From NCBI RefSeq assembly GCF_001429185.1, contig NZ_LMIW01000001.1:1205490-1269489 (forward strand): a stretch of DNA of 64,000 nt, in the 5' to 3' direction. Numbering within the stretch: position 1 is the first letter of the stretch; each line of letters opens with the position of its first letter. Shown piece after piece: positions 1-64,000 of the stretch. The notes under the pieces were generated by a model. It had not been told where the DNA came from, searched no databases, and worked only from the letters and a program-made list of their open reading frames with translations. A program made the translations under genes and the position numbers. The stretch is from Terrabacter sp. Root85. Its GTDB lineage: Bacteria; Actinomycetota; Actinomycetes; Actinomycetales; Dermatophilaceae.

Positions 1-755
1 GTCAGCGGCAGGTCGAGCTCGGCCGGGCCGGGCACGGAGGAGTTCTCGTCGCTGACGACGCCGTTCTCGAGTGCGGCGGCCGCCGTGATGACCTTGAAGG
101 TCGACCCGGGCGGGTAGACGCCGTTGATGGTGCGGTTGAGGTAGGACTTGTCCTTGTCGTTGGACAGCGTCTGCCAGGCCTTGGAGGCCTTGGTGAGGTC
201 GTGGCTCGAGAGCGGGTTGGGGTCGTAGGACGGGTGGCTCACCATCGCGAGGATGGCCCCGGTCTTCGGGTCGAGGGCCACGACGGCGCCCTTGTTGTCG
301 CCGAGGGCCTTGTCGGCCGCCGCCTGTGCCTTGGGGTCGATCGTCAGCTCGATCGTGGCGCCGGAAGTCTTGCGACCCGTGATGAGGTCGGTGACGCGCC
401 GCACGAAGAGGGTGTCGGCATCGCCCGAGAGCAGGTCGTCGGAGGCGTGCTCGAGACCGTAGGGGGCGCCTACGGCATACGAGTAGAAGCCGGTCATCTG
501 GGCGTACAGCTCGTCCTGGGGGTAGGTGCGCAGGAAGCGGTACTGGTCCTGGACGGGCACCGACTTCGCGACGGCCTGGCCGCCGACGATGATCGACCCG
601 CGCTCGCGGGAGTAGCTGTCGAGCAGGGTGCGCTTGTTGGACGCCATCCCGTTGAGCGTCTTCGCCTGCGTGAACTGCACCATCGTCGCCGCGACGAGGA
701 GGGCGGTGAAGAGCGCGGCGATGACCACGGACAGGCGGCGGATGGGGGTGTTCAC
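1..755 (-). CDS. pbpA: Penicillin-binding protein PbpA (3' part outside window)
   Basis: Class B penicillin-binding protein, a D,D-transpeptidase that cross-links peptidoglycan at the outer face of the membrane. The GTG start at 755 overlaps the rodA stop (GTGA). A short cytoplasmic N-terminus is followed by one membrane anchor (about residues 8-28), the PBP dimerisation region, and a transpeptidase domain whose SxxK active site reads STFK in the segment GSTFKV. About 250 residues are inside the window. The C-terminal SxN and KTG motifs lie beyond the left edge. In actinobacteria pbpA normally follows rodA and precedes pknA/pknB, so kinase genes are expected further left. Confidence is high for the family because both the motif and the context match. 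Confidence 0.95.
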   Translation of the reverse strand, partial: MNTPIRRLSVVIAALFTALLVAATMVQFTQAKTLNGMASNKRTLLDSYSRERGSIIVGGQAVAKSVPVQDQYRFLRTYPQDELYAQMTGFYSYAVGAPYGLEHASDDLLSGDADTLFVRRVTDLITGRKTSGATIELTIDPKAQAAADKALGDNKGAVVALDPKTGAILAMVSHPSYDPNPLSSHDLTKASKAWQTLSNDKDKSYLNRTINGVYPPGSTFKVITAAAALENGVVSDENSSVPGPAELDLPL

Positions 756-2149
756 GTCAGCCTCACCACCTGGGTCACCTCGGCCGGGGCCGGCTCGTCG
801 GCGGCGACACCCACGGGGATCTCGGGCATCGGCCTTCGGGCCTGGTCGGAGATGCGCAGCAGCAGCGCCATGATCACCCAGTTCGCGAGCAGGGACGAGC
901 CACCGAGCGACATGAAGGGCGTCGTGAGGCCGGTCAGCGGGATGACCCGAGTGACGCCGCCGATGACGATGAAGAGCTGGAAGGCGACGGAGAACGACAG
1001 GCCGATGGCGAGCAGCTTGCCGAAGCCGTCACGCACGCCGAGGGCGGTGCGGATGCCGCGCTCGCAGAAGATGAGGTAGAGCACGATGATCGCGACGGAC
1101 CCGAAGAGGCCGAGCTCCTCCCCGAGGCTCGGGAAGATGAAGTCGCTCTCGGCGAAGGACGTCAGGTAGGGCCGACCCGCGCCGAGCCCGGTGCCGGTGA
1201 GACCGCCGGAGGCCATGCCCCACAGGCCGTTGGCCAGCTGGTTGGACCGCTCGAGGTTGTCCGGCGAGAAGGGGTCGAGCCACAGGTCGACGCGCTTCTG
1301 GAAGTGCGTGAAGGCCGACAGGGCGAAGGCGACGGCCGCGGCGAAGAGCAGCAGGCCGATGGCGATCCACGAGACGCGCTCGGTGGCGACGTAGAGCATC
1401 GCGACGAAGAGACCGAAGAAGAGCAGCGCCGAGCCGAGGTCCTTCTGGAAGACGAGGACGAGCAGCGCGAGCACCCACGCGACGAGGATCGGGCCGAGGT
1501 CGCGCCCGCGCGGGAAGGTGAAGCCGAGGACCTTCTTGCCGGCGAGGGAGAGCACGTCACGGGTCTGCACGAGGTAGCCGGCGAAGAAGATCGCGAGGGC
1601 GATCTTGGCGAACTCCCCCGGCTGGAAGTTGAGCGGGCCGATCGAGATCCAGATCTGGGAGCCGTTGATCGTGCGGCCGATGCCGGGGACGAGCGGCAGC
1701 AGGAGCAGCACGAAGCCGACGGCCATCGTCACGTAGGTGTAGCGGCGGAGCAGGCGGTGGTCGCGCAGCACGAAGAGGACGGCCACGGCGAGGGCCACGG
1801 CGAGCGTCGTCCAGATGATCTGGCGATAGGCGTCACCGTCGGTGCCGAGCTTGCCGCGGGCGAGGTCGAGGCGGTGGATCATGACGAGCCCGAGCCCGTT
1901 GAGCACCGTCGTGATCGGCAGGAGCACCGGGTCGGCGTAGGCCGCCTTCCAGCGCAGCACGAGGTGGACGGCAAGCACGAGCGCGGTGAAGCCGCCGGCG
2001 ATCGGGATGATGTTGGCCGGCACCGTGCCGTTGCGGTTGAGGTCGGTCGTGACCCAGGCGAGCAGCACGATGCCGATCGCGAGGATCAGGAGCATCAGCT
2101 CGGCGCCGCGGCGCGTCCGCGGGGTGAGGGGCTCGACGGTCGTCGTCAC
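752..2149 (-). CDS. rodA: FtsW/RodA/SpoVE-family peptidoglycan polymerase
   Basis: SEDS-family lipid II polymerase that works with the neighbouring PbpA to build the cell wall. The protein is 465 residues with about ten to twelve hydrophobic segments from residue about 18 onward. The C-terminal part carries the SEDS signatures ESDFIFPSLGEELG and TGLTTPFMSLGGSS. I chose the GTG at 2149 because it overlaps the pstP stop (GTGA at 2146-2149). The frame stays open upstream to 2326, but that extension is a low-complexity acidic shadow of the pstP tail. Both ends show start-stop overlaps, indicating translational coupling in the fhaA-fhaB-pstP-rodA-pbpA operon. Confidence 0.96.
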   Translation of the reverse strand: MTTTVEPLTPRTRRGAELMLLILAIGIVLLAWVTTDLNRNGTVPANIIPIAGGFTALVLAVHLVLRWKAAYADPVLLPITTVLNGLGLVMIHRLDLARGKLGTDGDAYRQIIWTTLAVALAVAVLFVLRDHRLLRRYTYVTMAVGFVLLLLPLVPGIGRTINGSQIWISIGPLNFQPGEFAKIALAIFFAGYLVQTRDVLSLAGKKVLGFTFPRGRDLGPILVAWVLALLVLVFQKDLGSALLFFGLFVAMLYVATERVSWIAIGLLLFAAAVAFALSAFTHFQKRVDLWLDPFSPDNLERSNQLANGLWGMASGGLTGTGLGAGRPYLTSFAESDFIFPSLGEELGLFGSVAIIVLYLIFCERGIRTALGVRDGFGKLLAIGLSFSVAFQLFIVIGGVTRVIPLTGLTTPFMSLGGSSLLANWVIMALLLRISDQARRPMPEIPVGVAADEPAPAEVTQVVRLT

Positions 2150-3582
2150 GCGAGGCTCCCCAGGGGTGCCACGAGGCGGACGGCGGGCGCGGCCACGGCC
2201 GGCGGCGTCGTGATCGACGGGTTCGGGCGCGACGTCGACGGCCGCGGGATCGGCAGCGTCGTGCTCGGGCTCGGCGTCGTCGGGGGTGTCGTGGGCACCG
2301 GCGTCGGTGTCGGCGACGTGCCGCACGGCGTGCCGGTGGCGGCGAGGCGCTGGCAGCGCTCCGCCTCGCCGCGCAACGCAGCGACCTTGACGAGTGCGTC
2401 GGCGAGGTCGCGCGCGGGGATCGTGTTGCCGACCGAGGCCTGGACGTCGCTCGGCAGGTCGGAGACAAGGACGTCGGACGGCGACTCGACGTGGGAGAGG
2501 CTGATCGGTCCGAGGTCCTGGGAGACGCCGCGGAAGATCGCGACGTGCGCTCCGTCGGTCGCGACGTAGTACTGCTTCTGCGACCAGGCCCAGGCGGCAT
2601 ACCCGCCGCCGACGAGGATCGCAGCGACGACGATGACGCCGATGGTGCGCAGCACGATCTTGGAGCGGCGCGAGCGCGTGTGGTCCTCGGCGAGCTCGAG
2701 CGAGTCGTCGTCGGGCTCGGCGCGGCCCGTGGCCTCGCGCGACAGGGCGGCGGCCTTCTCGGCAGGGCTCGTCGGGATCGCACGGGTGCGGCCCCGCATC
2801 CGCTTGCCGGCGGCGCCGACGACCTGGGGCACGGTGGTGGGCAGGTCGTCACCGTCGGCGTCGACGACCTCGGCGACGATGACCGTGACGTTGTCGCGGG
2901 TGCTGGCCTTGAGGGCGACCTCGATGCACCGGTCGGCGGCCTCGTCGGGCGTGCGCGCCTCACGGAGGATCTCCTCGATGACGTCGGCGCCGACGAAGTC
3001 GGACAGGCCGTCGGAGCAGAGCAGGAAGCGGTCGCCGATCTTGGCCTCGCGCAGCGAGGTGTCGGGCTCGTCGTCGGGCTGGCCGGTCATGACCCGGGTC
3101 ACGACCGAGCGCTGCGGGTGGTGGCCGGCGTCCTCCTTGGAGATGCGGCCCTCGTCGATGAGCTGCTGGACGAAGGAGTGGTCCTTCGTGATCTGCGAGA
3201 ACGTGTCGCCGCGGAGCATGAACGCCCGCGAGTCGCCGATGTGCGCCATGGCGAGCTTGTTGCCGGTGCGCAGCATGACGATGGTCGTGCTGCCCATGCC
3301 GGCGAGGTCGGCGTTCTCCCGCATCGCCTTGGTGAGCTTGGCGTTCGCCGCGTGGAGGGCCTCCTCCAGGAGCGGGATCGCCTGGTCGGCGGTCACGTCC
3401 TCCTCGTCGAGCGGGGCGAGCTCGCCGACGATCATCGAGCTGGCGACGTCGCCTGCGGCGTGGCCGCCCATGCCGTCGGCGAGCACGAGCAGGTTGGGCC
3501 CGGCATACCCCGAGTCCTCGTTGCGGGACTTGGGTCCCAGGCCGAGGTCGGAGCGCGCGGCATAGCGCAGAGCGATGGCCAT
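2146..3582 (-). CDS. pstP: PP2C-family Ser/Thr phosphatase PstP
   Basis: Membrane-anchored metal-dependent protein phosphatase that reverses PknA/PknB-type phosphorylation. Residues 1 to about 240 form the PP2C domain: RSDLGLGPKSRNED near the N-terminus, the metal-binding DGMGGHAAGD at about 36-45, HIGDSRAF, LLCSDGLSD and DNVTVIVAEV. A charged linker follows, then one transmembrane helix (about 310-330) and an extracytoplasmic tail. The last 60 residues or so are Pro/Thr/Ser-rich, so they are probably disordered or glycosylated. Length (478 residues) is near that of mycobacterial PstP. It starts 4 bp after the fhaB stop and its own stop overlaps the rodA start. Confidence 0.96.
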   Translation of the reverse strand: MAIALRYAARSDLGLGPKSRNEDSGYAGPNLLVLADGMGGHAAGDVASSMIVGELAPLDEEDVTADQAIPLLEEALHAANAKLTKAMRENADLAGMGSTTIVMLRTGNKLAMAHIGDSRAFMLRGDTFSQITKDHSFVQQLIDEGRISKEDAGHHPQRSVVTRVMTGQPDDEPDTSLREAKIGDRFLLCSDGLSDFVGADVIEEILREARTPDEAADRCIEVALKASTRDNVTVIVAEVVDADGDDLPTTVPQVVGAAGKRMRGRTRAIPTSPAEKAAALSREATGRAEPDDDSLELAEDHTRSRRSKIVLRTIGVIVVAAILVGGGYAAWAWSQKQYYVATDGAHVAIFRGVSQDLGPISLSHVESPSDVLVSDLPSDVQASVGNTIPARDLADALVKVAALRGEAERCQRLAATGTPCGTSPTPTPVPTTPPTTPSPSTTLPIPRPSTSRPNPSITTPPAVAAPAVRLVAPLGSLA

Positions 3583-3586
3583 CCGG

Positions 3587-4159
3587 TCAGCCTCGCAGTT
3601 CGAGGACGGTCTTGCCGATCCGCAGGGTGGTGCCGATCTCGACGGGTCGCGCCCCGGTCAGCCGGTCACGTCCGATGAAGGTGCCGTTCGTCGAGCCGAG
3701 GTCCTCGACGACCCAGCCGTCGCGGCCCGACGGGTCGGGATGGATGCGGCAGTGGCGGCCCGAGGCGTAGTCGTCGTCGAGGACGAGGGCGCACTCGGGG
3801 TTGCGCCCGATGAGGATGCCGCCGCTGCGCAGGGGCAGCGACGTCCCGGTCAGGGGGCCCTCGGTGACGACGAGCGTCGTCGGGTTGCCCTTGCCGCGGC
3901 GACCCTTGCGAGCGGGCGCCTCGGGGGTGACGGCGGCGGCACCCGCCGCGCCGGCACCGACGGCCGCCGGGGAAGGCGTACGTCTCGGGGCCGCCTTGCG
4001 GTCCTGCTTCGCGGCCTGCTTGAGCGCCTTGCGCTGCCCGCGACGGCTCACCGCCGTGCCGTAGATGTCGGTGCGCAGCACGCCGACGACGCTGAAGATG
4101 AAGATCCACAGCAGCGCGAGCAGACCCAGCCGCAGCAGGGTCAGGGTGAGTTCACTCAT
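3587..4159 (-). CDS. fhaB: FHA-domain membrane protein FhaB (FipA-like)
   Basis: Phosphothreonine-binding adaptor of the cell-wall and division signalling cluster. It has 190 residues. One N-terminal transmembrane helix (about 8-28) is followed by a basic and Ala/Pro-rich linker, then a C-terminal FHA domain (about 100-180). The domain shows GILIGRNPECALVLDD, the SGRHCRI strand and the STNGT loop that read phosphothreonine. Ligands in relatives are proteins phosphorylated by PknA/PknB; the ligand here is not visible. It lies 49 bp after fhaA and 4 bp before pstP. Confidence 0.94.
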   Translation of the reverse strand: MSELTLTLLRLGLLALLWIFIFSVVGVLRTDIYGTAVSRRGQRKALKQAAKQDRKAAPRRTPSPAAVGAGAAGAAAVTPEAPARKGRRGKGNPTTLVVTEGPLTGTSLPLRSGGILIGRNPECALVLDDDYASGRHCRIHPDPSGRDGWVVEDLGSTNGTFIGRDRLTGARPVEIGTTLRIGKTVLELRG

Positions 4160-4208
4160 GCGTCACCAGATGTCATCAGCGGAGGGCCGTCCAAGGGGGT
4201 CATCGCGC

Positions 4209-4994
4209 TCACCGGCGTCCGGCGCGGAAGGTCGCGGACGTGCGGCCGATCGTCAGGCGGTCGCCGTCCTGGAGCCGCTGGCTCGAGACGCGCTCGCCGT
4301 TGACGAAGGTGCCGTTGGTGGAGTTGAGGTCGCGGATCGAGGTCACGAGGTGCGGGCCGTCGGTCGTCACGCGGATCTCGCTGTGGCGGCGGGACACCCC
4401 GGGGTCGTCGATGACGATGTCGGCGGTCTCGTCGCGGCCGAGCGTCGTCAGGCTGCCGAGGAGGGGGTAGCGGTCGCCGCCGATGTCGAGCCACGGACGG
4501 GCGGACGGGTTGGAGCGGGGTGCCGGGCGGTGGACCGGGGCCTCGTCGATGGCCGTGCCGTTGGTGGTCTGCGGCCGCGGTGCGGCCGGGGCCGGCTCGC
4601 GGGCGGCGGACTCGCGCCCGGCCTGCTTGGCGGTGGCCGGGCGCACGCGGAAGACACCGGTCTCGAGCCCCTCGCCCTCGACGAGCGCGACCTCGAGGGG
4701 GCCGCCGGGCTGGTAGCCCTGCGAGTCGGCGTGCTCCTGCGCCGCGGCGACGAGGTCGTCGGACAGGTCGTCCTCATAGTCGCCGAGCCGCTCGTAGTCG
4801 GTCTGGCTCAGCTCGATCGTGTAGAGGTTGGGCACCATGGCCCGGCCGTGGCCGAGCAGCGCCGCCCGGTCGTCCATGGCGCGGCGGATCGCCGAGGCGA
4901 TCTCGACGGGCTGCACCTCGGACTTGAACGCCTTGGCGAAGGCACCGTGGACAGCCTTGGCGAGACCGTGCTCGACACGGTTGATGATTCCCAC
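4209..4994 (-). CDS. fhaA: FHA-domain protein FhaA (DUF3662 plus FHA)
   Basis: Soluble phosphothreonine-reading protein and first gene of the cluster. Residues 1 to about 115 form the DUF3662 domain, starting MGIINRVEHGLAKAVHGAF and including the VQPVEIASAIRRAMDD stretch. About 80 Ala/Pro-rich residues connect it to a C-terminal FHA domain (about 175-255) with TTLGRDETADIVIDD, SRRHSEI and NSTNGTFVNGERV. In mycobacteria FhaA binds the phosphorylated pseudokinase domain of MurJ/MviN and restrains wall synthesis; transfer of that role here is inference. The 222 bp upstream is shared with the divergent ParA-like gene, so both promoters must lie there. Confidence 0.94.
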   Translation of the reverse strand: MGIINRVEHGLAKAVHGAFAKAFKSEVQPVEIASAIRRAMDDRAALLGHGRAMVPNLYTIELSQTDYERLGDYEDDLSDDLVAAAQEHADSQGYQPGGPLEVALVEGEGLETGVFRVRPATAKQAGRESAAREPAPAAPRPQTTNGTAIDEAPVHRPAPRSNPSARPWLDIGGDRYPLLGSLTTLGRDETADIVIDDPGVSRRHSEIRVTTDGPHLVTSIRDLNSTNGTFVNGERVSSQRLQDGDRLTIGRTSATFRAGRR

Positions 4995-5216
4995 GCCGTC
5001 TCCTCCTCCTTGGTGAGCGCTCCTGTCGGGCGCTTCATCGTAACCGGGTCAGCACCCCGAGCCTCCAACCGACAGTCGGCGCGGGGTGCCGCGAAACGTC
5101 CGTTTCGCCCCCGTGAGCCCCGGTCGGCGGGTTTGATGTGCGACGGAAGCATGGGACGATCACCCGGGGTCCCGCGGCGGGTTCCCGCACGTGGTTAGGC
5201 CAGCAAGGAGCGCTCG

Positions 5217-6812
5217 ATGAGCAAGGACGAGACCGGAAACACCGAGAGCCAGGGCATCCCCGGCTTCTCGGCGAACAACTCCATCCCGGGTGGTTTCGCC
5301 CTTCCCATCCCGACGGCGACCGCCGGCGCGGCCCAGCCCGACGAGGCGCCGGCCGACCCGTGGAGCTCGACGTGGGAGGACACCTCCTGGCAGACCGGCG
5401 ACACCGGTGCCATCCCGACCGTCGCCGCCGGCGACGCAGCATCGGCCTCCGACGACTGGACCGCCTCCTATGAGTACGGCGGCGAGAGCGCCGCCGGCGA
5501 CGCCCACGAGCTGAACGGCCACGCCCAGAACGGCTCGACCCAGAGCGCCTCGGACACGTCCGGCGCCTCCGGCGCGACGAACTCGTGGACCGACTGGCAC
5601 CCCTCCGACCCCGGTACCGCCGAGTGGCCGGCCGCGAGCAGCGACGAGCCCGAGGAGACGTACACCGGGTGGACCCCGGCGGGGGCGAGCCTCGCGGACT
5701 ACGCGGCGGGCACCGTGCCCGGTCCCTCGGCCGCGGCGTCCACCGACCACTCCGCGGCGCAGGAGGCGTATGCCGCCCGGCCGGCCGTCGACCCCGACGT
5801 GGCCGCCGCGGCTGCCGAGCTCGGCCACGACGTCGAGTCCCCTGCGGAGCCGTCCTACGACCTGACCCCCGCGGCGCGCACCGGCAACTCCGACCGCCCG
5901 AGCGCCGAGGACCTCATCACGGCCCGGTCGAAGGGTGAGCGCCAGAAGGTCAAGGCCAACTCCGGCCTGCGCAAGGCGTTCGGCCTCGGCCCGAGCGTCA
6001 AGGAGATGCTCGAGCGCGACCGCATCGACCGGATCGCCCGCCCGCTCAACGGCCGCAAGACGATCATGGTCATCAACACCAAGGGCGGCGGCGGCAAGAC
6101 CCTCGTCACGCTGATGCTCGCGAGCTACCTCGGCCGCTACCGCTCGGGCTCGGTGCTCGCGTGGGACAACAACGAGACCGAGGGCACCCTCGGCATGCGC
6201 GCACCGTCGCAGAGCCACCACCGCACGGTCGTCGACCTGCTCGGTGCCCTGCCGACGATCGCCAACGACCCCAACGCCGGCACGTCCGAGCTCGAGCACT
6301 GGGTGCGCGAGCAGCGGGGCCTGAGCTTCGACGTGCTGGCCTCGGCCGACGACGACGAGGCGATGCGCATCATCGGTGAGTCGGAGTTCGAGAACCTCCA
6401 CACGCAGCTCTCGCGCTTCTACCGGATGATCGTCGTCGACACCGGCAACAACCGTCTGTCGCCGAACTGGCTCGCGGCCGCAGCCCGCGCCGACATGCTC
6501 GTCTTCGCGACGTCGCTCAAGGACGACACGTCGGTCGTCGCGGCCAAGAACCTCGACGCGCTCGTCGCGATGGGCCGGGGCGACCTCGTGCGCAACGCCG
6601 TCTGCGTCATCTCGCACACGTCGGCCAAGGGCAACGACGTCGGCGCCGGCGTGCACACCCGCGAGCACTTCGAGCAGTGGGTGCGCGCGGTCGTCGACAT
6701 CCCCTACGACCCGATGCTCGCACCGGGCCTGCACCTCGACCCGCTGAAGATCAGCCCCAAGACGCACCAGTCGTGCATGGAGATGGCTGCCGTCGTCGTC
6801 GACGGCCTCTGA
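5217..6812 (+). CDS. MinD/ParA-like P-loop ATPase with long disordered N-terminus
   Basis: The C-terminal half (about 280-531) is a MinD/ParA-type ATPase with a deviant Walker A motif KGGGGKT at residues 289-295 and a VVDTGNN strand in the Walker B position. The first 270 residues are acidic and rich in Ala, Ser, Thr, Asp and Gly, without predicted fold. The start is well supported by AGGAG six bases upstream. Such ATPases position chromosomes, septa or secretion machinery. Relatives with a disordered N-terminus occur near type VII secretion or cell-pole genes (EspI-like), but no ESX gene is visible, so the cargo is unknown. Divergent transcription from fhaA suggests a link to cell envelope or division; this is inference. 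Confidence 0.85.
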   Translation: MSKDETGNTESQGIPGFSANNSIPGGFALPIPTATAGAAQPDEAPADPWSSTWEDTSWQTGDTGAIPTVAAGDAASASDDWTASYEYGGESAAGDAHELNGHAQNGSTQSASDTSGASGATNSWTDWHPSDPGTAEWPAASSDEPEETYTGWTPAGASLADYAAGTVPGPSAAASTDHSAAQEAYAARPAVDPDVAAAAAELGHDVESPAEPSYDLTPAARTGNSDRPSAEDLITARSKGERQKVKANSGLRKAFGLGPSVKEMLERDRIDRIARPLNGRKTIMVINTKGGGGKTLVTLMLASYLGRYRSGSVLAWDNNETEGTLGMRAPSQSHHRTVVDLLGALPTIANDPNAGTSELEHWVREQRGLSFDVLASADDDEAMRIIGESEFENLHTQLSRFYRMIVVDTGNNRLSPNWLAAAARADMLVFATSLKDDTSVVAAKNLDALVAMGRGDLVRNAVCVISHTSAKGNDVGAGVHTREHFEQWVRAVVDIPYDPMLAPGLHLDPLKISPKTHQSCMEMAAVVVDGL

Positions 6813-6843
6813 CGCTTGTCGCCCGGTCGGGGAGGCTGCTGAC

Positions 6844-7668
6844 GTGGCCCTCATCGCGCTGACCGGAGCCGCCGGGCGCATCGCGACGGCGCTGCGCCCG
6901 CGACTGCGCGCGGCCGGCCACCGGCTCGTCCTCTGCGACGGCCTCGGGGTCGTCGTCCGCGACGTCGACACCGCGACCGAGCGAGCCGTGGAGTGCGACC
7001 TGCGCGACGTCGACGGCCACGCGGCGGCGTTCGCCGGCGCCGACCTCGTCGTGCACCTCGGCGCACACTCCGACGAGCGGTCCTGGGCCGAGATCCTCGC
7101 CGTCAACATCGACGGCACGCACGCCGTGTGCGAGGCGGCGCAGCGGGCGGGGGTGACGAGGATGCTCCTCGCGAGCTCGGTGCACGCGGCCGGCTACGTG
7201 CCGGTGGACTCGCCGGGTGCCGCCGAGGGCATGCCGCTCCCGGCGCCCGACACGTACTACGGCGTCAGCAAGGCGGCGCTCGAGGCGCTCGGTGGGTTGT
7301 ATGCCGGCCGCTTCGCGATGACGGTCGTCAGCGCCCGGATCATGACCTCCGACGACGCGCCGGGCGGCCCGCGCTCGCTCCAGTCGTGGCTTTCCCCCGA
7401 CGACATGGCGCGGCTCGTGCTCGCGACGCTGACGACGTCGGCCGGTGGTCACCACGTCGTGTGGGGCGTCTCGCGCAACACGCGGCGCCGGGTCGACCTG
7501 GCGCCCGGACTCGCGATCGGCTTCGACCCGCAGGACGACGCGGAGGCGTATGCCGCGGGCGTCGAGCAGCGCGACCCGAGCCGTCCGCCCGGGGTGCTCG
7601 GAGGTGGTTTCGCCACGCCCGACTACCGGCTGGGCGAGCCGCACGGCGGCGCCCGGTCCCGCTCCTGA
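6844..7668 (+). CDS. NAD-dependent epimerase/dehydratase family, uronate-dehydrogenase-like
   Basis: Short-chain NAD(P)-binding enzyme of 274 residues with a GTG start. The N-terminal glycine motif is TGAAGRIATAL. The catalytic serine lies in LLASSVHAAG, and the Tyr-Lys pair in YYGVSKAALE. The later segment SLQSWLSPDDMARLV resembles uronate dehydrogenases, which oxidise hexuronates to aldarolactones at C1. An unspecified sugar epimerase is the alternative. It lies 31 bp after the ParA-like gene and may be co-transcribed. A strong hairpin follows at 7690-7747. Confidence 0.8.
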   Translation: MALIALTGAAGRIATALRPRLRAAGHRLVLCDGLGVVVRDVDTATERAVECDLRDVDGHAAAFAGADLVVHLGAHSDERSWAEILAVNIDGTHAVCEAAQRAGVTRMLLASSVHAAGYVPVDSPGAAEGMPLPAPDTYYGVSKAALEALGGLYAGRFAMTVVSARIMTSDDAPGGPRSLQSWLSPDDMARLVLATLTTSAGGHHVVWGVSRNTRRRVDLAPGLAIGFDPQDDAEAYAAGVEQRDPSRPPGVLGGGFATPDYRLGEPHGGARSRS

Positions 7669-7689
7669 GCAGCACGCGCGCTTTGGTGT

Positions 7690-7747
7690 GCGTGATGGTC
7701 CTGCCTCCGGTGGCGTGATCACCCCACCGGACGCAGGACCATCACGC
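7690..7747. terminator. Long hairpin, probable (bidirectional) terminator
   Basis: Two 24-base arms (7690-7713 and 7724-7747) are complementary with a single C-C mismatch and enclose a 10-base loop. The hairpin begins 21 bases after the stop of the dehydrogenase gene and sits before tRNA-Leu. No clear U-tract follows, as is common in high-GC actinobacteria. A terminator is the simplest reading. The near-perfect 24-base arms are longer than most, so a mobile small palindrome is an alternative. Confidence 0.65.
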
Positions 7748-7874
7748 CTTCCATCGGCCGTCGCACGACCGTCCTCGACGGTCTGGAAGGGACGTTCGCG
7801 GAGCAGGTGGCCGGCTGAGCGTGGGCCCGGTTTGGCGATAGCGGGCCTCATACAGCACACTGTCTGCTTGTCAC

Positions 7875-7957
7875 GCGCGAGTGGCGGAATGGCAGACGCG
7901 CTGGCTTCAGGTGCCAGTGTCCGAAAGGGCGTGGGGGTTCAAATCCCCCCTCGCGCA
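7875..7957 (+). tRNA. tRNA-Leu (anticodon CAG)
   Basis: An 83-base cloverleaf. Acceptor arm GCGCGAG (7875-7881) pairs with CTCGCGC (7950-7956), with discriminator A at 7957. The anticodon stem CTGGC/GCCAG encloses the loop TTCAGGT, giving anticodon CAG and reading CUG codons, the major leucine codon in this window. A long variable arm (class II) lies between anticodon and T arms, and the T loop reads GTTCAAAT. CCA is not encoded. In mycobacteria a tRNA-Leu also lies near the fhaA-pknB cluster, matching this neighbourhood. Confidence 0.97.
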
Positions 7958-8029
7958 CGCGTGAAGACGAGGGCCCCGACCTATGTGGTCGGGGCCCTTC
8001 GTGCTGTCTGGGGCCCTCGTCTTCACGCG
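7958..8029. repeat. 20-bp perfect inverted repeat enclosing the tRNA terminator
   Basis: The 20 bases directly after the tRNA (7958-7977) are repeated as a perfect reverse complement at 8010-8029. The left arm overlaps the left arm of the shorter hairpin at 7971-7997, so RNA from this stretch can fold in only one of two ways at a time. This could be a second terminator, an antiterminator pair or an RNA-processing structure. Confidence 0.75.
7971..7997 (+). terminator. Terminator hairpin after tRNA-Leu
   Basis: GGGCCCCGAC at 7971-7980 pairs perfectly with GTCGGGGCCC at 7988-7997 around a 7-base loop, followed by TTCG. It starts 13 bases after the tRNA and is a plausible terminator for it. Its left arm is also part of a larger 20-bp inverted repeat (7958-7977 with 8010-8029), so the two structures are mutually exclusive. 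Confidence 0.7.
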
Positions 8030-8278
8030 TATGGAACAGGCGGATTTGGGAGGAGCCGGAGCGAAGCGGAGGCGACGGTTCCCCCCTCGCGCCGAGATCT
8101 GCCACAACACCAGACGAATTCGGTATCTGACCGCCATATCGAGCGTCTGCCTGTCACCCGGCTCGATCAGCTCCGGTCACGGCCCGACGGAATCCCCGAA
8201 GGCCCGGCGCCCCCAGGAGCGATCGCGGTCCATGGCGCGGCCGTGCGGGGTCGACTCTCCACGTGAAAGGAGCGCCAC

Positions 8279-8698
8279 ATGTCCAGTCAGTCCTCCACCA
8301 GCACTCGACTCGGTCGTCGCTCAGCCGCTGCGCTCGGCACCTCCGCTCTCGTCTGTCTGGCCGTCGCCGGGCCGGTCCTCGCCTCCGAGCGACCCGATCC
8401 GGTCTCCGGTTCGCAGCCCTCGTCCGTGTCGACGAGCTGCGGCTACGTCGGTGGCGGGTCCGTCGTGTCCTGCACCGACGCGTCGTCTGCATCCTCTGCG
8501 TCCTCCGCTTCCGGCGCGGGATCGGCGAACTCCGCCGAGCAGGGCACATCCGCCGTCGTCGCACCCGTGTCGCGCCGGATCGTCCTGCCCACGCCCCAGC
8601 CGTCCGACCTGCCCGTGGTCGGTCTCGGCGTCGCCGCAGCGGTCGTCGTCGCGGGTGGCCTCCTCATCGCCTCGACGAACCGGCGCCGTCCCGCCTGA
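8279..8698 (+). CDS. Small secreted or surface-anchored Ser-rich protein
   Basis: 139 residues of unknown function. A basic N-terminus and hydrophobic stretch (about 16-36) end in AGPVLASE, a likely signal-peptidase site. A Ser/Ala/Gly-rich middle (about 45-95) contains two cysteines (CGY and SCTD). A C-terminal hydrophobic helix (about 112-132) followed by NRRRPA would retain it in the membrane, like a cell-wall sorting tail without a clear LPxTG. The ribosome-binding site GAAAGGAG lies 7 bases before the ATG. Confidence 0.75.
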   Translation: MSSQSSTSTRLGRRSAAALGTSALVCLAVAGPVLASERPDPVSGSQPSSVSTSCGYVGGGSVVSCTDASSASSASSASGAGSANSAEQGTSAVVAPVSRRIVLPTPQPSDLPVVGLGVAAAVVVAGGLLIASTNRRRPA

Positions 8699-9040
8699 CC
8701 CTGCGTGACCCCGCGTGGCACCGCCTGGTCGCCCCGCCTGATCGCCTCGCTCGACCCGTCGTCCCATGAACCCACCCAGGCCACGTCGACGACCGACCCG
8801 GCCCGGCGGCATACGCCATCGTGTGTCGCCGGGCCCCGGGCGTACGCCCGCAAAACGGGTGTTCGAGGCGCTGACCCGAGGGGTATGTAGGCGGGAGCCG
8901 TGCCCGGGGGCACGGTTCAGCAGAGACCAAACCCGTGAATGTTCAATCATCGCCGGGTCCCGTACCATGACCGCTGACGAAGGCCCCTGAGATGTCAACT
9001 GACGTGCACCTTCAGACCGAAAGGCCCCGGTGCCACTGAC
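8699..9040. other. Intergenic region with palindromes; no gene seen
   Basis: I see no supportable coding region. The stretch holds a perfect 12-bp palindrome GGGCGTACGCCC (8838-8849) and a stem CCGTGCC/GGCACGG (8898-8904 with 8909-8915, loop CGGG). It also has an AT-richer patch (8930-8970) that is the most likely promoter area for the downstream kinase gene. The palindrome could be an operator or part of the terminator of the upstream gene. Confidence 0.4.
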
Positions 9041-10042
9041 ATGAACCGCCTGCAGGAAGGGTTCGTGCTCGGCGACCGCTACCACCTGGTGAGCCGCATC
9101 GCCTCCGGTGGCATGGCCGACGTCTGGGCCGGCACCGACTCGGTGCTGCGGCGCGAGGTCGCGGTCAAGGTCATGCGTCCCGACGCCGACCACGAGCGGC
9201 TCTTCGCGCTCCGCTTCCGCGACGAGGCTGTCCACTCCGCGGCGCTGCTGCACACGAACATCGCGACGGTCTTCGACTACGGCGAGGACCAGGGTCTCGC
9301 CTTTCTCGTCATGGAGCTCGTCTCCGGTGAGCCGCTCTCGGCCGTGCTCAACCAGCGCGGCCCGCTGCCTCCAGCCGAGGTCCGCTCGATCATGGGCCAG
9401 GCCGCGCTCGCGCTCGGCGTCGCCCACGAGGCCCGCGTCGTGCACCGCGACATCAAGCCGGCCAACATCATGGTCCGCGAGGACGGCCTCGTGAAGCTCA
9501 CCGACTTCGGCATCGCGCGCGCCCTCGACGCGTCCGGGCACACCCAGCACGGCGAGATGCTCGGCACGCCCAACTACATCAGCCCCGAGCAGGCCCTCGG
9601 CCATGCGGCCACGGGCGCGAGCGACCTCTACGCCCTCGGCGTCGTCGGCCACGAGATGCTCGTGGGCAAGCGCCCCTTCGACCGCGGCACCCCCATCGCC
9701 ACGGCCCTGAGCCACGTCAACGAGCCGCCCCCGCCGCTGCCCGACGACGTCCCCGAGGACCTGCGCGACCTCATCGCCGAGTGTCTCGAGAAGGACCCCG
9801 AGAAGCGTCCGGCCAACGCCGCCGCCGTGGCGGTCCGCCTCGGCCTCGGCGACCAAGAGCTGCGCGGTCTGGCCCTGGGTCTCGCGACGGCCATCAACGG
9901 TTCGCCCGCCGAGATGCTCGACGAGGTGGAGGAGCTCCACGGCGAGGTCCGCGACCCGGGACAGCGCACCGGCTCGGGCCCGGCCGTGACCGCCGACCAG
10001 CTCGGCGCCACCCAGGCCATGCCGTCCGGAGTCCGCGACTGA
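9041..10042 (+). CDS. Soluble Hanks-type Ser/Thr protein kinase
   Basis: 333-residue protein kinase without a transmembrane helix or extracellular sensor, unlike PknB. Visible elements are a Gly-rich loop IASGGMADVW, the ATP-binding Lys43 in VAVKVM, the catalytic loop HRDIKPAN (Asp137), DFG at 155-157 and the activation-loop end GTPNYISPE. Sequence after about residue 265 is Ala-rich and has no recognised domain. It lies outside the fha-pbpA cluster, so substrates may overlap with, but need not equal, those of PknA/PknB. An upstream purine stretch (GAAAGG) is about 20 bases from the ATG, so the ribosome-binding site is weak. Confidence 0.92.
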   Translation: MNRLQEGFVLGDRYHLVSRIASGGMADVWAGTDSVLRREVAVKVMRPDADHERLFALRFRDEAVHSAALLHTNIATVFDYGEDQGLAFLVMELVSGEPLSAVLNQRGPLPPAEVRSIMGQAALALGVAHEARVVHRDIKPANIMVREDGLVKLTDFGIARALDASGHTQHGEMLGTPNYISPEQALGHAATGASDLYALGVVGHEMLVGKRPFDRGTPIATALSHVNEPPPPLPDDVPEDLRDLIAECLEKDPEKRPANAAAVAVRLGLGDQELRGLALGLATAINGSPAEMLDEVEELHGEVRDPGQRTGSGPAVTADQLGATQAMPSGVRD

Positions 10043-10126
10043 GCGTCGGGACCGAGCGCCCCACCGGGCACCCAGGGCTCGACAGCCCACCTGCCACGGT
10101 CGCCGTTCCGACCTAGTCTGGCTTCC

Positions 10127-10777
10127 ATGGCGACCCTGCCGCTCTTCCCACTCGGCACCGTGCTCATGCCCGGTGCGCGGATGCCGCTGCAGATCTTCGA
10201 ACCGCGCTACGTCCAGCTGCTCAAGGACCTGCTCGACGGCCAGGACGAGCGTCTGCCCGTCTTCGGGGTCATCGCGATCCGCGAGGGCTTCGAGGTCGGT
10301 GACGACGGTGTGCGCGCCCTGCACCCCGTCGGCTGCGGTGCCCTGCTGGTCCAAGCGGCAGCCCTGGAGGGCGAGCGCTTCCTCGCCGTCTCGGAGGGCA
10401 CCGACCGCTTCCGCCTCGACGCGATCGACGAGTCCGCCGGCACCCCGTACACCACGGCCCGCATCACGTGGCTGCCCGAGCCCGACGGTGACGTCCCGGC
10501 CATCACCGTCCTCGCGGCGCGGCTGCGCGCCGAGCTCACCGCCTTCGCTGCGGCCACCGGAGCCGAGCCGGAGCTCCCCACCGAGGACCGGTCCCTGGCG
10601 TATGCCGTGCCGGACACCGTGAGCCTCGACGTGGCCGACCGCCAGCGCCTCCTCGCGAGCAGCGACACGGAGTCCCGCCTGCGCCTCGGCATCCGGCTCG
10701 TCCGGCGCGAGCGGGAGTTCGCATCCGCGCTGGGCGCGGTGGGCCGGGCGCCGATCCCGCCCTTCAGCCTGAACTGA
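10127..10777 (+). CDS. LON substrate-binding-domain protein
   Basis: 216-residue stand-alone LON N-terminal domain protein. The opening LPLFPLGTVLMPGARMPLQIFEPRY is the family hallmark, and the whole protein matches the domain without an AAA+ ATPase or Ser-Lys protease domain. Stand-alone copies are common in actinobacteria; their role is not well defined, and binding of unfolded proteins is inferred from Lon. It lies 84 bp after the kinase gene in the same direction. Confidence 0.88.
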   Translation: MATLPLFPLGTVLMPGARMPLQIFEPRYVQLLKDLLDGQDERLPVFGVIAIREGFEVGDDGVRALHPVGCGALLVQAAALEGERFLAVSEGTDRFRLDAIDESAGTPYTTARITWLPEPDGDVPAITVLAARLRAELTAFAAATGAEPELPTEDRSLAYAVPDTVSLDVADRQRLLASSDTESRLRLGIRLVRREREFASALGAVGRAPIPPFSLN

Positions 10778-10780
10778 CGC

Positions 10781-10825
10781 GAACCGACGCGACGCGAACC
10801 GACGCGACGCGAACCGACGCGACGC
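10781..10825. repeat. Three tandem copies of a 15-bp unit
   Basis: GAACCGACGCGACGC is repeated three times head to tail (10781-10795, 10796-10810, 10811-10825), starting a few bases after the stop codon of the LON-domain gene. It is not a hairpin. It looks like a minisatellite generated by slippage and may vary between strains. Confidence 0.85.
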
Positions 10826-11031
10826 GCCGCAGCGCGACGACGCGTTCGAGGGCGGCCCAGCCCGACGGCATACCTGGGTCCCCCTGTATATGCCGCCGGG
10901 CCGCTGCCGCGGTCATCCATGCACCGGATGCGGCGTGCCCCCGAGGTGGTTCGGGTGGCTCCCCCTGGCCCCACCCGAGCACCGCTTACCCATTTCTCGG
11001 TGCGTCGATCGTCGGTGCCGCCGTCCACCGC

Positions 11032-11739
11032 TCAGCGCAGGGTGGCGACGACCTCGGCGGTGACGACCCACGTCGCGAGAGCGCACATGACGACGAACGA
11101 GACGTTCCAGACGGAACGGGGCAGGTGGGTCAGTGAGGCGAGGACCCCGGGGTCGCTGCCGCTGCTCCGGTCCTGGAGCACGGCCACGAGGTGGCGCCAC
11201 GCGCCGATGACGAGGACGACGCCGAGTCCGACGAGGACCTGGGTCTGGAGCGCGTCGTCGCGCCACCACCACAGCGCCGCCGAGCCGGCGATGGCGACGG
11301 CCATGACGACGACGGTGAGCGCCGAGCGGACCCGGACGAGGGCGAAGAGCAGGACGGCCAAGCCGGCCGTGACGACCGGGGCCGCCCAGCCGCGCTCGGC
11401 CGCCCACACCATCGCGGCGCCGAGCAGCGCCGGCATCGGGTAGCCGGCCCACGTCGACGCGACGCGACCGGCGCCGCGCACGGGGCCCCGGGTCACGGCG
11501 TGGCCGGACATGTCGCCCCGGAGGACGAAGCCGGTGAACTGGCGGCCGACGAGCACCCCGACGACGGCGTGACCGAGCTCGTGCACGAGGGTGACGGCGA
11601 GCCGGACGACCCGCCAGAGGGGCTCGACGGCGACGAGCACGAGCGCGACGCCGAGGACGACGAGCAGGCGAGGCGCCGCCAGGGCGACGTCGCCCGTCGC
11701 CGGGACGACCCGCTCGCGCACTGCCTCGAACCACTCCAC
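11032..11739 (-). CDS. M50-family-like membrane metallopeptidase
   Basis: 235-residue polytopic protein with about six hydrophobic segments. The motif LVHELGHAVVG near residue 55 is the HExxH zinc site of M50B peptidases, set in a membrane helix as in site-2 proteases. The second metal ligand (NxxPxxxxDG in classical members) is not obvious, which fits the shorter M50B-like group (PF13398). Function is unknown; intramembrane proteolysis is inferred from the family. It is divergent from the metzincin-like gene, with about 130 bp between the two starts chosen. Confidence 0.8.
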   Translation of the reverse strand: MEWFEAVRERVVPATGDVALAAPRLLVVLGVALVLVAVEPLWRVVRLAVTLVHELGHAVVGVLVGRQFTGFVLRGDMSGHAVTRGPVRGAGRVASTWAGYPMPALLGAAMVWAAERGWAAPVVTAGLAVLLFALVRVRSALTVVVMAVAIAGSAALWWWRDDALQTQVLVGLGVVLVIGAWRHLVAVLQDRSSGSDPGVLASLTHLPRSVWNVSFVVMCALATWVVTAEVVATLR

Positions 11740-11871
11740 GGACGCAGAACCTAGCCGACGCCCATGTGGGCGCCCGAGGCAGCGTCCCGTTGGGTACGGG
11801 ATGAGGAGTCGCGCGTGAGGCGCCGGCTAGCGAACGCTCTCGGGGCGACAGGACGGACGGTTCACGGCACC

Positions 11872-12726
11872 ATGCAAGACATGCGTCAGGGGTCCCTCGT
11901 CCGCGCACCCGGTCGGCACCGAGCCACCGGCGCGAGCGCGTCCCGCGGCCGTCGGCCCGCGTGGCTCGGCGCCGTGGTCCTCACCGTCCTGGCCGTCGTG
12001 GTCCCGCTCTGGCTGTGGCAGGCCCGACCGTTCGACTCGCGGCACGGCTTCGGCGTCGACTCGCCGCCCGCGGGCATCGGCGCCGCCCAGGCCCCGCTCG
12101 GCGCCCCGCCGACGATGCCCGGCGGCACGGGCGGCTACACGTTCATGCGGATGCAGGCGAACGGCACGGACCCGGTGGCCTACGACCCCTGCCGGCCGAT
12201 CCACTTCACGACGAGCACCGTCGGCCTGCCGCCGAGCGGCGACGCCCTCGTGCGCGAGGCCGTGGCGACGATGTCGGAGGCGAGCGGGCTGCGCTTCGTC
12301 GACGACGGCCTGACCGACGAGGCGCCGGCGCCCGAGCGCGACCCGTACCAGCCGGACCGCTACGGCGACCGCTGGGCGCCCGTCTACATCGCGTTCGCGA
12401 CGCCCGACCAGATCCCGCGGCTCGCGGGCGGCACCGTCGGGCTCGGCGGGAGCACGCCGCGCGCGGCCGGGGACGGGGCCCTCGTCTACGTCACCGGCTC
12501 CGTCTGGCTCGATGCCAAGGCCATGGACGACCTGCTCGCGGCGGGTCGCCGGGACTCCGCGCGGGCCGTCGTCGAGCACGAGATCGGTCACGTCCTCGGG
12601 CTCAACCACGTCTCCGACGGGTCGCAGCTGATGTCGCTGACGGGCGGCGCCGGTGCCGGACCGGCCGACGGGGACCGGCGCGGGCTGGCGATCCTCGGCC
12701 GCGGGGTGTGCCGCCCCGACCTCTGA
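11872..12726 (+). CDS. Secreted metzincin-like zinc metalloprotease
   Basis: About 284 residues. A basic N-terminus is followed by one hydrophobic helix (WLGAVVLTVLAVVVPLWLW) acting as signal anchor, then an extracytoplasmic domain. The C-terminal part has HEIGHVLGLNH, the extended HExxHxxGxxH zinc site of metzincins such as matrixin-type peptidases, and MSLTG as candidate Met-turn. The frame is open from 11764; I chose ATG 11872 (ATG 11881 is also possible) because the signal anchor then sits near the N-terminus. Neither start has a good ribosome-binding site. The substrate is unknown. Confidence 0.82.
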   Translation: MQDMRQGSLVRAPGRHRATGASASRGRRPAWLGAVVLTVLAVVVPLWLWQARPFDSRHGFGVDSPPAGIGAAQAPLGAPPTMPGGTGGYTFMRMQANGTDPVAYDPCRPIHFTTSTVGLPPSGDALVREAVATMSEASGLRFVDDGLTDEAPAPERDPYQPDRYGDRWAPVYIAFATPDQIPRLAGGTVGLGGSTPRAAGDGALVYVTGSVWLDAKAMDDLLAAGRRDSARAVVEHEIGHVLGLNHVSDGSQLMSLTGGAGAGPADGDRRGLAILGRGVCRPDL

Positions 12727-12782
12727 CCGTCACGACCGCGCCGCGCCCGCCGAGGGCGTACGCCAGGGGCGGGGTCCCGGGG

Positions 12783-13718
12783 TCAGCCGAGCAGCGCTCC
12801 CGGGTGGCGTGACGTGAGCACCTCGAGGAGCAGCCGGTGCAGCGGGACGTCGACACCCGACTCGCCGGCGAGGCGCACGACGGCGCCCGTCCATGCGTCG
12901 AGCTCCGACGGCCGGCCCTCGAGCAGGTCGCGCTGGAGCGAGGTCGTCGCGTCGGCCGGCTGGTCGTCGACGAACGCCATCGTGCCCGCGACGACGCGCT
13001 CGGGCAGGCGTATGCCGCGGGCCCGGGCCAGCGTCTCCACCTCCCGCATCGCGTCCTGCAGGAGCGCGCGACGGGGCGGCTGCGAGCGGAGCTCGCCGAT
13101 GGTCGCGTCGAGGGCGGCACCGAGCCCACCGAAGGGCACGACGAAGAGCATCTTCGACCACAGCTCGGCCCAGATGTCGTCGGGCACCGGCGAGACGGCG
13201 CCGGACCCCGTGATGGCCTCGCGCAGCCGCGTGACGCGGTCGGAGGCGGCGCCGGGAGCGGCCGACCACTCGTCGAAGGCCAGCGAGGCCGGACCGCCGG
13301 CGTGCGTGATGCGGCCGGGGCCGTCGATGAACGCGAAGATCTTGGCGATGCCGGGCAGCACGGCGGCGCGTCCGACGACGCCGGCGACCTGGTCGGGCGC
13401 CTCGACGCCGTTCTGGGTCGTGACGACGGCGGTGTCGGGGCCCACGAGGGAGGGCAGCGACGCGAGGACCGGTGGGAGCTGCCACGTCTTGACGGCGAGC
13501 AGGACCACGTCGACCACCCCGATCGAGGCCACGTCGTCGGTGACCTGTGCCGGCTCGACGGTGACGTCGCCGGCGACGCTCGTCACGACGAGGCCGTGGT
13601 CGCGGATGGCCTCGAGATGGGCACCGCGCGCGACGAACGTGACGTCGTGCCCGGACGCCGCGAGGCGCCCGCCGAAGTAGCCGCCGATCCCGCCCGTGCC
13701 CAGCACCGCGATGCGCAT
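12783..13718 (-). CDS. panE: 2-dehydropantoate 2-reductase (ketopantoate reductase)
   Basis: NADPH-dependent reduction of ketopantoate to pantoate in pantothenate/CoA synthesis. The protein is 311 residues from the ATG at 13718. The N-terminal Rossmann motif is IAVLGTGGIGGYFGGRLA. LLAVKTWQ (the family Lys) follows at about residue 70, then TTQNGVEAPD. The C-terminal helical domain has the KMLFVVPFGGLGAA segment typical of ApbA/PanE C-domains. The frame is open for 2 kb further upstream, but that is antisense to the molybdenum hydroxylase gene. Isolated paralogues sometimes act on other 2-keto acids, so the exact substrate is less sure. Confidence 0.88.
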   Translation of the reverse strand: MRIAVLGTGGIGGYFGGRLAASGHDVTFVARGAHLEAIRDHGLVVTSVAGDVTVEPAQVTDDVASIGVVDVVLLAVKTWQLPPVLASLPSLVGPDTAVVTTQNGVEAPDQVAGVVGRAAVLPGIAKIFAFIDGPGRITHAGGPASLAFDEWSAAPGAASDRVTRLREAITGSGAVSPVPDDIWAELWSKMLFVVPFGGLGAALDATIGELRSQPPRRALLQDAMREVETLARARGIRLPERVVAGTMAFVDDQPADATTSLQRDLLEGRPSELDAWTGAVVRLAGESGVDVPLHRLLLEVLTSRHPGALLG

Positions 13719-13868
13719 GACCGCCCCCTCCTCGTCGCCCGGATCGGCTCGTCGGGCCGTGCATCGGCCCCGAGCACGAGCCCTCGACACCATCATCGCG
13801 CCCGGGCCGGTCCCGGAGGTAGCGTCGTGGCGCACCGTCTCGTCGAGACGCAGCCGCAGGAGGCCCTC

Positions 13869-16466
13869 ATGGAGCTCACCACCACGGTCAACGACGAGGC
13901 GCGGGTGCTCGACGTCGACGGCACGGAGTCGGCCGTGGACGTCGTGCGCGACGGCCTCGGGCTGACCGGCACCAAGCTCGTCTGCGGGAGCGGGGTGTGC
14001 GGTGCGTGCACGATGCTCGTCGACGGCGAACCGGTGCTCGGCTGCCTCACCCCTGCCACCCGGCTGCGCGACGCGAGCGTCACGACCGTCGAGGGCCTCG
14101 CCGACGGCGACGACCTCCACCCCGTGCAACGCGCCTTCGCCCACCACGACGGGCTCCAGTGCGGCTACTGCACACCGGGGTTCGTCGTCGACGCCGTCGC
14201 CTTCCACGACCGGTGGCGGGCCGAGCACGGTGCCGACGAGCCGGACGGCCCGAGCCGCGTGGTCATCGCCGAGGCGCTCGCCGGACACCTGTGCCGGTGC
14301 GGCTCCTACGAGGGCATCTACCGCGCCGTCGCGGCCGCGTGCCGCGGCGAACACGACGGCGGGGTCGGTGACGTGGAGCGCGTCGACGCCCCGGCCAAGG
14401 TCACCGGCGCGGCGGTCTACACAACCGACGTCGTCCTGCCCGGCATGCTGCACGCCGCGATCCGGCGCTCCGACGTGGCAGCCGGGACCGTCGGCCCGAT
14501 CCGCTTCCCCGACGGCGTCGTCGGCCTCGACGTCCTCGGCGACGACCGACGCGTGCGCTGGGCCGGGCAGCCGATCGCCGTCGTCGCGGCGGAGACCCTC
14601 GCCGAGGCGCGCCGGTTCGCGCGCGAGCTCGTCGTGCCCGTGACGGCCCACGACTTCGTGCTCGACCCCGAGGTGGCCGTGCGCCCGGGTGCCCCGCTCG
14701 TCTACCCGACCCGGGGCGAGCGGAAGGCCGCGCCGTCCGCCGGTGAGGGCGAGTCGATGCCGGCACCCTGGGACGGCAACCGCCACGGACCCTCGCGCAG
14801 CCCCTTCCTCGGCACCCTCGCCAAACGCCGCGTCGGCGCCGCGCGCGCCGCCGGGAGACGCGGCCTCGTCGAGCTGGAGTTCCACACCGCCGCCCAGCTG
14901 CACACGGCGTTCGAGCCGCACGCCTGCGTCGCCGACTGGACCGACCCACAGCATCTGCGGGTCTGGCTCAGCACCCAGGGCGTCGACCTCATGCGGCACG
15001 CCATCGCCGACCGCTTCGACCTCGACCCCGCGCAGGTGGAGGTCGTCGCCGAGCACGTCGGCGGTGGGTTCGGGGCCAAGCTCTCGCTCACGACGGAGGC
15101 CACGAGCGCGATCGCCCTGAGCCGCCTCGCGCGTCGACCGGTACGGCTCGTGTTCGACCGGCACGAGGAGCTGACCGGCACCGGCAACCGACCGGGGAGC
15201 CGGTCGCGCGTCTCGATGCTCGTCGACGACGACACGCAGGCCGTCAAGGCGCTCGTCGTCGACACCGACAGCCACGCGGGGGTCGCGATCGGCAACAGCG
15301 TGGCCGCCCTCTCGATGCTTCTCTACGAGCGCACCCCGCGCCTGGCCCGCGACGTCGACGTCGTGACGAACGCGCCTCCCGGAGCGCCCTTCCGAGGGCC
15401 CGGCGGCCCCACGAGCGCCTGGTCGCTCGAGCAGACCGTCGACGAGGTCGCGCACCGTTTCGGCCGCGACCCGATCGGGCTGCGCGCCCAGTGGGACGGC
15501 AACCAGAAGCGTCAGGCGCTCTACCGCTGGGCCAGTGCGCTCCCGACGTGGGAGCGGCGACCCGCCACGGGCAGCCAGTCCGGGCGTTTCCGGCGCGGCG
15601 TCGGCGTGGCTGCCGGCAACTGGATCTACCTCGTCGACCCCGACTGCGAGGTCGTCGTGTCGGTCCAGGCCGGACACCTGGTCGCGTCGACGGCGGCGCA
15701 GGACATGGGGACCGGGAGCCGCACGGTCGTCGCCCGGGCGGTGGCCGATGTCTTCGACGTCGACCCGACCCACGTCGAGGTCCGGCTCGGCCGCTCCCAC
15801 GGCGGCACGGCCCACGGCCCGGCGTCCGGGGGCAGCCGCACGACGGTGTCGCTGTGGTCGACCGCCGTCGAGGCGGCCACCAGCCTCCGGGACCGGGTCG
15901 GCACCGACCTCGGCCGTGCCCCCGACGGCGCGTCGGCGACGGCGAAGCGCGGGGGCGACCGCGGTCTCCGAGCCGTCCCGATGACGATGAACGGCATCCA
16001 GATCGGCCGCGGCTTCTCAGCGGCCCTGCACGTCACCGAGGTCGAGGTCGACACCCGCACCGGGAAGACCCGCGTGCTCCGCGTGCACGGCGGCATCGCC
16101 GTCGGCCGCATCCACGCACCCGTCCTGGCCCGGAGCCAGTGCGAGGGATCGATCATCCAGGGCATCGGGCTCGCGCTCTACGAGAACCAGGTCCTCGACC
16201 CGCACACCGGCCTCACCCTGACCGCCAACCTCGAGGACTACCGCATCCCCCAGCTCGGCGACACCCCGGAGATCGACATCCACTTCCACGAGGAGGGCTG
16301 GGACCGCGTGCCCGGCGGTGGGGTCGGCCTCGGCGAGGTCGCCACCGTCAGCCCTGCGGCCTCCGTCGGGAACGCGATCTTCAACGCGACGGGCTGGCGA
16401 CCGCTGACGCTCCCGGTGCGGCCCGACCGACTGCTCGAGGGACTCCGCACGGAGGTCACGCGATGA
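13869..16466 (+). CDS. Molybdenum hydroxylase: fused 2Fe-2S and molybdopterin subunits
   Basis: Xanthine dehydrogenase/aldehyde oxidase family enzyme of 865 residues joining two usually separate subunits. Residues 1-155 are the iron-sulfur part: plant-type 2Fe-2S cysteines C39, C44, C47 and C59 (segment CGSGVCGACTMLVDG) and second-cluster cysteines C98, C101, C142 and C144 (CGYC, CRC). From about residue 160 it is the molybdopterin subunit: VTGAAVYTTD, GGGFGAKL, APPGAPFRGPGG, AQDMGTGS and the C-terminal GVGLGEVATV holding the probable catalytic glutamate. It hydroxylates an aldehyde or N-heterocycle with water as oxygen source; the substrate cannot be read. It overlaps the FAD subunit by ATGA. 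Confidence 0.9.
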   Translation: MELTTTVNDEARVLDVDGTESAVDVVRDGLGLTGTKLVCGSGVCGACTMLVDGEPVLGCLTPATRLRDASVTTVEGLADGDDLHPVQRAFAHHDGLQCGYCTPGFVVDAVAFHDRWRAEHGADEPDGPSRVVIAEALAGHLCRCGSYEGIYRAVAAACRGEHDGGVGDVERVDAPAKVTGAAVYTTDVVLPGMLHAAIRRSDVAAGTVGPIRFPDGVVGLDVLGDDRRVRWAGQPIAVVAAETLAEARRFARELVVPVTAHDFVLDPEVAVRPGAPLVYPTRGERKAAPSAGEGESMPAPWDGNRHGPSRSPFLGTLAKRRVGAARAAGRRGLVELEFHTAAQLHTAFEPHACVADWTDPQHLRVWLSTQGVDLMRHAIADRFDLDPAQVEVVAEHVGGGFGAKLSLTTEATSAIALSRLARRPVRLVFDRHEELTGTGNRPGSRSRVSMLVDDDTQAVKALVVDTDSHAGVAIGNSVAALSMLLYERTPRLARDVDVVTNAPPGAPFRGPGGPTSAWSLEQTVDEVAHRFGRDPIGLRAQWDGNQKRQALYRWASALPTWERRPATGSQSGRFRRGVGVAAGNWIYLVDPDCEVVVSVQAGHLVASTAAQDMGTGSRTVVARAVADVFDVDPTHVEVRLGRSHGGTAHGPASGGSRTTVSLWSTAVEAATSLRDRVGTDLGRAPDGASATAKRGGDRGLRAVPMTMNGIQIGRGFSAALHVTEVEVDTRTGKTRVLRVHGGIAVGRIHAPVLARSQCEGSIIQGIGLALYENQVLDPHTGLTLTANLEDYRIPQLGDTPEIDIHFHEEGWDRVPGGGVGLGEVATVSPAASVGNAIFNATGWRPLTLPVRPDRLLEGLRTEVTR

Positions 16467-17401
16467 GCCTCACGATCCTCACGGCATACGACGAGCGGCC
16501 CGACGACACCGGCGATCTCGTCTACCGCGCCGGCGGCACCGACCTGCAGGAGCGGCTGCGCACGACGGGCGCCACGCCGCACGTCCTCGACCTGACGGGG
16601 GTCCCCGGCTTCGCCGCGGTCGAGCGCACCGACGGCGGCACGCGCCTCGGCGCCGGCGTCACGGTGGCCACCGTGGCCCGCGACCTCGCTGCCGACTACC
16701 CGGCGCTCGCGCTGACGGCGGCGGGCCTGGCCACGCCCCAGGTGCGTGCGGCCGCGACCATCGGTGGCAACCTGCTCCAGCGCACGCGCTGCTGGTACTT
16801 CCGGCACCCGCACACGTCGTGCTTCAAGTCGGGCGGCGTCGGCTGCCCCGCGCGCGACGGGCGCCACCTCTACGGCGTCGCCTTCGACACCGCCCCATGC
16901 GTCCACCCGCACCCGTCGTCCCTCGCGATGGCCCTGCTGACGTATGCCGCCACCGTCGACACGACGCAGCGTGACGGTCTCGGGGTGGGCGACGTGCTCG
17001 GCGACGGGTCCGATCCCAGCCGTGACCACCTGCTCGCCGACGACGAGGTGCTGACCCGCGTCACGCTGCCACCTCCCGCTCCGGGCGAGCGGGCCGCCTA
17101 CTTCCGGTCGATCAGCCGGTTCGAGGCCGAGTGGCCGCTCGTCGAGGCGGTGGTCCGCGTCGTGCGCGACGACGCCGGCACGGTCACGTCGTGCGGTGTC
17201 GCGATCGGTGGCGTGGCGCCGGTTCCCTTGCGGCTCAGCGCCGTCGAGGAGCTGCTGACCGGCTCGACACTCGACGACGACGTTCTCGCCGAGGCTGCGC
17301 ACCTGGCCACCGAGGGCGCGAGCCCGCTCCCCGAGACGGGCTACAAGGTGCAGCTCGTCGAGGCCACGGTCCTCGAGGTGCTCGAGCGCGTGCGGTCGTG
17401 A
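16463..17401 (+). CDS. Molybdenum hydroxylase FAD-binding subunit with extra Fe-S cysteines
   Basis: CoxM/PaoB-like FAD subunit of 312 residues passing electrons from the Fe-S clusters of the preceding fused subunit to an acceptor. FAD motifs are YRAGGTDL near the N-terminus and AATIGGNLLQRTRC at 97-110. Cysteines 110, 120, 128 and 146 form the Cys-rich insert seen in PaoB/YagS-type subunits that bind a 4Fe-4S cluster. ATG 16463 overlaps the TGA of the preceding gene, so expression is coupled. The next gene overlaps by GTGA. Confidence 0.88.
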   Translation: MSLTILTAYDERPDDTGDLVYRAGGTDLQERLRTTGATPHVLDLTGVPGFAAVERTDGGTRLGAGVTVATVARDLAADYPALALTAAGLATPQVRAAATIGGNLLQRTRCWYFRHPHTSCFKSGGVGCPARDGRHLYGVAFDTAPCVHPHPSSLAMALLTYAATVDTTQRDGLGVGDVLGDGSDPSRDHLLADDEVLTRVTLPPPAPGERAAYFRSISRFEAEWPLVEAVVRVVRDDAGTVTSCGVAIGGVAPVPLRLSAVEELLTGSTLDDDVLAEAAHLATEGASPLPETGYKVQLVEATVLEVLERVRS

Positions 17402-17892
17402 GGGTCCTCGTCGTCAGCGACACGCACGCGCCACGCCACTGGAAGGCCTGCCCGCCGGCGCTGCTCCCGCACCTCGGGTCGGCCGACGCCATCCTGCACG
17501 CCGGCGACGTCTGCACCCCCGACGTCCTCGACCTGTTGGCGTCGTTCGCGCCGGTGCACGTCGTCATGGGCAACAACGACGTCCCGGAGGTCGCCGACTG
17601 GGGTGCCCCCGAGACGCTGGAGGTCGAGCTGGACGGGCTCCGCGTCGGGATGATCCACGACAGCGGGCAGCGCCAGGGGCGCACCGCCCGGATGCGCCGA
17701 CGCTTCCCGACGGCCGACCTCGTCGTCTTCGGGCACTCGCACATCCCGCTCGACGAGACCGGCGACGGGGTCCGCATCCTCAACCCCGGGTCCCCGACCG
17801 ACCGTCGGCATCAGCCGGCCGGGACCTTCGCGTGGCTGGACGTGCGCGACGGAGCGCTCGTCGACGCCCGGTTCGAGCAGCTGCCGCGCTGA
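17398..17892 (+). CDS. YfcE/MJ0936-type metallophosphoesterase
   Basis: 164-residue calcineurin-like phosphodiesterase. All metal-binding motifs are present in order: VVSDTHAP, HAGDV, MGNND, IHDSG, GHSHIP and NPGSPTD. Small members of this family cleave phosphodiesters, including 2',3'-cyclic nucleotides in vitro; physiological substrates are mostly unknown. The GTG start overlaps the stop of the FAD subunit, so it is the last gene of the molybdenum hydroxylase operon, with no clear functional link. A 9-bp tandem repeat starts right after its stop codon. Confidence 0.88.
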   Translation: MRVLVVSDTHAPRHWKACPPALLPHLGSADAILHAGDVCTPDVLDLLASFAPVHVVMGNNDVPEVADWGAPETLEVELDGLRVGMIHDSGQRQGRTARMRRRFPTADLVVFGHSHIPLDETGDGVRILNPGSPTDRRHQPAGTFAWLDVRDGALVDARFEQLPR

Positions 17893-17894
17893 GC

Positions 17895-17971
<77 letters not shown>

Positions 17972-17984
17972 CCCGAGGCTGGGT

Positions 17985-18473
17985 TCAGCGACCTCCGAAG
18001 GTCTCCAACAGGATCTGGCGCTCGCCTTCCGTGAGGTTGGTGGCGACGAGCTTGCTGTGGATCCCGCGGAGCCGCTCGCCCACGCGGTCGAGGTCGCCCT
18101 GCTCGGTGACGACGAAGAGCGCCGACGTACCCGGGGTCAGCTCGGTGCGGATCGTCTCCAGCTGCTCCTTGGTGATGCCGGCGTCCTCCGTCATCTTGCT
18201 GATCGCCCCGATGGCCGCGCCGACGACGCCCCCGACGACCGGGACGAAGAAGAGCGCTCCGACCAGGACTCCCCAGAGCGCGCCCCAGCCGGTACCACGC
18301 CACTTCTCGTCGTTCCCGTGGCTCATGCTGGGATGCTCGTCGCCCTCGGGCCAGGTGACGACGGCGTGGTCGACGACCTTGAGGAACCCCTCCGCCTGAC
18401 AGTCCTCGAGGACGGACTCGGCGTGGGCGGCGCCGTCGAGGGTGTCGAACTTCCAAACCGTGAAGGCAGCCAT
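17985..18473 (-). CDS. DUF1269-family membrane protein
   Basis: 162 residues of unknown function. The N-terminal half is soluble (MAAFTVWKFDTLDGAA) and ends in HGNDEKWRGTGWGALWG, followed by a Gly-rich hydrophobic hairpin (about 70-92) as in DUF1269 proteins. The C-terminal half, with TPGTSALFVVTE, is mixed alpha/beta. I chose ATG 18473, preceded by AAAGGAG at good distance; the frame is open further upstream. No operon partner is evident. Confidence 0.8.
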   Translation of the reverse strand: MAAFTVWKFDTLDGAAHAESVLEDCQAEGFLKVVDHAVVTWPEGDEHPSMSHGNDEKWRGTGWGALWGVLVGALFFVPVVGGVVGAAIGAISKMTEDAGITKEQLETIRTELTPGTSALFVVTEQGDLDRVGERLRGIHSKLVATNLTEGERQILLETFGGR

Positions 18474-18636
18474 GTCCTGCTCCTTTGCGTGACGCCGCTG
18501 GCCGGATGGCCAACCGACGGTGGTCGAGGCTGTGTCGTCGGAGCGTGCATGCGTCTGCGGACGAGCAGCCCCCACGAGACCCACCCTGCCGCGCGGCGCC
18601 CCCGCGATCCTCCCCCTCACAGGGTGAGGTCTGCCG

Positions 18637-19134
18637 TCACCAGCCCCACGAGCCGGGGCAGCCCTTGAAGGGACCGACGACGCGATCGGTGACCCATCCT
18701 CCGTAGAAGCCGCCCTCCTGCGGCCGGACCTGCTCGCCGTCGACGAAGCACGCGTCGACGAGCCCCGGCATGACGGCGACGTGACCGGCGAGGACGGCAT
18801 ACGTCGGCACGGGGTCGGGGTAGGTCCACGCGGCCCGGGGCGCCCGCCGCCCGCCACCGACGACGTCGAAGTACGCCGCCTGGCCCTTCCACTCGCACAC
18901 CGAGCTGCCCGGGGCGGCGACGAGCGCACCGTCGACGAAGGCGTCGAGCGGGAGGTAGTAGGTCGGCGGGTGGCTCGTCTCGAGCACCCGGAGCGAGGCC
19001 CGGGTGCGCGCCACGACCTCCCCGCCGAGGTGCACCTCGACGAGCTCACCGCTCGGGTCGACGGCCGGTGGGCGCGGGTAGTCCCAGACCGACTCCTGGC
19101 CCGGTCCGGCCGGGAGCGGCACCGGGCGACTCAT
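18637..19134 (-). CDS. DUF427-domain protein
   Basis: 165 residues. The family features are SVWDYPRPP near the N-terminus, a VARTRASLRVLETSHPPTYY segment, CEWKGQAAYFDV and a final aromatic/Gly stretch FYGGWVTDRVVGPFKGCPG. DUF427 proteins are common in actinobacteria with no established reaction. The ATG overlaps the stop of the upstream aminotransferase (ATGA at 19131-19134), so the two are translationally coupled and may act together. Confidence 0.88.
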   Translation of the reverse strand: MSRPVPLPAGPGQESVWDYPRPPAVDPSGELVEVHLGGEVVARTRASLRVLETSHPPTYYLPLDAFVDGALVAAPGSSVCEWKGQAAYFDVVGGGRRAPRAAWTYPDPVPTYAVLAGHVAVMPGLVDACFVDGEQVRPQEGGFYGGWVTDRVVGPFKGCPGSWGW

Positions 19135-20366
19135 CGGGCCACTCCGCAGATCTGCTCGAGCCCGGACGCGAGCCGGTCGACGTCGTCGGCGCTCGTGTAG
19201 GGAGCGAGTCCCATCCGCAGCCCCCCGGTGGCGCCGAGCCCGAGCGCGTGGCTGGCCTCCCACGCGTAGAAGTGCCCGGCCGGCGCGTTGACGCCGCGTT
19301 CGGCGAGGGCGACGCGCAGGTCCTGCGGGTCGTGGCCCTCCACGGTGACGAGCAGCGTCGGGGTCCGTCGCTGCGCGTTGCTGTGTGCCGTGAGCCCCGG
19401 GACGGCGCGCAGCCGCGCCTCCAGCGTGGCGAGGAGGCCGTCCTCGTGGGCCTCGAGCGCGGCGAAGGAGGAGACGAGTCGCTGACGGCGGGGCTGCGAG
19501 GGGTCGGTGAGGGCGAGGTCGGCGAGGAAGTCGACGGCGGCCGTCGTGCCGGCGAGCAGCTCGTAGGGCAGCGTGCCGAGCTCGAACCGCTCGGGCACGG
19601 CGTCGGACGAGGGCAGCAGCTTGGCGGGGTGCAGCGTCTCGAGCAGCGCAGGCGCGGCGGCGAGGACGCCGTGGTGCGGGCCGAGGAACTTGTACGGGGA
19701 GCAGACCCAGAAGTCCGCGCCGCTGGCCGGCACGTCGGTGAGCACGTGCGCGGTCGCGTGGACGCCGTCGACCCAGAGCAGGGCGCCCGCGGCGTGGGCG
19801 ATCTCGGCGATGGCGGGGAGGTCGGGACGCGTGCCGATGAGGTTGGACGCGGCCGTCACCGCGACGACTCGGGTGCGCCCGCCGACGACCGCGGCGACCG
19901 CGTCGGGGCTGAGCTCCCCTGTGCCCGGGTCGAACTCGGCCCAGCGCACGGTCGCACCACGAGCCTCGGCAGCGAGGACCCAGGGCCGGATGTTGGCGTC
20001 GTGGTCGAGGCGGCTGACGACGACCTCGTCGCCGGGACCCCAGTCCGACGAGAGCGTGCGGGCGAGCTGGAAGGTCAGCTCGGTGGCCGAGCGGCCGAAG
20101 ACGACGCCACCCGGGTCGACCGCCAGCAGGTCGCCCATCGCGGCGCGGGCATCGACGACGACGCGGTCTGCGCGTCGCTCGGCAGCCGTGACGGTGCCAC
20201 GGTTCGAGATGGCCGAGGTGAGCGTCTCGACGACCGCCGTCGCGACGGTGTCCGGCACCTGGGACCCGCCGGGGCCGTCGAAGTGCGCGGCACCCTCGTG
20301 CAGCGCGGGGAAGTGCCAACGGATCCGGTCGACGTCGTACGCGGTGGGTGGTCCCAGTGGTGCCAT
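19131..20366 (-). CDS. Cysteine-desulfurase-like PLP enzyme (class V aminotransferase)
   Basis: 411-residue fold-type I PLP enzyme. The N-terminus HFDGPGGSQVPDTVATAV is typical of the cysteine-desulfurase-like subgroup. The PLP aspartate and histidine lie in LLWVDGVHATAHV, and the Schiff-base lysine in SPYKFLGPHHG. The segment usually holding the catalytic Cys loop near the C-terminus shows no Cys, so sulfur transfer is not assured. Related proteins are annotated only as cysteine desulfurase-like. It is coupled to the DUF427 gene and divergent from the receiver/reductase fusion. Confidence 0.85.
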   Translation of the reverse strand: MAPLGPPTAYDVDRIRWHFPALHEGAAHFDGPGGSQVPDTVATAVVETLTSAISNRGTVTAAERRADRVVVDARAAMGDLLAVDPGGVVFGRSATELTFQLARTLSSDWGPGDEVVVSRLDHDANIRPWVLAAEARGATVRWAEFDPGTGELSPDAVAAVVGGRTRVVAVTAASNLIGTRPDLPAIAEIAHAAGALLWVDGVHATAHVLTDVPASGADFWVCSPYKFLGPHHGVLAAAPALLETLHPAKLLPSSDAVPERFELGTLPYELLAGTTAAVDFLADLALTDPSQPRRQRLVSSFAALEAHEDGLLATLEARLRAVPGLTAHSNAQRRTPTLLVTVEGHDPQDLRVALAERGVNAPAGHFYAWEASHALGLGATGGLRMGLAPYTSADDVDRLASGLEQICGVAR

Positions 20367-20489
20367 GGCCCCATCTTGGCCGAGGGGCGAGCAGATCGTT
20401 CGTTCGGACCCGCAGGCGGGCGGACCGTCCTACCGTCGACAGAGGGGTGGTCGCACGTCGTCCTGCCCGCACACTTCACGGGGGTTTCC

Positions 20490-22295
20490 ATGACCCGTCC
20501 TCTCCTGCTCGTCGTCGACCACGACCTCGATGCACTCGCCCGGACCGAGGGCGAGCTGGCCCGGCGCTTCGGCGCGGACTTCCGGGTGCGCGGCGAGTCC
20601 GACAGCGCCGTCGCCCTGCACCACCTCGAGCTCGCGGCCAAGCGTGGCGACCCCGTCGCGCTCGTCCTCGCCGACCCGTGGCTGCCCGTCCTCGGGGGCG
20701 CAGAGCTCCTTCGGTCGGTGCGCACCCTGCACCCGGACGCCGCCCGCGCCCTGCTCGTGCCGTGGGGCGCCTGGGCCGACGGGCGCACGGCCGAGGCGAT
20801 CCTGCGTGGCATGTCGCTCGGCGACATCGACTACTACGTGCTCCAGCCGTGGACCTCGCCGGACGAGCTCTTCTGCCGCACCGTCTCGGAGTTCGTCCAG
20901 GTCTGGTCGCGCACCGTCGCGAACCGCCGCCGCGAGGTGGTCGTCGTCGGTGCGGCCCGCGACCCGCGCGGTCATGCGGTCCGGACCCTCCTGACCCGCA
21001 ACGGGATCCCGCACGCGTACCTCGACCGCGGCTCGGCCGAGGCGGTGGACCTGCTCCGGGCGATCGAGGCCCCGCGCCCGGACGACGAGGACGGTCCGCT
21101 CGTCATCTGGCTCGCAGCGCTGGGCGGTCGCGTCCTGCTCGACCCGACCGACGTCGAGATCTGCCAGGCCTGGGGCATCGGGACCGACCTCTCGGTGCCC
21201 CGGGGCGACGGGGGCGACGGGGGCGACGTGGGCGACGGGGCGCGCGACGAGGTGCGCGAGGTCGACCTGCTCGTCGTCGGCGCCGGGCCGGCCGGTCTCG
21301 CGGCCGCGGTCTACGGCTCGTCCGAGGGGCTGTCCGTGCTCTGCGTCGAGGAGCACGCGCTCGGCGGCCAGGCCGGCACGAGCTCGCTCATCCGCAACTA
21401 CCTCGGCTTCTCGCGGGGGGTCTCCGGCGCGGAGCTGGCCCAGCGCGGCTTCCAGCAGGCGTGGGTCTTCGGCGCGCGGTTCGTCCTGACCCGGCGCGTC
21501 ACGGCGATCGACCGGACCACCGACGCCGACGGCACCTCGTGGTTCGTCGTCACGGTCTCCGACGTGGGTGATGTGCGGGCGCGGGCGGTGCTGCTCGCCA
21601 CCGGGGTCGCCTACCGGCGCCTCGGGGTGCCGTCGCTCGAGGCCCTGAGCGGGTCCGGCGTCTACTACGGCGCGAACGTCTCCGAGGCGCACGGACTCGC
21701 CGGAGCGCACACGGTCATCGTGGGCGGCGGCAACTCGGCCGGCCAGGCGGCCCTCCACCTGCAGCGGTATGCCGCGGACGTGACCGTCGTCATCCGCACC
21801 CCGGACCTCTCGGCGACGATGTCGCGCTACCTCATCGACGAGATCGAGGCATCGCCCACGATCACGGTCGTCCCGAACGCCGACGTCGTCGACGGGACCG
21901 GCGACGGCTGGCTGTCCGAGGTCGTCGTCGCCGACCGCACGACCGGCGAGCGGCGCTCGATCCCGGCGGACGGGCTCTTCGTCATGATCGGCGCGCAGCC
22001 CCACACGGCGTGGCTGCCCGAGGCGGTCACCCGCGACCCGTGGGGCTTCCTGCCGACCGGCGCCGACGTGCGCGAGGCCGGTGCCTGGACCCTCGAGCGG
22101 CCCCCGTGCGCCCACGAGACCTCGGTGCCGGGCCTCTTCGCGGTCGGGGACGTGCGCGCGGGGTCGGTCAAGCGTGTCGCGTCCGCGGTCGGCGAGGGGT
22201 CGGTCGTCGTGTCGGAGGTGCACCAGTACCTCTCACTCGTCGAGGCGGCGTCGCGGTCGAGGAGCTCGGAAGCGCAGGCCGACCCCGATGGCTGA
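20490..22295 (+). CDS. Fused response-regulator receiver / thioredoxin-reductase-like flavoprotein
   Basis: 601 residues. Residues 1-130 are a receiver domain with acidic D10 and D12 and phospho-acceptor D62, but the usual Lys-Pro is Gln119-Pro120. Residues 147-235 resemble a thioredoxin-like or glutaredoxin-like insert. A GDGG repeat linker (about 239-250) leads to a TrxB-like FAD/NAD(P)H oxidoreductase from 257, with VVGAGPAGLAAAVYG, GGQAGTSS, VIVGGGNSAGQAAL and FAVGDVRAGSVKR. The redox CxxC of thioredoxin reductases is missing (GVYYGANVSEA in that position). The family is known as fused response regulator/thioredoxin-disulfide reductase; the acceptor is unknown. It overlaps the cyclase gene by 8 bp. 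Confidence 0.87.
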   Translation: MTRPLLLVVDHDLDALARTEGELARRFGADFRVRGESDSAVALHHLELAAKRGDPVALVLADPWLPVLGGAELLRSVRTLHPDAARALLVPWGAWADGRTAEAILRGMSLGDIDYYVLQPWTSPDELFCRTVSEFVQVWSRTVANRRREVVVVGAARDPRGHAVRTLLTRNGIPHAYLDRGSAEAVDLLRAIEAPRPDDEDGPLVIWLAALGGRVLLDPTDVEICQAWGIGTDLSVPRGDGGDGGDVGDGARDEVREVDLLVVGAGPAGLAAAVYGSSEGLSVLCVEEHALGGQAGTSSLIRNYLGFSRGVSGAELAQRGFQQAWVFGARFVLTRRVTAIDRTTDADGTSWFVVTVSDVGDVRARAVLLATGVAYRRLGVPSLEALSGSGVYYGANVSEAHGLAGAHTVIVGGGNSAGQAALHLQRYAADVTVVIRTPDLSATMSRYLIDEIEASPTITVVPNADVVDGTGDGWLSEVVVADRTTGERRSIPADGLFVMIGAQPHTAWLPEAVTRDPWGFLPTGADVREAGAWTLERPPCAHETSVPGLFAVGDVRAGSVKRVASAVGEGSVVVSEVHQYLSLVEAASRSRSSEAQADPDG

Positions 22296-23667
22296 CCGAC
22301 CCGGCGAGGGACGTCCCGGCGCCCGGCGGCGCGCGGCCGTCGGTGCCGTCGCGCTGACGCTGCCGCTGCTCGGCCTCGCCGTCCTGCGGCTCTCCGAGCA
22401 GCTCGACATGCAGTGGCAGCACGACCCGACCCACTTCTGGATGGTCCTCGGCGCAGCCGTGCTCAGCGCGCTCACGGCATACGGCACGGGGGCGGCGGCG
22501 GTGCGACGCGGGGACGTGCGCGTCATGTACGTCTCGCTCGCGTTCCTGTCCGCCTCGGGCTTCCTCGGGCTGCACGCCCTCGCGACCCCGCACATGCTGC
22601 TCGAGACCGCCTCGGCCGGGTTCAACATCTCCACCCCCGTCGGCATCGCCATCGGCTCGCTCTTCGCGGTCGCGTCGGTGCGCGAGGTGGAGGCCGACCG
22701 GGCGGCCGCCGAGATGCGGCGGGCGCGGATGCTGCGCGTCGCCCTGCTCGTCACGATGGTCGTGTGGGGCGTCGCCTCGCTGCTGCGGCTCGGGCCGTTC
22801 GGCGCCGGGCCGGGGCTCGCCCGCGACTCCCCGCCGATGGTCGTCGCGGGTGTCGTGTCGGTCGTGCTCTTCGGGGTGGCAGCCGTGACGTACGTACGCC
22901 TCTGGTGGCAGCGCGGTGGGCTGCTGCCCGCGGCGATGGCCTCGGCGATGGTGCTCCTCGCCGAGGCGATGGTCGCGATCGTGCTGGCCCCGAACTGGCA
23001 CTACTCGTGGTGGGGCTGGCACGTCCTCATGCTCGCCGCGTTCGTCCTCGTCGCCTGGGGGGCGCAGCAGTCCTGGCACGAGGAGCGCTACGCCGCGCTC
23101 TACACCGCCGACACCCTCGCCGGGCGTCGCGAGATGTCGATCCTCTTCGCCGACCTCAAGGGCTTCACGACCTTCTCGGAGGGCCACGACCCGAGCGAGG
23201 TCACCGACATGCTCAACGCGTACTTCACCGTCGCGATCCCGGCCGTCGTCAAGCGGCACGGCGGCACGATCGACCGCCTCATCGGCGACGCGATCATGGC
23301 GACCTTCAACCGGCTCGGCGACCAGCCGGACCATGCCCGCCGGGCCGCGCAGGCCGGCCTGGACCTCCAGGTCGAGACGGCGCGGATCGCCGACCAGCAC
23401 CCGGGCTGGCCGCGTTTCCGGGTCGGGATCAACAGCGGCGAGGTGCTCGTCAGCGTGCTCGGCAGCGAGGGCGGACGCACCCACACCGTCATCGGCGACG
23501 CCGTCAACGTGGCCTCGCGGATCGAGGGCCAGGCCCCCGTCGGGCGCGTTGCCGTCACCGCCGACACCCTCGCGATGCTCCCCGGTGCCACGACCGAGCC
23601 GCTCGGCGCCCTCGCCCTCAAGGGCAAGGGCGAGCCGGTGGAGGCCTTCGTCCTCGTGACCCTCTGA
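22288..23667 (+). CDS. Membrane-bound class III adenylate/guanylate cyclase
   Basis: 459 residues. About six transmembrane helices occupy residues 15-265, followed by a class III nucleotide cyclase domain. Metal-binding aspartates sit in ILFADLKGFTTFSE and GDAIMATFNR, and GDAVNVASRIEGQ holds the conserved Asn/Arg region. It should convert ATP (or GTP) to the cyclic nucleotide at the inner membrane face. The 8-bp overlap with the receiver/flavoprotein gene suggests that redox or phospho-signals tune the cyclase; this is inference. A perfect hairpin follows. Confidence 0.9.
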   Translation: MADRPGEGRPGARRRAAVGAVALTLPLLGLAVLRLSEQLDMQWQHDPTHFWMVLGAAVLSALTAYGTGAAAVRRGDVRVMYVSLAFLSASGFLGLHALATPHMLLETASAGFNISTPVGIAIGSLFAVASVREVEADRAAAEMRRARMLRVALLVTMVVWGVASLLRLGPFGAGPGLARDSPPMVVAGVVSVVLFGVAAVTYVRLWWQRGGLLPAAMASAMVLLAEAMVAIVLAPNWHYSWWGWHVLMLAAFVLVAWGAQQSWHEERYAALYTADTLAGRREMSILFADLKGFTTFSEGHDPSEVTDMLNAYFTVAIPAVVKRHGGTIDRLIGDAIMATFNRLGDQPDHARRAAQAGLDLQVETARIADQHPGWPRFRVGINSGEVLVSVLGSEGGRTHTVIGDAVNVASRIEGQAPVGRVAVTADTLAMLPGATTEPLGALALKGKGEPVEAFVLVTL

Positions 23668-23674
23668 CTCCGGT

Positions 23675-23716
23675 CGAGGTGATCGCGTGAGGCCCGTGGC
23701 TCACGCGATCACCTCG
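23675..23716. terminator. Bidirectional terminator hairpin
   Basis: A perfect 17-bp inverted repeat (23675-23691 with 23700-23716) encloses an 8-base loop. It lies between the convergent ends of the cyclase gene and the BBE-type oxidase gene and can terminate both. Confidence 0.85.
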
Positions 23717-23737
23717 AACGCGTCGGCACTCGCGTCG

Positions 23738-25153
23738 TCACTCGGTGACCGCACCGTCCTCGAAGAGGCGGGGGACGCGGTGGTTGGCGAGGAAGCGGGC
23801 GTCGGGGTCGTAGGCCGACCGGATCCCCTTGAGCTGCAGCCACGCCGACTCGGTGTAGCCCGTGCGGGCATCGACCTCGTTCTCGGCGAAGTTGAGGTAG
23901 CTGCGGCCCGTCGACCACGGCTCGAGCGAGCCGGTGAGCGCGTGGGCGTCGAGCTGTCCCTGCATCGCGAGCTCCGGCGTCGCCGCGATCGCGACGGCGA
24001 AGACGGCGTATGCCGCGTCGATCGTCGCGAGGGCGCCGTGGCCCTCGGGCGCACGGCCCAGGGCGCCGCCGAGCTGGCGCAGCTCGGTCGAGAGCAGCGA
24101 CGACGTCGAGCCGGGGCCGACCTGCTCGAGGAGCGTGTCGATCGTCGCGTCGCCGAGCTCGCCGATGAGCGTCCCGTCCGAGACGGCGGGCGTCGGGCCC
24201 TCTGGGTCCATGTGCAGCCGGGTCAGCGACCGGGCCGGCACGCGGTCGAAGGTGTCGATCTCGGGACCGAGGCCGCGCAGCATCCCGAGGACCCCGCGGG
24301 CCTCCGCGTCGCAGCCGAGCACCGCCCCGTCGATGACGACGAGGGACCGGCCGCGCAACGGCTCGGGGATCGCCGGCAGCGGCGGGAGGTCGAGGAAGCG
24401 GAACGACGTCGTCACGGCGTCGGGGGCCTCGGGCGCCCAGTCGGCCCAGCGACGCAGCACGCGCTCGGCCTGGTCGCGGTCCCAGACGAGCATGCCGGCA
24501 TACGCCGTCTCGATCGGGTAGAGGCGGAACTCGAGCGCCGTGACGACACCGAAGTTGCCGCCGCCGCCGCGCAGCGCCCAGAAGAGCTCGACGTTCTGCG
24601 TCGCGTCGGCGCGCACGTGCTCGCCGTCGGCGGTGACGAGCTCGACGGCCGTGAGGCTGTTGGAGGCGAGGCCGAGCTTGCGGGCGTACCAGCCGATGCC
24701 GCCACCGAGGCTGTAGCCGGCGATGCCGACGTCCGGTGAGCTGCCGTGCAGGGCCGCGAGCCGGTGGTCGGCCGCGGGCTCGGTCGCGTCGATCCACAGG
24801 GCACCGCCCTCGACGCGGGCGATGCGGCGGGTCGCGTCGATGCTGACCCCGCGCATCCGCTCGGTGCGGACGAGGACGACGTCCTCGAGACCACGCCCGA
24901 CGAGCGGGCCGGCGTTGTGGCCGGTGCTCTGCGGGGCGACCCGGAGGCCGGCGGCCGCGGCCGCGCGGACGACGGCCTGGACGTCCGAGACGGTGCGGGG
25001 CAGGGCGACGGCGGCCGGACGCTGGTCGAGGGCGACGTTCCACGGCATCCGTGCCGCGTCGTAGCCGGGGTCGCCGGGGAGGTGGACCGCACCGTCGCAG
25101 AGTCCGGCGAGGCTCGTGGCCCGTCGGGCGGTGGGGGTGAGGGTGGTCGTCAT
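23738..25153 (-). CDS. FAD-linked oxidase of the berberine-bridge-like (BBE) type
   Basis: 471-residue flavoprotein. The N-terminal FAD_binding_4 domain shows VRAAAAAGLRVAPQSTGHN, then GGGIGWYARKLGLASN and LFWALRGGGGNFGVVT. The C-terminal BBE segment is present (SYLNF...YDPDARFLANHRV). A His in STGHNAG is the usual covalent flavin attachment site; the second (Cys) site of bicovalent members is absent. Such enzymes oxidise sugars or secondary metabolites with oxygen. ATG 25153 is preceded by AGGAG; the open frame upstream to 25282 has no family similarity. Confidence 0.88.
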   Translation of the reverse strand: MTTTLTPTARRATSLAGLCDGAVHLPGDPGYDAARMPWNVALDQRPAAVALPRTVSDVQAVVRAAAAAGLRVAPQSTGHNAGPLVGRGLEDVVLVRTERMRGVSIDATRRIARVEGGALWIDATEPAADHRLAALHGSSPDVGIAGYSLGGGIGWYARKLGLASNSLTAVELVTADGEHVRADATQNVELFWALRGGGGNFGVVTALEFRLYPIETAYAGMLVWDRDQAERVLRRWADWAPEAPDAVTTSFRFLDLPPLPAIPEPLRGRSLVVIDGAVLGCDAEARGVLGMLRGLGPEIDTFDRVPARSLTRLHMDPEGPTPAVSDGTLIGELGDATIDTLLEQVGPGSTSSLLSTELRQLGGALGRAPEGHGALATIDAAYAVFAVAIAATPELAMQGQLDAHALTGSLEPWSTGRSYLNFAENEVDARTGYTESAWLQLKGIRSAYDPDARFLANHRVPRLFEDGAVTE

Positions 25154-25349
25154 TGCTGGTCTCCTGGGTCGGGGCGCCCGGCGTCGTTGCGTGTGGTGGG
25201 CGCGGGGGTTCAGAGACCGGAGGGGCCGTCCAGATACATCGGGTGGCAAAGGTCCGTTTCGTCCGGCGCGCCTCTGGTGCAACGGATCCGGATCCGCGTG
25301 GTGCCGGCACGGCCGGATCCTGTTTCGGCGTCGGATGCATGCTGGTTAG

Positions 25350-25883
25350 GTGGACGACATGACGACCGACATCGCACGCGACCTGATGCTCGACGGCTTC
25401 GGCCGCATCCGAGACGGCCTGCCGGAGGTCGTCGACGGCCTCTCCGTCGACGAGCTGCTCTGGCGCCCCGACGCCGACGCGAACCACATCGCGTGGCTCG
25501 TCTGGCACCTCGCGCGCCAGCAGGACGACCAGGTGGCGCAGCTGACCGACGCGAGTGAGTCGGTGTGGACGGGCGACGGCTGGGTCGAGCGCTTCGGGCT
25601 GCCCTACCGGGCGGACACCCACGGCTGGAGCATGTCCTCGGCCGACGTGGGCCGCTTCACCGTCGCCGACCCGGCCCTCTTCGCGGCCTACCACGCCGCG
25701 GTGCACGAGCGCACCGTCGCGCTCGTCGAGGAGCTCGACGGCACGGCATACGCCCGCGTCGTCGACGACCGCTGGGACCCGCCCGTCACGGTGGCGGTGC
25801 GCCTCGTCTCCGTCCTCGACGACGCGGTCAAGCACCTCGGTCAGGCGGAGTACGTCCGGGGCCTCGTCGAGCGTCGCCGCTGA
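25350..25883 (+). CDS. DinB-family (DUF664-like) protein
   Basis: 177-residue four-helix DinB-like protein. Metal-ligand histidines can be placed in NHIAWLVWHLARQQDDQ and near the C-terminus in DAVKHLGQAEYVRG. Members include thiol-dependent transferases (bacillithiol or mycothiol S-transferases); a mycothiol role is plausible in an actinobacterium but not shown. A second ATG nine bases downstream (MTTDIARD) could be the true start. It is divergent from the BBE oxidase gene. Confidence 0.8.
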   Translation: MDDMTTDIARDLMLDGFGRIRDGLPEVVDGLSVDELLWRPDADANHIAWLVWHLARQQDDQVAQLTDASESVWTGDGWVERFGLPYRADTHGWSMSSADVGRFTVADPALFAAYHAAVHERTVALVEELDGTAYARVVDDRWDPPVTVAVRLVSVLDDAVKHLGQAEYVRGLVERRR

Positions 25884-25893
25884 GGCCGTCCGC

Positions 25894-26610
25894 TCAGGGG
25901 CCGGTGAGGGCTCGGTATGCGGCGGGCGCCACGAGGGCGAGCAAGATGAAGGCCCAGCCGCCGGTGAGCCGACGCCCGGACGATGCGGACTCTGGGACCC
26001 CGGGCGGTGGGCCGGAGACGAGCAGGAAGAGCGGGACGGCCACGACCGCGGCCGGGGAGAAGAGCGCCCAGAACCAGGCCCAGCGGGTGGCCCACCACGG
26101 CTGTTCGCCGTTGGACACCAGGGCGACGGTGGCGAGCCAGAGCACGAACCCGACTCCGGGCAGCCACCCGGGCACCCGCCATCCGGCGAGCTTCTGCCCG
26201 GGGTCGCGCCACGTGTCCGTGACGATGTGGACGTCACCGAGCCTGCGGAGTGTCTCGGCGACGTTCTCGGTCACCACCTCGCGCGCACCGACCTCGCTCG
26301 GTGACGCCGCGGTGGGGTCGCTCACCTCGACGACCTCAGCGAACCTGTTGCGGCCGCCCTCGCGCCACGTCAGTGACACCGTGGAGTATCCCGTCGCACC
26401 CGAAGGCAGTCCTCCCGACACGTGCACCTCGTCGACCGCGCCGGACATGACACCCGCCCGGAGGTCACCGAAGGTCGAGGGGGCCGACCCGAGCAGGAGG
26501 CCGCACCCGAGCAGCACGAAGCAGGCCACGAGGAGTCCGTAGCGGACGCGTCGCCACGCGTGCGGCTGCACCCTCGCCAGCACCGGCCCCTGCACCGGAG
26601 ATGTCGTCAT
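25894..26610 (-). CDS. Hypothetical membrane protein
   Basis: 238 residues, no family recognised. One N-terminal transmembrane helix (about 24-43) is followed by an extracytoplasmic domain of about 110 residues without motifs. Two or three C-terminal helices (about 150-170, 180-205 and 215-235) follow. I chose ATG 26610 because upstream sequence in frame, open to 26868, is low-complexity. It ends 11 bp from the convergent DinB-like gene. Confidence 0.75.
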   Translation of the reverse strand: MTTSPVQGPVLARVQPHAWRRVRYGLLVACFVLLGCGLLLGSAPSTFGDLRAGVMSGAVDEVHVSGGLPSGATGYSTVSLTWREGGRNRFAEVVEVSDPTAASPSEVGAREVVTENVAETLRRLGDVHIVTDTWRDPGQKLAGWRVPGWLPGVGFVLWLATVALVSNGEQPWWATRWAWFWALFSPAAVVAVPLFLLVSGPPPGVPESASSGRRLTGGWAFILLALVAPAAYRALTGP

Positions 26611-26806
26611 GCGGAGACGATAGGGCGACAGGGGCCCCGATGTGTCCGCAAACGGCCCGGGATGTCTGACGGGATGTCTGACGCGATCTCCGGCGCCGGA
26701 GGTGGCCGTGGGGTCGGCTGGGGCGTCTGTGAACCGGGTGTCGGGCGGGGTCGCGGGGCGGTTCCAGCACAGGTCTCGCACAGGTTGACGTGCGAAAATG
26801 GGAGTA

Positions 26807-27646
26807 ATGAGCAGCCCAACCGTGAGTCCCGTTGTCGCCGTCGCGTCCCCGACCGAGGGCGTCGTCACGACCTCCCGGAACGTGCGGCACGACCGTCGTC
26901 ACGACCCGGTGCGGCTGCGTCGACTGGCGCTCATCGCTCGCGGACGGCGCGCCCGCATGGCCGCCACGGTGGCCGTCGTCTTCGCCCTCGCCGGCGTCAA
27001 CGTCGCCAACCACGTGCTCGGCTGGGACACCATGTGGCTCGGCCCCGTCGGTGCCGTCGCCCTCCTGGCCTTCGCCCGGTGGCAGGGCCTGTCCTGGCAC
27101 CAGCTCGGCCTCGCCCGGCACACCCACGCCCGCGGCATCCGCTGGGGACTCGGCGTCATCGCCGTCGTCGGGCTCGTCTACCTCGTCGGCATCCTGCTCC
27201 CGACGACGCGCACCGCGTTCCTCGACGTGCGCTACCACCTGCCCCCGGCCGGTGCGCTGCTCACGGCCTTCGTCATGATCCCGGTCGGCACGATCCTGCT
27301 CGAGGAGGTCGCCTTCCGCTCCGTGCTCTGGGGCTTCCTCTCCCGGCACGCCCGGATGTGGCAGGTGCTCGCCGGGTCGTCCCTGCTCTTCGGCCTCTGG
27401 CACATCTTCCCCGCCATGGCCTCGGCCACCGGCAACGAGGCGATCGGCTCCGCCGTGTCCGGGCTGGGCCCCTTCGCCAAGGCGGCCGTCGTCGGCGGCA
27501 CCGTGCTCTTCACGGCGCTCGGTGGAGTCCTCGCCGGCGAGCTGCGCCGGCGCAGCGGCAGCCTCTTCGCGAGCGTCGGCATGCACTGGGCGACGAACTC
27601 GCTCGGCGTGCTCTTCGGCGTCCTCGCCTGGCGCCTCGCCGCCTGA
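26807..27646 (+). CDS. CPBP-family intramembrane metalloprotease
   Basis: About 279 residues with six to eight transmembrane segments. The CPBP (CAAX protease and bacteriocin-processing) motifs are present: LLEEVAFRSVLWG (EExxxR), LLFGLWHIFP (FxxxH) and a terminal HWATNSLGV. These enzymes cleave within membranes; roles range from bacteriocin immunity to protein maturation, and the substrate is unknown. ATG 26807 follows GGGAG very closely, and ATG 26798 in frame is the alternative start. Confidence 0.88.
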   Translation: MSSPTVSPVVAVASPTEGVVTTSRNVRHDRRHDPVRLRRLALIARGRRARMAATVAVVFALAGVNVANHVLGWDTMWLGPVGAVALLAFARWQGLSWHQLGLARHTHARGIRWGLGVIAVVGLVYLVGILLPTTRTAFLDVRYHLPPAGALLTAFVMIPVGTILLEEVAFRSVLWGFLSRHARMWQVLAGSSLLFGLWHIFPAMASATGNEAIGSAVSGLGPFAKAAVVGGTVLFTALGGVLAGELRRRSGSLFASVGMHWATNSLGVLFGVLAWRLAA

Positions 27647-27763
27647 CGCACCGGCTCACGCGCTCACCGGTACGGGCTGCACTCAGGAATGCGCGCTCGG
27701 ACGATGAGTGCGTCGTGCAGCGTGCACCGCTGGCGCGGGCGCGCACTGCTGGGACAGGTGCGC

Positions 27764-28048
27764 TCAGGCGCCGGCGCCCGCCCCGGCGACCTGCGGGACG
27801 TACGTCTGCTCGGCGATCTCGTCACCGCACTGCGAGCAGCACCATCCGGTCTCGCGCTTGAGGTAGCTGTGTCCGGCCGCGCGGCAGGCCCGGCCCGGGC
27901 CGGCGTCGTCCCAACGCGGCCCGGCGCCCGTCGGCCGGCCGGCGCGGACGTAGGCCGTGGCGAAGAGGGAGCCGACGAGGATGGTGAGAAGGGCGAGAGG
28001 CCAAGCCGCAGCCAGGGAGGCTGCTCCGTCGACGATCACCGAGTTCAT
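27764..28048 (-). CDS. Small membrane protein with cysteine-rich tail
   Basis: About 94 residues, unknown. One transmembrane helix (about 10-32, AAAWPLALLTILVGSLFATAY) precedes a Cys/His-containing tail with AGHSYLKRETGWCCSQCGDE, which could bind zinc (CxxC). Codon use is that of neighbouring genes and the reading frame has strong third-position GC, but there is no good ribosome-binding site. The frame is open upstream to 28099. Confidence 0.5.
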   Translation of the reverse strand: MNSVIVDGAASLAAAWPLALLTILVGSLFATAYVRAGRPTGAGPRWDDAGPGRACRAAGHSYLKRETGWCCSQCGDEIAEQTYVPQVAGAGAGA

Positions 28049-28166
28049 GTCGCGAACTCTCGTCCGCGTGGTGCAAGACACCGCCGGACACACCGGCAAG
28101 AACTCCGCAAGAAGTGCGCAAGACGCACACCGGGATCAGCCGGACATCGGTTGACCCGCAGGCGGC

Positions 28167-28199
28167 CGTGGCCACCCAGCGGGATGCTGGGTGGCCACG
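28167..28199. terminator. Terminator hairpin downstream of the sedolisin gene
   Basis: A perfect 14-bp stem (28167-28180 with 28186-28199) with a 5-base loop lies about 28 bp past the end of the minus-strand peptidase gene, positioned to terminate it. Confidence 0.8.
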
Positions 28200-28227
28200 A
28201 CACGGCATACGTGCTCGGAGGGGTGGG

Positions 28228-29580
28228 TCAGTGGATGAGCTGCCCCACGAGGTTCGAGACGTCCGGTGAGCCGAGACCGGTCGGGTCGTCGTAGCCGACC
28301 TTCGCGTCGAGGCCCGGTCCCTGCCAGGCGTTGTTGCCCGACGTCACGTCGTGGAAGGCGAGGGCGTGCGTCGCCCCGGTGCCGATCGCGTAGAGCGCCG
28401 GGTTGAGGGCGCCCAGACGGTGACCCGCCTGCTGGTCGGCGAGGGCGCCGATCGCGGCCCACTGCGGCGAGCCGGAGCTCGTGCCGCCGTAGAAGTAGAA
28501 ACCGTTGTCGTCCGGGTTGGCGTTGAAGCCCTCGTAGACGAAGACCGACGTGTAGACCGACGCGTTGTAGGACACGTCCGACGTCGTGCGCATCGCGTTG
28601 CCGGTGACGCCGGCCTGGTAGGCGGGCACCGGGAAGACCGTGCTCGGGGCGCCGCCCGTCGCGCCGATCGGGCCGAGCGTGCAGCCGAACGGCTGGTGCA
28701 CGGCGCACGACGCCTCGTCGCCCCACACCGTCTCGCCCTGGTAGGCGCCGGTGTCGCTCGCGAAGAGGTTCGTGCCGCCCACCGCGGTGACGAGCGGGTC
28801 GGAGGCCGGGTAGCCGGCCGCGAGGGCCGGGCCGCCGTTCGAGGCGCCGTCGTCGCCGGAGGAGGCGAAGAGCGAGATCCCCTTGGCGGCGGCCGCCGCG
28901 AAGTTCGCGTGCGACTGCTGGAGCTGGAGGTTGTTGCCCTTGCCCTTGATCGCGGCCTCGTCGGCGCCGTAGCTCATCGACAGGACGTCGCCGAGGTCGT
29001 GGTCGACGGCGTACTTCACGGCGACGTTGAGCGCGTTGCCGTAGTTGTTCGGCGCGACGACGAGGTTGATCGTCGCGTCGGGTGCGATGGCGTGCGCCCA
29101 CTGGACGTCGAGGCTCGTCTCCCCCGCCCAGCTGAGCGGCTGGCCCTGGTGGGCCGTGCTCGTCTGCGGAGCACCTCCGGGGTAGTAGACGTTGAGGTCG
29201 GCCTTGGGCAGGCCGAACGTCTGGCTGAAGACGTCGAGGTCCGCCCGGACCGTCGGGCTGCCGTAGGCGTCGACGACGACGATGCGCTGTCCCTTGCCGG
29301 TCCACCCGTCGGGGATGTCGTACGCCTTGCGGATGAGGGCCGGCGTGTAGCAGGCGAGCCCGATCCGGGCCACGCACTGCGACGGTGTCGGCAGTGCGCC
29401 CGGCTTCGTGCCCGTGGAGAACTGCTTCGTCAGTGGGTGGACGGTGTAGACGATGTCGCTGCCGTCCGTGCCGGCGGCCGACGCCTCCGACCCGGCCGCG
29501 AAGGTCGTGCCGAGCGCGAGGGCGCTCGCGGCGAGCCCCACCCCCACGACGGTCCTGGTGCGCCTGGTGTGTGTGCGCAT
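28228..29580 (-). CDS. Secreted S53-family (sedolisin-type) serine peptidase
   Basis: 450 residues. The signal peptide is about residues 1-36 (ending near SEASAAG). The S53 domain shows the Glu-Asp pair in SWAGETSLDVQWAHAI, the oxyanion Asp in FASSGDDGAS, and the nucleophile in YGGTSSGSPQWAA, corresponding to the GTSxxxP motif. Calcium-site residues are likely in the C-terminal HDVTSGNN and GYDDPTGLGSP. The large pro-domain typical of sedolisins is missing, leaving only about 60 residues before the catalytic part. It probably degrades proteins outside the cell at acid pH. AAGGGG precedes ATG 29580. Confidence 0.9.
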   Translation of the reverse strand: MRTHTRRTRTVVGVGLAASALALGTTFAAGSEASAAGTDGSDIVYTVHPLTKQFSTGTKPGALPTPSQCVARIGLACYTPALIRKAYDIPDGWTGKGQRIVVVDAYGSPTVRADLDVFSQTFGLPKADLNVYYPGGAPQTSTAHQGQPLSWAGETSLDVQWAHAIAPDATINLVVAPNNYGNALNVAVKYAVDHDLGDVLSMSYGADEAAIKGKGNNLQLQQSHANFAAAAAKGISLFASSGDDGASNGGPALAAGYPASDPLVTAVGGTNLFASDTGAYQGETVWGDEASCAVHQPFGCTLGPIGATGGAPSTVFPVPAYQAGVTGNAMRTTSDVSYNASVYTSVFVYEGFNANPDDNGFYFYGGTSSGSPQWAAIGALADQQAGHRLGALNPALYAIGTGATHALAFHDVTSGNNAWQGPGLDAKVGYDDPTGLGSPDVSNLVGQLIH

Positions 29581-29729
29581 GGTGCCCCTTCCCTGTAGCC
29601 CCCGAGGCGGCTCGCTCGAGCCGTCTCGGAACGTAGGTGCGGTTTCTGCGAACCGGCTGGGTGCACCCTGCCGGTCACATGGGAGACATCTCGGACGACG
29701 GTCCGCCCGCGGCTGCGACACTGGCGCGC

Positions 29730-30245
29730 ATGGACGGCTTCACGATCCGGGCGGTGCGCCCGGACGACTACGAACGGCTCGGGGAGCTGACGGCCGCGGC
29801 CTACCTCGACGACGGGCTGCTCGACTACGGCGATGCGGACCCCTACCTCGCCGTGCTGCGCGACGTCGGGCGTCGGGCCGAGCACGCCGAGGTCCTCGTG
29901 GCGGTCGACGACGCGGGCACGGTCCTCGGCGGCGTGGCCTTCGTCGGCGCTCCCGGCCCGTTCGCCGACGTCGCGCGCGAGGGTGAGGCCGAGTTCCGCA
30001 CGCTCGCCGTCGCGCCCGAGGGTCGCGGCCGCGGCATCGGGACGGCCCTCGTCCGCGAGTGCATCGACCGGTCGCGGGCCCTCGGACGGCGCCGCGTCGT
30101 GCTCTCGACCCAGCCGATGATGCACGCCGCCCACCGCGTCTACGAGCGCTTCGGCTTCACCCGCGCCCCGGAGCGCGACTGGTCACCGATCGCCACGCTG
30201 ACCCTGCTCGTCTACGAGCTCGAGCTCGAGACCGCTCGGGACTGA
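29730..30245 (+). CDS. GNAT-family N-acetyltransferase
   Basis: 171 residues. The acetyl-CoA-binding motif A is FRTLAVAPEGRGRGIGTALVRECID, with QxxGxG-type Arg/Gly spacing, and a C-terminal VYERFGFTRAPERDW completes motif B. The substrate is unknown. I chose ATG 29730 (MDGFTIRAVRPDDY), which matches the usual GNAT N-terminus; the frame is open to 29637. Its last 34 bases overlap the convergent nucleotidyltransferase gene. Confidence 0.88.
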   Translation: MDGFTIRAVRPDDYERLGELTAAAYLDDGLLDYGDADPYLAVLRDVGRRAEHAEVLVAVDDAGTVLGGVAFVGAPGPFADVAREGEAEFRTLAVAPEGRGRGIGTALVRECIDRSRALGRRRVVLSTQPMMHAAHRVYERFGFTRAPERDWSPIATLTLLVYELELETARD

Positions 30246-31039
30246 GCGTCGGCCGCCGACCGGGTGATGAGCTCGCGGACGGCCGCGACGATCGTCGGGT
30301 CGAGCTCGACGTGGGCCTCGAGCAGGCGCAGGAGCGTGGCAGCCGCGTGGGCGTTGCGCTCGTATCCGGGCACGAGGTCGGCCAGCGGCAGCAGGTCCGG
30401 GCCGAAGCGACGCTCGACACCGCGGTCGACGACGAAGACGTCCTGCTGCTCGCCGTGCCCGAGCCCCAGGTGACCGAGCACCGTGACCCAGCGGTCGACG
30501 GCATACCCCTGGATGAAGCGGGTCGCGGTGAGGCGCTCGCCGCGCAGGTCGCGGTGCAGCCCGACGTAGAGGTTGGTGATGGCCTCGCCGACCTCGTGCT
30601 GGAGCGAGGGCGGCTGCGGCAGTGGGACTGTGGGGACCTCGAGGCCGGCGGGTGCGTCGGCGCGGCTCCAGTGGATGCGGCCCGGCGGGTAGCCGGCGGT
30701 CGCCATGTCGGCGAGGGCGAAGACGGCGTACTCGGCGAAGAGGTCGCCCTCGAGGAGCGCCTTGCGGCCGAGGTCACTGTTCTCGAACGACCACACGACC
30801 GGGTGCGCGGCCTCGAGCCAGTCGATGTCGGCGATGTAGCGGTCGCGGGTGGCCGTGTCGTCGACGACGACGAAGAAGTCCGCGTCGGAGTGCTCGTCGA
30901 GGCGGTGCAGGTCGCGGCCGACCGAGCCGAGGCCGAGCAGCGCGACCGCGTCGCCGCGGCGGTCGAGCTCGGCGCCGAGGCGGTCGAGGAAGGCGAGCAG
31001 GCGTTGCGGGACGGTGGGCGGGGTGGGGTTGGACGGCAT
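30212..31039 (-). CDS. Nucleotidyltransferase-domain protein
   Basis: 275 residues. The polymerase-beta-like signature GSVGRDLHRLDEHSDADFFVVVDD (GSxGR followed by DxD) is at about residues 38-60. The rest is helical, without a recognised second domain. The protein could be an aminoglycoside-type nucleotidyltransferase, an antitoxin-like MNT relative or a housekeeping enzyme; the sequence does not decide. It ends in a run of five serines in the stretch overlapping the GNAT gene. A GGCATAC motif overlaps the ATG. Confidence 0.75.
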   Translation of the reverse strand: MPSNPTPPTVPQRLLAFLDRLGAELDRRGDAVALLGLGSVGRDLHRLDEHSDADFFVVVDDTATRDRYIADIDWLEAAHPVVWSFENSDLGRKALLEGDLFAEYAVFALADMATAGYPPGRIHWSRADAPAGLEVPTVPLPQPPSLQHEVGEAITNLYVGLHRDLRGERLTATRFIQGYAVDRWVTVLGHLGLGHGEQQDVFVVDRGVERRFGPDLLPLADLVPGYERNAHAAATLLRLLEAHVELDPTIVAAVRELITRSAADAQSRAVSSSSS

Positions 31040-31275
31040 ACGTCGTCTCCTTGTCGGTGTGTCAGGGAGTCGACGTTTCAGCCCGCCCGGCCCGGGGGGC
31101 CGTCGAGGTCGCGACAGGGGCAGGGTATGCCGTCGCGTGCGTCCGCGGAAGGGGTCGGGCGGGTGCGGGGCCGGCTGCCGGGCGAGTGCCCGGCGAGGGA
31201 GCGAGCGGTCCCTCGGAGTCAGAGGCTTCGGACGGCGTGTCGCCCCGGCGTGCATGGCAGGGTGGAGGGGTGCCC

Positions 31276-31614
31276 GTGACCATCGACGACGTGCGGCGCG
31301 TGGCCGAGCAGCTCCCCCGCTCGTACGAGGTGCTCGTCCGCGACCGCGTGAAGTTCCGTGTCGGCAAGATCGTGTGGCTCGCGTTCTCCGCCGACGAGAC
31401 GCAGATGGGGTTCGCCTTCCCCAAGGAGGAGCGCGACGTGCTCGTCGCGAGCGAGCCCGACGTCTTCCTCATGCCGCGCCGGTCCGACCTCCGCTTCAAC
31501 TGGGTCGAGGTGCGCCTCGACGCGCTCGACGTCGACCGGATGCGCGAGATCGTCATCGACGCCTGGCGACTCGTCGTGCCCAAGACCGTGGCGCTCGCCC
31601 GCGCCGGCGACTGA
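31276..31614 (+). CDS. MmcQ/YjbR-family protein
   Basis: About 112 residues matching the MmcQ/YjbR DNA-binding-like fold (PF04237): VTIDDVRRVAEQLPRSYE at the start, KFRVGKIVWLAFSADE, and the C-terminal NWVEVRLDALD-EIVIDAWRLVVPK. Function is unknown in most bacteria. I chose the GTG at 31276 because GGAGGGG ends five bases upstream; the GTG at 31270 is the alternative. It is divergent from the nucleotidyltransferase gene. Confidence 0.82.
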   Translation: MTIDDVRRVAEQLPRSYEVLVRDRVKFRVGKIVWLAFSADETQMGFAFPKEERDVLVASEPDVFLMPRRSDLRFNWVEVRLDALDVDRMREIVIDAWRLVVPKTVALARAGD

Positions 31615-31623
31615 GCCGGACCC

Positions 31624-32199
31624 TCAGGCGTCGAGCCCGGCGACCTCACGTGCCGTCGCGACGAACGCCGGGGCCGTGACCTCTACCCCGTCGAGATAAC
31701 CCCCGACGAGCGCGGCGTCGCGGAGCAGGACGAGCGCCGCGGCCGAGGCCTCGGGGTCGGGCAGCCCTGCGGCGCGGGCCAGCTCGGACAGGGACTGTCG
31801 GAACCACGTCCGGTGCGCGGTGACGATTCGCCGCACCGCGCTGTCGGCGTCGGGGAACTCCGCCGCCGCGTTGATGAACGGGCAGCCGCGCGTGTGGTAG
31901 CTCGTGATGTCGAGCGCGATGGTGTCGATGACCCGGCCGAGCAGCTCCGTCGGGGTGCCGCCGTCGGCCTCGGCGTCCGCGAAGTAGCCGCGCAGCGTGG
32001 CGTCCTCGGACTCGAGGTAGGCCACGACGAGCGCCTCCTTGCCGGCGAAGTGGCGGTACATCGTGGCGCGGGTGACGCCGGCCTCCTCGAGGATGCGATC
32101 GACGCCGACGCCGTTGATGCCCTCGCGGTAGAAGAGCCGGGAGGCGGCGGCGAGCAGGCGCTCGCGGCCGGGGGTCCGCGTCGTCGTCGGCTCGTCCAC
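31624..32199 (-). CDS. TetR-family transcriptional regulator
   Basis: 191 residues, GTG start. The N-terminal HTH (about 12-58) reads RERLLAAASRLFYREGINGVG...ATMYRHFAGKEAL, a textbook TetR domain. The C-terminal domain has the pattern of the LmrA/YxaF-like group (YHTRGCPFINAAAEFPD), which senses small hydrophobic compounds. It is divergent from an alpha/beta hydrolase. The palindrome at 32304-32317 between them is the probable operator, predicting repression of the hydrolase and possibly of itself. Confidence 0.92.
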   Translation of the reverse strand: MDEPTTTRTPGRERLLAAASRLFYREGINGVGVDRILEEAGVTRATMYRHFAGKEALVVAYLESEDATLRGYFADAEADGGTPTELLGRVIDTIALDITSYHTRGCPFINAAAEFPDADSAVRRIVTAHRTWFRQSLSELARAAGLPDPEASAAALVLLRDAALVGGYLDGVEVTAPAFVATAREVAGLDA

Positions 32200-32303
32200 G
32201 TCGCCACGCTAACGCAGGTGATAGACCGGCTCGCGCGGTCCGTTGGCCGAGGGGAAACCGGTGTGCCCGACCTCTGGCGCACGTCGACGGGAATGGCTAC
32301 TGT

Positions 32304-32317
32304 AGAACGATCGTTCT
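32304..32317. promoter_or_regulatory. Probable TetR operator palindrome
   Basis: AGAACGATCGTTCT is a perfect 14-bp palindrome in the 160-bp gap between the divergent tetR and hydrolase genes, 43 bp before the hydrolase ATG. AACGATCGTT cores are typical of operators of this TetR subgroup. Confidence 0.75.
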
Positions 32318-32359
32318 GCCTGCTGGACCCATCCACCCCTCACCGCACGGGAGAACCCC

Positions 32360-33310
32360 ATGAGCACCACGCCACCCGCCACGCCCGCCGCCACCTCCGT
32401 CATCACCGCCACCGAGCGCGCCCAGGTCGAGGCTGCCAACGCGAGCGGACGCCAGCCCGTCGTCTTCGTCCACGGCCTCTGGCTGCTCCCGAGCAGCTGG
32501 GACGCGTGGCGCGAGCACTTCGAGTCCCTCGGCTACGCCACGCTCGCCCCCGGCTGGCCCGACGACCCCGAGACCGTCGAGGAGGCCCGCGCCCACCCGG
32601 AGGTCTTCGCCGGCAAGACCGTCGGCCAGGTCACCGACCACGTCGCCGACGTCATCCGCCTGCTCGACCGCGAGCCGGTCGTCATCGGTCACTCCTTCGG
32701 TGGCCTCATCACCCAGAAGCTCGCCGGTCAGGGTCTCGCCCGAGCCTCCGTCGCCGTCGACCCGGCGCCCTTCCGCGGCGTGCTGCCCCTCCCCGTCTCG
32801 GCGCTGCGCGCGAGCTCTCCCGTGCTGACCAACCCGGCCAACTACAACCGGCACGTCTCGCTGACCTTCGACCAGTACCGCTACGCCTTCGCCAACGCCG
32901 TCAGCGCCGAGGAGGCGGCCGACCTCTACCGCACGTATCCCGTTGCGGCGCCGGGCCGCCCGCTCTTCCAGGCCGCCACGGCGAACTTCAACCCGCGCAC
33001 CGAGGCCAGCGTCGACACCGGCAACCCCGACCGCGGCCCGCTCCTCGTCATCAGCGGCGAGAAGGACCACATCGTGCCGTGGGCCATCGCGCACGCCTCC
33101 TACAAGCGTCAGCTGAAGAACCCCGCCCCCACCGAGATCATCGAGATCCCGGGGCGCGGGCACTCGCTCGTCGTCGACAGCGGCTGGCGCGAGGTCGCCG
33201 ACGCCGCCGCCGCCTTCCTCGCCCGCCACGGCGCCGGGCCCGACGCAGCCCCGGAAGCAGCCCCGGACGCAGCCCCGGAAGCAGCACCAGACGCAACACC
33301 AGACGCCTGA
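32360..33310 (+). CDS. Alpha/beta hydrolase
   Basis: 316 residues. The oxyanion region is VVFVHGLWLLPSSWD, the nucleophile elbow VVIGHSFGGLI (Ser), the acid Asp in SGEKDHIVPW, and the His in GRGHSLVVDSGW. It probably hydrolyses an ester, lactone or small xenobiotic, induced through the adjacent TetR regulator. The last 24 residues or so are PDAA/PEAA repeats encoded by imperfect 12-bp tandem units (about 33240-33307), a low-complexity tail not needed for the fold. GGGAG precedes the ATG. Confidence 0.9.
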   Translation: MSTTPPATPAATSVITATERAQVEAANASGRQPVVFVHGLWLLPSSWDAWREHFESLGYATLAPGWPDDPETVEEARAHPEVFAGKTVGQVTDHVADVIRLLDREPVVIGHSFGGLITQKLAGQGLARASVAVDPAPFRGVLPLPVSALRASSPVLTNPANYNRHVSLTFDQYRYAFANAVSAEEAADLYRTYPVAAPGRPLFQAATANFNPRTEASVDTGNPDRGPLLVISGEKDHIVPWAIAHASYKRQLKNPAPTEIIEIPGRGHSLVVDSGWREVADAAAAFLARHGAGPDAAPEAAPDAAPEAAPDATPDA

Positions 33311-33322
33311 GGCCCCGCGCGG

Positions 33323-33727
33323 TCAGCCGATCCGGTAGGTCGCGGACGCGCGGAGACCCCGCTCCGCCTCCCCGCGCTCGATGCAGAACTCGTTGCCCTC
33401 GGGGTCGGTCATCGTCACCCAGCCGGTGCCGTCCTCCTTGCGGTGGTCCGCGAGGAGGGCGGCACCCGCGGCCAGGGCCCGTTCGACGGCGTCATCGCGG
33501 GTGCCCTCGTCGGGTTCGAGGTCGAGGTGGATGCGGTTCTTCGCCGTCTTGCCCTCGGGCACCGGGATGAAGAGGAGCCCCATGCCGGGATGGGGGAAGG
33601 AGGGGGCCACGACCACCTCCGGGTCGTCGTCGTAGAAGACGTTCCAGCCGAGCAGGTCCGCCCAGAACGTCGCCAGGGCGCGCGCGTCGGCGCAGTCGAA
33701 CGTGATGCTGTGGATTCCCAGGGCCAT
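33323..33727 (-). CDS. VOC-superfamily (glyoxalase/bleomycin-resistance-like) protein
   Basis: 134 residues with two beta-alpha-beta-beta-beta modules. It starts IHSITFDCADARALATFWADLLGW and ends with MTDPEGNEFCIERG, where the C-terminal Glu is the usual metal ligand. Members of this glyoxalase_6-like subgroup (PF18029) have mostly unknown substrates. The chosen ATG 33727 begins the domain; the upstream frame to 33805 is not conserved sequence. It is convergent with the hydrolase gene, 12 bp apart. Confidence 0.85.
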   Translation of the reverse strand: MALGIHSITFDCADARALATFWADLLGWNVFYDDDPEVVVAPSFPHPGMGLLFIPVPEGKTAKNRIHLDLEPDEGTRDDAVERALAAGAALLADHRKEDGTGWVTMTDPEGNEFCIERGEAERGLRASATYRIG

Positions 33728-33891
33728 GAGCGCAGCGTCGTCCCGATCGCCTTCGGCCGCAAGCCGTTTGCGTATGCCGTGTGCCGGCGTCACGCGGGGC
33801 CGCACAAGTCATCGGGGAGGCAGTGCGACGGCACAGGAGGCGCACAGGGGTGCTCGCGACGGTGGAGTCATCCCCACCGAAGGAGCCCCCG

Positions 33892-34224
33892 ATGAGCACC
33901 CTCCCCCGCGCCCTGCGCCGAGCCCGACTCTGGACCGCCGGTCTGCTGACCGCGTCCACCGTCCTCGTCGGCGCCATCGGCATCCACCTCGCCGACGCCC
34001 AGAACGCGACCCAGACCGTGGCGACGCAGACCTCGTCCGGGACGAGCGACTCGACCTCGTCGAACGCGGCGAGCTCGTCCGGCTCGTCCGGCTCGTCGGG
34101 CTCGTCGGACACCTCGTCCGACTCGAGCAGCTCGGACGACTCGAGCTCGAGCTCCGGCTTCAGCGCTGTCGCCCCCGTGAGCGGCAGCAACGTCCAGGCC
34201 CAGACGAGCTCGGGTGGGTCGTGA
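33892..34224 (+). CDS. Ser-rich secreted protein, first gene of redox operon
   Basis: 110 residues. A basic N-terminus (ALRRARLW) and hydrophobic segment (about 15-33) act as signal or anchor. The rest is about half serine with Gly, Thr and Asp, no cysteines and no recognised domain. AAGGAG precedes the ATG. Its TGA overlaps the ApbE start. Position suggests a role in the exported end of the electron chain, but it has no FMN_bind domain and no S/T-G-A-S/T flavinylation site. Confidence 0.72.
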   Translation: MSTLPRALRRARLWTAGLLTASTVLVGAIGIHLADAQNATQTVATQTSSGTSDSTSSNAASSSGSSGSSGSSDTSSDSSSSDDSSSSSGFSAVAPVSGSNVQAQTSSGGS

Positions 34225-35168
34225 TGGACACCGTCGCGAGCCCTCACGTCGTGGCGAGCACCTTCCAGGCCATCGGCACGACGAACTCGGTCCTCGTCAC
34301 CCGGCCCGAGGTCCTTGCCGACGCCGTCGAGTTCGCCCAGCGGCACCTGCGCGAGGTCGACCGCGCCGTGAGTCGCTTCCGCCCCGACTCCGAGGTCAGC
34401 CTGCTGGCCGAGCGGGCCCGCGGGGCACCCGCCGAGGCGTTCGTGTCTCCGACCTTCGCGGCATACCTCCAGGCGGCGCTGCGCGTCGCGCGCCTCACCG
34501 GCGGTCTCGTCGACCCGACCGTGGGGTCGGCGCTCGCGGCCGAGGGCTACGACGACGACCTCGACGTCGTGCGCCGTCGCGCCGGCTTCCACCAGGTGCG
34601 CGTCGCGTGCGTGCCGCACTGGCACACGGTGCACCTGAACGTCTCCGCGCGCCGCGTCTCCGTCGCGCCCGGCACGCTGCTCGACCTCGGCGCCACCGCG
34701 AAGGCGTATGCCGCCGACACCGTCGCTGCGCTCCTCGCCGAGTCCCTGCCGGGCGGGTTCGCCGTCAACCTCGGAGGCGACGTCGCGGTCGCCGGTGACC
34801 TACCGCCCCACGGGTGGGCGATCGGCATCGAGGACGCGTCGGGGGCCACACGGCAGGTCGTCACGAGCACCGGGCAGGCCGTCGCGACGTCGTCGACCCA
34901 GCTGCGCGTGTGGGAGACCGACGACGGCCCGCGCCACCACATCGTCGACCCCCGCACCGGCCACGTCGCTCCCGTCGTCTGGTCGCAGGTGTCGTGCGCC
35001 GCGGCGACGTGCCTCGAGGCGAACGCCGCCTCGACGGCCGCCGTCGTGCTCGGCACCGACGCCCCGGCCTGGCTGACCCGACAAGGCATCCCGGCACGGC
35101 TCGAGACGGTCGACGGTCGCGTCGTCACGACCGCCGGCTGGCCGGACGTGTCCCGGAGGGCTGCCTGA
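34224..35168 (+). CDS. apbE: ApbE-type FAD:protein FMN transferase
   Basis: 314 residues. ApbE attaches FMN from FAD to Ser/Thr of extracytoplasmic or membrane redox proteins. Hallmarks are AIGTTNSVL, SRFRPDSEVSLL, GGLVDPTVGSAL, LDLGATAKAYAAD, FAVNLGGDVAV, TSSTQLRVW and HHIVDPRTGHVA, the last with the metal-binding region. No signal peptide is evident, so it acts in the cytoplasm or is exported by another route. It lies in a tightly coupled operon (TGATG before, one-base overlap after) with electron-transfer genes. Confidence 0.92.
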   Translation: MDTVASPHVVASTFQAIGTTNSVLVTRPEVLADAVEFAQRHLREVDRAVSRFRPDSEVSLLAERARGAPAEAFVSPTFAAYLQAALRVARLTGGLVDPTVGSALAAEGYDDDLDVVRRRAGFHQVRVACVPHWHTVHLNVSARRVSVAPGTLLDLGATAKAYAADTVAALLAESLPGGFAVNLGGDVAVAGDLPPHGWAIGIEDASGATRQVVTSTGQAVATSSTQLRVWETDDGPRHHIVDPRTGHVAPVVWSQVSCAAATCLEANAASTAAVVLGTDAPAWLTRQGIPARLETVDGRVVTTAGWPDVSRRAA

Positions 35169-35731
35169 TGAACGAGCTGCTCTGGTACGTCTCGCGCGCC
35201 ACCGGCGTCGTCAGCATCGTGCTGCTCACCGTCGTCGTCGTGCTCGGCCTCGTGACGTCCGGCCGGCGGCGCCCCACGGGCGAGTCGGCAACGATCGTCA
35301 TGGCCCTGCACCGGTGGCTCTCGCTCGGCGCGAGCGTCTTCCTCCTCGCGCACATCGCGACCGCGATCGCCGAGACGTACGTGTCCATCGACCTCGTCTC
35401 GGCGGTCCTGCCGTTCACGTCGGGCTACGAGGCCCTCTGGGTCGGGCTCGGGACGCTCGCCTTCGACCTCCTCCTCGCCGTCGGCGTCACCTCGGCCCTG
35501 CGGCACCGCCTCGCCGAGCGCACGTGGCGACGCGTGCACCTGCTCTCCTACGCGCTCTGGCCGATGGCGATCGTCCACGGCCTGGCGCTCGGCACGAGCG
35601 GCGAGCTGCTCCTCCGCGGCACGACCGCCGCCTGCGCCGTCGTCGGCGTCTCCGCCATCACCTGGCGCTACACCTCCACCCACGGCGACCGCGAACGTCG
35701 CGTCGCCGTCGCAGCCCAGGAGTGGTCATGA
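35168..35731 (+). CDS. Ferric-reductase-like haem membrane protein
   Basis: 187 residues with five to six transmembrane helices. Histidines in two helices (MALHRWLSLGASVFLLAHIAT and RRVHLLSYALWPMAIVHGLAL) have the spacing of bis-haem ferric-reductase-like domains (PF01794). It lacks an FAD/NAD(P)H domain; electrons probably come from the NuoF/RnfC-like partner encoded next. Gene order and overlaps on both sides indicate a membrane redox complex. Confidence 0.85.
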   Translation: MNELLWYVSRATGVVSIVLLTVVVVLGLVTSGRRRPTGESATIVMALHRWLSLGASVFLLAHIATAIAETYVSIDLVSAVLPFTSGYEALWVGLGTLAFDLLLAVGVTSALRHRLAERTWRRVHLLSYALWPMAIVHGLALGTSGELLLRGTTAACAVVGVSAITWRYTSTHGDRERRVAVAAQEWS

Positions 35732-36837
35732 CCTTCACGTCCCTGCTCGCCGAGGCGGGCCTCACCGGCCGCGGCGGCGCGGCCTTCAGCACGGCGACCA
35801 AGGTCGCAGCCGCGCACGCCCACGGCGCCCGCCTCGTCGTCAACGCCTGCGACGGCGAGCTCGGCGCCGCCAAGGACACCTGGGTCGTCGAGCACCGCCT
35901 CGCCGAGCTCGTCGACGGCGCCGCCCTCGTCGCCGACGGTGCGCCGGTCACGTATGCCGCCCACCGCGGCTCCGAGACCGCGCGCCGTCTCGCCGGGGCC
36001 GGGCTGCGGGTGCTCGAGGTGCCGCCGCGCTACGTCTCCTCCGAGGAGTCGGCGATCATCTCGCTCGCGCAGGGCGGTCTCGCACGCCCGATGACGAAGC
36101 GACAGCCGTTCGTGCGCGGAGGTCGTGACTCCGAGGGTCGCCGGGTCAGCCCGACCGTCGTGCTCAACGCCGAGACCGTCTGGCGGGCGGCGCAGGTCGC
36201 CCGCAACGGTCCTGCGTGGTTCCGGTCGTTCGGCACGCCCGACCAGCCGGGGCCGCGGCTCGTCGCCGTCAGCACCCCGTCGGTTCGCGGCGTCGTCGTC
36301 GAGACCGCTGCCGGCGCTCCGCTGGGCGACCTGCTCGACCTCGCCGGCGGCCTGCCCGACCGCTCGCCGGCCGTGCTCGTCGGCGGCCTCGGCGGCACCT
36401 TCGTCGCGGCCGTCCACGTGGCGGACCTCGTTTGGTCCGACGCCGACCTCGCCGGGGTCGGCGCCCGCACCGGGCCGGGCGTCGTCGAGGCACTCGACCC
36501 CCGCGACTGCCCGCTCGAGTTCGTCGACCGCTGCCTCACCTGGGCCGCGGGCGAGTCCGCCGGACAGTGCGGCCCGTGCATGTTCGGGCTGCCCGCCCTC
36601 GCCACCGACTGGCGCGCGCTGGCCGCGGGAGGCGACCGGACGGCATACGACCGCGTCGTGTCCCGGGTCGGGCTGCTGCCCGGCCGTGGAGCGTGCCGCT
36701 TCCCCGACGGCGTGGCCGGCTTCGCCGGGTCGGCGCTGCGCGTCTTCGCCGACCACCTCGAGCAGCACCGCGCCGGCCGCTGCCCTGCTGCCGAGCTCCG
36801 CACCGCCCCGAGGGGGACCGATGTCCACGCCCACTGA
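35728..36837 (+). CDS. NuoF/RnfC-like NADH-binding flavoprotein
   Basis: 369 residues related to the 51-kDa subunit of complex I. The N-terminal SLLAEAGLTGRGGAAFSTATK and VVNACDGELGAAKD segments are the FMN and NADH-binding motifs. A central SLBB-like region follows. The C-terminal part GESAGQCGPCMFG with GACRFPDG gives cysteines for the 4Fe-4S (N3-type) cluster (CxxC plus a distal Cys). It likely oxidises NADH and hands electrons to the ferredoxin and haem protein encoded on either side. ATGA overlap with the upstream gene. Confidence 0.85.
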   Translation: MTFTSLLAEAGLTGRGGAAFSTATKVAAAHAHGARLVVNACDGELGAAKDTWVVEHRLAELVDGAALVADGAPVTYAAHRGSETARRLAGAGLRVLEVPPRYVSSEESAIISLAQGGLARPMTKRQPFVRGGRDSEGRRVSPTVVLNAETVWRAAQVARNGPAWFRSFGTPDQPGPRLVAVSTPSVRGVVVETAAGAPLGDLLDLAGGLPDRSPAVLVGGLGGTFVAAVHVADLVWSDADLAGVGARTGPGVVEALDPRDCPLEFVDRCLTWAAGESAGQCGPCMFGLPALATDWRALAAGGDRTAYDRVVSRVGLLPGRGACRFPDGVAGFAGSALRVFADHLEQHRAGRCPAAELRTAPRGTDVHAH

Positions 36838-37096
36838 CGTGCCGGCCGAGCGCGCGACCGAGGACGGCGCCGACCACACGCGCCGGCGCCTCGGGCTCGT
36901 CCGCGAGCGGCACCTGGCCGTCGACCGCGTCGCCTGCTCGGGTCACGGCGTCTGCGCGCAGCTGCTCGCGGGGGTGACCCTCGACGAGTGGGGCTACCCG
37001 GTCGTCGCGGACGACCGTGTCGTCGGTGACGACGGCAGGGCGGCGGCCGACACGGCGGTGAAGCTGTGCCCGGCCCGGGCCCTCTACCTGCGCTGA
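36821..37096 (+). CDS. 3Fe-4S-type ferredoxin
   Basis: 91 residues. The cysteine pattern is CSGHGVC in the middle and CPARAL near the C-terminus, i.e. C-x5-C...CP, the arrangement of actinobacterial 3Fe-4S ferredoxins. The N-terminal 25 residues are charged and probably flexible. It overlaps the NuoF/RnfC-like gene by 17 bp and closes the operon. It could pass electrons on to the haem protein or to an unlinked acceptor. Confidence 0.85.
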   Translation: MSTPTDVPAERATEDGADHTRRRLGLVRERHLAVDRVACSGHGVCAQLLAGVTLDEWGYPVVADDRVVGDDGRAAADTAVKLCPARALYLR

Positions 37097-37204
37097 GCGA
37101 CTTCGCGAGCGGCGCAGGGCTGCGAGTGGCAGGCTGTGCGGCGTGCCCGCGCTGCGACTCAAGTGTCCAAATGTGCTCGATCAGGTGTTCAATCGTGCAG
37201 TAAT

Positions 37205-37220
37205 GCGCATAGAATGCGCG
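37205..37220. promoter_or_regulatory. Operator-like repeat before the sugar kinase operon
   Basis: GCGCATAGAATGCGCG lies just upstream of (and overlapping one possible start of) the ROK kinase gene; its ends are inverted relative to each other (GCGCAT/ATGCGC). A similar GCGCATAGATGCAC (41041-41054) lies in front of the DeoR gene. Both are likely sites for the locus regulator. Confidence 0.5.
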
Positions 37221-37225
37221 TCGTG

Positions 37226-38131
37226 ATGCGCGAAGCAGTGGTCGGGATCGACGTCGGCGGCACCCGGATCAAGTCGGCCCTCGTCACCCCCGACGGCCAG
37301 GTGCTCGCCGAGGCCGTCCGCCCGACCCCAGACAAGGTCGGCGAGCAGCTCGGCGAGGTCGCCGCCAAGGCCGTCGTCGAGCTGACGGCCCGCGTCGACG
37401 AGGCCGTCGACCTGCTCGCAGTCGGGGTCGCCGTGCCCGGGCTCGTCAACGACGTGACCGGCATCGGGGTGTGGTCGGCCAACCTCGGCTGGCGCGACCT
37501 CGACCTGCGCGGCAGCATCGCCGCCCACGTCGACGTGCCCGTCGCCATCGGCCACGACGTGCGCTCGGGGCTGCTCGCCGAGCACCGCCTCGGAGCCGCG
37601 CGCGAGGCCGACAACGTGCTCTTCGTGCCGCTCGGCACGGGTCTCGCGAGTGCCATCCTCTGCCGGGGCCAGCTCGTCACCGGCTCGCTGTGGACCGGCG
37701 AGATCGGCCACATCGTCGTCGTGCCCGACGGCCCGCTCTGCGCGTGCGGACAGCGCGGCTGCCTCGAGGCGCTCTCGAGCGCCGGCGCCATCGGGCGCCG
37801 CTGGTCCGAGGCGACCGGGCTCGTCGGTGACGCCGAGGAGGTCGCCCGCCGCGCCCAGGCCGGGGAGCCCGAGGCCCGACGCATCTGGCAGGAGGCCATC
37901 GACGCGCTCGCCATCATGGTCGCCCCTGTCGTGGCGGCCGCCGGCACGGAGCTCGTGCTCATCGGCGGCGGGCTCGTCCACGCCGGCGACACCCTGCTCC
38001 AGCCCTTGCGCACGGCCCTCACGGCCCGCCTCGGTGGTCGCGACGACGTCGCCGTCCGCGCCGCCGCCCTAGGCGACCGCGCCGGATCGCTCGGCGCCGC
38101 GACCATCGCCCTGGACCTCGTCGGTCGATGA
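37226..38131 (+). CDS. ROK-family sugar kinase
   Basis: 301 residues from ATG 37226. The ATP-binding GIDVGGTRIKSALV is at the N-terminus. The ROK zinc motif CACGQRGCLEAL and the preceding GEIGHIVV (His ligand) are complete. ROK kinases phosphorylate glucose, ManNAc, GlcNAc, GalNAc or allose; context favours an amino sugar. Upstream in-frame starts at 37214 and 37223 exist, but the operator-like repeat covers that area. The stop overlaps the next start. Confidence 0.88.
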   Translation: MREAVVGIDVGGTRIKSALVTPDGQVLAEAVRPTPDKVGEQLGEVAAKAVVELTARVDEAVDLLAVGVAVPGLVNDVTGIGVWSANLGWRDLDLRGSIAAHVDVPVAIGHDVRSGLLAEHRLGAAREADNVLFVPLGTGLASAILCRGQLVTGSLWTGEIGHIVVVPDGPLCACGQRGCLEALSSAGAIGRRWSEATGLVGDAEEVARRAQAGEPEARRIWQEAIDALAIMVAPVVAAAGTELVLIGGGLVHAGDTLLQPLRTALTARLGGRDDVAVRAAALGDRAGSLGAATIALDLVGR

Positions 38132-39084
38132 TCGTCACCTTCACGCCCAACCCGGCGCTCGACATCACGTATGCCGTCCCCTTCGTCGCGCTCGGCGAGA
38201 CCCACCGCGTCGCCTCCGTCAGCGAGCGCGCCGGCGGCAAGGGGCTCAACGTCGCAGCGGTGCTGACGTCGATGGGCTGCCGGTCCGTCGCGGTGGCGCC
38301 CGTCGGGGAGATGGACCTCGACCTCTTCGCCTCCGACCTCGGGGCCCGCCGGGTGCCGCACCGGCTCGTCCCATCACCCTGCCCGACGCGCCGGTCGGTC
38401 GCTGTCGTCGAGGCGAGCGGCCGGGTGACCCTGCTCAACGAGCCCGGCATCGGGCAGTCGCAGCGGGTGTGGGACCGCGTCGCCGACGAGATCGAGGCGC
38501 TCGCCCCGGAGGCGTCGACGCTGACGGTGTCGGGCAGCTTCCCGCCGGGCACCGATCCCGACCTCGTCCGCCGGGTCACCCGCCTGGCCCACGAGGCGGG
38601 TCTCCGCATCGTCCTCGACGTCAGCGGCGCTCCCCTGTCGCGCGCTCTCGCCATGCGGCCCGACCTCGTCAAGCCCAACCGGGTCGAGGCGGCCCAGACC
38701 CTCACCGGGCTCGGCCGCGGCGAGGTGCCGTCCGTGCCCGGGGCCGCCCGCGCCCTCGTGGCCGCTGGCGCCCGTGCCGCGATCATCAGCGACGGCACGA
38801 ACGGCCTCGTCCTCGTCCACGACGACGTCGCCCTCCGGGCCCACCTGCCGCGTCCGCTCTCGGGCAACCCGACTGGCGCGGGCGACGCCCTGACGGCCTC
38901 GCTCGCGGCCGACCTCGACGGCGACGGCGACCTGCCGCAGGGGCCCGAGGCGTGGGCCTCGGTCCTTCGCCGCGGCGTCGCCTGGTCGGCCGCGGCCGTG
39001 CTCCAACCCGTCGCCGGCGCCGTCGACCCGGCCGACGTCACCCGTCTGCTCCCCACCGTCGAGATCGAGGAGATCCGTCTGTGA
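38128..39084 (+). CDS. PfkB-family sugar-phosphate kinase (tagatose-6-P / fructose-1-P kinase type)
   Basis: 318 residues of the 1-phosphofructokinase/LacC group. It opens MIVTFTPNPALDITY, has the substrate motif ERAGGKGLNVA, VSGSFPPGTD, LVKPNRVEAAQ and the ATP/catalytic motif NPTGAGDALTASL with the base Asp. These enzymes make fructose-1,6- or tagatose-1,6-bisphosphate. The adjacent class II aldolase gene and SIS gene favour tagatose-6-phosphate; fructose-1-phosphate kinase activity is the alternative. Overlaps ROK stop (ATGA). Confidence 0.88.
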   Translation: MIVTFTPNPALDITYAVPFVALGETHRVASVSERAGGKGLNVAAVLTSMGCRSVAVAPVGEMDLDLFASDLGARRVPHRLVPSPCPTRRSVAVVEASGRVTLLNEPGIGQSQRVWDRVADEIEALAPEASTLTVSGSFPPGTDPDLVRRVTRLAHEAGLRIVLDVSGAPLSRALAMRPDLVKPNRVEAAQTLTGLGRGEVPSVPGAARALVAAGARAAIISDGTNGLVLVHDDVALRAHLPRPLSGNPTGAGDALTASLAADLDGDGDLPQGPEAWASVLRRGVAWSAAAVLQPVAGAVDPADVTRLLPTVEIEEIRL

Positions 39085-39914
39085 CCCGCTCCGCCCTGAC
39101 GCCCCTGCTCGCCGAGGCGTCAGCCGCCGGCCGTGGCGTGGCGGCCTTCAACGTCATCCAGCTCGAGCACGCCGAGGCCTACGCCGCGGCGGCCGAGCGC
39201 GTCGGGCTGCCTGTCGTCATGCAGATCTCCGAGAACTGCGTGCGCTACCACGGGTCGCTCGCGCCGATCGCGGCGGCGACGCTCGCCATCGCGGACGCGT
39301 GTGCGCAGCCCGTCGTCGTCCACCTCGACCATGCGGAGGACGTCTCGCTCGTCGAGGAGGCGGTCCGGCTCGGGCTGACGTCGGTGATGTTCGACGGCTC
39401 GACGCTGTCCGACGACGAGAACCGCGCCGTGACCCGTCGCGTCGTCGAGCTCTGCCGCGCGGCCGGGGTCAGCGTCGAGGCTGAGCTCGGGGAGGTCGGC
39501 GGCAAGGACGGCGTCCACGCGCCGGGCGTGCGCACCGACCCGGACGACGCGGCCCGGTTCGTCGCCGACACGGGCGTCGATGCGCTCGCGGTGGCCGTGG
39601 GCAGCAGCCACGCGATGACCGACCGCACGGCGCAGCTCGACACGGATCTCATTGCGGCACTGGGCCGCTCGGTCCCGGTGCCGCTCGTGCTGCACGGCTC
39701 GTCCGGGGTGCCCGACGCGGGGCTCGTGGCCGCGGTGCGGGCCGGGATGACCAAGGTCAACATCGCGACGCACCTCAACCAGGTCTTCACGCAGGCGATG
39801 ACCGAGCGGCTCGCGGCGTCGCCGACGGTCGACACGAGGAAGTACCTCGGCGCAGCCCGCGACGCCGTGACGGACGAGGCCGCCCGCCTGATGCAGCTCC
39901 TAGCCCTCCACTGA
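39081..39914 (+). CDS. Class II fructose/tagatose-bisphosphate aldolase
   Basis: 277-residue zinc aldolase. Signature segments are GVAAFNVIQLEHAEA, VVVHLDHAEDVSLVEEAV (catalytic Asp and zinc His), SVMFDGSTL, VEAELGEVGGKDG, LHGSSGVPD (zinc His) and KVNIATHLN. Length fits the GatY/KbaY/FbaA family. It would split tagatose- or fructose-bisphosphate into DHAP and glyceraldehyde 3-phosphate. GTG start overlaps the PfkB stop (GTGA). It ends at an inverted-repeat array shared with the convergent SIS gene. Confidence 0.88.
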   Translation: MTRSALTPLLAEASAAGRGVAAFNVIQLEHAEAYAAAAERVGLPVVMQISENCVRYHGSLAPIAAATLAIADACAQPVVVHLDHAEDVSLVEEAVRLGLTSVMFDGSTLSDDENRAVTRRVVELCRAAGVSVEAELGEVGGKDGVHAPGVRTDPDDAARFVADTGVDALAVAVGSSHAMTDRTAQLDTDLIAALGRSVPVPLVLHGSSGVPDAGLVAAVRAGMTKVNIATHLNQVFTQAMTERLAASPTVDTRKYLGAARDAVTDEAARLMQLLALH

Positions 39915-40059
39915 CCGTAGAAAGGCCGCCACGTCTGGCCGCTCCCCAACCGTCGAGAGGCCAAAGCTCGCGGGTGGGCGCACGTCGAAAGGCCAAAGTG
40001 CGTCGCGAACTTTGGCCTCTCGAGTCGCCGAGACCCGCAGACTTTGGCCTCTCGACGGT
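39914..40059. repeat. Array of five related 17-19-bp repeats forming nested hairpins
   Basis: Three direct copies of a unit like ACCGTCGARAGGCCAAAG (39914-39930, degenerate; 39949-39966; 39982-39999) are followed by two inverted copies (40008-40024 and 40041-40059). The second copy pairs perfectly over 18 bases with the last one, and the third pairs with the fourth with one mismatch. It fills the gap between the convergent aldolase and SIS genes and would form a nested cruciform or stem; it probably serves as bidirectional terminator or is a REP-like element. Confidence 0.85.
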
Positions 40060-40060
40060 G

Positions 40061-40960
40061 TCAGGTGAGGACGATGCTTCTCGTGAGGTTGCGGGGGGCG
40101 TCGGGGTCGAGGCCGGCGGCGTCGGCCTTGCCGAGGCACAGCCGGTGCAGGCGCACGAGGTCGGCGAGCGGGTCGATGTCGCGGTGCTCGAAGTGGGCCC
40201 CGGTCGCGCGCACCTGCTCGGGCAGCCCCTCCGGCACCTCACCGAACGCCCACACGGCCCGTCCCGGCGCCGCGATGCTGATCGGTCCGTGGCGGTACTC
40301 CATCGCGGGGTAGGACTCCGACCAGAACTGCGCCGACTCGCGAAGCTTGAGCGCGGCCTCGTTGGCGATGCCGTTGGACCAGCCGCGCCCGAGGAAGGTG
40401 ACCTGCTCCGCCAGCGCGAGGTGGCCGTATGCCGCCGACGCGTCCTCCGCGAGGACGGCTCGGGCCTGCTCGGCCACCGGACCCAGGTCGTCGCCGAGCG
40501 AGGCGCGCAGCAGCGCGAGGGTCGTCGTGGCGAAGCGGGTCTGCACGACGCTCTGCTCGTCGACGTCGTCGAGCAGCACCGTCGCGTCGGAGCGCTCGGC
40601 CACCGGGGTGCCGGCCGTCGCGACGATCGACACGTGCGGCGTGCCTGAGGCGCGCAGCTCCTCGACGACGGCCATGACCTCGGTCGTCGTGCCGGAGCGG
40701 CTGATGAGGACGACGCGGTCGTAGCCACGCGCGAGCTGGTGCTCGGAGGCGGCATACGCGTCGGTGGGGCCCTGGCCGAGCGCCTCGCGGCGGGCGGCAT
40801 ACGCCTGTCCCATGAACCACGACGTGCCGCACCCGATCGTCGCGACCCGCTCACCGGGGCGCGGGAGGTGCCGCGCGACGTCGTCGAGGCGCGTGACGAC
40901 GCGCTCCCAGTCGTCCGGCTGCGTGGCGATCTCCTGGGCGAGGTGCGTGGTCTGCGGCAT
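40061..40960 (-). CDS. SIS-domain sugar-phosphate isomerase/deaminase (AgaS-like)
   Basis: 299 residues with two SIS domains. The first has TIGCGTSWFMGQAYAARRE and VVLISRSGTTTEVM, the second TFLGRGWSNGIANEAALKLRES and ESYPAMEYRHGPIS. Relatives are GlmS isomerase domains and AgaS, the galactosamine-6-phosphate deaminase/isomerase. With a ROK kinase, PfkB kinase and class II aldolase nearby, AgaS-like production of tagatose-6-phosphate is the best guess. No N-acetyl-amino-sugar deacetylase gene is in the window. GGGAG precedes ATG 40960; the frame is open to 41062 across operator-like sequence. Confidence 0.85.
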   Translation of the reverse strand: MPQTTHLAQEIATQPDDWERVVTRLDDVARHLPRPGERVATIGCGTSWFMGQAYAARREALGQGPTDAYAASEHQLARGYDRVVLISRSGTTTEVMAVVEELRASGTPHVSIVATAGTPVAERSDATVLLDDVDEQSVVQTRFATTTLALLRASLGDDLGPVAEQARAVLAEDASAAYGHLALAEQVTFLGRGWSNGIANEAALKLRESAQFWSESYPAMEYRHGPISIAAPGRAVWAFGEVPEGLPEQVRATGAHFEHRDIDPLADLVRLHRLCLGKADAAGLDPDAPRNLTRSIVLT

Positions 40961-41013
40961 GGTGGCTCCCGACGGTTCGGCGGTCACACGGCTCTCGCCG
41001 TGACGGTGGTGAT

Positions 41014-41032
41014 TGTGTTTGCGCGAAACACA
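41014..41032. promoter_or_regulatory. Inverted repeat in the SIS/DeoR divergent promoter region
   Basis: TGTGTTT and AAACACA are perfect 7-bp inverted arms separated by GCGCG, in the gap between the divergent SIS and DeoR genes. This AT-richer stretch probably holds both promoters, and the palindrome is a good operator candidate for the DeoR protein. Confidence 0.55.
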
Positions 41033-41040
41033 GCGTAAAC

Positions 41041-41054
41041 GCGCATAGATGCAC
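41041..41054. promoter_or_regulatory. Second operator-like site before the DeoR gene
   Basis: GCGCATAGATGCAC shares nine leading bases (GCGCATAGA) and a TGC core with the site at 37205-37220 in front of the ROK kinase operon. It overlaps the earliest possible ATG of the DeoR gene (41049), which argues for the downstream GTG start. Confidence 0.5.
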
Positions 41055-41090
41055 ATGTCCATTGCTCGAACTGCGCGGTATCGTCAGCGC

Positions 41091-41891
41091 GTGACCGAAG
41101 AGAGCGATCTCGCCCGCAACCGCGCCAGCCGTTGGTCGATCATGCTCGACCGCCTCGCGACGACCGGCCGACTCGGCGTCGGCGAGGCGTCCGAGCTGCT
41201 CGGCGTCAGCGAGGCCACCATCCGGCGCGACTTCTCCGAGCTGGCCAAACGCCAGCTCGTGGCCCGCAACCACGGTGGTGTCGTCGCGACGAACGTCGCC
41301 TACGAGCTGCCCTACCGCTACCGCAGCAGCATGGCCGACGACGACCGGACGCGGGTCGCCGAGGCGGCGGCCGCGCTCGTCCTGCCCGGCCAGGTCATCG
41401 GCCTCAACGGCGGCACGACGACGACCGCGACCTCACGGGCCATCACGGCGCGCGAGGACCTCGCGGCCGACGGCGAGATCACGATCGTCACCAACGCCCT
41501 CAACATCGCGACCGAGGCGGTGCTCCGCCCGCACGTCCAGTGCGTCTCGCTCGGCGGGGTCGCGCGGCCCGAGTCCTACGAGGTCACCGGGCCGCTCGCG
41601 ACGCTCGTGCTCCAGCAGCTGTGGCTCGACGTCGCCATCGTCGGCGTCAACGGTCTGTCGGCCCGCGAGGGCGCCACGTGCCGGCACGAGGAGGAGGCCG
41701 CAATCATCCGCACGATGATCGAACGGTCGAAACAGGTCATCTGCGTCGCCACGGGTGACAAACTCGGAGTGCGGACCTTCGCCTCGATCTGTCCCGCCGA
41801 GCGCATCGACCACCTCGTCACTACGGTGGGCGCTGACCGCGACGAGGTGGACGCGCTGCGCGAGGCCGGTGTCGAGATTCACCAGGTCTGA
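41091..41891 (+). CDS. DeoR-family transcriptional regulator
   Basis: 266 residues from GTG 41091 (ATG 41049 in frame is possible but would include the operator-like site). The HTH (about 15-60) reads IMLDRLATTGRLGVGEASELLGVSEATIRRDF. The C-terminal DeoR effector domain (sugar-isomerase-like fold) shows VIGLNGGTTTTATSRAI, IVTNALNIA, and VGVNGLSAREGATC with the terminal CVATGDKLGVRTF. Such proteins respond to sugar phosphates and usually repress. It probably controls the flanking kinase-aldolase, SIS and importer genes. Confidence 0.92.
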   Translation: MTEESDLARNRASRWSIMLDRLATTGRLGVGEASELLGVSEATIRRDFSELAKRQLVARNHGGVVATNVAYELPYRYRSSMADDDRTRVAEAAAALVLPGQVIGLNGGTTTTATSRAITAREDLAADGEITIVTNALNIATEAVLRPHVQCVSLGGVARPESYEVTGPLATLVLQQLWLDVAIVGVNGLSAREGATCRHEEEAAIIRTMIERSKQVICVATGDKLGVRTFASICPAERIDHLVTTVGADRDEVDALREAGVEIHQV

Positions 41892-42053
41892 CCGCTCGAC
41901 GCCCCCTTGCGTGATTGTGATCGAATTGATGAACATCCAGTCAGAATTGCTCTTGCGGATGGCAAAGACGCCCCTCTAGGTTGGCCTAATTGTGTGACCG
42001 GGTCGGCGCGTGATCACGTTGCCACCACGTCCGGCACCGAACCAAGGAGAGAC

Positions 42054-43319
42054 ATGAGGTCGACGAAGCAGTCTGTGGTCGTCGCGGGGCTGGCCATCGC
42101 AGGCCTCGCCCTCGGCGCATGCGGCGGAGGGACAGGTGCCGGTACGGCACCGGGGGGCACGGCCGGCGGCACCGCCGAGGAGGCCAAGACGATCAAGCTC
42201 GTCGCGGCCGAGTACTCCAAGGACCACACGAAGGCGTTCTGGGACGCCTTCGCCAAGACGTACCACGAGAAGACCGGATACACCCTCGAGGTGCAGGTCG
42301 TCAGCTGGGACAACATCGACCAGCAGTCATCGACGATGATCCAGAACAACCAGGCCCCCGACATCCTCAACCTCAACGCGTACGCCAGCTACGCGAAGGA
42401 CGGCCTGCTCTACGACTCCGACGCGGTGCTCCCGGCCGTCGTCAAGGACGACATCCTCGACACGTTCGTCAAGTACGGCACCTACCAGGGCAAGTTCTAC
42501 GGCTTCCCCGACCTGTCCTCGGCCCGCGCCTTCTTCTACAACAAGACGCTCTTCCAGCAGGCCGGCATCGCCGCGCCGCCGAAGACGTGGACCGAGCTCG
42601 AGGCCGACGCCAAGAAGATCACCGCCCTCGGTGGCGGCAAGGTCGGCTACGCCCTCCCGCTCGGCCCCGAGGAGGCTCAGGGCGAGTTCTCCATGTGGCT
42701 GTTCAACAACGGCGGCGACTGGAAGACCGACGGCAACTGGGTCATCAACTCCGACAAGAACGTCGCGACCCTCGACTTCCTCAAGAAGCTCGCCGACGAG
42801 AAGGTCACGCAGAACAACCCGGCCCGCACCAACCGCGCCGACGCCTTCGACCTCTTCAAGTCCGGCACCGCCGGCATGGTCATCGGCTTCAGCCCGCTCG
42901 CGGCCGACCTCGACAAGGACAAGAAGGTCGACTACGCCGTCGCGCCGTTCCCGTCCAACGACGGGACCGAGAGCAAGACCTTCGGTGTCACCGACTACCT
43001 CATGGCCTTCAAGAAGCCGGGCAACGAGAAGGCGGTCAAGGCCTTCTACAACCTCTACTACACCCCCGACCAGGTCAACACCTTCATCAAGGCCGAGGGC
43101 TTCCTCCCGGTCACGAAGTCGGGCGTCGCGTACTTCTCCAACGAGAAGGCGCTGCAGGTCTACCTCAACACGCTGCCCAACGCGAAGCTCACGCCGACCG
43201 ACGACCCCACGTGGGACAAGGTCAAGCTCGCCGTCCAGCAGAACCTCGGTGGCGCCATGAACGGCTCCCCGAAGGCCACCCTCGACGGTCTGCAGCGGAC
43301 CGCCGAGAGCGGCGGCTGA
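42054..43319 (+). CDS. ABC sugar-binding lipoprotein (family 1 SBP)
   Basis: 421 residues. The lipoprotein signal ends in LALGACGGG, so Cys23 or so is lipidated. The mature protein is a typical carbohydrate-binding periplasmic-type protein (PF01547/PF13416): VVSWDNIDQQSSTMIQNNQAPDILNL, GFPDLSSARAFFYNKTLFQQAG, PPKTWTELEADAKKI and the Ala/Lys-rich C-terminal helices. AAGGAGA precedes the ATG. The upstream 160 bp has several TGTGATCG-like stretches, possibly promoter or operator. Confidence 0.93.
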   Translation: MRSTKQSVVVAGLAIAGLALGACGGGTGAGTAPGGTAGGTAEEAKTIKLVAAEYSKDHTKAFWDAFAKTYHEKTGYTLEVQVVSWDNIDQQSSTMIQNNQAPDILNLNAYASYAKDGLLYDSDAVLPAVVKDDILDTFVKYGTYQGKFYGFPDLSSARAFFYNKTLFQQAGIAAPPKTWTELEADAKKITALGGGKVGYALPLGPEEAQGEFSMWLFNNGGDWKTDGNWVINSDKNVATLDFLKKLADEKVTQNNPARTNRADAFDLFKSGTAGMVIGFSPLAADLDKDKKVDYAVAPFPSNDGTESKTFGVTDYLMAFKKPGNEKAVKAFYNLYYTPDQVNTFIKAEGFLPVTKSGVAYFSNEKALQVYLNTLPNAKLTPTDDPTWDKVKLAVQQNLGGAMNGSPKATLDGLQRTAESGG

Positions 43320-43332
43320 GGCACCAGCCCCG

Positions 43333-44328
43333 ATGAGCGACAGCACCACGGTGTCCCCCGATCCCGCCCCCGTGGCGGGGTCGGGGGACCGTCGTTCGCG
43401 TATGCCGTCCCGCGCCGGTCGTCGGCGCCGTGCGGGACGCATCGGCCAGGTCCACCCCCTCGTCGCGCTGCTGTGGCTCGCGCCGGCACTCGCGCTCATC
43501 CTCGGCGTCGTGCTCTACCCGGCGATCAAGCTCTTCGACGCCTCGCGCGGCGAGTACTCCATCACCGGACTGCGCAAGGGTGACGCCGGCTGGGACAACT
43601 ACGTCAAGGTGCTCGAGCACCCCGACCTCGGCACCGTGCTGCGCAACACCGTCGTGTGGGTCGTCGCGGTCGTGGCGATCACGATCGTCCTGAGCCTCGC
43701 GCTCGCCCAGTTCCTCGTGAAGAGCTTCCCGGGACGACGCTTCGTCCGGTGGGCCGTCATCATCCCGTGGGCCGCCTCGCTCGTCATCACGAGCCAGCTC
43801 TTCGTCCTGCTCTACGACTACAACTACGGGATCATCAACCACATCCTGTTGAGCCTGCACGTCATCGGCACGCCCATCGACTTCCTCGGTGACGACAGCT
43901 GGACGATGTTCTCGATGGTGGTCGTCGGCGTCTTCGTGTCGCTGCCCTTCACGATCTTCGTCTTCATCGCCGGCCTCGGTGCGATCCCGGACGACGTCAT
44001 GGAGGCAGCCACCGTCGACGGTGCGAGCCCGTGGCAGCGCTACTGGAACATCACGCTCCCGCTCATGCGCCCGGCGCTCATGATCGCGACGGTGCTCAAC
44101 GTCATCTACGTCTTCAACAGCTTCCCGATCATCTACACCCTCAACGACCGCAACCCCGGCTACCTGCACGACACGACGATCACGTTCATGTACAAGCTGG
44201 CCTTCAAGAGCCAGGAGCACGACGTGGGCATGTCGGCGGCCGCGGGCATCTTCAACGTCCTGCTGATCCTCGTCGTCGTCGGCATCTACCTCAAGATCAT
44301 CAACTGGCGCGAGGAGACGAGCCGATGA
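43333..44328 (+). CDS. ABC sugar-transport permease (MalF-like)
   Basis: 331 residues. A cytoplasmic Arg-rich N-terminus (to about 40) is followed by six transmembrane helices. The EAA loop, which docks with the ATPase, reads EAATVDGASPWQRYWNITLP near residue 217. Its stop overlaps the start of the second permease gene (ATGA). With the SBP and second permease it forms a CUT1-type importer. Confidence 0.93.
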   Translation: MSDSTTVSPDPAPVAGSGDRRSRMPSRAGRRRRAGRIGQVHPLVALLWLAPALALILGVVLYPAIKLFDASRGEYSITGLRKGDAGWDNYVKVLEHPDLGTVLRNTVVWVVAVVAITIVLSLALAQFLVKSFPGRRFVRWAVIIPWAASLVITSQLFVLLYDYNYGIINHILLSLHVIGTPIDFLGDDSWTMFSMVVVGVFVSLPFTIFVFIAGLGAIPDDVMEAATVDGASPWQRYWNITLPLMRPALMIATVLNVIYVFNSFPIIYTLNDRNPGYLHDTTITFMYKLAFKSQEHDVGMSAAAGIFNVLLILVVVGIYLKIINWREETSR

Positions 44329-45227
44329 GCACGACGACGGCCCCCGCGCCCAGCGCTGCGGGCACGCCTGCGCCGCAAGGCAACCCCACGGCATACAACC
44401 GGGATCCCAAGCGGCGCAAGCGGATCCTCATGGCGATCGGTGGCGCGCTCGTCGCGTTCGTCTTCATCGCGCCCTACCTCGTCATGGTGCTCGACTCGCT
44501 GCGCACGAGCAGCGACGTCAAGAGCACGCCGCCGAGCATCCTGCCGAAGGTCTGGCAGTGGGACACCTACGCCCAGATCCTCGGCGACGAGCGGTTCCTC
44601 AACTGGCTCAAGACCTCGCTCATCGTCGCGACCGGCTCGACGGTGATCGTCATCCTCGTCGCGATCCCCGCGGCCTTCATGACGGCGCGGCACCGCTTCC
44701 CGGGGCGCGGTCTCTTTCTGCTGCTCGTGCTCGTGACCCAGATGTTCGCGCCCACCTCGCTCGTCGTCGGCCTCTACCGGCAGTTCTTCGAGCTCAACAT
44801 GATCAACACCTACGGCGCGCTCATCCTCACGAACGCGGCGTTCAACCTCGCCTTCGCGATCTGGATCCTGCACGGCTTCTTCTCCTCGATCCCGCTCGAG
44901 GTCGAGGAGGCGGCGGCCCTCGACGGTGCGAGCCGGTGGCAGATCCTGCGCAGGGTCATGCTGCCGCTGACGCTGCCGGGCCTCGTCACCGCGACGATCT
45001 TCACGTTCATCGCGGCGTGGAACGAGTACGTCGTGGCCCTGACGCTCATGATCGACGACGACAAGAAGCCGCTCACGGTCGGCATGCGGGCCTACATCAC
45101 CGGCTACGAGCAGCACTGGGACCAGCTCTTCGCGGCGTCGGTCATTGCCGTCGTGCCGGTCGTCATCCTCTTCGCGATCATCGAGAAGCACCTCGTCGGC
45201 GGCCTCACCGCGGGGTCCGTCAAGTAG
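44325..45227 (+). CDS. ABC sugar-transport permease (MalG-like)
   Basis: 300 residues, six transmembrane helices from about residue 37. The EAA loop is EAAALDGASRWQILRRVMLP, followed by VTATIFTFIAAWNEYVVAL, typical of the second CUT1 permease. No ATPase gene follows; as in Streptomyces, a shared MsiK-type ATPase elsewhere in the genome probably energises the importer. The next gene is on the opposite strand. Confidence 0.93.
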   Translation: MSTTTAPAPSAAGTPAPQGNPTAYNRDPKRRKRILMAIGGALVAFVFIAPYLVMVLDSLRTSSDVKSTPPSILPKVWQWDTYAQILGDERFLNWLKTSLIVATGSTVIVILVAIPAAFMTARHRFPGRGLFLLLVLVTQMFAPTSLVVGLYRQFFELNMINTYGALILTNAAFNLAFAIWILHGFFSSIPLEVEEAAALDGASRWQILRRVMLPLTLPGLVTATIFTFIAAWNEYVVALTLMIDDDKKPLTVGMRAYITGYEQHWDQLFAASVIAVVPVVILFAIIEKHLVGGLTAGSVK

Positions 45228-45251
45228 TCGACGCGTCCCCGCCGGCCGGTC

Positions 45252-46679
45252 TCAGATCCAGGCCGGTGGGGGCGGCACGACGACGCCGACGACCGACCCG
45301 AGGTCGGCGACCTGCGTCCCGGCTGCCTTGATGCGCACGCACTCCGCGGGCGCGCACCAGCGCGGCACGACGCCGCCCTGGGCCTGGCGCACCATCATCC
45401 GCAGCGTGCCGGCCATGATTGAGCCCTTGCTCGTGGCTCGTTGCGCCGGGTCCTGGTAGAGCACGACGGGGCGGCGGGTGCCCGACGGCCCCGGCACGGT
45501 CGCGCGGTCGACGAGGGCGGCATACTCGCTCCGGGTCTGCTGGTGGGCGCCGATGTTGGCCCGCCACGTCAGGACGCCAAAGACGGTGAGCGCGGCGAGG
45601 CAGGCGATCCCGATGCGGGGCGACCACCCGGCGCCACCGAGCAGCAGGGCCGCGGGGACGAGGACGGCCATCCACGCCCAGAGCTCGCCGCGCGGGTCGG
45701 TGACGACGCCGGTGACCACGGTCTGCGCTGCGCTCAGCGCGACGACGACCGCGAGCCCGGCCACGAGGCGCACCAGCAACGGCCGGATCGTGCGGTCGAG
45801 CCAGGCGGCGACGACGGCGACGATCCCGACGAGGGCGGCGATCCACAGCGCGGAGCCGAGGCGGAGCGCCTCGCGCGCGAACCGGCCGGCGTTGACCCGC
45901 AGGGTGTGCAGGTCGTGGATCGGGTTGGGGTGTCGCCACGCGGCGATCTTGAGGCCGAGGTGCCCGAAGAAGATGCCGTTGAGGCCGTAGATGACGGCGA
46001 CGCCCACGGCGTACGCCACGACGTAACCGCCGGCGAGCAGCAGCACGTCCTTCCACGGGCGGGTCCGCAGCTGGACGACGGCGGCGAGGAAGAGGACGAC
46101 GCCCACCGGCGGGTAGGTCAGGGTCGTCAGGACGGTGGCGAGCAGGAGCCACACCGCGAGCCTCGGCCGGGTGCGCGAGGCCCACGGCAGCGTCCACACC
46201 GCGGCGGCCGCGATGAGGACCGACGGCGTCAGGGTGCCGGGCCAGTAGAGCAGCTGCACCCAGAGCGCCGACGCGAAGACCGTGACGCCGAGGAGCGCGT
46301 CGACCGCCCAGTGCAGCGCGCGGTCGACCGGACGCAGCACGCGCCACAGGCCCGCGACGAAGACGACGTATGCCGTCACGTACGTCAGCGACGCCGTGAG
46401 CGGGGTGCTGTGCTGGCCGACGCCGACCCACCAGGCCCAGTTGAGCCAGCGGCCCTCGGAGAGGTTCTTGGCGTAGACGCTCGTGGCGAACGGGGTGTGC
46501 GGCGGCAGGAGGAAGGGCCAGTCGTCGCGGCGGATGAAGGGCACGACGGCCTGCGACACCGCGTCGGTCAGCACGAGGGCGAGGACGAGCACCGCGGTGA
46601 CGACGAGCCACCGGGGCGGCAGCCAGCCCGGTCGGGCGGTACGTGCGGTGCCGGTGGCCGCCGCGGTCGGTGCCGTCAT
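45252..46679 (-). CDS. Polytopic membrane protein, GT-C glycosyltransferase-like
   Basis: 475 residues with about ten to twelve transmembrane helices. FIRRDDWPFLLPP after the first helix (about residues 48-60) recalls the acidic first-loop motif of GT-C enzymes and GtrII-like glucosyltransferases, which use polyprenyl-phosphate sugars. The C-terminal 90 residues are extracytoplasmic with two cysteines (RWCAPAECVRIK) likely forming a disulfide. No closer assignment is possible. Convergent with the permease gene. Confidence 0.75.
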   Translation of the reverse strand: MTAPTAAATGTARTARPGWLPPRWLVVTAVLVLALVLTDAVSQAVVPFIRRDDWPFLLPPHTPFATSVYAKNLSEGRWLNWAWWVGVGQHSTPLTASLTYVTAYVVFVAGLWRVLRPVDRALHWAVDALLGVTVFASALWVQLLYWPGTLTPSVLIAAAAVWTLPWASRTRPRLAVWLLLATVLTTLTYPPVGVVLFLAAVVQLRTRPWKDVLLLAGGYVVAYAVGVAVIYGLNGIFFGHLGLKIAAWRHPNPIHDLHTLRVNAGRFAREALRLGSALWIAALVGIVAVVAAWLDRTIRPLLVRLVAGLAVVVALSAAQTVVTGVVTDPRGELWAWMAVLVPAALLLGGAGWSPRIGIACLAALTVFGVLTWRANIGAHQQTRSEYAALVDRATVPGPSGTRRPVVLYQDPAQRATSKGSIMAGTLRMMVRQAQGGVVPRWCAPAECVRIKAAGTQVADLGSVVGVVVPPPPAWI

Positions 46680-46794
46680 GGTGCGGACCCCTTCACGGGA
46701 GGGAGGAGCGGTGCCTACACGGTACGCAGGTGAGGTGGACGAACCGGTCGTCTGCGGGCTCTGCCCAGCGACTTTCCAGCGGACTCACCGCTCG

Positions 46795-47694
46795 TCAGCT
46801 CGATCGCGCTCCGAGTCGAGCCACGGCGACTCGACCGTTGGCGAGTGATCCGGCACTGGCGTGCGGGGTGTCGCACCGAGTCGTGCTCTCGAGCAGACTG
46901 ACATCGCTGTCGACGACCCAGCCGCGATCGGCCAGGAGCCGGGAGATCTGTCGCTCGGACCAGAGGGACCGCCAGGGCTCGCCGGCCAACGGGGACACGG
47001 CACCCGACAGGCGGGAGACCAGTCCGGCCACGCGCCGCCCCACCTGTGCCGACAGGGAGCGCGACTGGTACTGCGCGACAAGGACGCTGCCGGCGGCGGA
47101 GATGCCGGTGAGGGCGTCGAGGGTGGCGCGCACCTGCGGGCGCGAGAGGTAGGGGATGACGCCTTCCCAGATCCACACCGTGGGCCGGAGCGGGTCGTGC
47201 CCGGCGGCGGCCAACCGCGGACCGAGCGGTTCATGGGTCAGATCCACGGCCACGAACCGCAGGTCGCACACCGGGGAAGGAAGGGTCTCGGCTCGACGGC
47301 GCAGGTCGGCCTGGGATGCGGGGTGGTCGAGCGAGAACACTGTGATCCCGCGCAACGCGGGCAGGTGCCACGGCCGGCCGTCCAGCCCGGCGCCGAGAAG
47401 GACGACCTGCCAGGCCCCGCTCTGCTCGAGCGTCCTGCTCACCGCGGTGTCGATGAGCACGGTGCGCGGCGCCATCACCGCGGCGCAGGCGCTGACCGAC
47501 TGCACCACCAACCGGGCGCGGCCGTCGTCGGGGAGCTCACCGCGTCGAGCCAGCCGGACGGGCTCGAGCTCCGCCTCGGACAACAGCCGCTCGGCGACGG
47601 GGTCAGCGAACGGCTCGACCCCTGCTCGCCCGTCGGCCACGGCACGGCCCTGACAGACGAAGACCGCCGTCCGACTCGGTTGTCCCAGTTCCAC
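46795..47694 (-). CDS. SAM-dependent methyltransferase, leucine carboxyl methyltransferase family
   Basis: 299 residues of the LCMT/PPM-type family (PF04072). Marks are RAVADGRAGVEPFADPVAER near the N-terminus, the SAM site VVLLGAGLDGRPWHLP, FSLDHPASQ (acidic ribose ligand) and VWIWEGVIPYLSRPQV. These enzymes methylate carboxylates or hydroxyls of secondary metabolites or, in mycobacteria, are of unknown role. GTG start. It lies in a stretch (46.4-52.1 kb) lacking the GTATGCC motif common elsewhere. Confidence 0.85.
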   Translation of the reverse strand: MELGQPSRTAVFVCQGRAVADGRAGVEPFADPVAERLLSEAELEPVRLARRGELPDDGRARLVVQSVSACAAVMAPRTVLIDTAVSRTLEQSGAWQVVLLGAGLDGRPWHLPALRGITVFSLDHPASQADLRRRAETLPSPVCDLRFVAVDLTHEPLGPRLAAAGHDPLRPTVWIWEGVIPYLSRPQVRATLDALTGISAAGSVLVAQYQSRSLSAQVGRRVAGLVSRLSGAVSPLAGEPWRSLWSERQISRLLADRGWVVDSDVSLLESTTRCDTPHASAGSLANGRVAVARLGARSS

Positions 47695-47765
47695 GCTCCG
47701 ACCCTACGACGGGTTCCGCGGCGACCGCTGGGGCGCGTGGGCGCGACGCTCGTGTCGCAGAATGC

Positions 47766-48134
47766 TCAGGACTGCAGGGAGAGGTTGTTGCCGTCGGGGT
47801 CGTGGAACCAGGCGACCCGGGCGCCGTCGGGTGCGGTCCAGATAGCGCGGTCGTCCTGGGCCATGCCGTCGTAGCGGTTGAAGGTGACGCCAGCCGCGGT
47901 GAGCCGGTCTATCTCGCCGTCCAGGTCGGCGACGATCCACCCCAGTACCGTGTAGGGCGCTGTGCGGACCTCCTCCACGGCTGTGATGCGAAGCTGGCTG
48001 GTGGGCGTGTCGTGGACCAACGCAAACGGTCGCGCGTCGACGAGATCGAGGCCGAGAACGCCACCGTAGAACCGCTCGGCGGCATCCAGGTCACTGACGC
48101 CGACGAATCCGACCTGTTTCACATGTCCGAACAC
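47766..48134 (-). CDS. VOC-superfamily glyoxalase-like protein
   Basis: 122 residues, a single VOC domain: VKQVGFVGVSDLDAAERFYGGVLGLDLVD at the start and VAWFHDPDGNNLSLQ at the end. Likely forms a dimer to bind metal and substrate. The GTG at 48134 is the given start; another in-frame GTG four codons later would begin with KQVGF. Substrate unknown. Confidence 0.87.
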   Translation of the reverse strand: MFGHVKQVGFVGVSDLDAAERFYGGVLGLDLVDARPFALVHDTPTSQLRITAVEEVRTAPYTVLGWIVADLDGEIDRLTAAGVTFNRYDGMAQDDRAIWTAPDGARVAWFHDPDGNNLSLQS

Positions 48135-48688
48135 CTCGTCTGCTCCTTCCCGACACGCGCATCATGGTGCAGCATCCCGTGAAACAGTTGCATCACCTGG
48201 GGATGCAGCGCCAGCGTTCAGGCGCGTCGCCGCTGTTGTCGGTGGCGACTCAGAAGATGCCCCCGCCTCCTCCGGCGCCCCAGGGAATGAAGTGGAAGGA
48301 TGTGTTCTCGCCCGAGCTTCGGTCTGGATGTACCGAGGCGTCGAAGTGGTTGCGACCCAGCGGTGGCGGCCGATGGTGCATCTCAAGCTCTTCTTCGTGT
48401 TCATGAGTTGAGAGTGCGCCGGCGGCTCGGGGCTGTCTGTGCGCTGCGCGACATACAGGGCTGATCCCGACTCGTGCCATGGAGATGTGCCTGACAGGCG
48501 GCGCAGTGACGCATCTCCGGGACGCCCTGTAGCGCGCCCGGGATGCGCGAACGCGCTGCGTGCAGCATTCGGGGGCCGTTGTCGACCGCGGATCATGACG
48601 TGGGTTCGGTGATCCGCAGTCCTTTACCCCGGGGCGCCGCTGTAGATTTTGAAGGCTCAACCAACCTGCCCAACGCGAGGAGCATCTG
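48135..48688. other. Gap with a possible decayed small gene
   Basis: No intact gene with good support. On the minus strand, 48404 to 48250 shows MNTKKSLRCTIGRHRWV in one frame and, in a second frame, SSGENTSFHFIPWGAGG up to a TGA at 48250. These look like the two ends of one small protein separated by a frameshift. The rest (48405-48688) has nothing I can support beyond the ribosome-binding site GAGGAG for the next gene. Confidence 0.4.
48250..48404 (-). pseudogene. Possible frameshifted small CxxGxHxW protein gene
   Basis: The start MNTKKSLRCTIGRHRWV resembles small actinobacterial proteins opening with a C-x2-G-x-H-x-W motif, but the frame then turns into low-quality sequence. The other frame ends with ENTSFHFIPWGAGGGGGIF, a plausible C-terminus. 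A single +1/-1 shift around 48330-48350 would join them into roughly 50 residues. It may be a real decayed gene, a sequencing error, or coincidence. Confidence 0.3.
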
Positions 48689-49327
48689 ATGACCAGGATC
48701 GTGGTCTTCGGAGGCACCGGCTACACCGGTGCCAACGTCGTCCGAGAGGCAGCCTCGCGCGGTCATCAGGTGGTGTCGGTGAGCCGGACCGAGCCGAAGG
48801 ACCTGGTGCGGGGCGTTCGGTACGAGACCGGCGACGTCGAGCAGGTCGCGGGGCGGCTCGTCCCAGACGCCGACGCGGTCGTGGCGGCGCTGTCGCCGCG
48901 TGGAGACATGTCCGGGCGACTCGTAGAGGTCTACCGTGGTCTCGCGCAGCAGGCGGCCGCGGCTGGCGCGCGGTATGTCCAGGTCGGCGGTTTCAGCTCG
49001 CTGCGTCCGGCTCCGGGGGCGCCACGCTTCGTCGAGGGGGACATCCCCGAGCAGTTCCGCGACGAGGCTCTCGAAGGGGAGGCGACCCGCGTCCTGCTGG
49101 CCGAGGAGGCGCCCGAAGGGCTGGACTGGGTCTTCGTCAGCCCCGCGGGCGGCTACGGCGCGTGGGCGGCGGGCGAGCGTACCGGCAGCTTCCGGGTCGG
49201 TGATGATGTCGCGTTGTTCGACGCCGAGGGAGGCTCTTTCATATCCGGCGCTGACTTCGCCTCGGCGATCGTCGACGAGATCGACCGCCCGGTCCACCAC
49301 CGAGCGCACATCGGCGTCGCCTACTGA
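48689..49327 (+). CDS. NAD(P)-binding SDR-like protein (NmrA/PF13460 type)
   Basis: 212 residues. The N-terminal Rossmann motif VVFGGTGYTGANVVREAASRG marks the atypical SDR family, with VSVSRTEP after the second strand. VQVGGFSSLRPAPG lies where the active-site Ser/Tyr region would be, and no YxxxK is seen, as in NAD(P)H-binding regulators or reductases of this group. GAGGAG precedes the ATG. No operon partner. Confidence 0.85.
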   Translation: MTRIVVFGGTGYTGANVVREAASRGHQVVSVSRTEPKDLVRGVRYETGDVEQVAGRLVPDADAVVAALSPRGDMSGRLVEVYRGLAQQAAAAGARYVQVGGFSSLRPAPGAPRFVEGDIPEQFRDEALEGEATRVLLAEEAPEGLDWVFVSPAGGYGAWAAGERTGSFRVGDDVALFDAEGGSFISGADFASAIVDEIDRPVHHRAHIGVAY

Positions 49328-49500
49328 GCGAGGTCAGCCGAGCCGCGTGACGACCGTGGCGTCAGGCGCTGACGACGGTTGATGGCCCAACCGAAGATGC
49401 AGCCAACGGAGAGACCGACTGGCGGCGAAGGGCCGCACGTCGCCGTTCGGGTCCACCCAGATCTGCTGACGACCGACATCGGCTGGCGCATGATGGGCCC

Positions 49501-50217
49501 ATGCCCAACGAGCCGTCGCCGGATCCCCAGCCGGGGCCACCGCGCGGCGCCGGTTCCGGACAGATGGGTGTCGCGCCGGAGACGTACGTGTGGCCTCTGG
49601 TCGCTCTCGTCGTCGTCATCCTTCCGCAGGTTCTGGTGCCGGCGAGAATGCGCGAAGGACCACCGATCGTCGTGCCCGCGACCGAGGCGGCAGTGGTCCT
49701 GATACTGCTCGCTGTGGCTGCGAAACCGGGGCCGGTCCCCCGGGCTGCTCGTCCCCTGGTCTTGTCGCTCGTCGCCGTCCTGATCGTGGCGAACACGGGC
49801 GCCGCGGTGAGGCTCGTGGCACTCGTCCTGCGAAGCACGCCCGAAGGTGAGACGCCTCCCACCGTGACACAGCTACTCGTCACGGCCGTCACCTTGCTCG
49901 CCACGAACATCGTGACCTTCGGGCTGCTCTACTGGCAGATCGACGGCGGCGGCCCCGACGTGCGCCGGGTCGGTGCCGCGCGCTATCCAGACTTCCAGTT
50001 CCCCCAAACCGGCATCGAGGGACTCGCGCCACCCGACTGGCAGCCACGATTCCCAGACCACCTCTATCTGGCGTTCACCAACGTGGTCGCGTTCAGCCCC
50101 ACCGACACGCTCCCACTGACCCATCGCGTCAAAGGACTGATGGCGATCCAGTCGATGATCTCCCTGGCCGTTCTCGTCGTGGTGCTGTCCCGGGTGATCA
50201 ACATCCTCCCGCCCTAG
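49501..50217 (+). CDS. Membrane protein, DUF1345-like
   Basis: 238 residues with about five or six helices. The N-terminal 25 residues are Pro-rich and cytoplasmic. The C-terminal region LYLAFTNVVAFSPTDTLPLTHRVKGLMAIQSMISL resembles a two-helix pore-like region found in DUF1345 and related actinobacterial proteins, where the FSPTDT loop recalls potassium-channel filters. An ion-channel role is inference only. Upstream 173 bp has no other gene. Confidence 0.78.
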   Translation: MPNEPSPDPQPGPPRGAGSGQMGVAPETYVWPLVALVVVILPQVLVPARMREGPPIVVPATEAAVVLILLAVAAKPGPVPRAARPLVLSLVAVLIVANTGAAVRLVALVLRSTPEGETPPTVTQLLVTAVTLLATNIVTFGLLYWQIDGGGPDVRRVGAARYPDFQFPQTGIEGLAPPDWQPRFPDHLYLAFTNVVAFSPTDTLPLTHRVKGLMAIQSMISLAVLVVVLSRVINILPP

Positions 50218-50442
50218 GCCCTGCGTCACAGACCGGTCGAGTTCCTCGCGATCGAGGGCCCCTACAAGCTGTCCCGTCCCGGGTTCATGTGAGGCTCTGG
50301 GGTGTCCCGGGTCTCGCCCCTGCGCGGCGATCGCCACCGCGCCAGGGACGTGCGGTCCGCACTCGCCCCCGATGATGCTGTAGGCGGATCACCCCCGGCC
50401 TGCCTACGCTTGAGTGGTCGCCGCACCGATCGAGGAGGCTTC

Positions 50443-50913
50443 ATGGCTGGGAGCGTGATTCGGTTCGAGGCGCAGACGGTGATCCGTCGGCCGGCGAGCG
50501 AGGTGTTCGAGCGGCTGGCCGACCTGCCCGGCTATCGGCAGTGGATGCACCGTGACGGGGTGTTCGGCGGCACGGAGCTGACGTCCGCGCTGCCGGTGCG
50601 GGCCGGCACGACGTACGTCGACCGGACGCGGATGGGTCGCTTCGTCGGGGAGGTGACCGAGCACGTGCCGTCGACGCGCCTCGCCTTCAGCGAGACGTTC
50701 AGCATCTTCGGCCACTCGCTCACCCAAGCGCGTCCGCGCTACCTGCTCGAGGTCGACGGCGACTCCACGGTCGTCCACCACACCGCTGAGGCGGAGCTCT
50801 ACGGCGTGGCTCGCGCGTTCAAGCCGGTGGCCGCGCGGATCGTCACGCGGGAGCGGTCACACACCCTCGCCTCCCTCAAGCGCTCCCTCGAGGGCTCACC
50901 CGACATCGATTAG
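50443..50913 (+). CDS. SRPBCC/START-like (polyketide cyclase family) protein
   Basis: 156 residues. The helix-grip fold is indicated by FEAQTVIRRPASEVFERLADLPGYRQWM and the long C-terminal helix VARAFKPVAARIVTRERSHTLASLKRSL. Such proteins bind hydrophobic ligands or act as cyclases/dehydratases; none can be assigned. GAGGAGG lies 6 bases before ATG 50443; the frame is open to 50302. Confidence 0.85.
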   Translation: MAGSVIRFEAQTVIRRPASEVFERLADLPGYRQWMHRDGVFGGTELTSALPVRAGTTYVDRTRMGRFVGEVTEHVPSTRLAFSETFSIFGHSLTQARPRYLLEVDGDSTVVHHTAEAELYGVARAFKPVAARIVTRERSHTLASLKRSLEGSPDID

Positions 50914-51046
50914 CCGGTCGACTCCGCGGGCGACCATGTGCGGCAAGGACCCTCGTCGTTCTCGTCCGGCCGAGCGGCTGTGCCGCTTAGACTCCGCAGC
51001 GCGTGGAACGTCGTTCACGCACACGTCGGAGGATCAGGGGACGTCG

Positions 51047-52045
51047 ATGAGCCGATTCGCTGCACCCGTGCCCGGGTCGCTGCGCACCATGACGATCACC
51101 AAGCACCGCTATCGACTGCTCTTCCGTGGCCTTCTCCTCGATGCGCTCGCGTCGAGCACCTCGGTCACCCGGTTCCTGTACGCGGCGTTCCTGGCCCTGC
51201 TCTGCTGGGGCCTGAGCGGCCGCTGGGTCGTCGGGGTGGTGGTGACGGCGGCGGCGGTGGTCGTGATCGTCACGCACTGGTGCGTCCGCATCCGTGCGGG
51301 CCTGCGCTCCGGCCTCGCCATCGGCCAGACGGTCACCACCGGGTACACGGCGTGGGGCGAGCTGACGGTCACCGACGTCACCGGCACGCTCTGCCTGGGT
51401 CGCGGCTCCGCCGCGTCGGTGACCCGCACGCGGGACCGGGTCATCGCGTGGCTGCGCAGCACCTCGTTCGTGCTCCCGACCGAGCTGCTCACGGACGACG
51501 ACATCGCCTTCCTCGAGGGTGTGGGCGAGGCGCCGGCGCCCTCCGCTGTGCCCGTGCCCGTGCCGGTGTTGCCGCTCGAGCTCGTCGTGACCGAGCAGGT
51601 CCAGGCGCGGGTCATGGCCGCCGCCGTGCGGGTGCGCGCCCGGTCGGCCGACGTGCTCTTCCCGCTCCTGACGCCCGCGCTGCTGCTGGCCCTCACGGCC
51701 CTGACCCGGTCGCGGATCGTCGCTCTGGCGGCCGGCTTCTTCCTTCTCGTGTGCATCGGCATCTACCTGGAGGCTCGCCACGCGGCGCGCACCACCAGCC
51801 GCGCGAAGTATCCGGTGGGCGCGACCATCCGAGCGAGCGTGACGCCGGACCACCTCGTGCTCCAGAGCCGGGGAGGGACGGTGCACTCACGGTGGAGCGA
51901 GTTCGTCTCCCGGCGGCTGACCTCGGACGCGGTGCTGCTGCGACGCGATCGGCGCCGCCCGGAGACCACCGTCGTAATCCCCCGTGAGCTGTTCAGCGAG
52001 CGCGCCCTCGCCGACCTCGCCACGGCGGTGCCCCGCTCCTACTAG
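51047..52045 (+). CDS. Membrane protein with YcxB-like C-terminal domain
   Basis: 332 residues. Two N-terminal helices (about 44-78) and two central helices (about 205-240) flank soluble segments. The C-terminal part VTPDHLVLQSRGGTVHSRWSEFVSRRLTSDAVLLRRDR has the form of a YcxB-like domain (PF14317). Function unknown. ATG 51047 is preceded by GGAGGATC about 20 bases upstream; a second ATG at 51089 is possible. Confidence 0.72.
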   Translation: MSRFAAPVPGSLRTMTITKHRYRLLFRGLLLDALASSTSVTRFLYAAFLALLCWGLSGRWVVGVVVTAAAVVVIVTHWCVRIRAGLRSGLAIGQTVTTGYTAWGELTVTDVTGTLCLGRGSAASVTRTRDRVIAWLRSTSFVLPTELLTDDDIAFLEGVGEAPAPSAVPVPVPVLPLELVVTEQVQARVMAAAVRVRARSADVLFPLLTPALLLALTALTRSRIVALAAGFFLLVCIGIYLEARHAARTTSRAKYPVGATIRASVTPDHLVLQSRGGTVHSRWSEFVSRRLTSDAVLLRRDRRRPETTVVIPRELFSERALADLATAVPRSY

Positions 52046-52111
52046 GCAGGGAGGGTCGCCCGCGGGGCGTCCCCGGCCGGGCAGCTCGTGTCGACGGCAG
52101 GGCTCGGTCGG

Positions 52112-52525
52112 TCAGTCGGTGAGGGAGGGGGCGGCGGCATACTCCTCGTCGGTGACGGGGGTCAGCCAGTGCACGACGTCGTGGTCCGCGTCGCCCTCGT
52201 TGATGGCGACGTGCACCATGAGCCGGGTGGGCGCGGCGCCGTGCCAGTGCTCCTCGTCGGCCTCGAAGAGGACGCGGTCGCCGGGGCGGATGACCTCGAT
52301 CGGGCCGCCGCGGCGCTGGCAGAGGCCGACGCCCTCGGTGACGAAGACGGTCTGGCTGAGCGGGTGGCGGTGCCAGTGGGTGCGGGCGCCGGGCATGAAG
52401 TGCACGAGGTTGGCCGAGACGCGGGACGGAGCCGGCGCGGCGGCGACGGCGTCGATGTAGACGTCACCGGTGAACCAGTCGCTCGGGCCCTTGACGGTGT
52501 CGACGGAGCTACGGGTGATCTGCAT
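52112..52525 (-). CDS. Cupin-domain protein
   Basis: 137 residues, a single cupin barrel. Motif 1 is ARTHWHRHPLSQTVFVTEG with metal-binding His/His and a Gln in the Glu position; motif 2 ends with DEEHWHGAA. Related small cupins are annotated as carboxymuconolactone-decarboxylase-associated or quercetinase-like, without proven activity. Its start overlaps the end of the XRE regulator gene by 17 bp, so both are co-transcribed. Confidence 0.87.
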   Translation of the reverse strand: MQITRSSVDTVKGPSDWFTGDVYIDAVAAAPAPSRVSANLVHFMPGARTHWHRHPLSQTVFVTEGVGLCQRRGGPIEVIRPGDRVLFEADEEHWHGAAPTRLMVHVAINEGDADHDVVHWLTPVTDEEYAAAPSLTD

Positions 52526-53432
52526 GGGTTTCCTTCTGACTGTTGGGGATCGCGGTGTCGGTGGTCGCGGTGGGGCTCGGGGTGTCGGCGGCCCAGGAGG
52601 CGAGCAGCTGGAGGCGCTCGGCCGAGGGCGAGCCGGGCTCGGCGGTGTAGACCATGAGGACGAGGCCTGGCTCGGCGGTGATGGCGAGCTCCTCGTAGGC
52701 GAGGGTCAGCTCGCCGACGACGGGGTGGGTGAAGCGCTTGGTGCCGGTGCCGTGGGTGCGCACGTCGTGGGCGCTCCACAGCCGACGGAAGACCTCGCTC
52801 TGCGTCGAGAGCTCGCCGACGAGGTCCTGCAGGCCGCGGTCGTGCGGATCCCGGCCCGCCTCGGAGCGCATGATGCCGACACACATCCCGGCGAAGAGCT
52901 CCCAGTCGGGGTAGAAGTCGTGCGAGGCCGGGTCGAGGAACTGGAAGCGGGCGAGGTTGGGCAGGCGGCCGCCCTCGCCGATGACGGGCGAGTAGAAGGC
53001 GCGGCCGAGCGCGTTGGTGGCGAGCAGGTTCTGGTGGGGGTCGCGCACGAAGGCGACGGCGTCGCGGATCGACTCGAGGGCCCACTGCAGGCTGGGCCGG
53101 GACGCGGGCTTGCCGGCCGCGCGTCGGCGCGGACGCCCGGACGTGGGTATGCCGTCCGCTGCCCTCGCGAGGTCGAGCAGGTGGGCGCGTTCGGTGTCGT
53201 CGAGCTGCAGGGCGCGAGCGAGCGCGTCGAGGACGCCGGCCGAGGCACCGGCGATCTGGCCTCGCTCGAGCCGGGCGTAGTACTCGACGCTGAGCCCGGC
53301 GATGGTCGCGACCTCGCTGCGGCGCAGGCCGGGCACGCGTCGGCCACCGCTGACGGGCAGCCCGACCTGGTCGGGGGTGATGCGGGCGCGGCGGGTCATG
53401 AGGAACTCGCGCACCTCTCGGCGGTTGTCCAC
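52509..53432 (-). CDS. XRE-family regulator with MmyB-like sensor domain
   Basis: 307 residues, GTG start. The N-terminal HTH (about 10-75) contains VPGLRRSEVATIAGLSVEYYARLERGQ, typical of the MmyB-like group. The C-terminal domain (about 105-275, with FVRDPHQNLLATNALGRAFYSPV) resembles the MmyB PAS-like ligand-binding domain (PF17765). It probably controls the cupin gene it overlaps and the divergent alcohol dehydrogenase gene 171 bp away. Confidence 0.88.
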   Translation of the reverse strand: MDNRREVREFLMTRRARITPDQVGLPVSGGRRVPGLRRSEVATIAGLSVEYYARLERGQIAGASAGVLDALARALQLDDTERAHLLDLARAADGIPTSGRPRRRAAGKPASRPSLQWALESIRDAVAFVRDPHQNLLATNALGRAFYSPVIGEGGRLPNLARFQFLDPASHDFYPDWELFAGMCVGIMRSEAGRDPHDRGLQDLVGELSTQSEVFRRLWSAHDVRTHGTGTKRFTHPVVGELTLAYEELAITAEPGLVLMVYTAEPGSPSAERLQLLASWAADTPSPTATTDTAIPNSQKETHADHP

Positions 53433-53603
53433 GCCTTCGAGACTAGGCCGCGTCGAGGGGTGGGCCGAGCCGTGAGAGGTGCCCTGTCAGTACGTGCCTC
53501 CACAGGGACTTCCTCGGCCGCTCGCCGGCGGGTTCACTCGAGTGGTGGGCCGTTGGGCCCGGCGGGCCGTGGGCTCGCGACGAGACGATGGAAGGAACAC
53601 GCG

Positions 53604-54623
53604 ATGCGTGGAGTGGTCATGTACGAGCCCGGCGACGTGCGGGTGGAGGAGCGCGCGGATCCACAGATCATCGAGCCGACCGATGCGATCATCCGCCTGA
53701 CGGCGACGTGCATCTGCGGCAGCGACCTGTGGCCCTACCGCGGTGCGGAACCGGTCGACCACCAGGTCATGGGGCACGAGTACGTCGGCGTCGTCGAGCA
53801 GGTCGGCTCGGAGGTGCGCACCGTAAGAGTCGGCGACTTTGTCGTCGGGTCGTTCTGGGCGTCGGACAACACGTGCGAGATCTGCCGGGCCGGCTACCAG
53901 GCGTACTGCGTGCACCGCGTCCTCATGGGCACGATCGGCACCCAGTCCGAGCTGGCGCGGATCCCCCTCGCGGACGGCACGCTCGTGGCGACGCCGGGGC
54001 AGCCGGACGCCGACCTCATCCCGTCGCTCATGGCGGCCTCCGACGTGCTCGGCACCGGGTGGTTCGCCGCGGTCGCCGCCGAGGCGGGCCCGGGCAAGAC
54101 GGTGGCCGTGGTCGGCGACGGCGCGGTGGGGCTGATGGGCGTCCTCGCCGCCCGCGAGCTGGGTGCCGAGCGAATCATCGCCTTCAGCCGGCACGCGGAC
54201 CGTCAGGCGCTCGCGCGCGAGTTCGGTGCGACCGACATCGTCGAGGAGCGCGGCGAGGCCGGGGTGGCGCGGGTCAAGGAACTGACCGACGGGCGCGGGG
54301 CGCACTCGGTCATCGAGGCCGTCGGCACGCAGGAGGCGATGATGCAGGCGATCCACTCGACGCGTGCCGGTGGCCACGTCGGCTTCGTGGGCGTCTCGCA
54401 CGACGTCGCCATCCCCGGCGACGAGCTGTTCATGGCCGGCGTCCACATCCACGGCGGACCGGCGCCGGTGCGGGAGTACCTGCCGCACCTGATCCAGCTG
54501 ATCTGGGACCGGAAGATCAATCCCGGCAAGGTCTTTGACCTCACTCTGCCGCTCTCGGAGGCTGCCGCTGGCTATGCGGCGATGGACGAGCGCCGGGCGA
54601 CCAAGGTGCTGCTGACGCTGTGA
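53604..54623 (+). CDS. Zinc-dependent alcohol dehydrogenase (MDR family)
   Basis: 339 residues. The catalytic zinc site is built from CICGSDLWPY (Cys38-type) and GHEYVGVVE; the structural-zinc loop is reduced to NTCEICRAGYQAYC. The NAD(P)-binding motif is VAVVGDGAVGLMGV. It oxidises or reduces an alcohol/aldehyde pair that cannot be read from sequence. GGAAGGA precedes the ATG. The GTGA overlap with the acetyltransferase gene shows coupling, and the divergent XRE gene suggests regulation. Confidence 0.92.
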   Translation: MRGVVMYEPGDVRVEERADPQIIEPTDAIIRLTATCICGSDLWPYRGAEPVDHQVMGHEYVGVVEQVGSEVRTVRVGDFVVGSFWASDNTCEICRAGYQAYCVHRVLMGTIGTQSELARIPLADGTLVATPGQPDADLIPSLMAASDVLGTGWFAAVAAEAGPGKTVAVVGDGAVGLMGVLAARELGAERIIAFSRHADRQALAREFGATDIVEERGEAGVARVKELTDGRGAHSVIEAVGTQEAMMQAIHSTRAGGHVGFVGVSHDVAIPGDELFMAGVHIHGGPAPVREYLPHLIQLIWDRKINPGKVFDLTLPLSEAAAGYAAMDERRATKVLLTL

Positions 54624-55228
54624 CGACGACGGAGAGAACGCCCTCGGGGCGGATGCAGTTGGAGGACTTCCTCGCGCACGTGCGGGCGCGGCGGGTCATC
54701 GAGGGAGGGTCGGAGGCGCACGCGTTCATGCACGCGGAGTCGCAGGAGGCCATGCGCGTCCTTGCGGAACTGAACGGCGCCTACCGCTCGCCGGACGAGG
54801 TGCGGGCACTGCTGTCCCGGCTGACCGGTCGGGAGGTGGCCGAGTCGGTGACGGTCTTCCCACCGTTCTACTCCGAGTTCGGCAAGAACCTCACCCTCGG
54901 CGAGGGCGTCTTCATCAACATGGGCTGCCGCTTCCAGGACACCGGCGGCATCACCATCGGCGACGGGACACTGATCGGGCACGGCAGCACGCTGACGACG
55001 CTCAACCACTCGATGGACCCGGCCCGGCGCGCCGACATGGAGCCGGCGCCGGTGACGATCGGCCGCAACGTGTGGCTGGGCGCCGGCGTCACGGTCGTGC
55101 CCGGCGTGACGATCGGGGACGGCGCCGTGATCGGGGCGGGCGCGGTCGTGACCAAGGATGTCCCCGCCGACACCGTCGCCGCCGGCGTGCCCGCGAGGGT
55201 CATCCGCCCGACCGGCTTCACCGCCTGA
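54620..55228 (+). CDS. Left-handed beta-helix O-acetyltransferase (Maa/NodL type)
   Basis: 202 residues. A short helical N-terminal domain is followed by hexapeptide repeats: LTLGEGVFINMGCRFQDTGGI, IGDGTLIGHGS, then IGRNVWLGAGVTVVPGVTIGDGAVIGAGAVV. A catalytic His lies in LTTLNHSMDP. Such enzymes acetylate sugars such as maltose or galactosides from acetyl-CoA. GTG 54620 overlaps the dehydrogenase stop. Confidence 0.9.
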   Translation: MTTTERTPSGRMQLEDFLAHVRARRVIEGGSEAHAFMHAESQEAMRVLAELNGAYRSPDEVRALLSRLTGREVAESVTVFPPFYSEFGKNLTLGEGVFINMGCRFQDTGGITIGDGTLIGHGSTLTTLNHSMDPARRADMEPAPVTIGRNVWLGAGVTVVPGVTIGDGAVIGAGAVVTKDVPADTVAAGVPARVIRPTGFTA

Positions 55229-55411
55229 ACCGCGAGCCATCCCGACCTCGTGGAAGGCATCGCGGGACAGCCAGAGGACAGCCGGACAGACAAGCGGACA
55301 GCATTGCATCCGGTTCGCAGCACCCTCCCTTTCCGGGCATTTCGTCGCTACTTTGTGAAAGCCCCTCACCCTCAAGGGACATCGCCGGTTCCGGGGGCAG
55401 GAAGGACTCAC

Positions 55412-57319
55412 ATGAAAGCCAGGATCCTTGCCCTCGCCAGCTCGCTCGCCGTGGCAGCACCGTTGGCCATGGGGACTGTCGGGGAGGCCAACGCCGCACC
55501 GCCCAGCGTCACCGAAACCCCGCCCGTCACTCTGGTCGACGGGATGACCTCGCCGAGGTACGACTACACGACTGCCATCCGCGAGACCGTCTGGGTCGAC
55601 ACGCCCGACCTGGACGGGGACGGCAAGGCGGAGCGCATCGCGACCGACATCATCCGGCCGCGCGAGCTCGACGGCACCGCGCGGGTGCCGGTCATCATGG
55701 ACGCCAGCCCCTACTACCTGAGCCTCGGCCGCGGCAACGACGGCGAGTTCAAGGAGTATGCGGCTGACGGCAGCCCGACGAAGTTCCCGCTCTACTACGA
55801 CAATTACTTCGTGCCACGCGGCTACGCGTTCGTCGCCGTCGACATGGCCGGCACGGCCCGCTCGACCGGGTGCACCGACGAGGGTGGCCGCTCCGACGTC
55901 GAGTCCGCCAAGGCGGTCGTCGAGTGGCTCAACGGGAAGGGCAGCGCCCACGACTCGAGCGGCGCCCTCGTCCAGGCGACCTGGAGCAACGGCAGCACCG
56001 GGATGATCGGCAAGTCCTACGACGGGACGCTCGCCAACGGCGTCGCCTCCACCGGCGTCGACGGGCTCAAGACGATCGTGCCGATCAGCGCCATCAGCTC
56101 GTGGTACGACTACAACCGCTGGCAGGGCGCCGTGAAGTCGCGCCACTACGCGAGCAGCCTCTCGCGCACCATCGCCCAGCGCCGCACCATCCCGACGGAC
56201 TGCTCGGCGCGGCTGGCCTACATGGACGCCAACGACGCCGACTCCACTGGCGCCTACACGGACTTCTGGGCCGAGCGGGACTACCGCGACGGCACCTTCT
56301 ACGACGCGTCCAAGGTCAAGGCGAGCGTCTTCATCGTCCACGGGCTCCAGGACACCAACGTGAAGACCATGAATGCCTCCAAGTGGTGGGAGGCCTTGGG
56401 GCAGAGCGGAGTCGAGCGCAAGATGTGGCTCAGCCGCCTCGGCCACGTCGACCCGTTCGACCACGACCGGCATGAGTGGGTCACCACCCTCAACCGGTGG
56501 TTCGACCACGAGCTCATGGGGATCGACAACGGGATCGACCGTGAGCCGGCCGTCCGCGTCGAGACCGCCCCGGACCAGTGGGAGACCTCGAAGACGTGGC
56601 CGATCCAGTCCGCGCGCACGATGTCGCTCAACCCACGCGAGGACGGCACGCTGGCCCTCGGCAGGCAGGACCCGGGCACCGCCTCCTACGTCAACAACTC
56701 CCGCCTGTCGGAGACCAATGCCGTCTCGCTGACTGCCAACCCGAACCGGTTGCAGTTCCTCACCGGAGCGGTGACGAAGGACGTCCGCATCTCGGGCACG
56801 CCGACGGTCGACCTGACGGTGACCCACTCGGCTCCGGTCGGGCAGGTGTCGGTCATGCTCGTCGACTACGGCGCCATGGACCGGGTCAGCACCTCCGGTG
56901 ACGGGGCTCAGACACTGACCACGGAGACTTGCTGGGGAGGGTCCATCGCCACGGACGACGCCTGCTACAAGGACGTCACGCGTCGCCTGCAGACCACCCA
57001 GCTGCAGGTGCTGGCCCGCGGTTGGGCCCGTCTCGACGGCGCCGGCAGGCACCAGGTCACCGTCGAGCTGGCCGCCAACGACATCGTCGTCCCGGCCGGA
57101 CACCAGCTGGGACTCGTCGTCAGCGGGGCGAGCAACGGCGTGATCGCCGTCGACACCAGCGCAGGGACGTATGCCGTCGACCTGCGCTCCACGCGGCTGA
57201 ACCTGCCGGTCTCAGGCTCGATGAGCGGCTTCGCACCCGGGCGCCTGACCGCCAAGGACACCGACAACCTGGCGAAGGGCACCCTGCCCGACTTGGACGA
57301 GACCCTCTGGCCCCGTTGA
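55412..57319 (+). CDS. Secreted X-Pro dipeptidyl-peptidase / CocE-NonD family hydrolase
   Basis: 635 residues. The signal peptide is about residues 1-28 (VGEANAA cleavage). The alpha/beta-hydrolase domain has VPVIMDASPYY, FVAVDMAGTARSTG, the nucleophile elbow MIGKSYDGTLA (Ser), FIVHGLQDTNVK (Asp) and RLGHVDPFDH (His). The C-terminal beta-sandwich (about 370-610) is the PF08530 jelly-roll. It removes Xaa-Pro dipeptides or hydrolyses esters outside the cell. GAAGGA precedes the ATG. A terminator follows. Confidence 0.92.
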   Translation: MKARILALASSLAVAAPLAMGTVGEANAAPPSVTETPPVTLVDGMTSPRYDYTTAIRETVWVDTPDLDGDGKAERIATDIIRPRELDGTARVPVIMDASPYYLSLGRGNDGEFKEYAADGSPTKFPLYYDNYFVPRGYAFVAVDMAGTARSTGCTDEGGRSDVESAKAVVEWLNGKGSAHDSSGALVQATWSNGSTGMIGKSYDGTLANGVASTGVDGLKTIVPISAISSWYDYNRWQGAVKSRHYASSLSRTIAQRRTIPTDCSARLAYMDANDADSTGAYTDFWAERDYRDGTFYDASKVKASVFIVHGLQDTNVKTMNASKWWEALGQSGVERKMWLSRLGHVDPFDHDRHEWVTTLNRWFDHELMGIDNGIDREPAVRVETAPDQWETSKTWPIQSARTMSLNPREDGTLALGRQDPGTASYVNNSRLSETNAVSLTANPNRLQFLTGAVTKDVRISGTPTVDLTVTHSAPVGQVSVMLVDYGAMDRVSTSGDGAQTLTTETCWGGSIATDDACYKDVTRRLQTTQLQVLARGWARLDGAGRHQVTVELAANDIVVPAGHQLGLVVSGASNGVIAVDTSAGTYAVDLRSTRLNLPVSGSMSGFAPGRLTAKDTDNLAKGTLPDLDETLWPR

Positions 57320-57369
57320 GCCATTACGCACGCGCGGTCGCTAGTCCTTAGCGGCACCTGCCAGTACAA

Positions 57370-57406
57370 GCGGCCCCCACCTCTGAACACAGGGAGTGGG
57401 GGCCGC
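57370..57406 (+). terminator. Terminator hairpin after the X-Pro peptidase gene
   Basis: A perfect 11-bp stem GCGGCCCCCAC/GTGGGGGCCGC (57370-57380 with 57396-57406) encloses a 15-base loop, 51 bp after the stop codon. It marks the right end of the ordinary chromosome before the defence island. Confidence 0.85.
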
Positions 57407-58094
57407 GTCTCGACCCGGGTGAGGAGTGCGCCCGGGGCGTGCAGGCATGAAATGCGCGACGCAACGCGATCGCTCGTCGTGTGCGGTGCGCCCAAACGCG
57501 GCGAAGTGACGCAGGTCCGGACTGGCCGCTGACGCGGCTGTCCCGATGGTTGCTGCTGACCATCAGAGCTCGTTCCGATCGTCGGCGCGGGCTAGAGATT
57601 GTCGTTGATCAGTTACCGTCGCAACATAAGAACGCAGCAAGGGCGAGGGCCAGTCGCGAGGAGGAGATTGCCTTCCTCATCCTGGAGCAAGTCCCTGGGT
57701 AAGCATTTGCCTCGCGGATGCTGGAGCGGGGGCCCGTGACGCGGTCGCTACAGGGACGCCCGACCCACGGACAAGGGAATCTCCGCCGTGGTCAGCCGGT
57801 TCGACGCCCTTCTGCGATTCGATTCGCCAGCCTCCGCCTCGGACGACAACTCGGCACCGAAGTCGTTCCGGTCCTTTCCCGCCGCGAGCTCGCAGACCCA
57901 TCCGCACGCGCGTGACTCGACCCACAGCTAGGCAGTCGGAGTCGCACACCAAGATGTGTTGCCCAGTGAGGTTGTCGAGCCCGGTGACGAATGCAACCTT
58001 GCCAATCGCTGAAGGGATGGCACTCGCCCTGCGTACCCTCGCTCTCCGGGCAACGGCACTGTGGAGGTGCGGCTACTGGGAGGGGTAGAACTGC
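57407..58094. other. Gene-poor junction before the defence island
   Basis: About 690 bases without a supportable gene. Short open frames on both strands lack ribosome-binding sites and family features. Composition becomes less GC-rich (for example 57590-57680 and 57930-58010). No integrase, transposase end or clear direct repeat is visible. It looks like an insertion junction with decayed sequence. Confidence 0.5.
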
Positions 58095-58979
58095 CTACTC
58101 GACGGGATCTACAAGCTCGATGTCGTAATTGATGCCCGTCATCTGCAGCATCTCTCGCAGCCCGAGCAACCGAGCCTCGACGTTGACCCCGCCTTGTTGG
58201 TCAGTAACCTTGAGGGTTGGCTGTGAGGGGTTTCGTGGGTTGCCCCCGACTCCGAGCATCGTGAAACCGAAGTTCTTGACCTCGCTATACGCGTTCATTG
58301 CCGTTGCAGCGGCGGTAGCGAGCGATGCTGCCCTGGTCTTGAACGTGGCATTGGTCCGCTCGGCGTTTGTTGTCTCCGCAGCCGCTTGGGCAGTCGATGC
58401 TGCCTGACGCTGCAGGGAACGCACGATGTCCAGCACCTCGGCCATGATTTCGTCCGGTGACCGACGTGGCGCTGGATGGCCCGGGTGGCTGTTCTCGATC
58501 TCGCGGAAGGGCATCTCGAAGTCGTCCCACCACTTGTGAAAGACGGTCTTGAGCGTCTCCGAAGGCTGTTGCCGGTTCGGTTCGCACGTGGCGTTGAGCG
58601 CTTTCACGAGCTTATACATGTCGTCTTGGTCCGGCAACGTTGTCTGGAACCGTCCGAGCGGGGGCGGAAGGTCGCGCTTGCCTTTGAAGCCAATGAGCAG
58701 AGGGGCGACCAACGTCGGCTCATTGTCGACTTGCTTGCTCAGCGCTCCCGCCTCGAACAGGAGCCAAGGCTTCTCCTGGTTGCCGGGAGTGACGCAAACG
58801 ATGCCGAAGTCTGACTGGTTCAGTTCCTCGATGATGGCCTGGCTCCAGTTGCCGCCCTTGCTGATGTCCTCGCCGCTGACAAACGGGTCGAAGTCCTGGT
58901 TGATCAGGGGCAGCCATCTCCGCAGTAATTCGGCCGTCTTGCGGCTCCGCGTCCCCGACCAGCTGATGAAGATCTTCAT
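58095..58979 (-). CDS. TIR-domain protein, probable defence NADase
   Basis: 294 residues. Residues 1 to about 135 are a TIR domain: MKIFISWSGTRSRKTAELLR, then VTPGNQEKPWLLFEAGALSK where Glu76 is in the position of the catalytic glutamate of NAD-cleaving TIRs. Residues about 165-235 are Ala/Thr-rich and helical (AASTAQAAAETTNAE...), and the final 55 residues (LKVTDQQGGVNVEARLLGLREML) have no recognised fold. Known defence TIRs deplete NAD+ or make signalling cyclic ADP-ribose; no Thoeris ThsA is near. GGGAGAGG precedes the ATG. Base composition is lower in GC than genes to the left. Confidence 0.85.
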   Translation of the reverse strand: MKIFISWSGTRSRKTAELLRRWLPLINQDFDPFVSGEDISKGGNWSQAIIEELNQSDFGIVCVTPGNQEKPWLLFEAGALSKQVDNEPTLVAPLLIGFKGKRDLPPPLGRFQTTLPDQDDMYKLVKALNATCEPNRQQPSETLKTVFHKWWDDFEMPFREIENSHPGHPAPRRSPDEIMAEVLDIVRSLQRQAASTAQAAAETTNAERTNATFKTRAASLATAAATAMNAYSEVKNFGFTMLGVGGNPRNPSQPTLKVTDQQGGVNVEARLLGLREMLQMTGINYDIELVDPVE

Positions 58980-59062
58980 CGTGCCTCTCCCTGTAGTGAC
59001 TCAGCCTGACGCTACCAAGCAGGCTGTCGCCAGAGCGCCCACACGGCCGGACGACCTGACCG

Positions 59063-59239
59063 TTGGGAGGCTCTAGCGTCGGAAGGGCCGCACTCCTGGG
59101 CGTGGCTCTGGGCGTTGCCATTGGGATCACGGAGCAGACGTGGCGAATCGCTCTAGGAGCCTTTGCCGCGATTGCACTCTTTGGCACCGGACTTATGTAT
59201 GACCTCGGTCCGGCGGTCCCAATGCCCTGTCGGTCATGA
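59063..59239 (+). CDS. Possible small membrane protein (low support)
   Basis: A 58-codon frame with a TTG or later GTG start, containing one hydrophobic segment of about 25 residues (ALGAFAAIALFGTGLMYDLG) preceded by another (AALLGVALGVAIGI). It ends in TGA overlapping the ATG of the next small frame (ATGA at 59236-59239). The overlap and hydrophobicity suggest a real pair, but starts are weak and no family is recognised. Confidence 0.3.
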   Translation: MGGSSVGRAALLGVALGVAIGITEQTWRIALGAFAAIALFGTGLMYDLGPAVPMPCRS

Positions 59240-59520
59240 CGATCATTTTCGCGTCGTTCGCATGCCTCCTGGTGGGCGTCCCTTCTGCTTTCCTCGCCTA
59301 TAAGCACACTCGTCTGGGGGGAGAGGCACACCGGCAGGCGTCGCGAGTGACTGCGGGGCGCAAGTCGTGGGCGTCATCCTTGCCGCAAGAGGTTCTCCCC
59401 CAAGAGCCTTGCTCCTCAGCCAAGGAGCAAGGCGCCAACTCCACCTTCGCACCGCGAAGGGTAGGCCCTCGGTCGCAAGGCAGGGCCTGGCCAACGTCCG
59501 CTTCTCGGCAGCGCCGGTAA
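59236..59520 (+). CDS. Possible small membrane protein (low support)
   Basis: 94 codons. The first 30 residues (MTIIFASFACLLVGVPSAFLAYKHTRLGGEAHRQ) look like one transmembrane helix and a cytoplasmic turn. The remainder is Arg/Ser/Pro-rich and crosses a hairpin at 59406-59433, so the true product may be shorter or decayed. No family recognised. Confidence 0.3.
   Translation: MTIIFASFACLLVGVPSAFLAYKHTRLGGEAHRQASRVTAGRKSWASSLPQEVLPQEPCSSAKEQGANSTFAPRRVGPRSQGRAWPTSASRQRR
59406..59433. terminator. Hairpin, possible terminator
   Basis: GCCTTGCTCCT (59406-59416) pairs perfectly with AGGAGCAAGGC (59423-59433) around a 6-base loop. It lies between the small plus-strand frames and the minus-strand zinc-ribbon gene and could terminate either. 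Confidence 0.55.
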
Positions 59521-59579
59521 ATAACGACCGCGGGAGAGGCCAGCTCGCGGCGGTGTGACGCGCCGCCGACGGCCCGAGC

Positions 59580-59846
59580 TCAGGACCTCCGCTTCGGTCC
59601 ATCGCCCCCATCGTCATCGATGGTCATCGTTGCTTCGTCCGATTGCCGACCTGTGCCGAACGTCGTATTGCATAGGACGCAGGTGAACCTGCCCACTCCG
59701 TCCGACGGATGCGGCCCATAGTGCTCGCAGACGGGGCACTCGGCGTTGAGGACTCGTATCTCGAAGGCCACGCATGGAGCGAACGCAACGGCGACGCCGC
59801 CGTGGGCGGGATCGGGCGCGGTTAACACGCGGCGAAAGGGACGCAC
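59580..59846 (-). CDS. Small zinc-ribbon protein
   Basis: Up to 88 residues. Two CxxC knuckles (CPVCEHYGPHPSDGVGRFTCVLC) with about 15 residues between form a zinc ribbon, followed by an acidic tail (DDDGGDGPKRRS). The first 25 residues are less convincing, and an internal GTG (near VAFEIRVLNAECPVC) may be the true start. The role is unknown; location between TIR and Qat genes suggests an island passenger or accessory. Confidence 0.5.
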   Translation of the reverse strand: MRPFRRVLTAPDPAHGGVAVAFAPCVAFEIRVLNAECPVCEHYGPHPSDGVGRFTCVLCNTTFGTGRQSDEATMTIDDDGGDGPKRRS

Positions 59847-59912
59847 TGTGCAGCGTGTTGAATGCCGGACCCCAAGAAGTGCAATGATCGGGTCGGAGTC
59901 GGACCCAGAGGG

Positions 59913-60089
59913 CTATGGAGATTGTAGAAAGTGCCGATGGCCCCGCGACCGGTTCCCGAGCTGGTCGGGAAGCAGCCCGCCTACGAGCTCGGTGAGCAAG
60001 GCCATCTCCTGCTCCGACACCCCCGCCTCCCTCTGACCCGGACGGATCGGCCCCAGAATCGGGGACGGCTGTTCGATGATCGGGTCAGC
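59913..60089 (-). pseudogene. Coding-like fragment without a start codon
   Basis: On the minus strand a frame of about 57 codons, ending at a TAG near 59914, reads IEQPSPILGPIRP and then REAGVSEQEMALLTELVGGL, which has protein-like composition. There is no plausible start or ribosome-binding site, and the frame opens directly after a TGA. It may be the 3' remnant of a gene displaced by the qat operon. No family can be named. Confidence 0.3.
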
Positions 60090-60094
60090 CGCTG

Positions 60095-60907
60095 TCAGTT
60101 CTGATGATCATTTCGACTTCCATCGCTGACAGGAGGCAGCAGAGGCTCAGTCTCGACGGGGTAGAGCAGGGCGGCTTGCTGGGCGTTCAGCCGGTCGAGG
60201 GCGCCGGTCACACTCAGGATGCGGCGAAGGTTGTCGTGGATGAGGGCTCTGGGCTGGGAACCGGGGTGGCTTGCCGCGATTAGTTCCTCGGCCTTCGTCG
60301 TATCGCCGGGAAGGCGTGCGCCGATCTTGCGTCGCGAGCTGGGAAAGTCGGTCTCAGTGAGCAGCCGGTCGGCGGGGATTGCGCTCACTGTCTCGGGCGG
60401 CATCGCTCCGTTGACGGAGAAGTAGCAGCCGAGGTCGAGTGCGCGGCGCAGGTCGGTGGGACCACCGGTGAACCAATGAAGGATCGCACCGGGGTGCGGC
60501 CTGCGTTCGAGCGCCTCAAGGAGTTCGGAGGTTCGACCCGTACTGTGCAGGGAGATGAGCACCGGTGCGTCGTGGCATTCGTCAAGGACGGAGTCGAGGA
60601 TGGTCCGTTGCTGCTCACGTGGCCCACGACGGTCGAGCCCGACTTCTCCGACTACGGCGAAGTATTCGAGGGCTTTGCGGAAGGCCTCGGGTCGGTAGGC
60701 GTCACGTGACTCCGCTACTGCAGGGTGCGTGCCAACGCCCCACAGGACATTCGTGTCGACGCGCCGAACGACTTGGCGTGCCTCGTCGAGACTTCTGGTC
60801 ATGCCGAAGACGAAGGCGTTGCCGAGGTCATGCACCTGCTGGCGGGTCACGCTCGGGGCGATGTGTGCGTGTGCGTCGATGCGGGGTCGTTCAGTCCTGG
60901 GGAGCAT
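60095..60907 (-). CDS. qatD: QatD: TatD-like metal-dependent DNase
   Basis: 270 residues from ATG 60907. The TatD-type hydrolase ligands are in order: His13 and His15 (DAHAHI), Glu88 (GEVGLD), His121 (ISLHST), His144 (ILHWFTG) and Asp187 (TETDFP). In the Qat anti-phage system QatD is the TatD-like component, proposed to act on nucleic acid. It overlaps the QatC stop by 17 bp and is the last gene of the operon. The frame is open to 61300, but that is antisense to qatC. Confidence 0.9.
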   Translation of the reverse strand: MLPRTERPRIDAHAHIAPSVTRQQVHDLGNAFVFGMTRSLDEARQVVRRVDTNVLWGVGTHPAVAESRDAYRPEAFRKALEYFAVVGEVGLDRRGPREQQRTILDSVLDECHDAPVLISLHSTGRTSELLEALERRPHPGAILHWFTGGPTDLRRALDLGCYFSVNGAMPPETVSAIPADRLLTETDFPSSRRKIGARLPGDTTKAEELIAASHPGSQPRALIHDNLRRILSVTGALDRLNAQQAALLYPVETEPLLPPVSDGSRNDHQN

Positions 60908-62171
60908 CAAAGAGTTCCTTGCGTCCACGTCGGGCGACGTCGAGATACGCCTCCACGTTGGCACCTTCCGGCCATGGGGCGCCGCTGATGAGGTCACGTG
61001 AGGCGATGGGGTGCTTTTGGGCATATTCAATGGCCCAGAGGTCGCCGTGGCGGTTGTATCGGAGTTTCGCGAGGCTGTCACCGGTGAGGCGCTGGCTGGC
61101 GTATGTGGTGGGGTCTGCGAGTTGGGCGGCCACGTACGCTCCGCGGCGAACGAGGCACGCAACACAGAGCCCACAGTTGAGGTTTGGGTCTCCCCCCTTG
61201 TATCGGCCACTGTCCAGCTTCGCGCAGGACAGGGACTCTCCGGTGAGATGCAGGAATGAGGTAAAACCGCTTGTTTGCGCCGCAGCCGCAGCCTGCTCAA
61301 GCATCTGGCCCTTCGTGACCATCTCGTACGGATTGCGGACTACGACGTCGAGCCCGAGGCCGCTGAGTACGCGATTGAGCATGTAAAAGGTGAAGGGATG
61401 CGTGGAGCGGGTAGTGAGCGCTCCGCTGCGTGCCGGGGTGAGAGGGTAGTTGACGCTAGTTGATCCGTTCTCGGGGACGATCACTTCGCTCGCGTGGCGG
61501 GCGCTTGCGGCTGCAATCCCCATGGACATGAACAGAAGGGAGCGGCTGCGAGTGGATCGCTCCTTTTTGCGAGTTGTGACTCCGAGGTCGTCTCGTTGCC
61601 ATTCGAAGGCATTGTTCGCGCTCGCAAGCGTCTTGCGGATCTGTTCCTGTGCGTGACGTACGGCGCGCGCGGCATCGCGGTGCCCAATGTGGAGTGTGTT
61701 TGCAGCATCGTCCAGGCTGATGACTGCGCCACAGAGGGAGTCGAGCCCGCCCGAGAGCAGCATGACCCGCTCGATGTCTGCGAGTCCCTTCATCTGGCCG
61801 ATCGCGAGCGCGGCGGCCGGGATAAGATCAAGAGTCCAGATGTCTCCGGTGAGCCATGCCAGTAAGTCGACGACATCGTCTTGCACCTCCTTTGTCCACG
61901 CGTCAGGGTTCTCGACATGGACGGAGATCACCAAGTCGCGAACGTGATCCGCGGGGCGTGCCTTGGTGAGGTCTGCGGAGTAGGCGGCGACAGCCACTCG
62001 AAGGACGTCGAGAGCCTGTGGGGCGGCCGACCCGTATTGGTAAGCGTTCCACGAGAGTGTGCTGGCGATTCCGTCGGACTGGTCGTTCGCTGGCCAGATC
62101 ACGGCTCTGCCGTGAGTTCGGAGGGCAGCCCCCGCGGGAGCCAGTTCCAGGTGGCTCGAGGGTCTGTTCAT
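60891..62171 (-). CDS. qatC: QatC: QueC-like ATP-dependent enzyme of the Qat system
   Basis: 426 residues. The PP-loop ATP-binding motif SGGLDS is at 140-145 (VMLLSGGLDSLCGAV). A QueC-type zinc site is formed by Cys316, Cys333, Cys336 and Cys339 (CAKLDSGRYKGGDPN...CGLCVAC). QueC makes 7-cyano-7-deazaguanine; QatC proteins are longer, with an extra N-terminal region of about 130 residues as seen here, and their reaction in defence is not settled. Coupled to qatB by a 4-bp overlap and to qatD by 17 bp. Confidence 0.92.
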   Translation of the reverse strand: MNRPSSHLELAPAGAALRTHGRAVIWPANDQSDGIASTLSWNAYQYGSAAPQALDVLRVAVAAYSADLTKARPADHVRDLVISVHVENPDAWTKEVQDDVVDLLAWLTGDIWTLDLIPAAALAIGQMKGLADIERVMLLSGGLDSLCGAVISLDDAANTLHIGHRDAARAVRHAQEQIRKTLASANNAFEWQRDDLGVTTRKKERSTRSRSLLFMSMGIAAASARHASEVIVPENGSTSVNYPLTPARSGALTTRSTHPFTFYMLNRVLSGLGLDVVVRNPYEMVTKGQMLEQAAAAAQTSGFTSFLHLTGESLSCAKLDSGRYKGGDPNLNCGLCVACLVRRGAYVAAQLADPTTYASQRLTGDSLAKLRYNRHGDLWAIEYAQKHPIASRDLISGAPWPEGANVEAYLDVARRGRKELFDAPQD

Positions 62172-62965
62172 GACGGTCCCTTAATGAAGATGGTGATGAC
62201 ACCTTCGAGGATGTCCCCGCAGTGCTTTCCGAACATGGAGGGCCCAAAGTATGCACCTCTCACTACGGGGTGGTCTTTAAGGGTCTCGTGGATGTAGTCC
62301 TTCAGGTCGTGCTCAAGGGTGATGATCTCGTCCACGGTGCGGGTAGCAGCGAAGGCGTCGGCGGTCAGTTCACGGATTGCCAGCTCGTACACGTAGTGCT
62401 CGGCGAAGAGCTGAACGGTGTCGGCTGGTGTTGCTTCGGTGACTTCGTCGCTGAGTTGGATGAGGGCTTCGAACGAGGCGCGGCGGAGCACTTCGTCGTC
62501 GGGTGATCCAGGCGGACCTAGCGTGGCGTTGAGAATGGCGTCGCAGCGCCCCTCGGCGGAGAGGGCGCTAAGAGTTTCGAATGACAGTGTTGGGTCAACC
62601 TCGGCCAGCATTCCGCGATCACCGGATGCGACCGCGTACCCGGCAGCCAGGGCGGCGCCTGCTCTCGCTGCGTTGCTGCGAGCACCCCCCGAGCCGCGAG
62701 ATGTGGAACCGCCACGGCTGGTCGTAGTCCCCGACCCGCGACTGGGACGACCGGCCGGCGGCGTCCAACTCGCTGGTGCCGTAGTCGAGGCACGAAGGGC
62801 ACGAGCGATCGCGGCCGCGAGTTCAGCAGGGCCAGGCGTTTTCGGCCGGGGACCGTCCGAGGATCCGCCTGAAGTTGACGGTGTTAAGTCCATTTCCCCA
62901 ACAAGGTTTTGGACCTGCTTCCATGCGGACGAACCGCTGCCCCCGTATGCCCCTGATGTGCCCAT
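62168..62965 (-). CDS. qatB: QatB: Qat system component of unknown function
   Basis: 265 residues. It opens with MGTSGAYGGSGSSAWKQV, the Gly/Ser-rich start typical of QatB, followed by a Pro/Thr/Ser linker and a Gly/Ser/Arg-rich stretch (about 60-95). The C-terminal 170 residues are helical, with LFAEHYVYELAIRELTADAFAATRTVDEII. No enzyme motif is visible. Gene order and overlaps (one base with qatA, four with qatC) support its identity. Confidence 0.85.
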   Translation of the reverse strand: MGTSGAYGGSGSSAWKQVQNLVGEMDLTPSTSGGSSDGPRPKTPGPAELAAAIARALRASTTAPASWTPPAGRPSRGSGTTTSRGGSTSRGSGGARSNAARAGAALAAGYAVASGDRGMLAEVDPTLSFETLSALSAEGRCDAILNATLGPPGSPDDEVLRRASFEALIQLSDEVTEATPADTVQLFAEHYVYELAIRELTADAFAATRTVDEIITLEHDLKDYIHETLKDHPVVRGAYFGPSMFGKHCGDILEGVITIFIKGPS

Positions 62966-64000
62966 CAGCCCATGCCAAGCTTCTCTCGAGCCGTGTTTCG
63001 AACCGGCTGCGATGCGTCGGAGTCGTCAGCTGCGATCTCCTTGAGGATGTCGGTGGGGTTCGTCATGCGGGCGAGGCGGAGGATTGACCCTGGGTTGAGG
63101 GTGCGGAATCCCCGGCGTCGTACAGCGGCGTACACCGCTCCGGAGGCCGAGGGGTGTTCCGCTGCCACATCGCAGATGGCATCGAAGACCTTGGTGGGGT
63201 TCTTGAAGGAAGCCAGCCGGTCCATGACCTTGGGCACAAAGACGGCGAGCTCCTCACTCTTCCGCTTCTTCAGGCTGGCGACGAGCGGCTTGATCTTGGT
63301 GTCCGCGCCGGTGTTGAACTCGACGAAGGCCGCGTTCTCCCAGTCGAGGTGTTTCTCACGAATGTCGATTCCGTGGAAGGTGCGCGCGAGGCTGAGGTAT
63401 GCACCTACTTCGTCTGCGTGATCACTGAGCCGTGGGCCGCTCCTGCCCCACTCCTGCATCTCGGAGGAAAAGGCCTCGTCCGGGTACTCCGCACCATCGT
63501 CACCGTTCACCCACGCGTCGAGACGGGCAAGGGCGGCCGAGCGCTCCTGGTCCGACATTGACGCGAAGGCCGTGAACTTTGTGAGGTCTCGCTCTTCGAA
63601 GATCGCCAACTTCAAGGAAACCCCATGGTCGATAAAGATGCCTCTCGCTCGGGCGACGCTGTTGCGGATGCCCCAGCCGTTAAGGAAGCGCTTTACAGCG
63701 CGCGGACTGCTCCACCTATCGGCCGACAGGACCTCTGCGAACGCGTACGCAAGACTCTCCTCCTCGTCGGTGGGTCGCGGCGTATCCGCGTTCAGTCGAC
63801 CGAAGATGCCGTCAAGTCCACCATCCCAATTCCGAGCGACATCCTCCGCGAGGACTGCAAACTGGTCCGGGTCGTTGATTCGGCGTTCTGCGAGAAGGAG
63901 TGCAACGAATACCACGGCCCCCGGCTTGGTCAGGCGAGGCAGTGTGACCGGAACCTGAACGATCTTCTCCAAGTACCGGTTGGCGAACTCGGGTCCCCGA
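62965..64000 (-). CDS. qatA: QatA: KAP-family P-loop ATPase, C-terminal part
   Basis: About 345 C-terminal residues; the N-terminus with Walker A lies beyond the right edge, so no start is assigned. Reading from the edge, GPEFANRYLEKIVQVPVTLPRL matches the KAP NTPase segment after Walker B, and SPRAVKRFLNGWGIRNSVAR is the sensor-2-like KAP motif. QatA is the ATPase of the Qat system and may sense infection. The TGA overlaps the qatB start (TGATG). Confidence 0.9.
   Translation of the reverse strand, partial: RGPEFANRYLEKIVQVPVTLPRLTKPGAVVFVALLLAERRINDPDQFAVLAEDVARNWDGGLDGIFGRLNADTPRPTDEEESLAYAFAEVLSADRWSSPRAVKRFLNGWGIRNSVARARGIFIDHGVSLKLAIFEERDLTKFTAFASMSDQERSAALARLDAWVNGDDGAEYPDEAFSSEMQEWGRSGPRLSDHADEVGAYLSLARTFHGIDIREKHLDWENAAFVEFNTGADTKIKPLVASLKKRKSEELAVFVPKVMDRLASFKNPTKVFDAICDVAAEHPSASGAVYAAVRRRGFRTLNPGSILRLARMTNPTDILKEIAADDSDASQPVRNTAREKLGMG

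Follow-up and report, generated by a model that had tools for sequence, protein, structure and literature searches.

A complete Qat anti-phage operon of a divergent actinobacterial clade on a variable island of Terrabacter sp. Root85, a host without a detectable pathway to 7-carboxy-7-deazaguanine

The window analysed here is a stretch of 64,000 nucleotides from Terrabacter sp. Root85 (bases 1205490-1269489 of the source contig; 4.87-Mb genome in 15 contigs), and its right end lies within a low-GC island that carries a TIR-domain gene and four coupled minus-strand genes (Table 1). These four genes constitute a complete Qat (qatABCD) anti-phage operon of a divergent actinobacterial clade, situated on a variable island. 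qatA, qatB, qatC and qatD are encoded on one strand, overlap by 1, 4 and 17 nt, and have no internal stops. The window holds the C-terminal part of qatA; the full gene was recovered from the host genome (L002:8455-10170) and encodes 571 aa if it begins at the ATG that is its likely start, or 590 aa for the listed TTG-started ORF; 680 bases at its right end lie beyond the window. The 401-aa ORF listed for qatD, which extends up to 61300, was judged over-extended because relatives begin shortly before the D-x-H-A-H motif.

Table 1. Features of the qat island in the window.
Feature	Position	Strand	Evidence or characteristics
Low-GC island with TIR gene and qat	57450..64000, continuing to about 65323		GC 0.631 vs flanks 0.698 and 0.738
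TIR-domain protein, 294 aa	58095..58979	-	TIR-TM 8.4e-58 (PADLOC), TIR_2 (Pfam)
qatD, 270 aa, TatD-family hydrolase	60095..60907	-	DAHAH, GEVGLD, SLHS, LHWFTG, ETDFP
qatC, 426 aa, QueC-fold ATP pyrophosphatase with N- and C-terminal extensions	60891..62171	-	SGGLDS, Cys4 site
qatB, 265 aa	62168..62965	-	MGTS N-terminus, Gly/Ser-rich tail, helical core
qatA, KAP P-loop ATPase, C-terminal part in window	62965..64000, continuing to about 64680	-	PADLOC, Pfam, NCBIfam

A preliminary description of this DNA had recognized four coupled minus-strand genes of the diagnostic Qat set in the diagnostic order, and the coordinates, the overlaps, and the PADLOC, Pfam and NCBIfam searches bear it out. Its identification of qatA as a KAP ATPase gene was confirmed by rightward extension into the host genome, which supplied both the P-loop (SPWGGGKSS) and Walker B (VVLVDDLDRC); the MGTS start of QatB, the SGGLDS and four-Cys site of QatC, and the TatD metal-ligand motifs of QatD were all found as described. 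The same account had named a queuosine context on the right as grounds for abandoning the assignment: none was seen there, the ORF translations, judged by eye, reading as carbohydrate enzymes and a sugar-binding lipoprotein, with no queDEC genes among them. The statement that all visible active-site residues are intact stands for SGGLDS, the four cysteines and the TatD motifs but not for the second invariant threonine of QatC, which is replaced by serine (see below).

PADLOC models matched QatA (5e-66), QatC (4e-66), QatD (3e-30) and, at just 0.0026, QatB, while Pfam returned KAP_NTPase for QatA (1.7e-40), QueC for QatC (1.1e-5) and TatD_DNase for QatD (2.2e-28) and no match for QatB. The Qat profile search called for by the preliminary description was run with the NCBIfam models: all four proteins match, and none of the four reaches its equivalog cut-off (in bits, QatA 250 against 600, QatB 35 against 100, QatC 247 against 280, and QatD 112 against 230), a line that is passed by two of the eight QatC matches in the same bacterial family. 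The predicted folds of QatC and QatB agree with the solved QatBC complex, QatC sharing 23% identity with the solved QatC across the predicted fold match. The features that mark Qat membership are the gene set and order, KAP Walker A and B in QatA, the MGTS start, long tail and helical core of QatB, the motifs, extensions and predicted fold of QatC, and the ligands of QatD. The Qat systems of P. aeruginosa and E. coli (PMC13279940; PDB 9y01/9y02, 9zee, 9vlk) share the A-B-C-D order, the KAP P-loop, an MGTS QatB, a QatC with SGGLDS and Cys4, the TatD motifs and, as far as prediction goes, the QatB and QatC folds; the operon described here differs from known Qat in the Ser at the T280 site of QatC, the missing Trp of the W-x-R motif, and a host without a detectable 7-carboxy-7-deazaguanine (CDG) pathway. 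QatA is also shorter, at 571 aa against 624-652 aa in six plasmid-borne Qat systems among the matches listed (60 of 120 plasmid records were listed and 8 examined). The Qat system here is probably working and its operon active.

QatC T278 and T280 have been reported as invariant active-site threonines (PMC13279940). Alignment places T254 and S256 of the present QatC at these positions, so that the T278 equivalent is kept and the T280 equivalent is Ser. In a midpoint-rooted QatC tree of 35 rows, 18 rows including this one form a group (96/81), with four rows elsewhere on long branches; one Rhodococcus row labelled cyanobacterial was taken as a name mix-up. Ser occupies the T280 site in all 19 clade loci that are readable there (the 18 tree rows plus L034, a short sequence outside the tree that is 81% identical to L032), the T278 equivalent is conserved in every readable clade row, and L036 is interrupted at the T280 site. 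Outside the clade, 16 of the 18 rows readable at this site have Thr, and only the odd QatCs L011 and L040 do not; seven later class loci outside the tree divide into L089-L092 with Thr and L093-L095 with Ser. A clade with Ser at the T280 site is new relative to the reported invariance, and we read it as a shift within the Qat family because all other sequence and structure features are present, except for the equivalog cut-offs. The Trp of the QatC W-x-R motif (named in PMC13329287) is missing here and in three other clade rows aligned. When a contig collection was scanned with four closely related QatC sequences, 17 loci were obtained, each with an actinobacterial title. QatC matches at E 0.001 occurred in 8 of the family's 186 genomes and in none of the other 8 from the genus, and at E 1e-15 in 10 of 394 genomes of the class.

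The surrounding island is variable: the same-genus genome G171 has both flanks in common with the window (87-93%) and a different cargo of 9.9 kb, which shares one 289-bp piece with window positions 59547-59835 (96%), and G173 and G176 have the left flank alone in common (19 kb read). The TIR gene is probably a separate defence gene on the same island, outside Qat; its candidacy as a fifth qat gene was rejected on finding no homologue at the other loci compared, many of which hold just 1.5 kb of flank.

Already known are the Qat system itself, its QatBC core, and the essential role of the QatC ATP site and threonines and of QatB Gly2. In published work, QatB and QatC alone protect against some phages, with QatA and QatD affecting the range, and the ATP site, both threonines and Gly2 are all required (PMC13279940); QatA is described as a DNA-binding KAP ATPase. 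An E. coli queC mutant does not regain queuosine when given QatC, and the probable target is the Gly at the QatB N-terminus (PMC13279940, PMC13329287); the action of QatC on QatB is treated as an open question in PMC13279940, and PMC13329287 describes QatC as a proposed enzyme of protein carboxydeazaguanylation, CDG being the donor favoured by that group. The preliminary description had suggested a modification of nucleotides, tRNA or DNA by a 7-deazaguanine-type enzyme tied to a nuclease, which is not upheld, since print puts QatB-QatC at the core and the host has no QueC, TGT or QueE match. Compared with QueC itself, the present QatC has the same fold, SGGxDS and Cys4 zinc site, but it differs in its length of 426 aa with extensions and in matching TIGR00364 at just 0.011. 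A closer parallel is type IV CBASS, in which Cap9 attaches 7-deazaguanine to an N-terminus (PMC11996544, PMC13279940): as in Qat, a QueC-fold enzyme stands beside a partner with an N-terminal Gly (Cap9/CdnD, PDB 9nto), and by this analogy the two systems likely share a kind of ligation. Cap9 keeps the CDG-binding Tyr/Asp that are replaced in QatC (PMC13279940), its fold match to the QatC model is weaker than that of the solved QatC, and neither the nucleotidyltransferase nor the TGT-like Cap10 is seen among the PADLOC and Pfam matches beside qatC here. Assignment of the locus to type IV CBASS was rejected on its neighbours, which are qatA, qatB, qatD and the TIR gene, and on a genome without a TGT-family match.

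Synthesis of CDG requires QueD and QueE (PMC13329287), and Qat hosts were therefore checked for it; no test of CDG-making by Qat hosts was seen among the literature matches listed or in the available text of PMC13279940 and PMC13329287. Profile searches of the host genome gave no QueC, TGT or QueE match and one PTPS-family protein. In this protein the C-x3-HGH stretch has neither its Cys nor its last His, residues that presumably have roles in QueD and that are present in the QueD proteins of G583 and G591, which adjoin QueE; the motif was compared by eye as these two proteins gave no phmmer match to the host PTPS. The neighbours of the host PTPS, also read by eye, do not read as que genes, and its candidacy as QueD was rejected for want of the Cys, which is present in 2 of the 12 PTPS loci read (G583 and G591 only).

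The same picture extends to other QatC-bearing actinobacteria. Among 31 QatC genomes, QueC was above cut-off in 1, PTPS was found in 12 and TGT in 7 (both searched in these 31 of the 38), and a QueE match at E 0.001 in 6; 2 of these reached at least 70 bits, a line set after the matches were seen, and 4 were fragments below 28 bits. Seven further genomes from the class sample had no QueE match (0/7) and no QueC above cut-off (0/7). QueC matches at E 0.001 (11/31 and 1/7) were nearly all short pieces, G583 reaching 67 bits. In the pooled 38 genomes, QueE is unmatched in 32, fragmentary in 4 (G044, G180, G227 and G580; 21-28 bits over 78-85 of 238 positions, scored negative) and good in 2, or matched in 6/38 counting any hit at E 0.001. 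The pooled set retains genomes with divergent, partial or QatA/QatD-less loci (G180, G208, G227, G367, G371, G789, G807) and two with near-identical QatC (G737 and G806); 9 of 17 phylum matches (E 2.9e-5 to 9.8e-4), judged not to be QatC, were excluded. Absence here bears on QueE that one profile, TIGR03365, can detect; at E 0.001 this profile matched 10 of 14 named control genomes, including all 9 with PTPS, and exceeded its cut-off in 1. Lack of QueE in these hosts is unsurprising because species that possibly do not use queuosine are mostly Actinobacteria and Tenericutes (survey, PMC10570037).

In both genomes with a good QueE the qat locus is broken: in Phytohabitans (L026) qatB is not seen and the sequence reads from inside qatA into qatC, and in Saccharomonospora (L034) qatA and qatB are not seen and qatC is present as its second half only. 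Two of two is too few for a claim that qat avoids CDG makers, and qat is disturbed in hosts without QueE too (L036, with an insertion in qatC, and L029, with qatA split over frames). A statistical form of this claim was likewise rejected, QueE of at least 50 bits occurring in 0/8 clear QatC genomes, where about 1.3 would be expected from 63/396 in the phylum sample (242/396 at E 0.001, mostly weaker than 50 bits). The point of weight is that intact Qat persists in hosts without QueE.

Comparison of clade members points to purifying selection on qatB and qatC. At 54-85% protein identity, dN/dS was 0.105-0.278 for QatC (8 clade pairs) and 0.085-0.338 for QatB (5 clade pairs), and did not exceed 0.15 in 10 of the 13 pairs, values that are rough because dS spans 0.72 to 2.99. 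None of the ten hosts in these pairs has a QueE match; selection on clade qat could have acted partly in CDG-making hosts because the genes may move between hosts. QatB M1 and G2 are invariant in 20 aligned rows, which were hand-picked, some with the start placed at M-G, and which leave out L008, L012, L013, L016, L019, L030, L031, L037 and L038; within these rows, conservation of QatB is highest at its N-terminal Gly. Since the host seems unable to make the base proposed for attachment to a Qat protein, the locus offers a natural test of the Qat mechanism: that Qat is kept under purifying selection where no CDG pathway can be detected in the genome argues against the favoured donor, and the clade makes the donor question testable and provides a clean background in which to seek the molecule attached to QatB.

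The reading that we favour, and hold to be rather probable, is a Qat operon in which QatC attaches some carboxylate, not CDG, to the Gly at the QatB N-terminus, with QatA and QatD extending the range. QatC would bind QatB and use ATP to activate a carboxylate-bearing small molecule, which would be coupled to the Gly freed at the QatB N-terminus when Met is removed from MGTS; the QatB-QatC complex so modified would block phage growth, and QatA (KAP ATPase) and QatD (TatD-type nuclease) would widen the range as accessory proteins. N-terminal ligation is most likely the chemistry of QatC, and CDG is probably not the donor here because the host and most Qat-bearing actinobacteria examined seem unable to make it. 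More tentatively, and with rather less than even confidence, the reading may be extended across actinobacteria: QatC would ligate another widely available carboxylate to the QatB Gly, a protein modification so far undescribed, 7-deazaguanine having been abandoned, with QatBC alone as the ancestral defence and QatA and QatD added.

That QatC joins CDG to QatB as Cap9 does, the base reaching actinobacteria by an unrecognised route (a divergent QueE or uptake), is unlikely; import or a non-orthologous CDG route in these hosts is possible. The predicted QueC fold is in common, the MGTS tail resembles the MGGS of CBASS and its Gly2 is essential (PMC13279940), PMC13329287 favours this donor, and the host retains one PTPS-family protein; yet that protein lacks the Cys of QueD, the CDG-binding Tyr/Asp are replaced, QatBC crystals grown with CDG contained none (PMC13279940), and among QatC genomes a good QueE occurs in just 2/38 and TGT in 7/31. 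A slightly poorer prospect is that QatC ligates nothing and ATP drives a conformational switch of QatBC, with the QatB tail plugging the active site in a regulatory role. Placement of the tail there is compatible with ligation and switch alike, and ligation was not reconstituted in vitro, but the G2D change in QatB abolishes defence (PMC13279940), and conservation of the N-terminal Gly likewise counts against a mere switch.

CDG or a related base might instead be made only by infecting phages with their own que genes, QatC using it to sense infection, which is very improbable. This would explain a host without the pathway, and 7-deazaguanine DNA occurs in some phages; lambda, T4 and P1, however, are not known to carry queE. 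It is these phages whose plaque number or size Qat lowers in E. coli, itself a queuosine maker (PMC13279940). Least credible of all is the idea that the locus has decayed, is unrelated to Qat, or is a cluster of queuosine genes: although all four proteins fall below the equivalog cut-offs, the frames are complete, the motifs intact and both core-protein folds matched in prediction, relatives appear to be under purifying selection, and a queuosine cluster was rejected with no que genes seen by eye to the right and no QueC, QueE or TGT match in the genome.

New here, besides the Ser-type QatC clade and the finding that most of the QatC-bearing actinobacteria examined have no QueE match, are four genomes (G208, G371, G789 and G807) with qatBC and no qatA or qatD nearby. 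In each, a protein with an M/V-GTS start comes before QatC and is a candidate QatB by position and start motif, and neither profile searches nor tblastn found QatA or QatD within the 17 kb read. There is room for such loci because qatA lies near just 34.3% of the QatC cluster (PMC13329287), and the results and discussion of PMC13279940, in the text available, make no mention of them. Such natural loci with qatBC alone fit the minimal unit reported in print. The candidate QatB of G807 gives a weak profile match (4e-4 to 6e-4), and in that genome qatBC is followed by genes for an N6 methylase and a specificity-like subunit.

The low-GC island that carries qat also holds a gene for a TIR-domain protein (see table), and no TIR-domain gene was seen adjoining qat in the other qat loci read, many of which include little flanking sequence. 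The cargo at the qat site differs in G171, a genome of the same genus, and a 289-bp piece (window 59547-59835) is shared with it at 96% identity. This piece is overlapped by an 88-aa ORF with CxxC motifs, for which one profile search returned no Pfam match at 0.05 and another Pfam search returned a zinc-ribbon match at 0.053. The 450-aa protein of the G171 cargo has a start that, judged by eye, resembles a response regulator; a PADLOC search of this cargo gave no clear match.

Features of the island and of compared loci (L, locus; G, genome)
Feature	Position	Strand	Remark
TIR-domain protein	window 58095-58979	-	PADLOC TIR-TM, 8.4e-58
GAF/HATPase protein and 450-aa protein	L086 10742-13226		G171 cargo, site of qat
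QatC, very divergent	L100 (G180) 3984-5237	-	
Two-gene qatBC-like loci	L096 (G208), L097 (G789), L098 (G807), L099 (G371)		M/V-GTS proteins
Interrupted qat copy, IS1380 transposase within qatA	L013 1458-5091		Rhodococcus pyridinivorans plasmid
Interrupted qat copy, about 1.6 kb within qatC	L036 4118-5735		a Mycobacterium

The divergent QatC of G180 has an SGGxDA motif and a serine at the position of T278, the first of two active-site threonines; no QatA, QatB, or QatD profile matches were found on its 8.7-kb contig, where, by eye, an XRE-type regulator and a short protein adjoin it. Within the 17 kb read around the four qatBC-like loci, neither qatA nor qatD was found; one of the four is adjoined by an N6 methylase and specificity subunit, and one by a gene that by eye is pglY-like.
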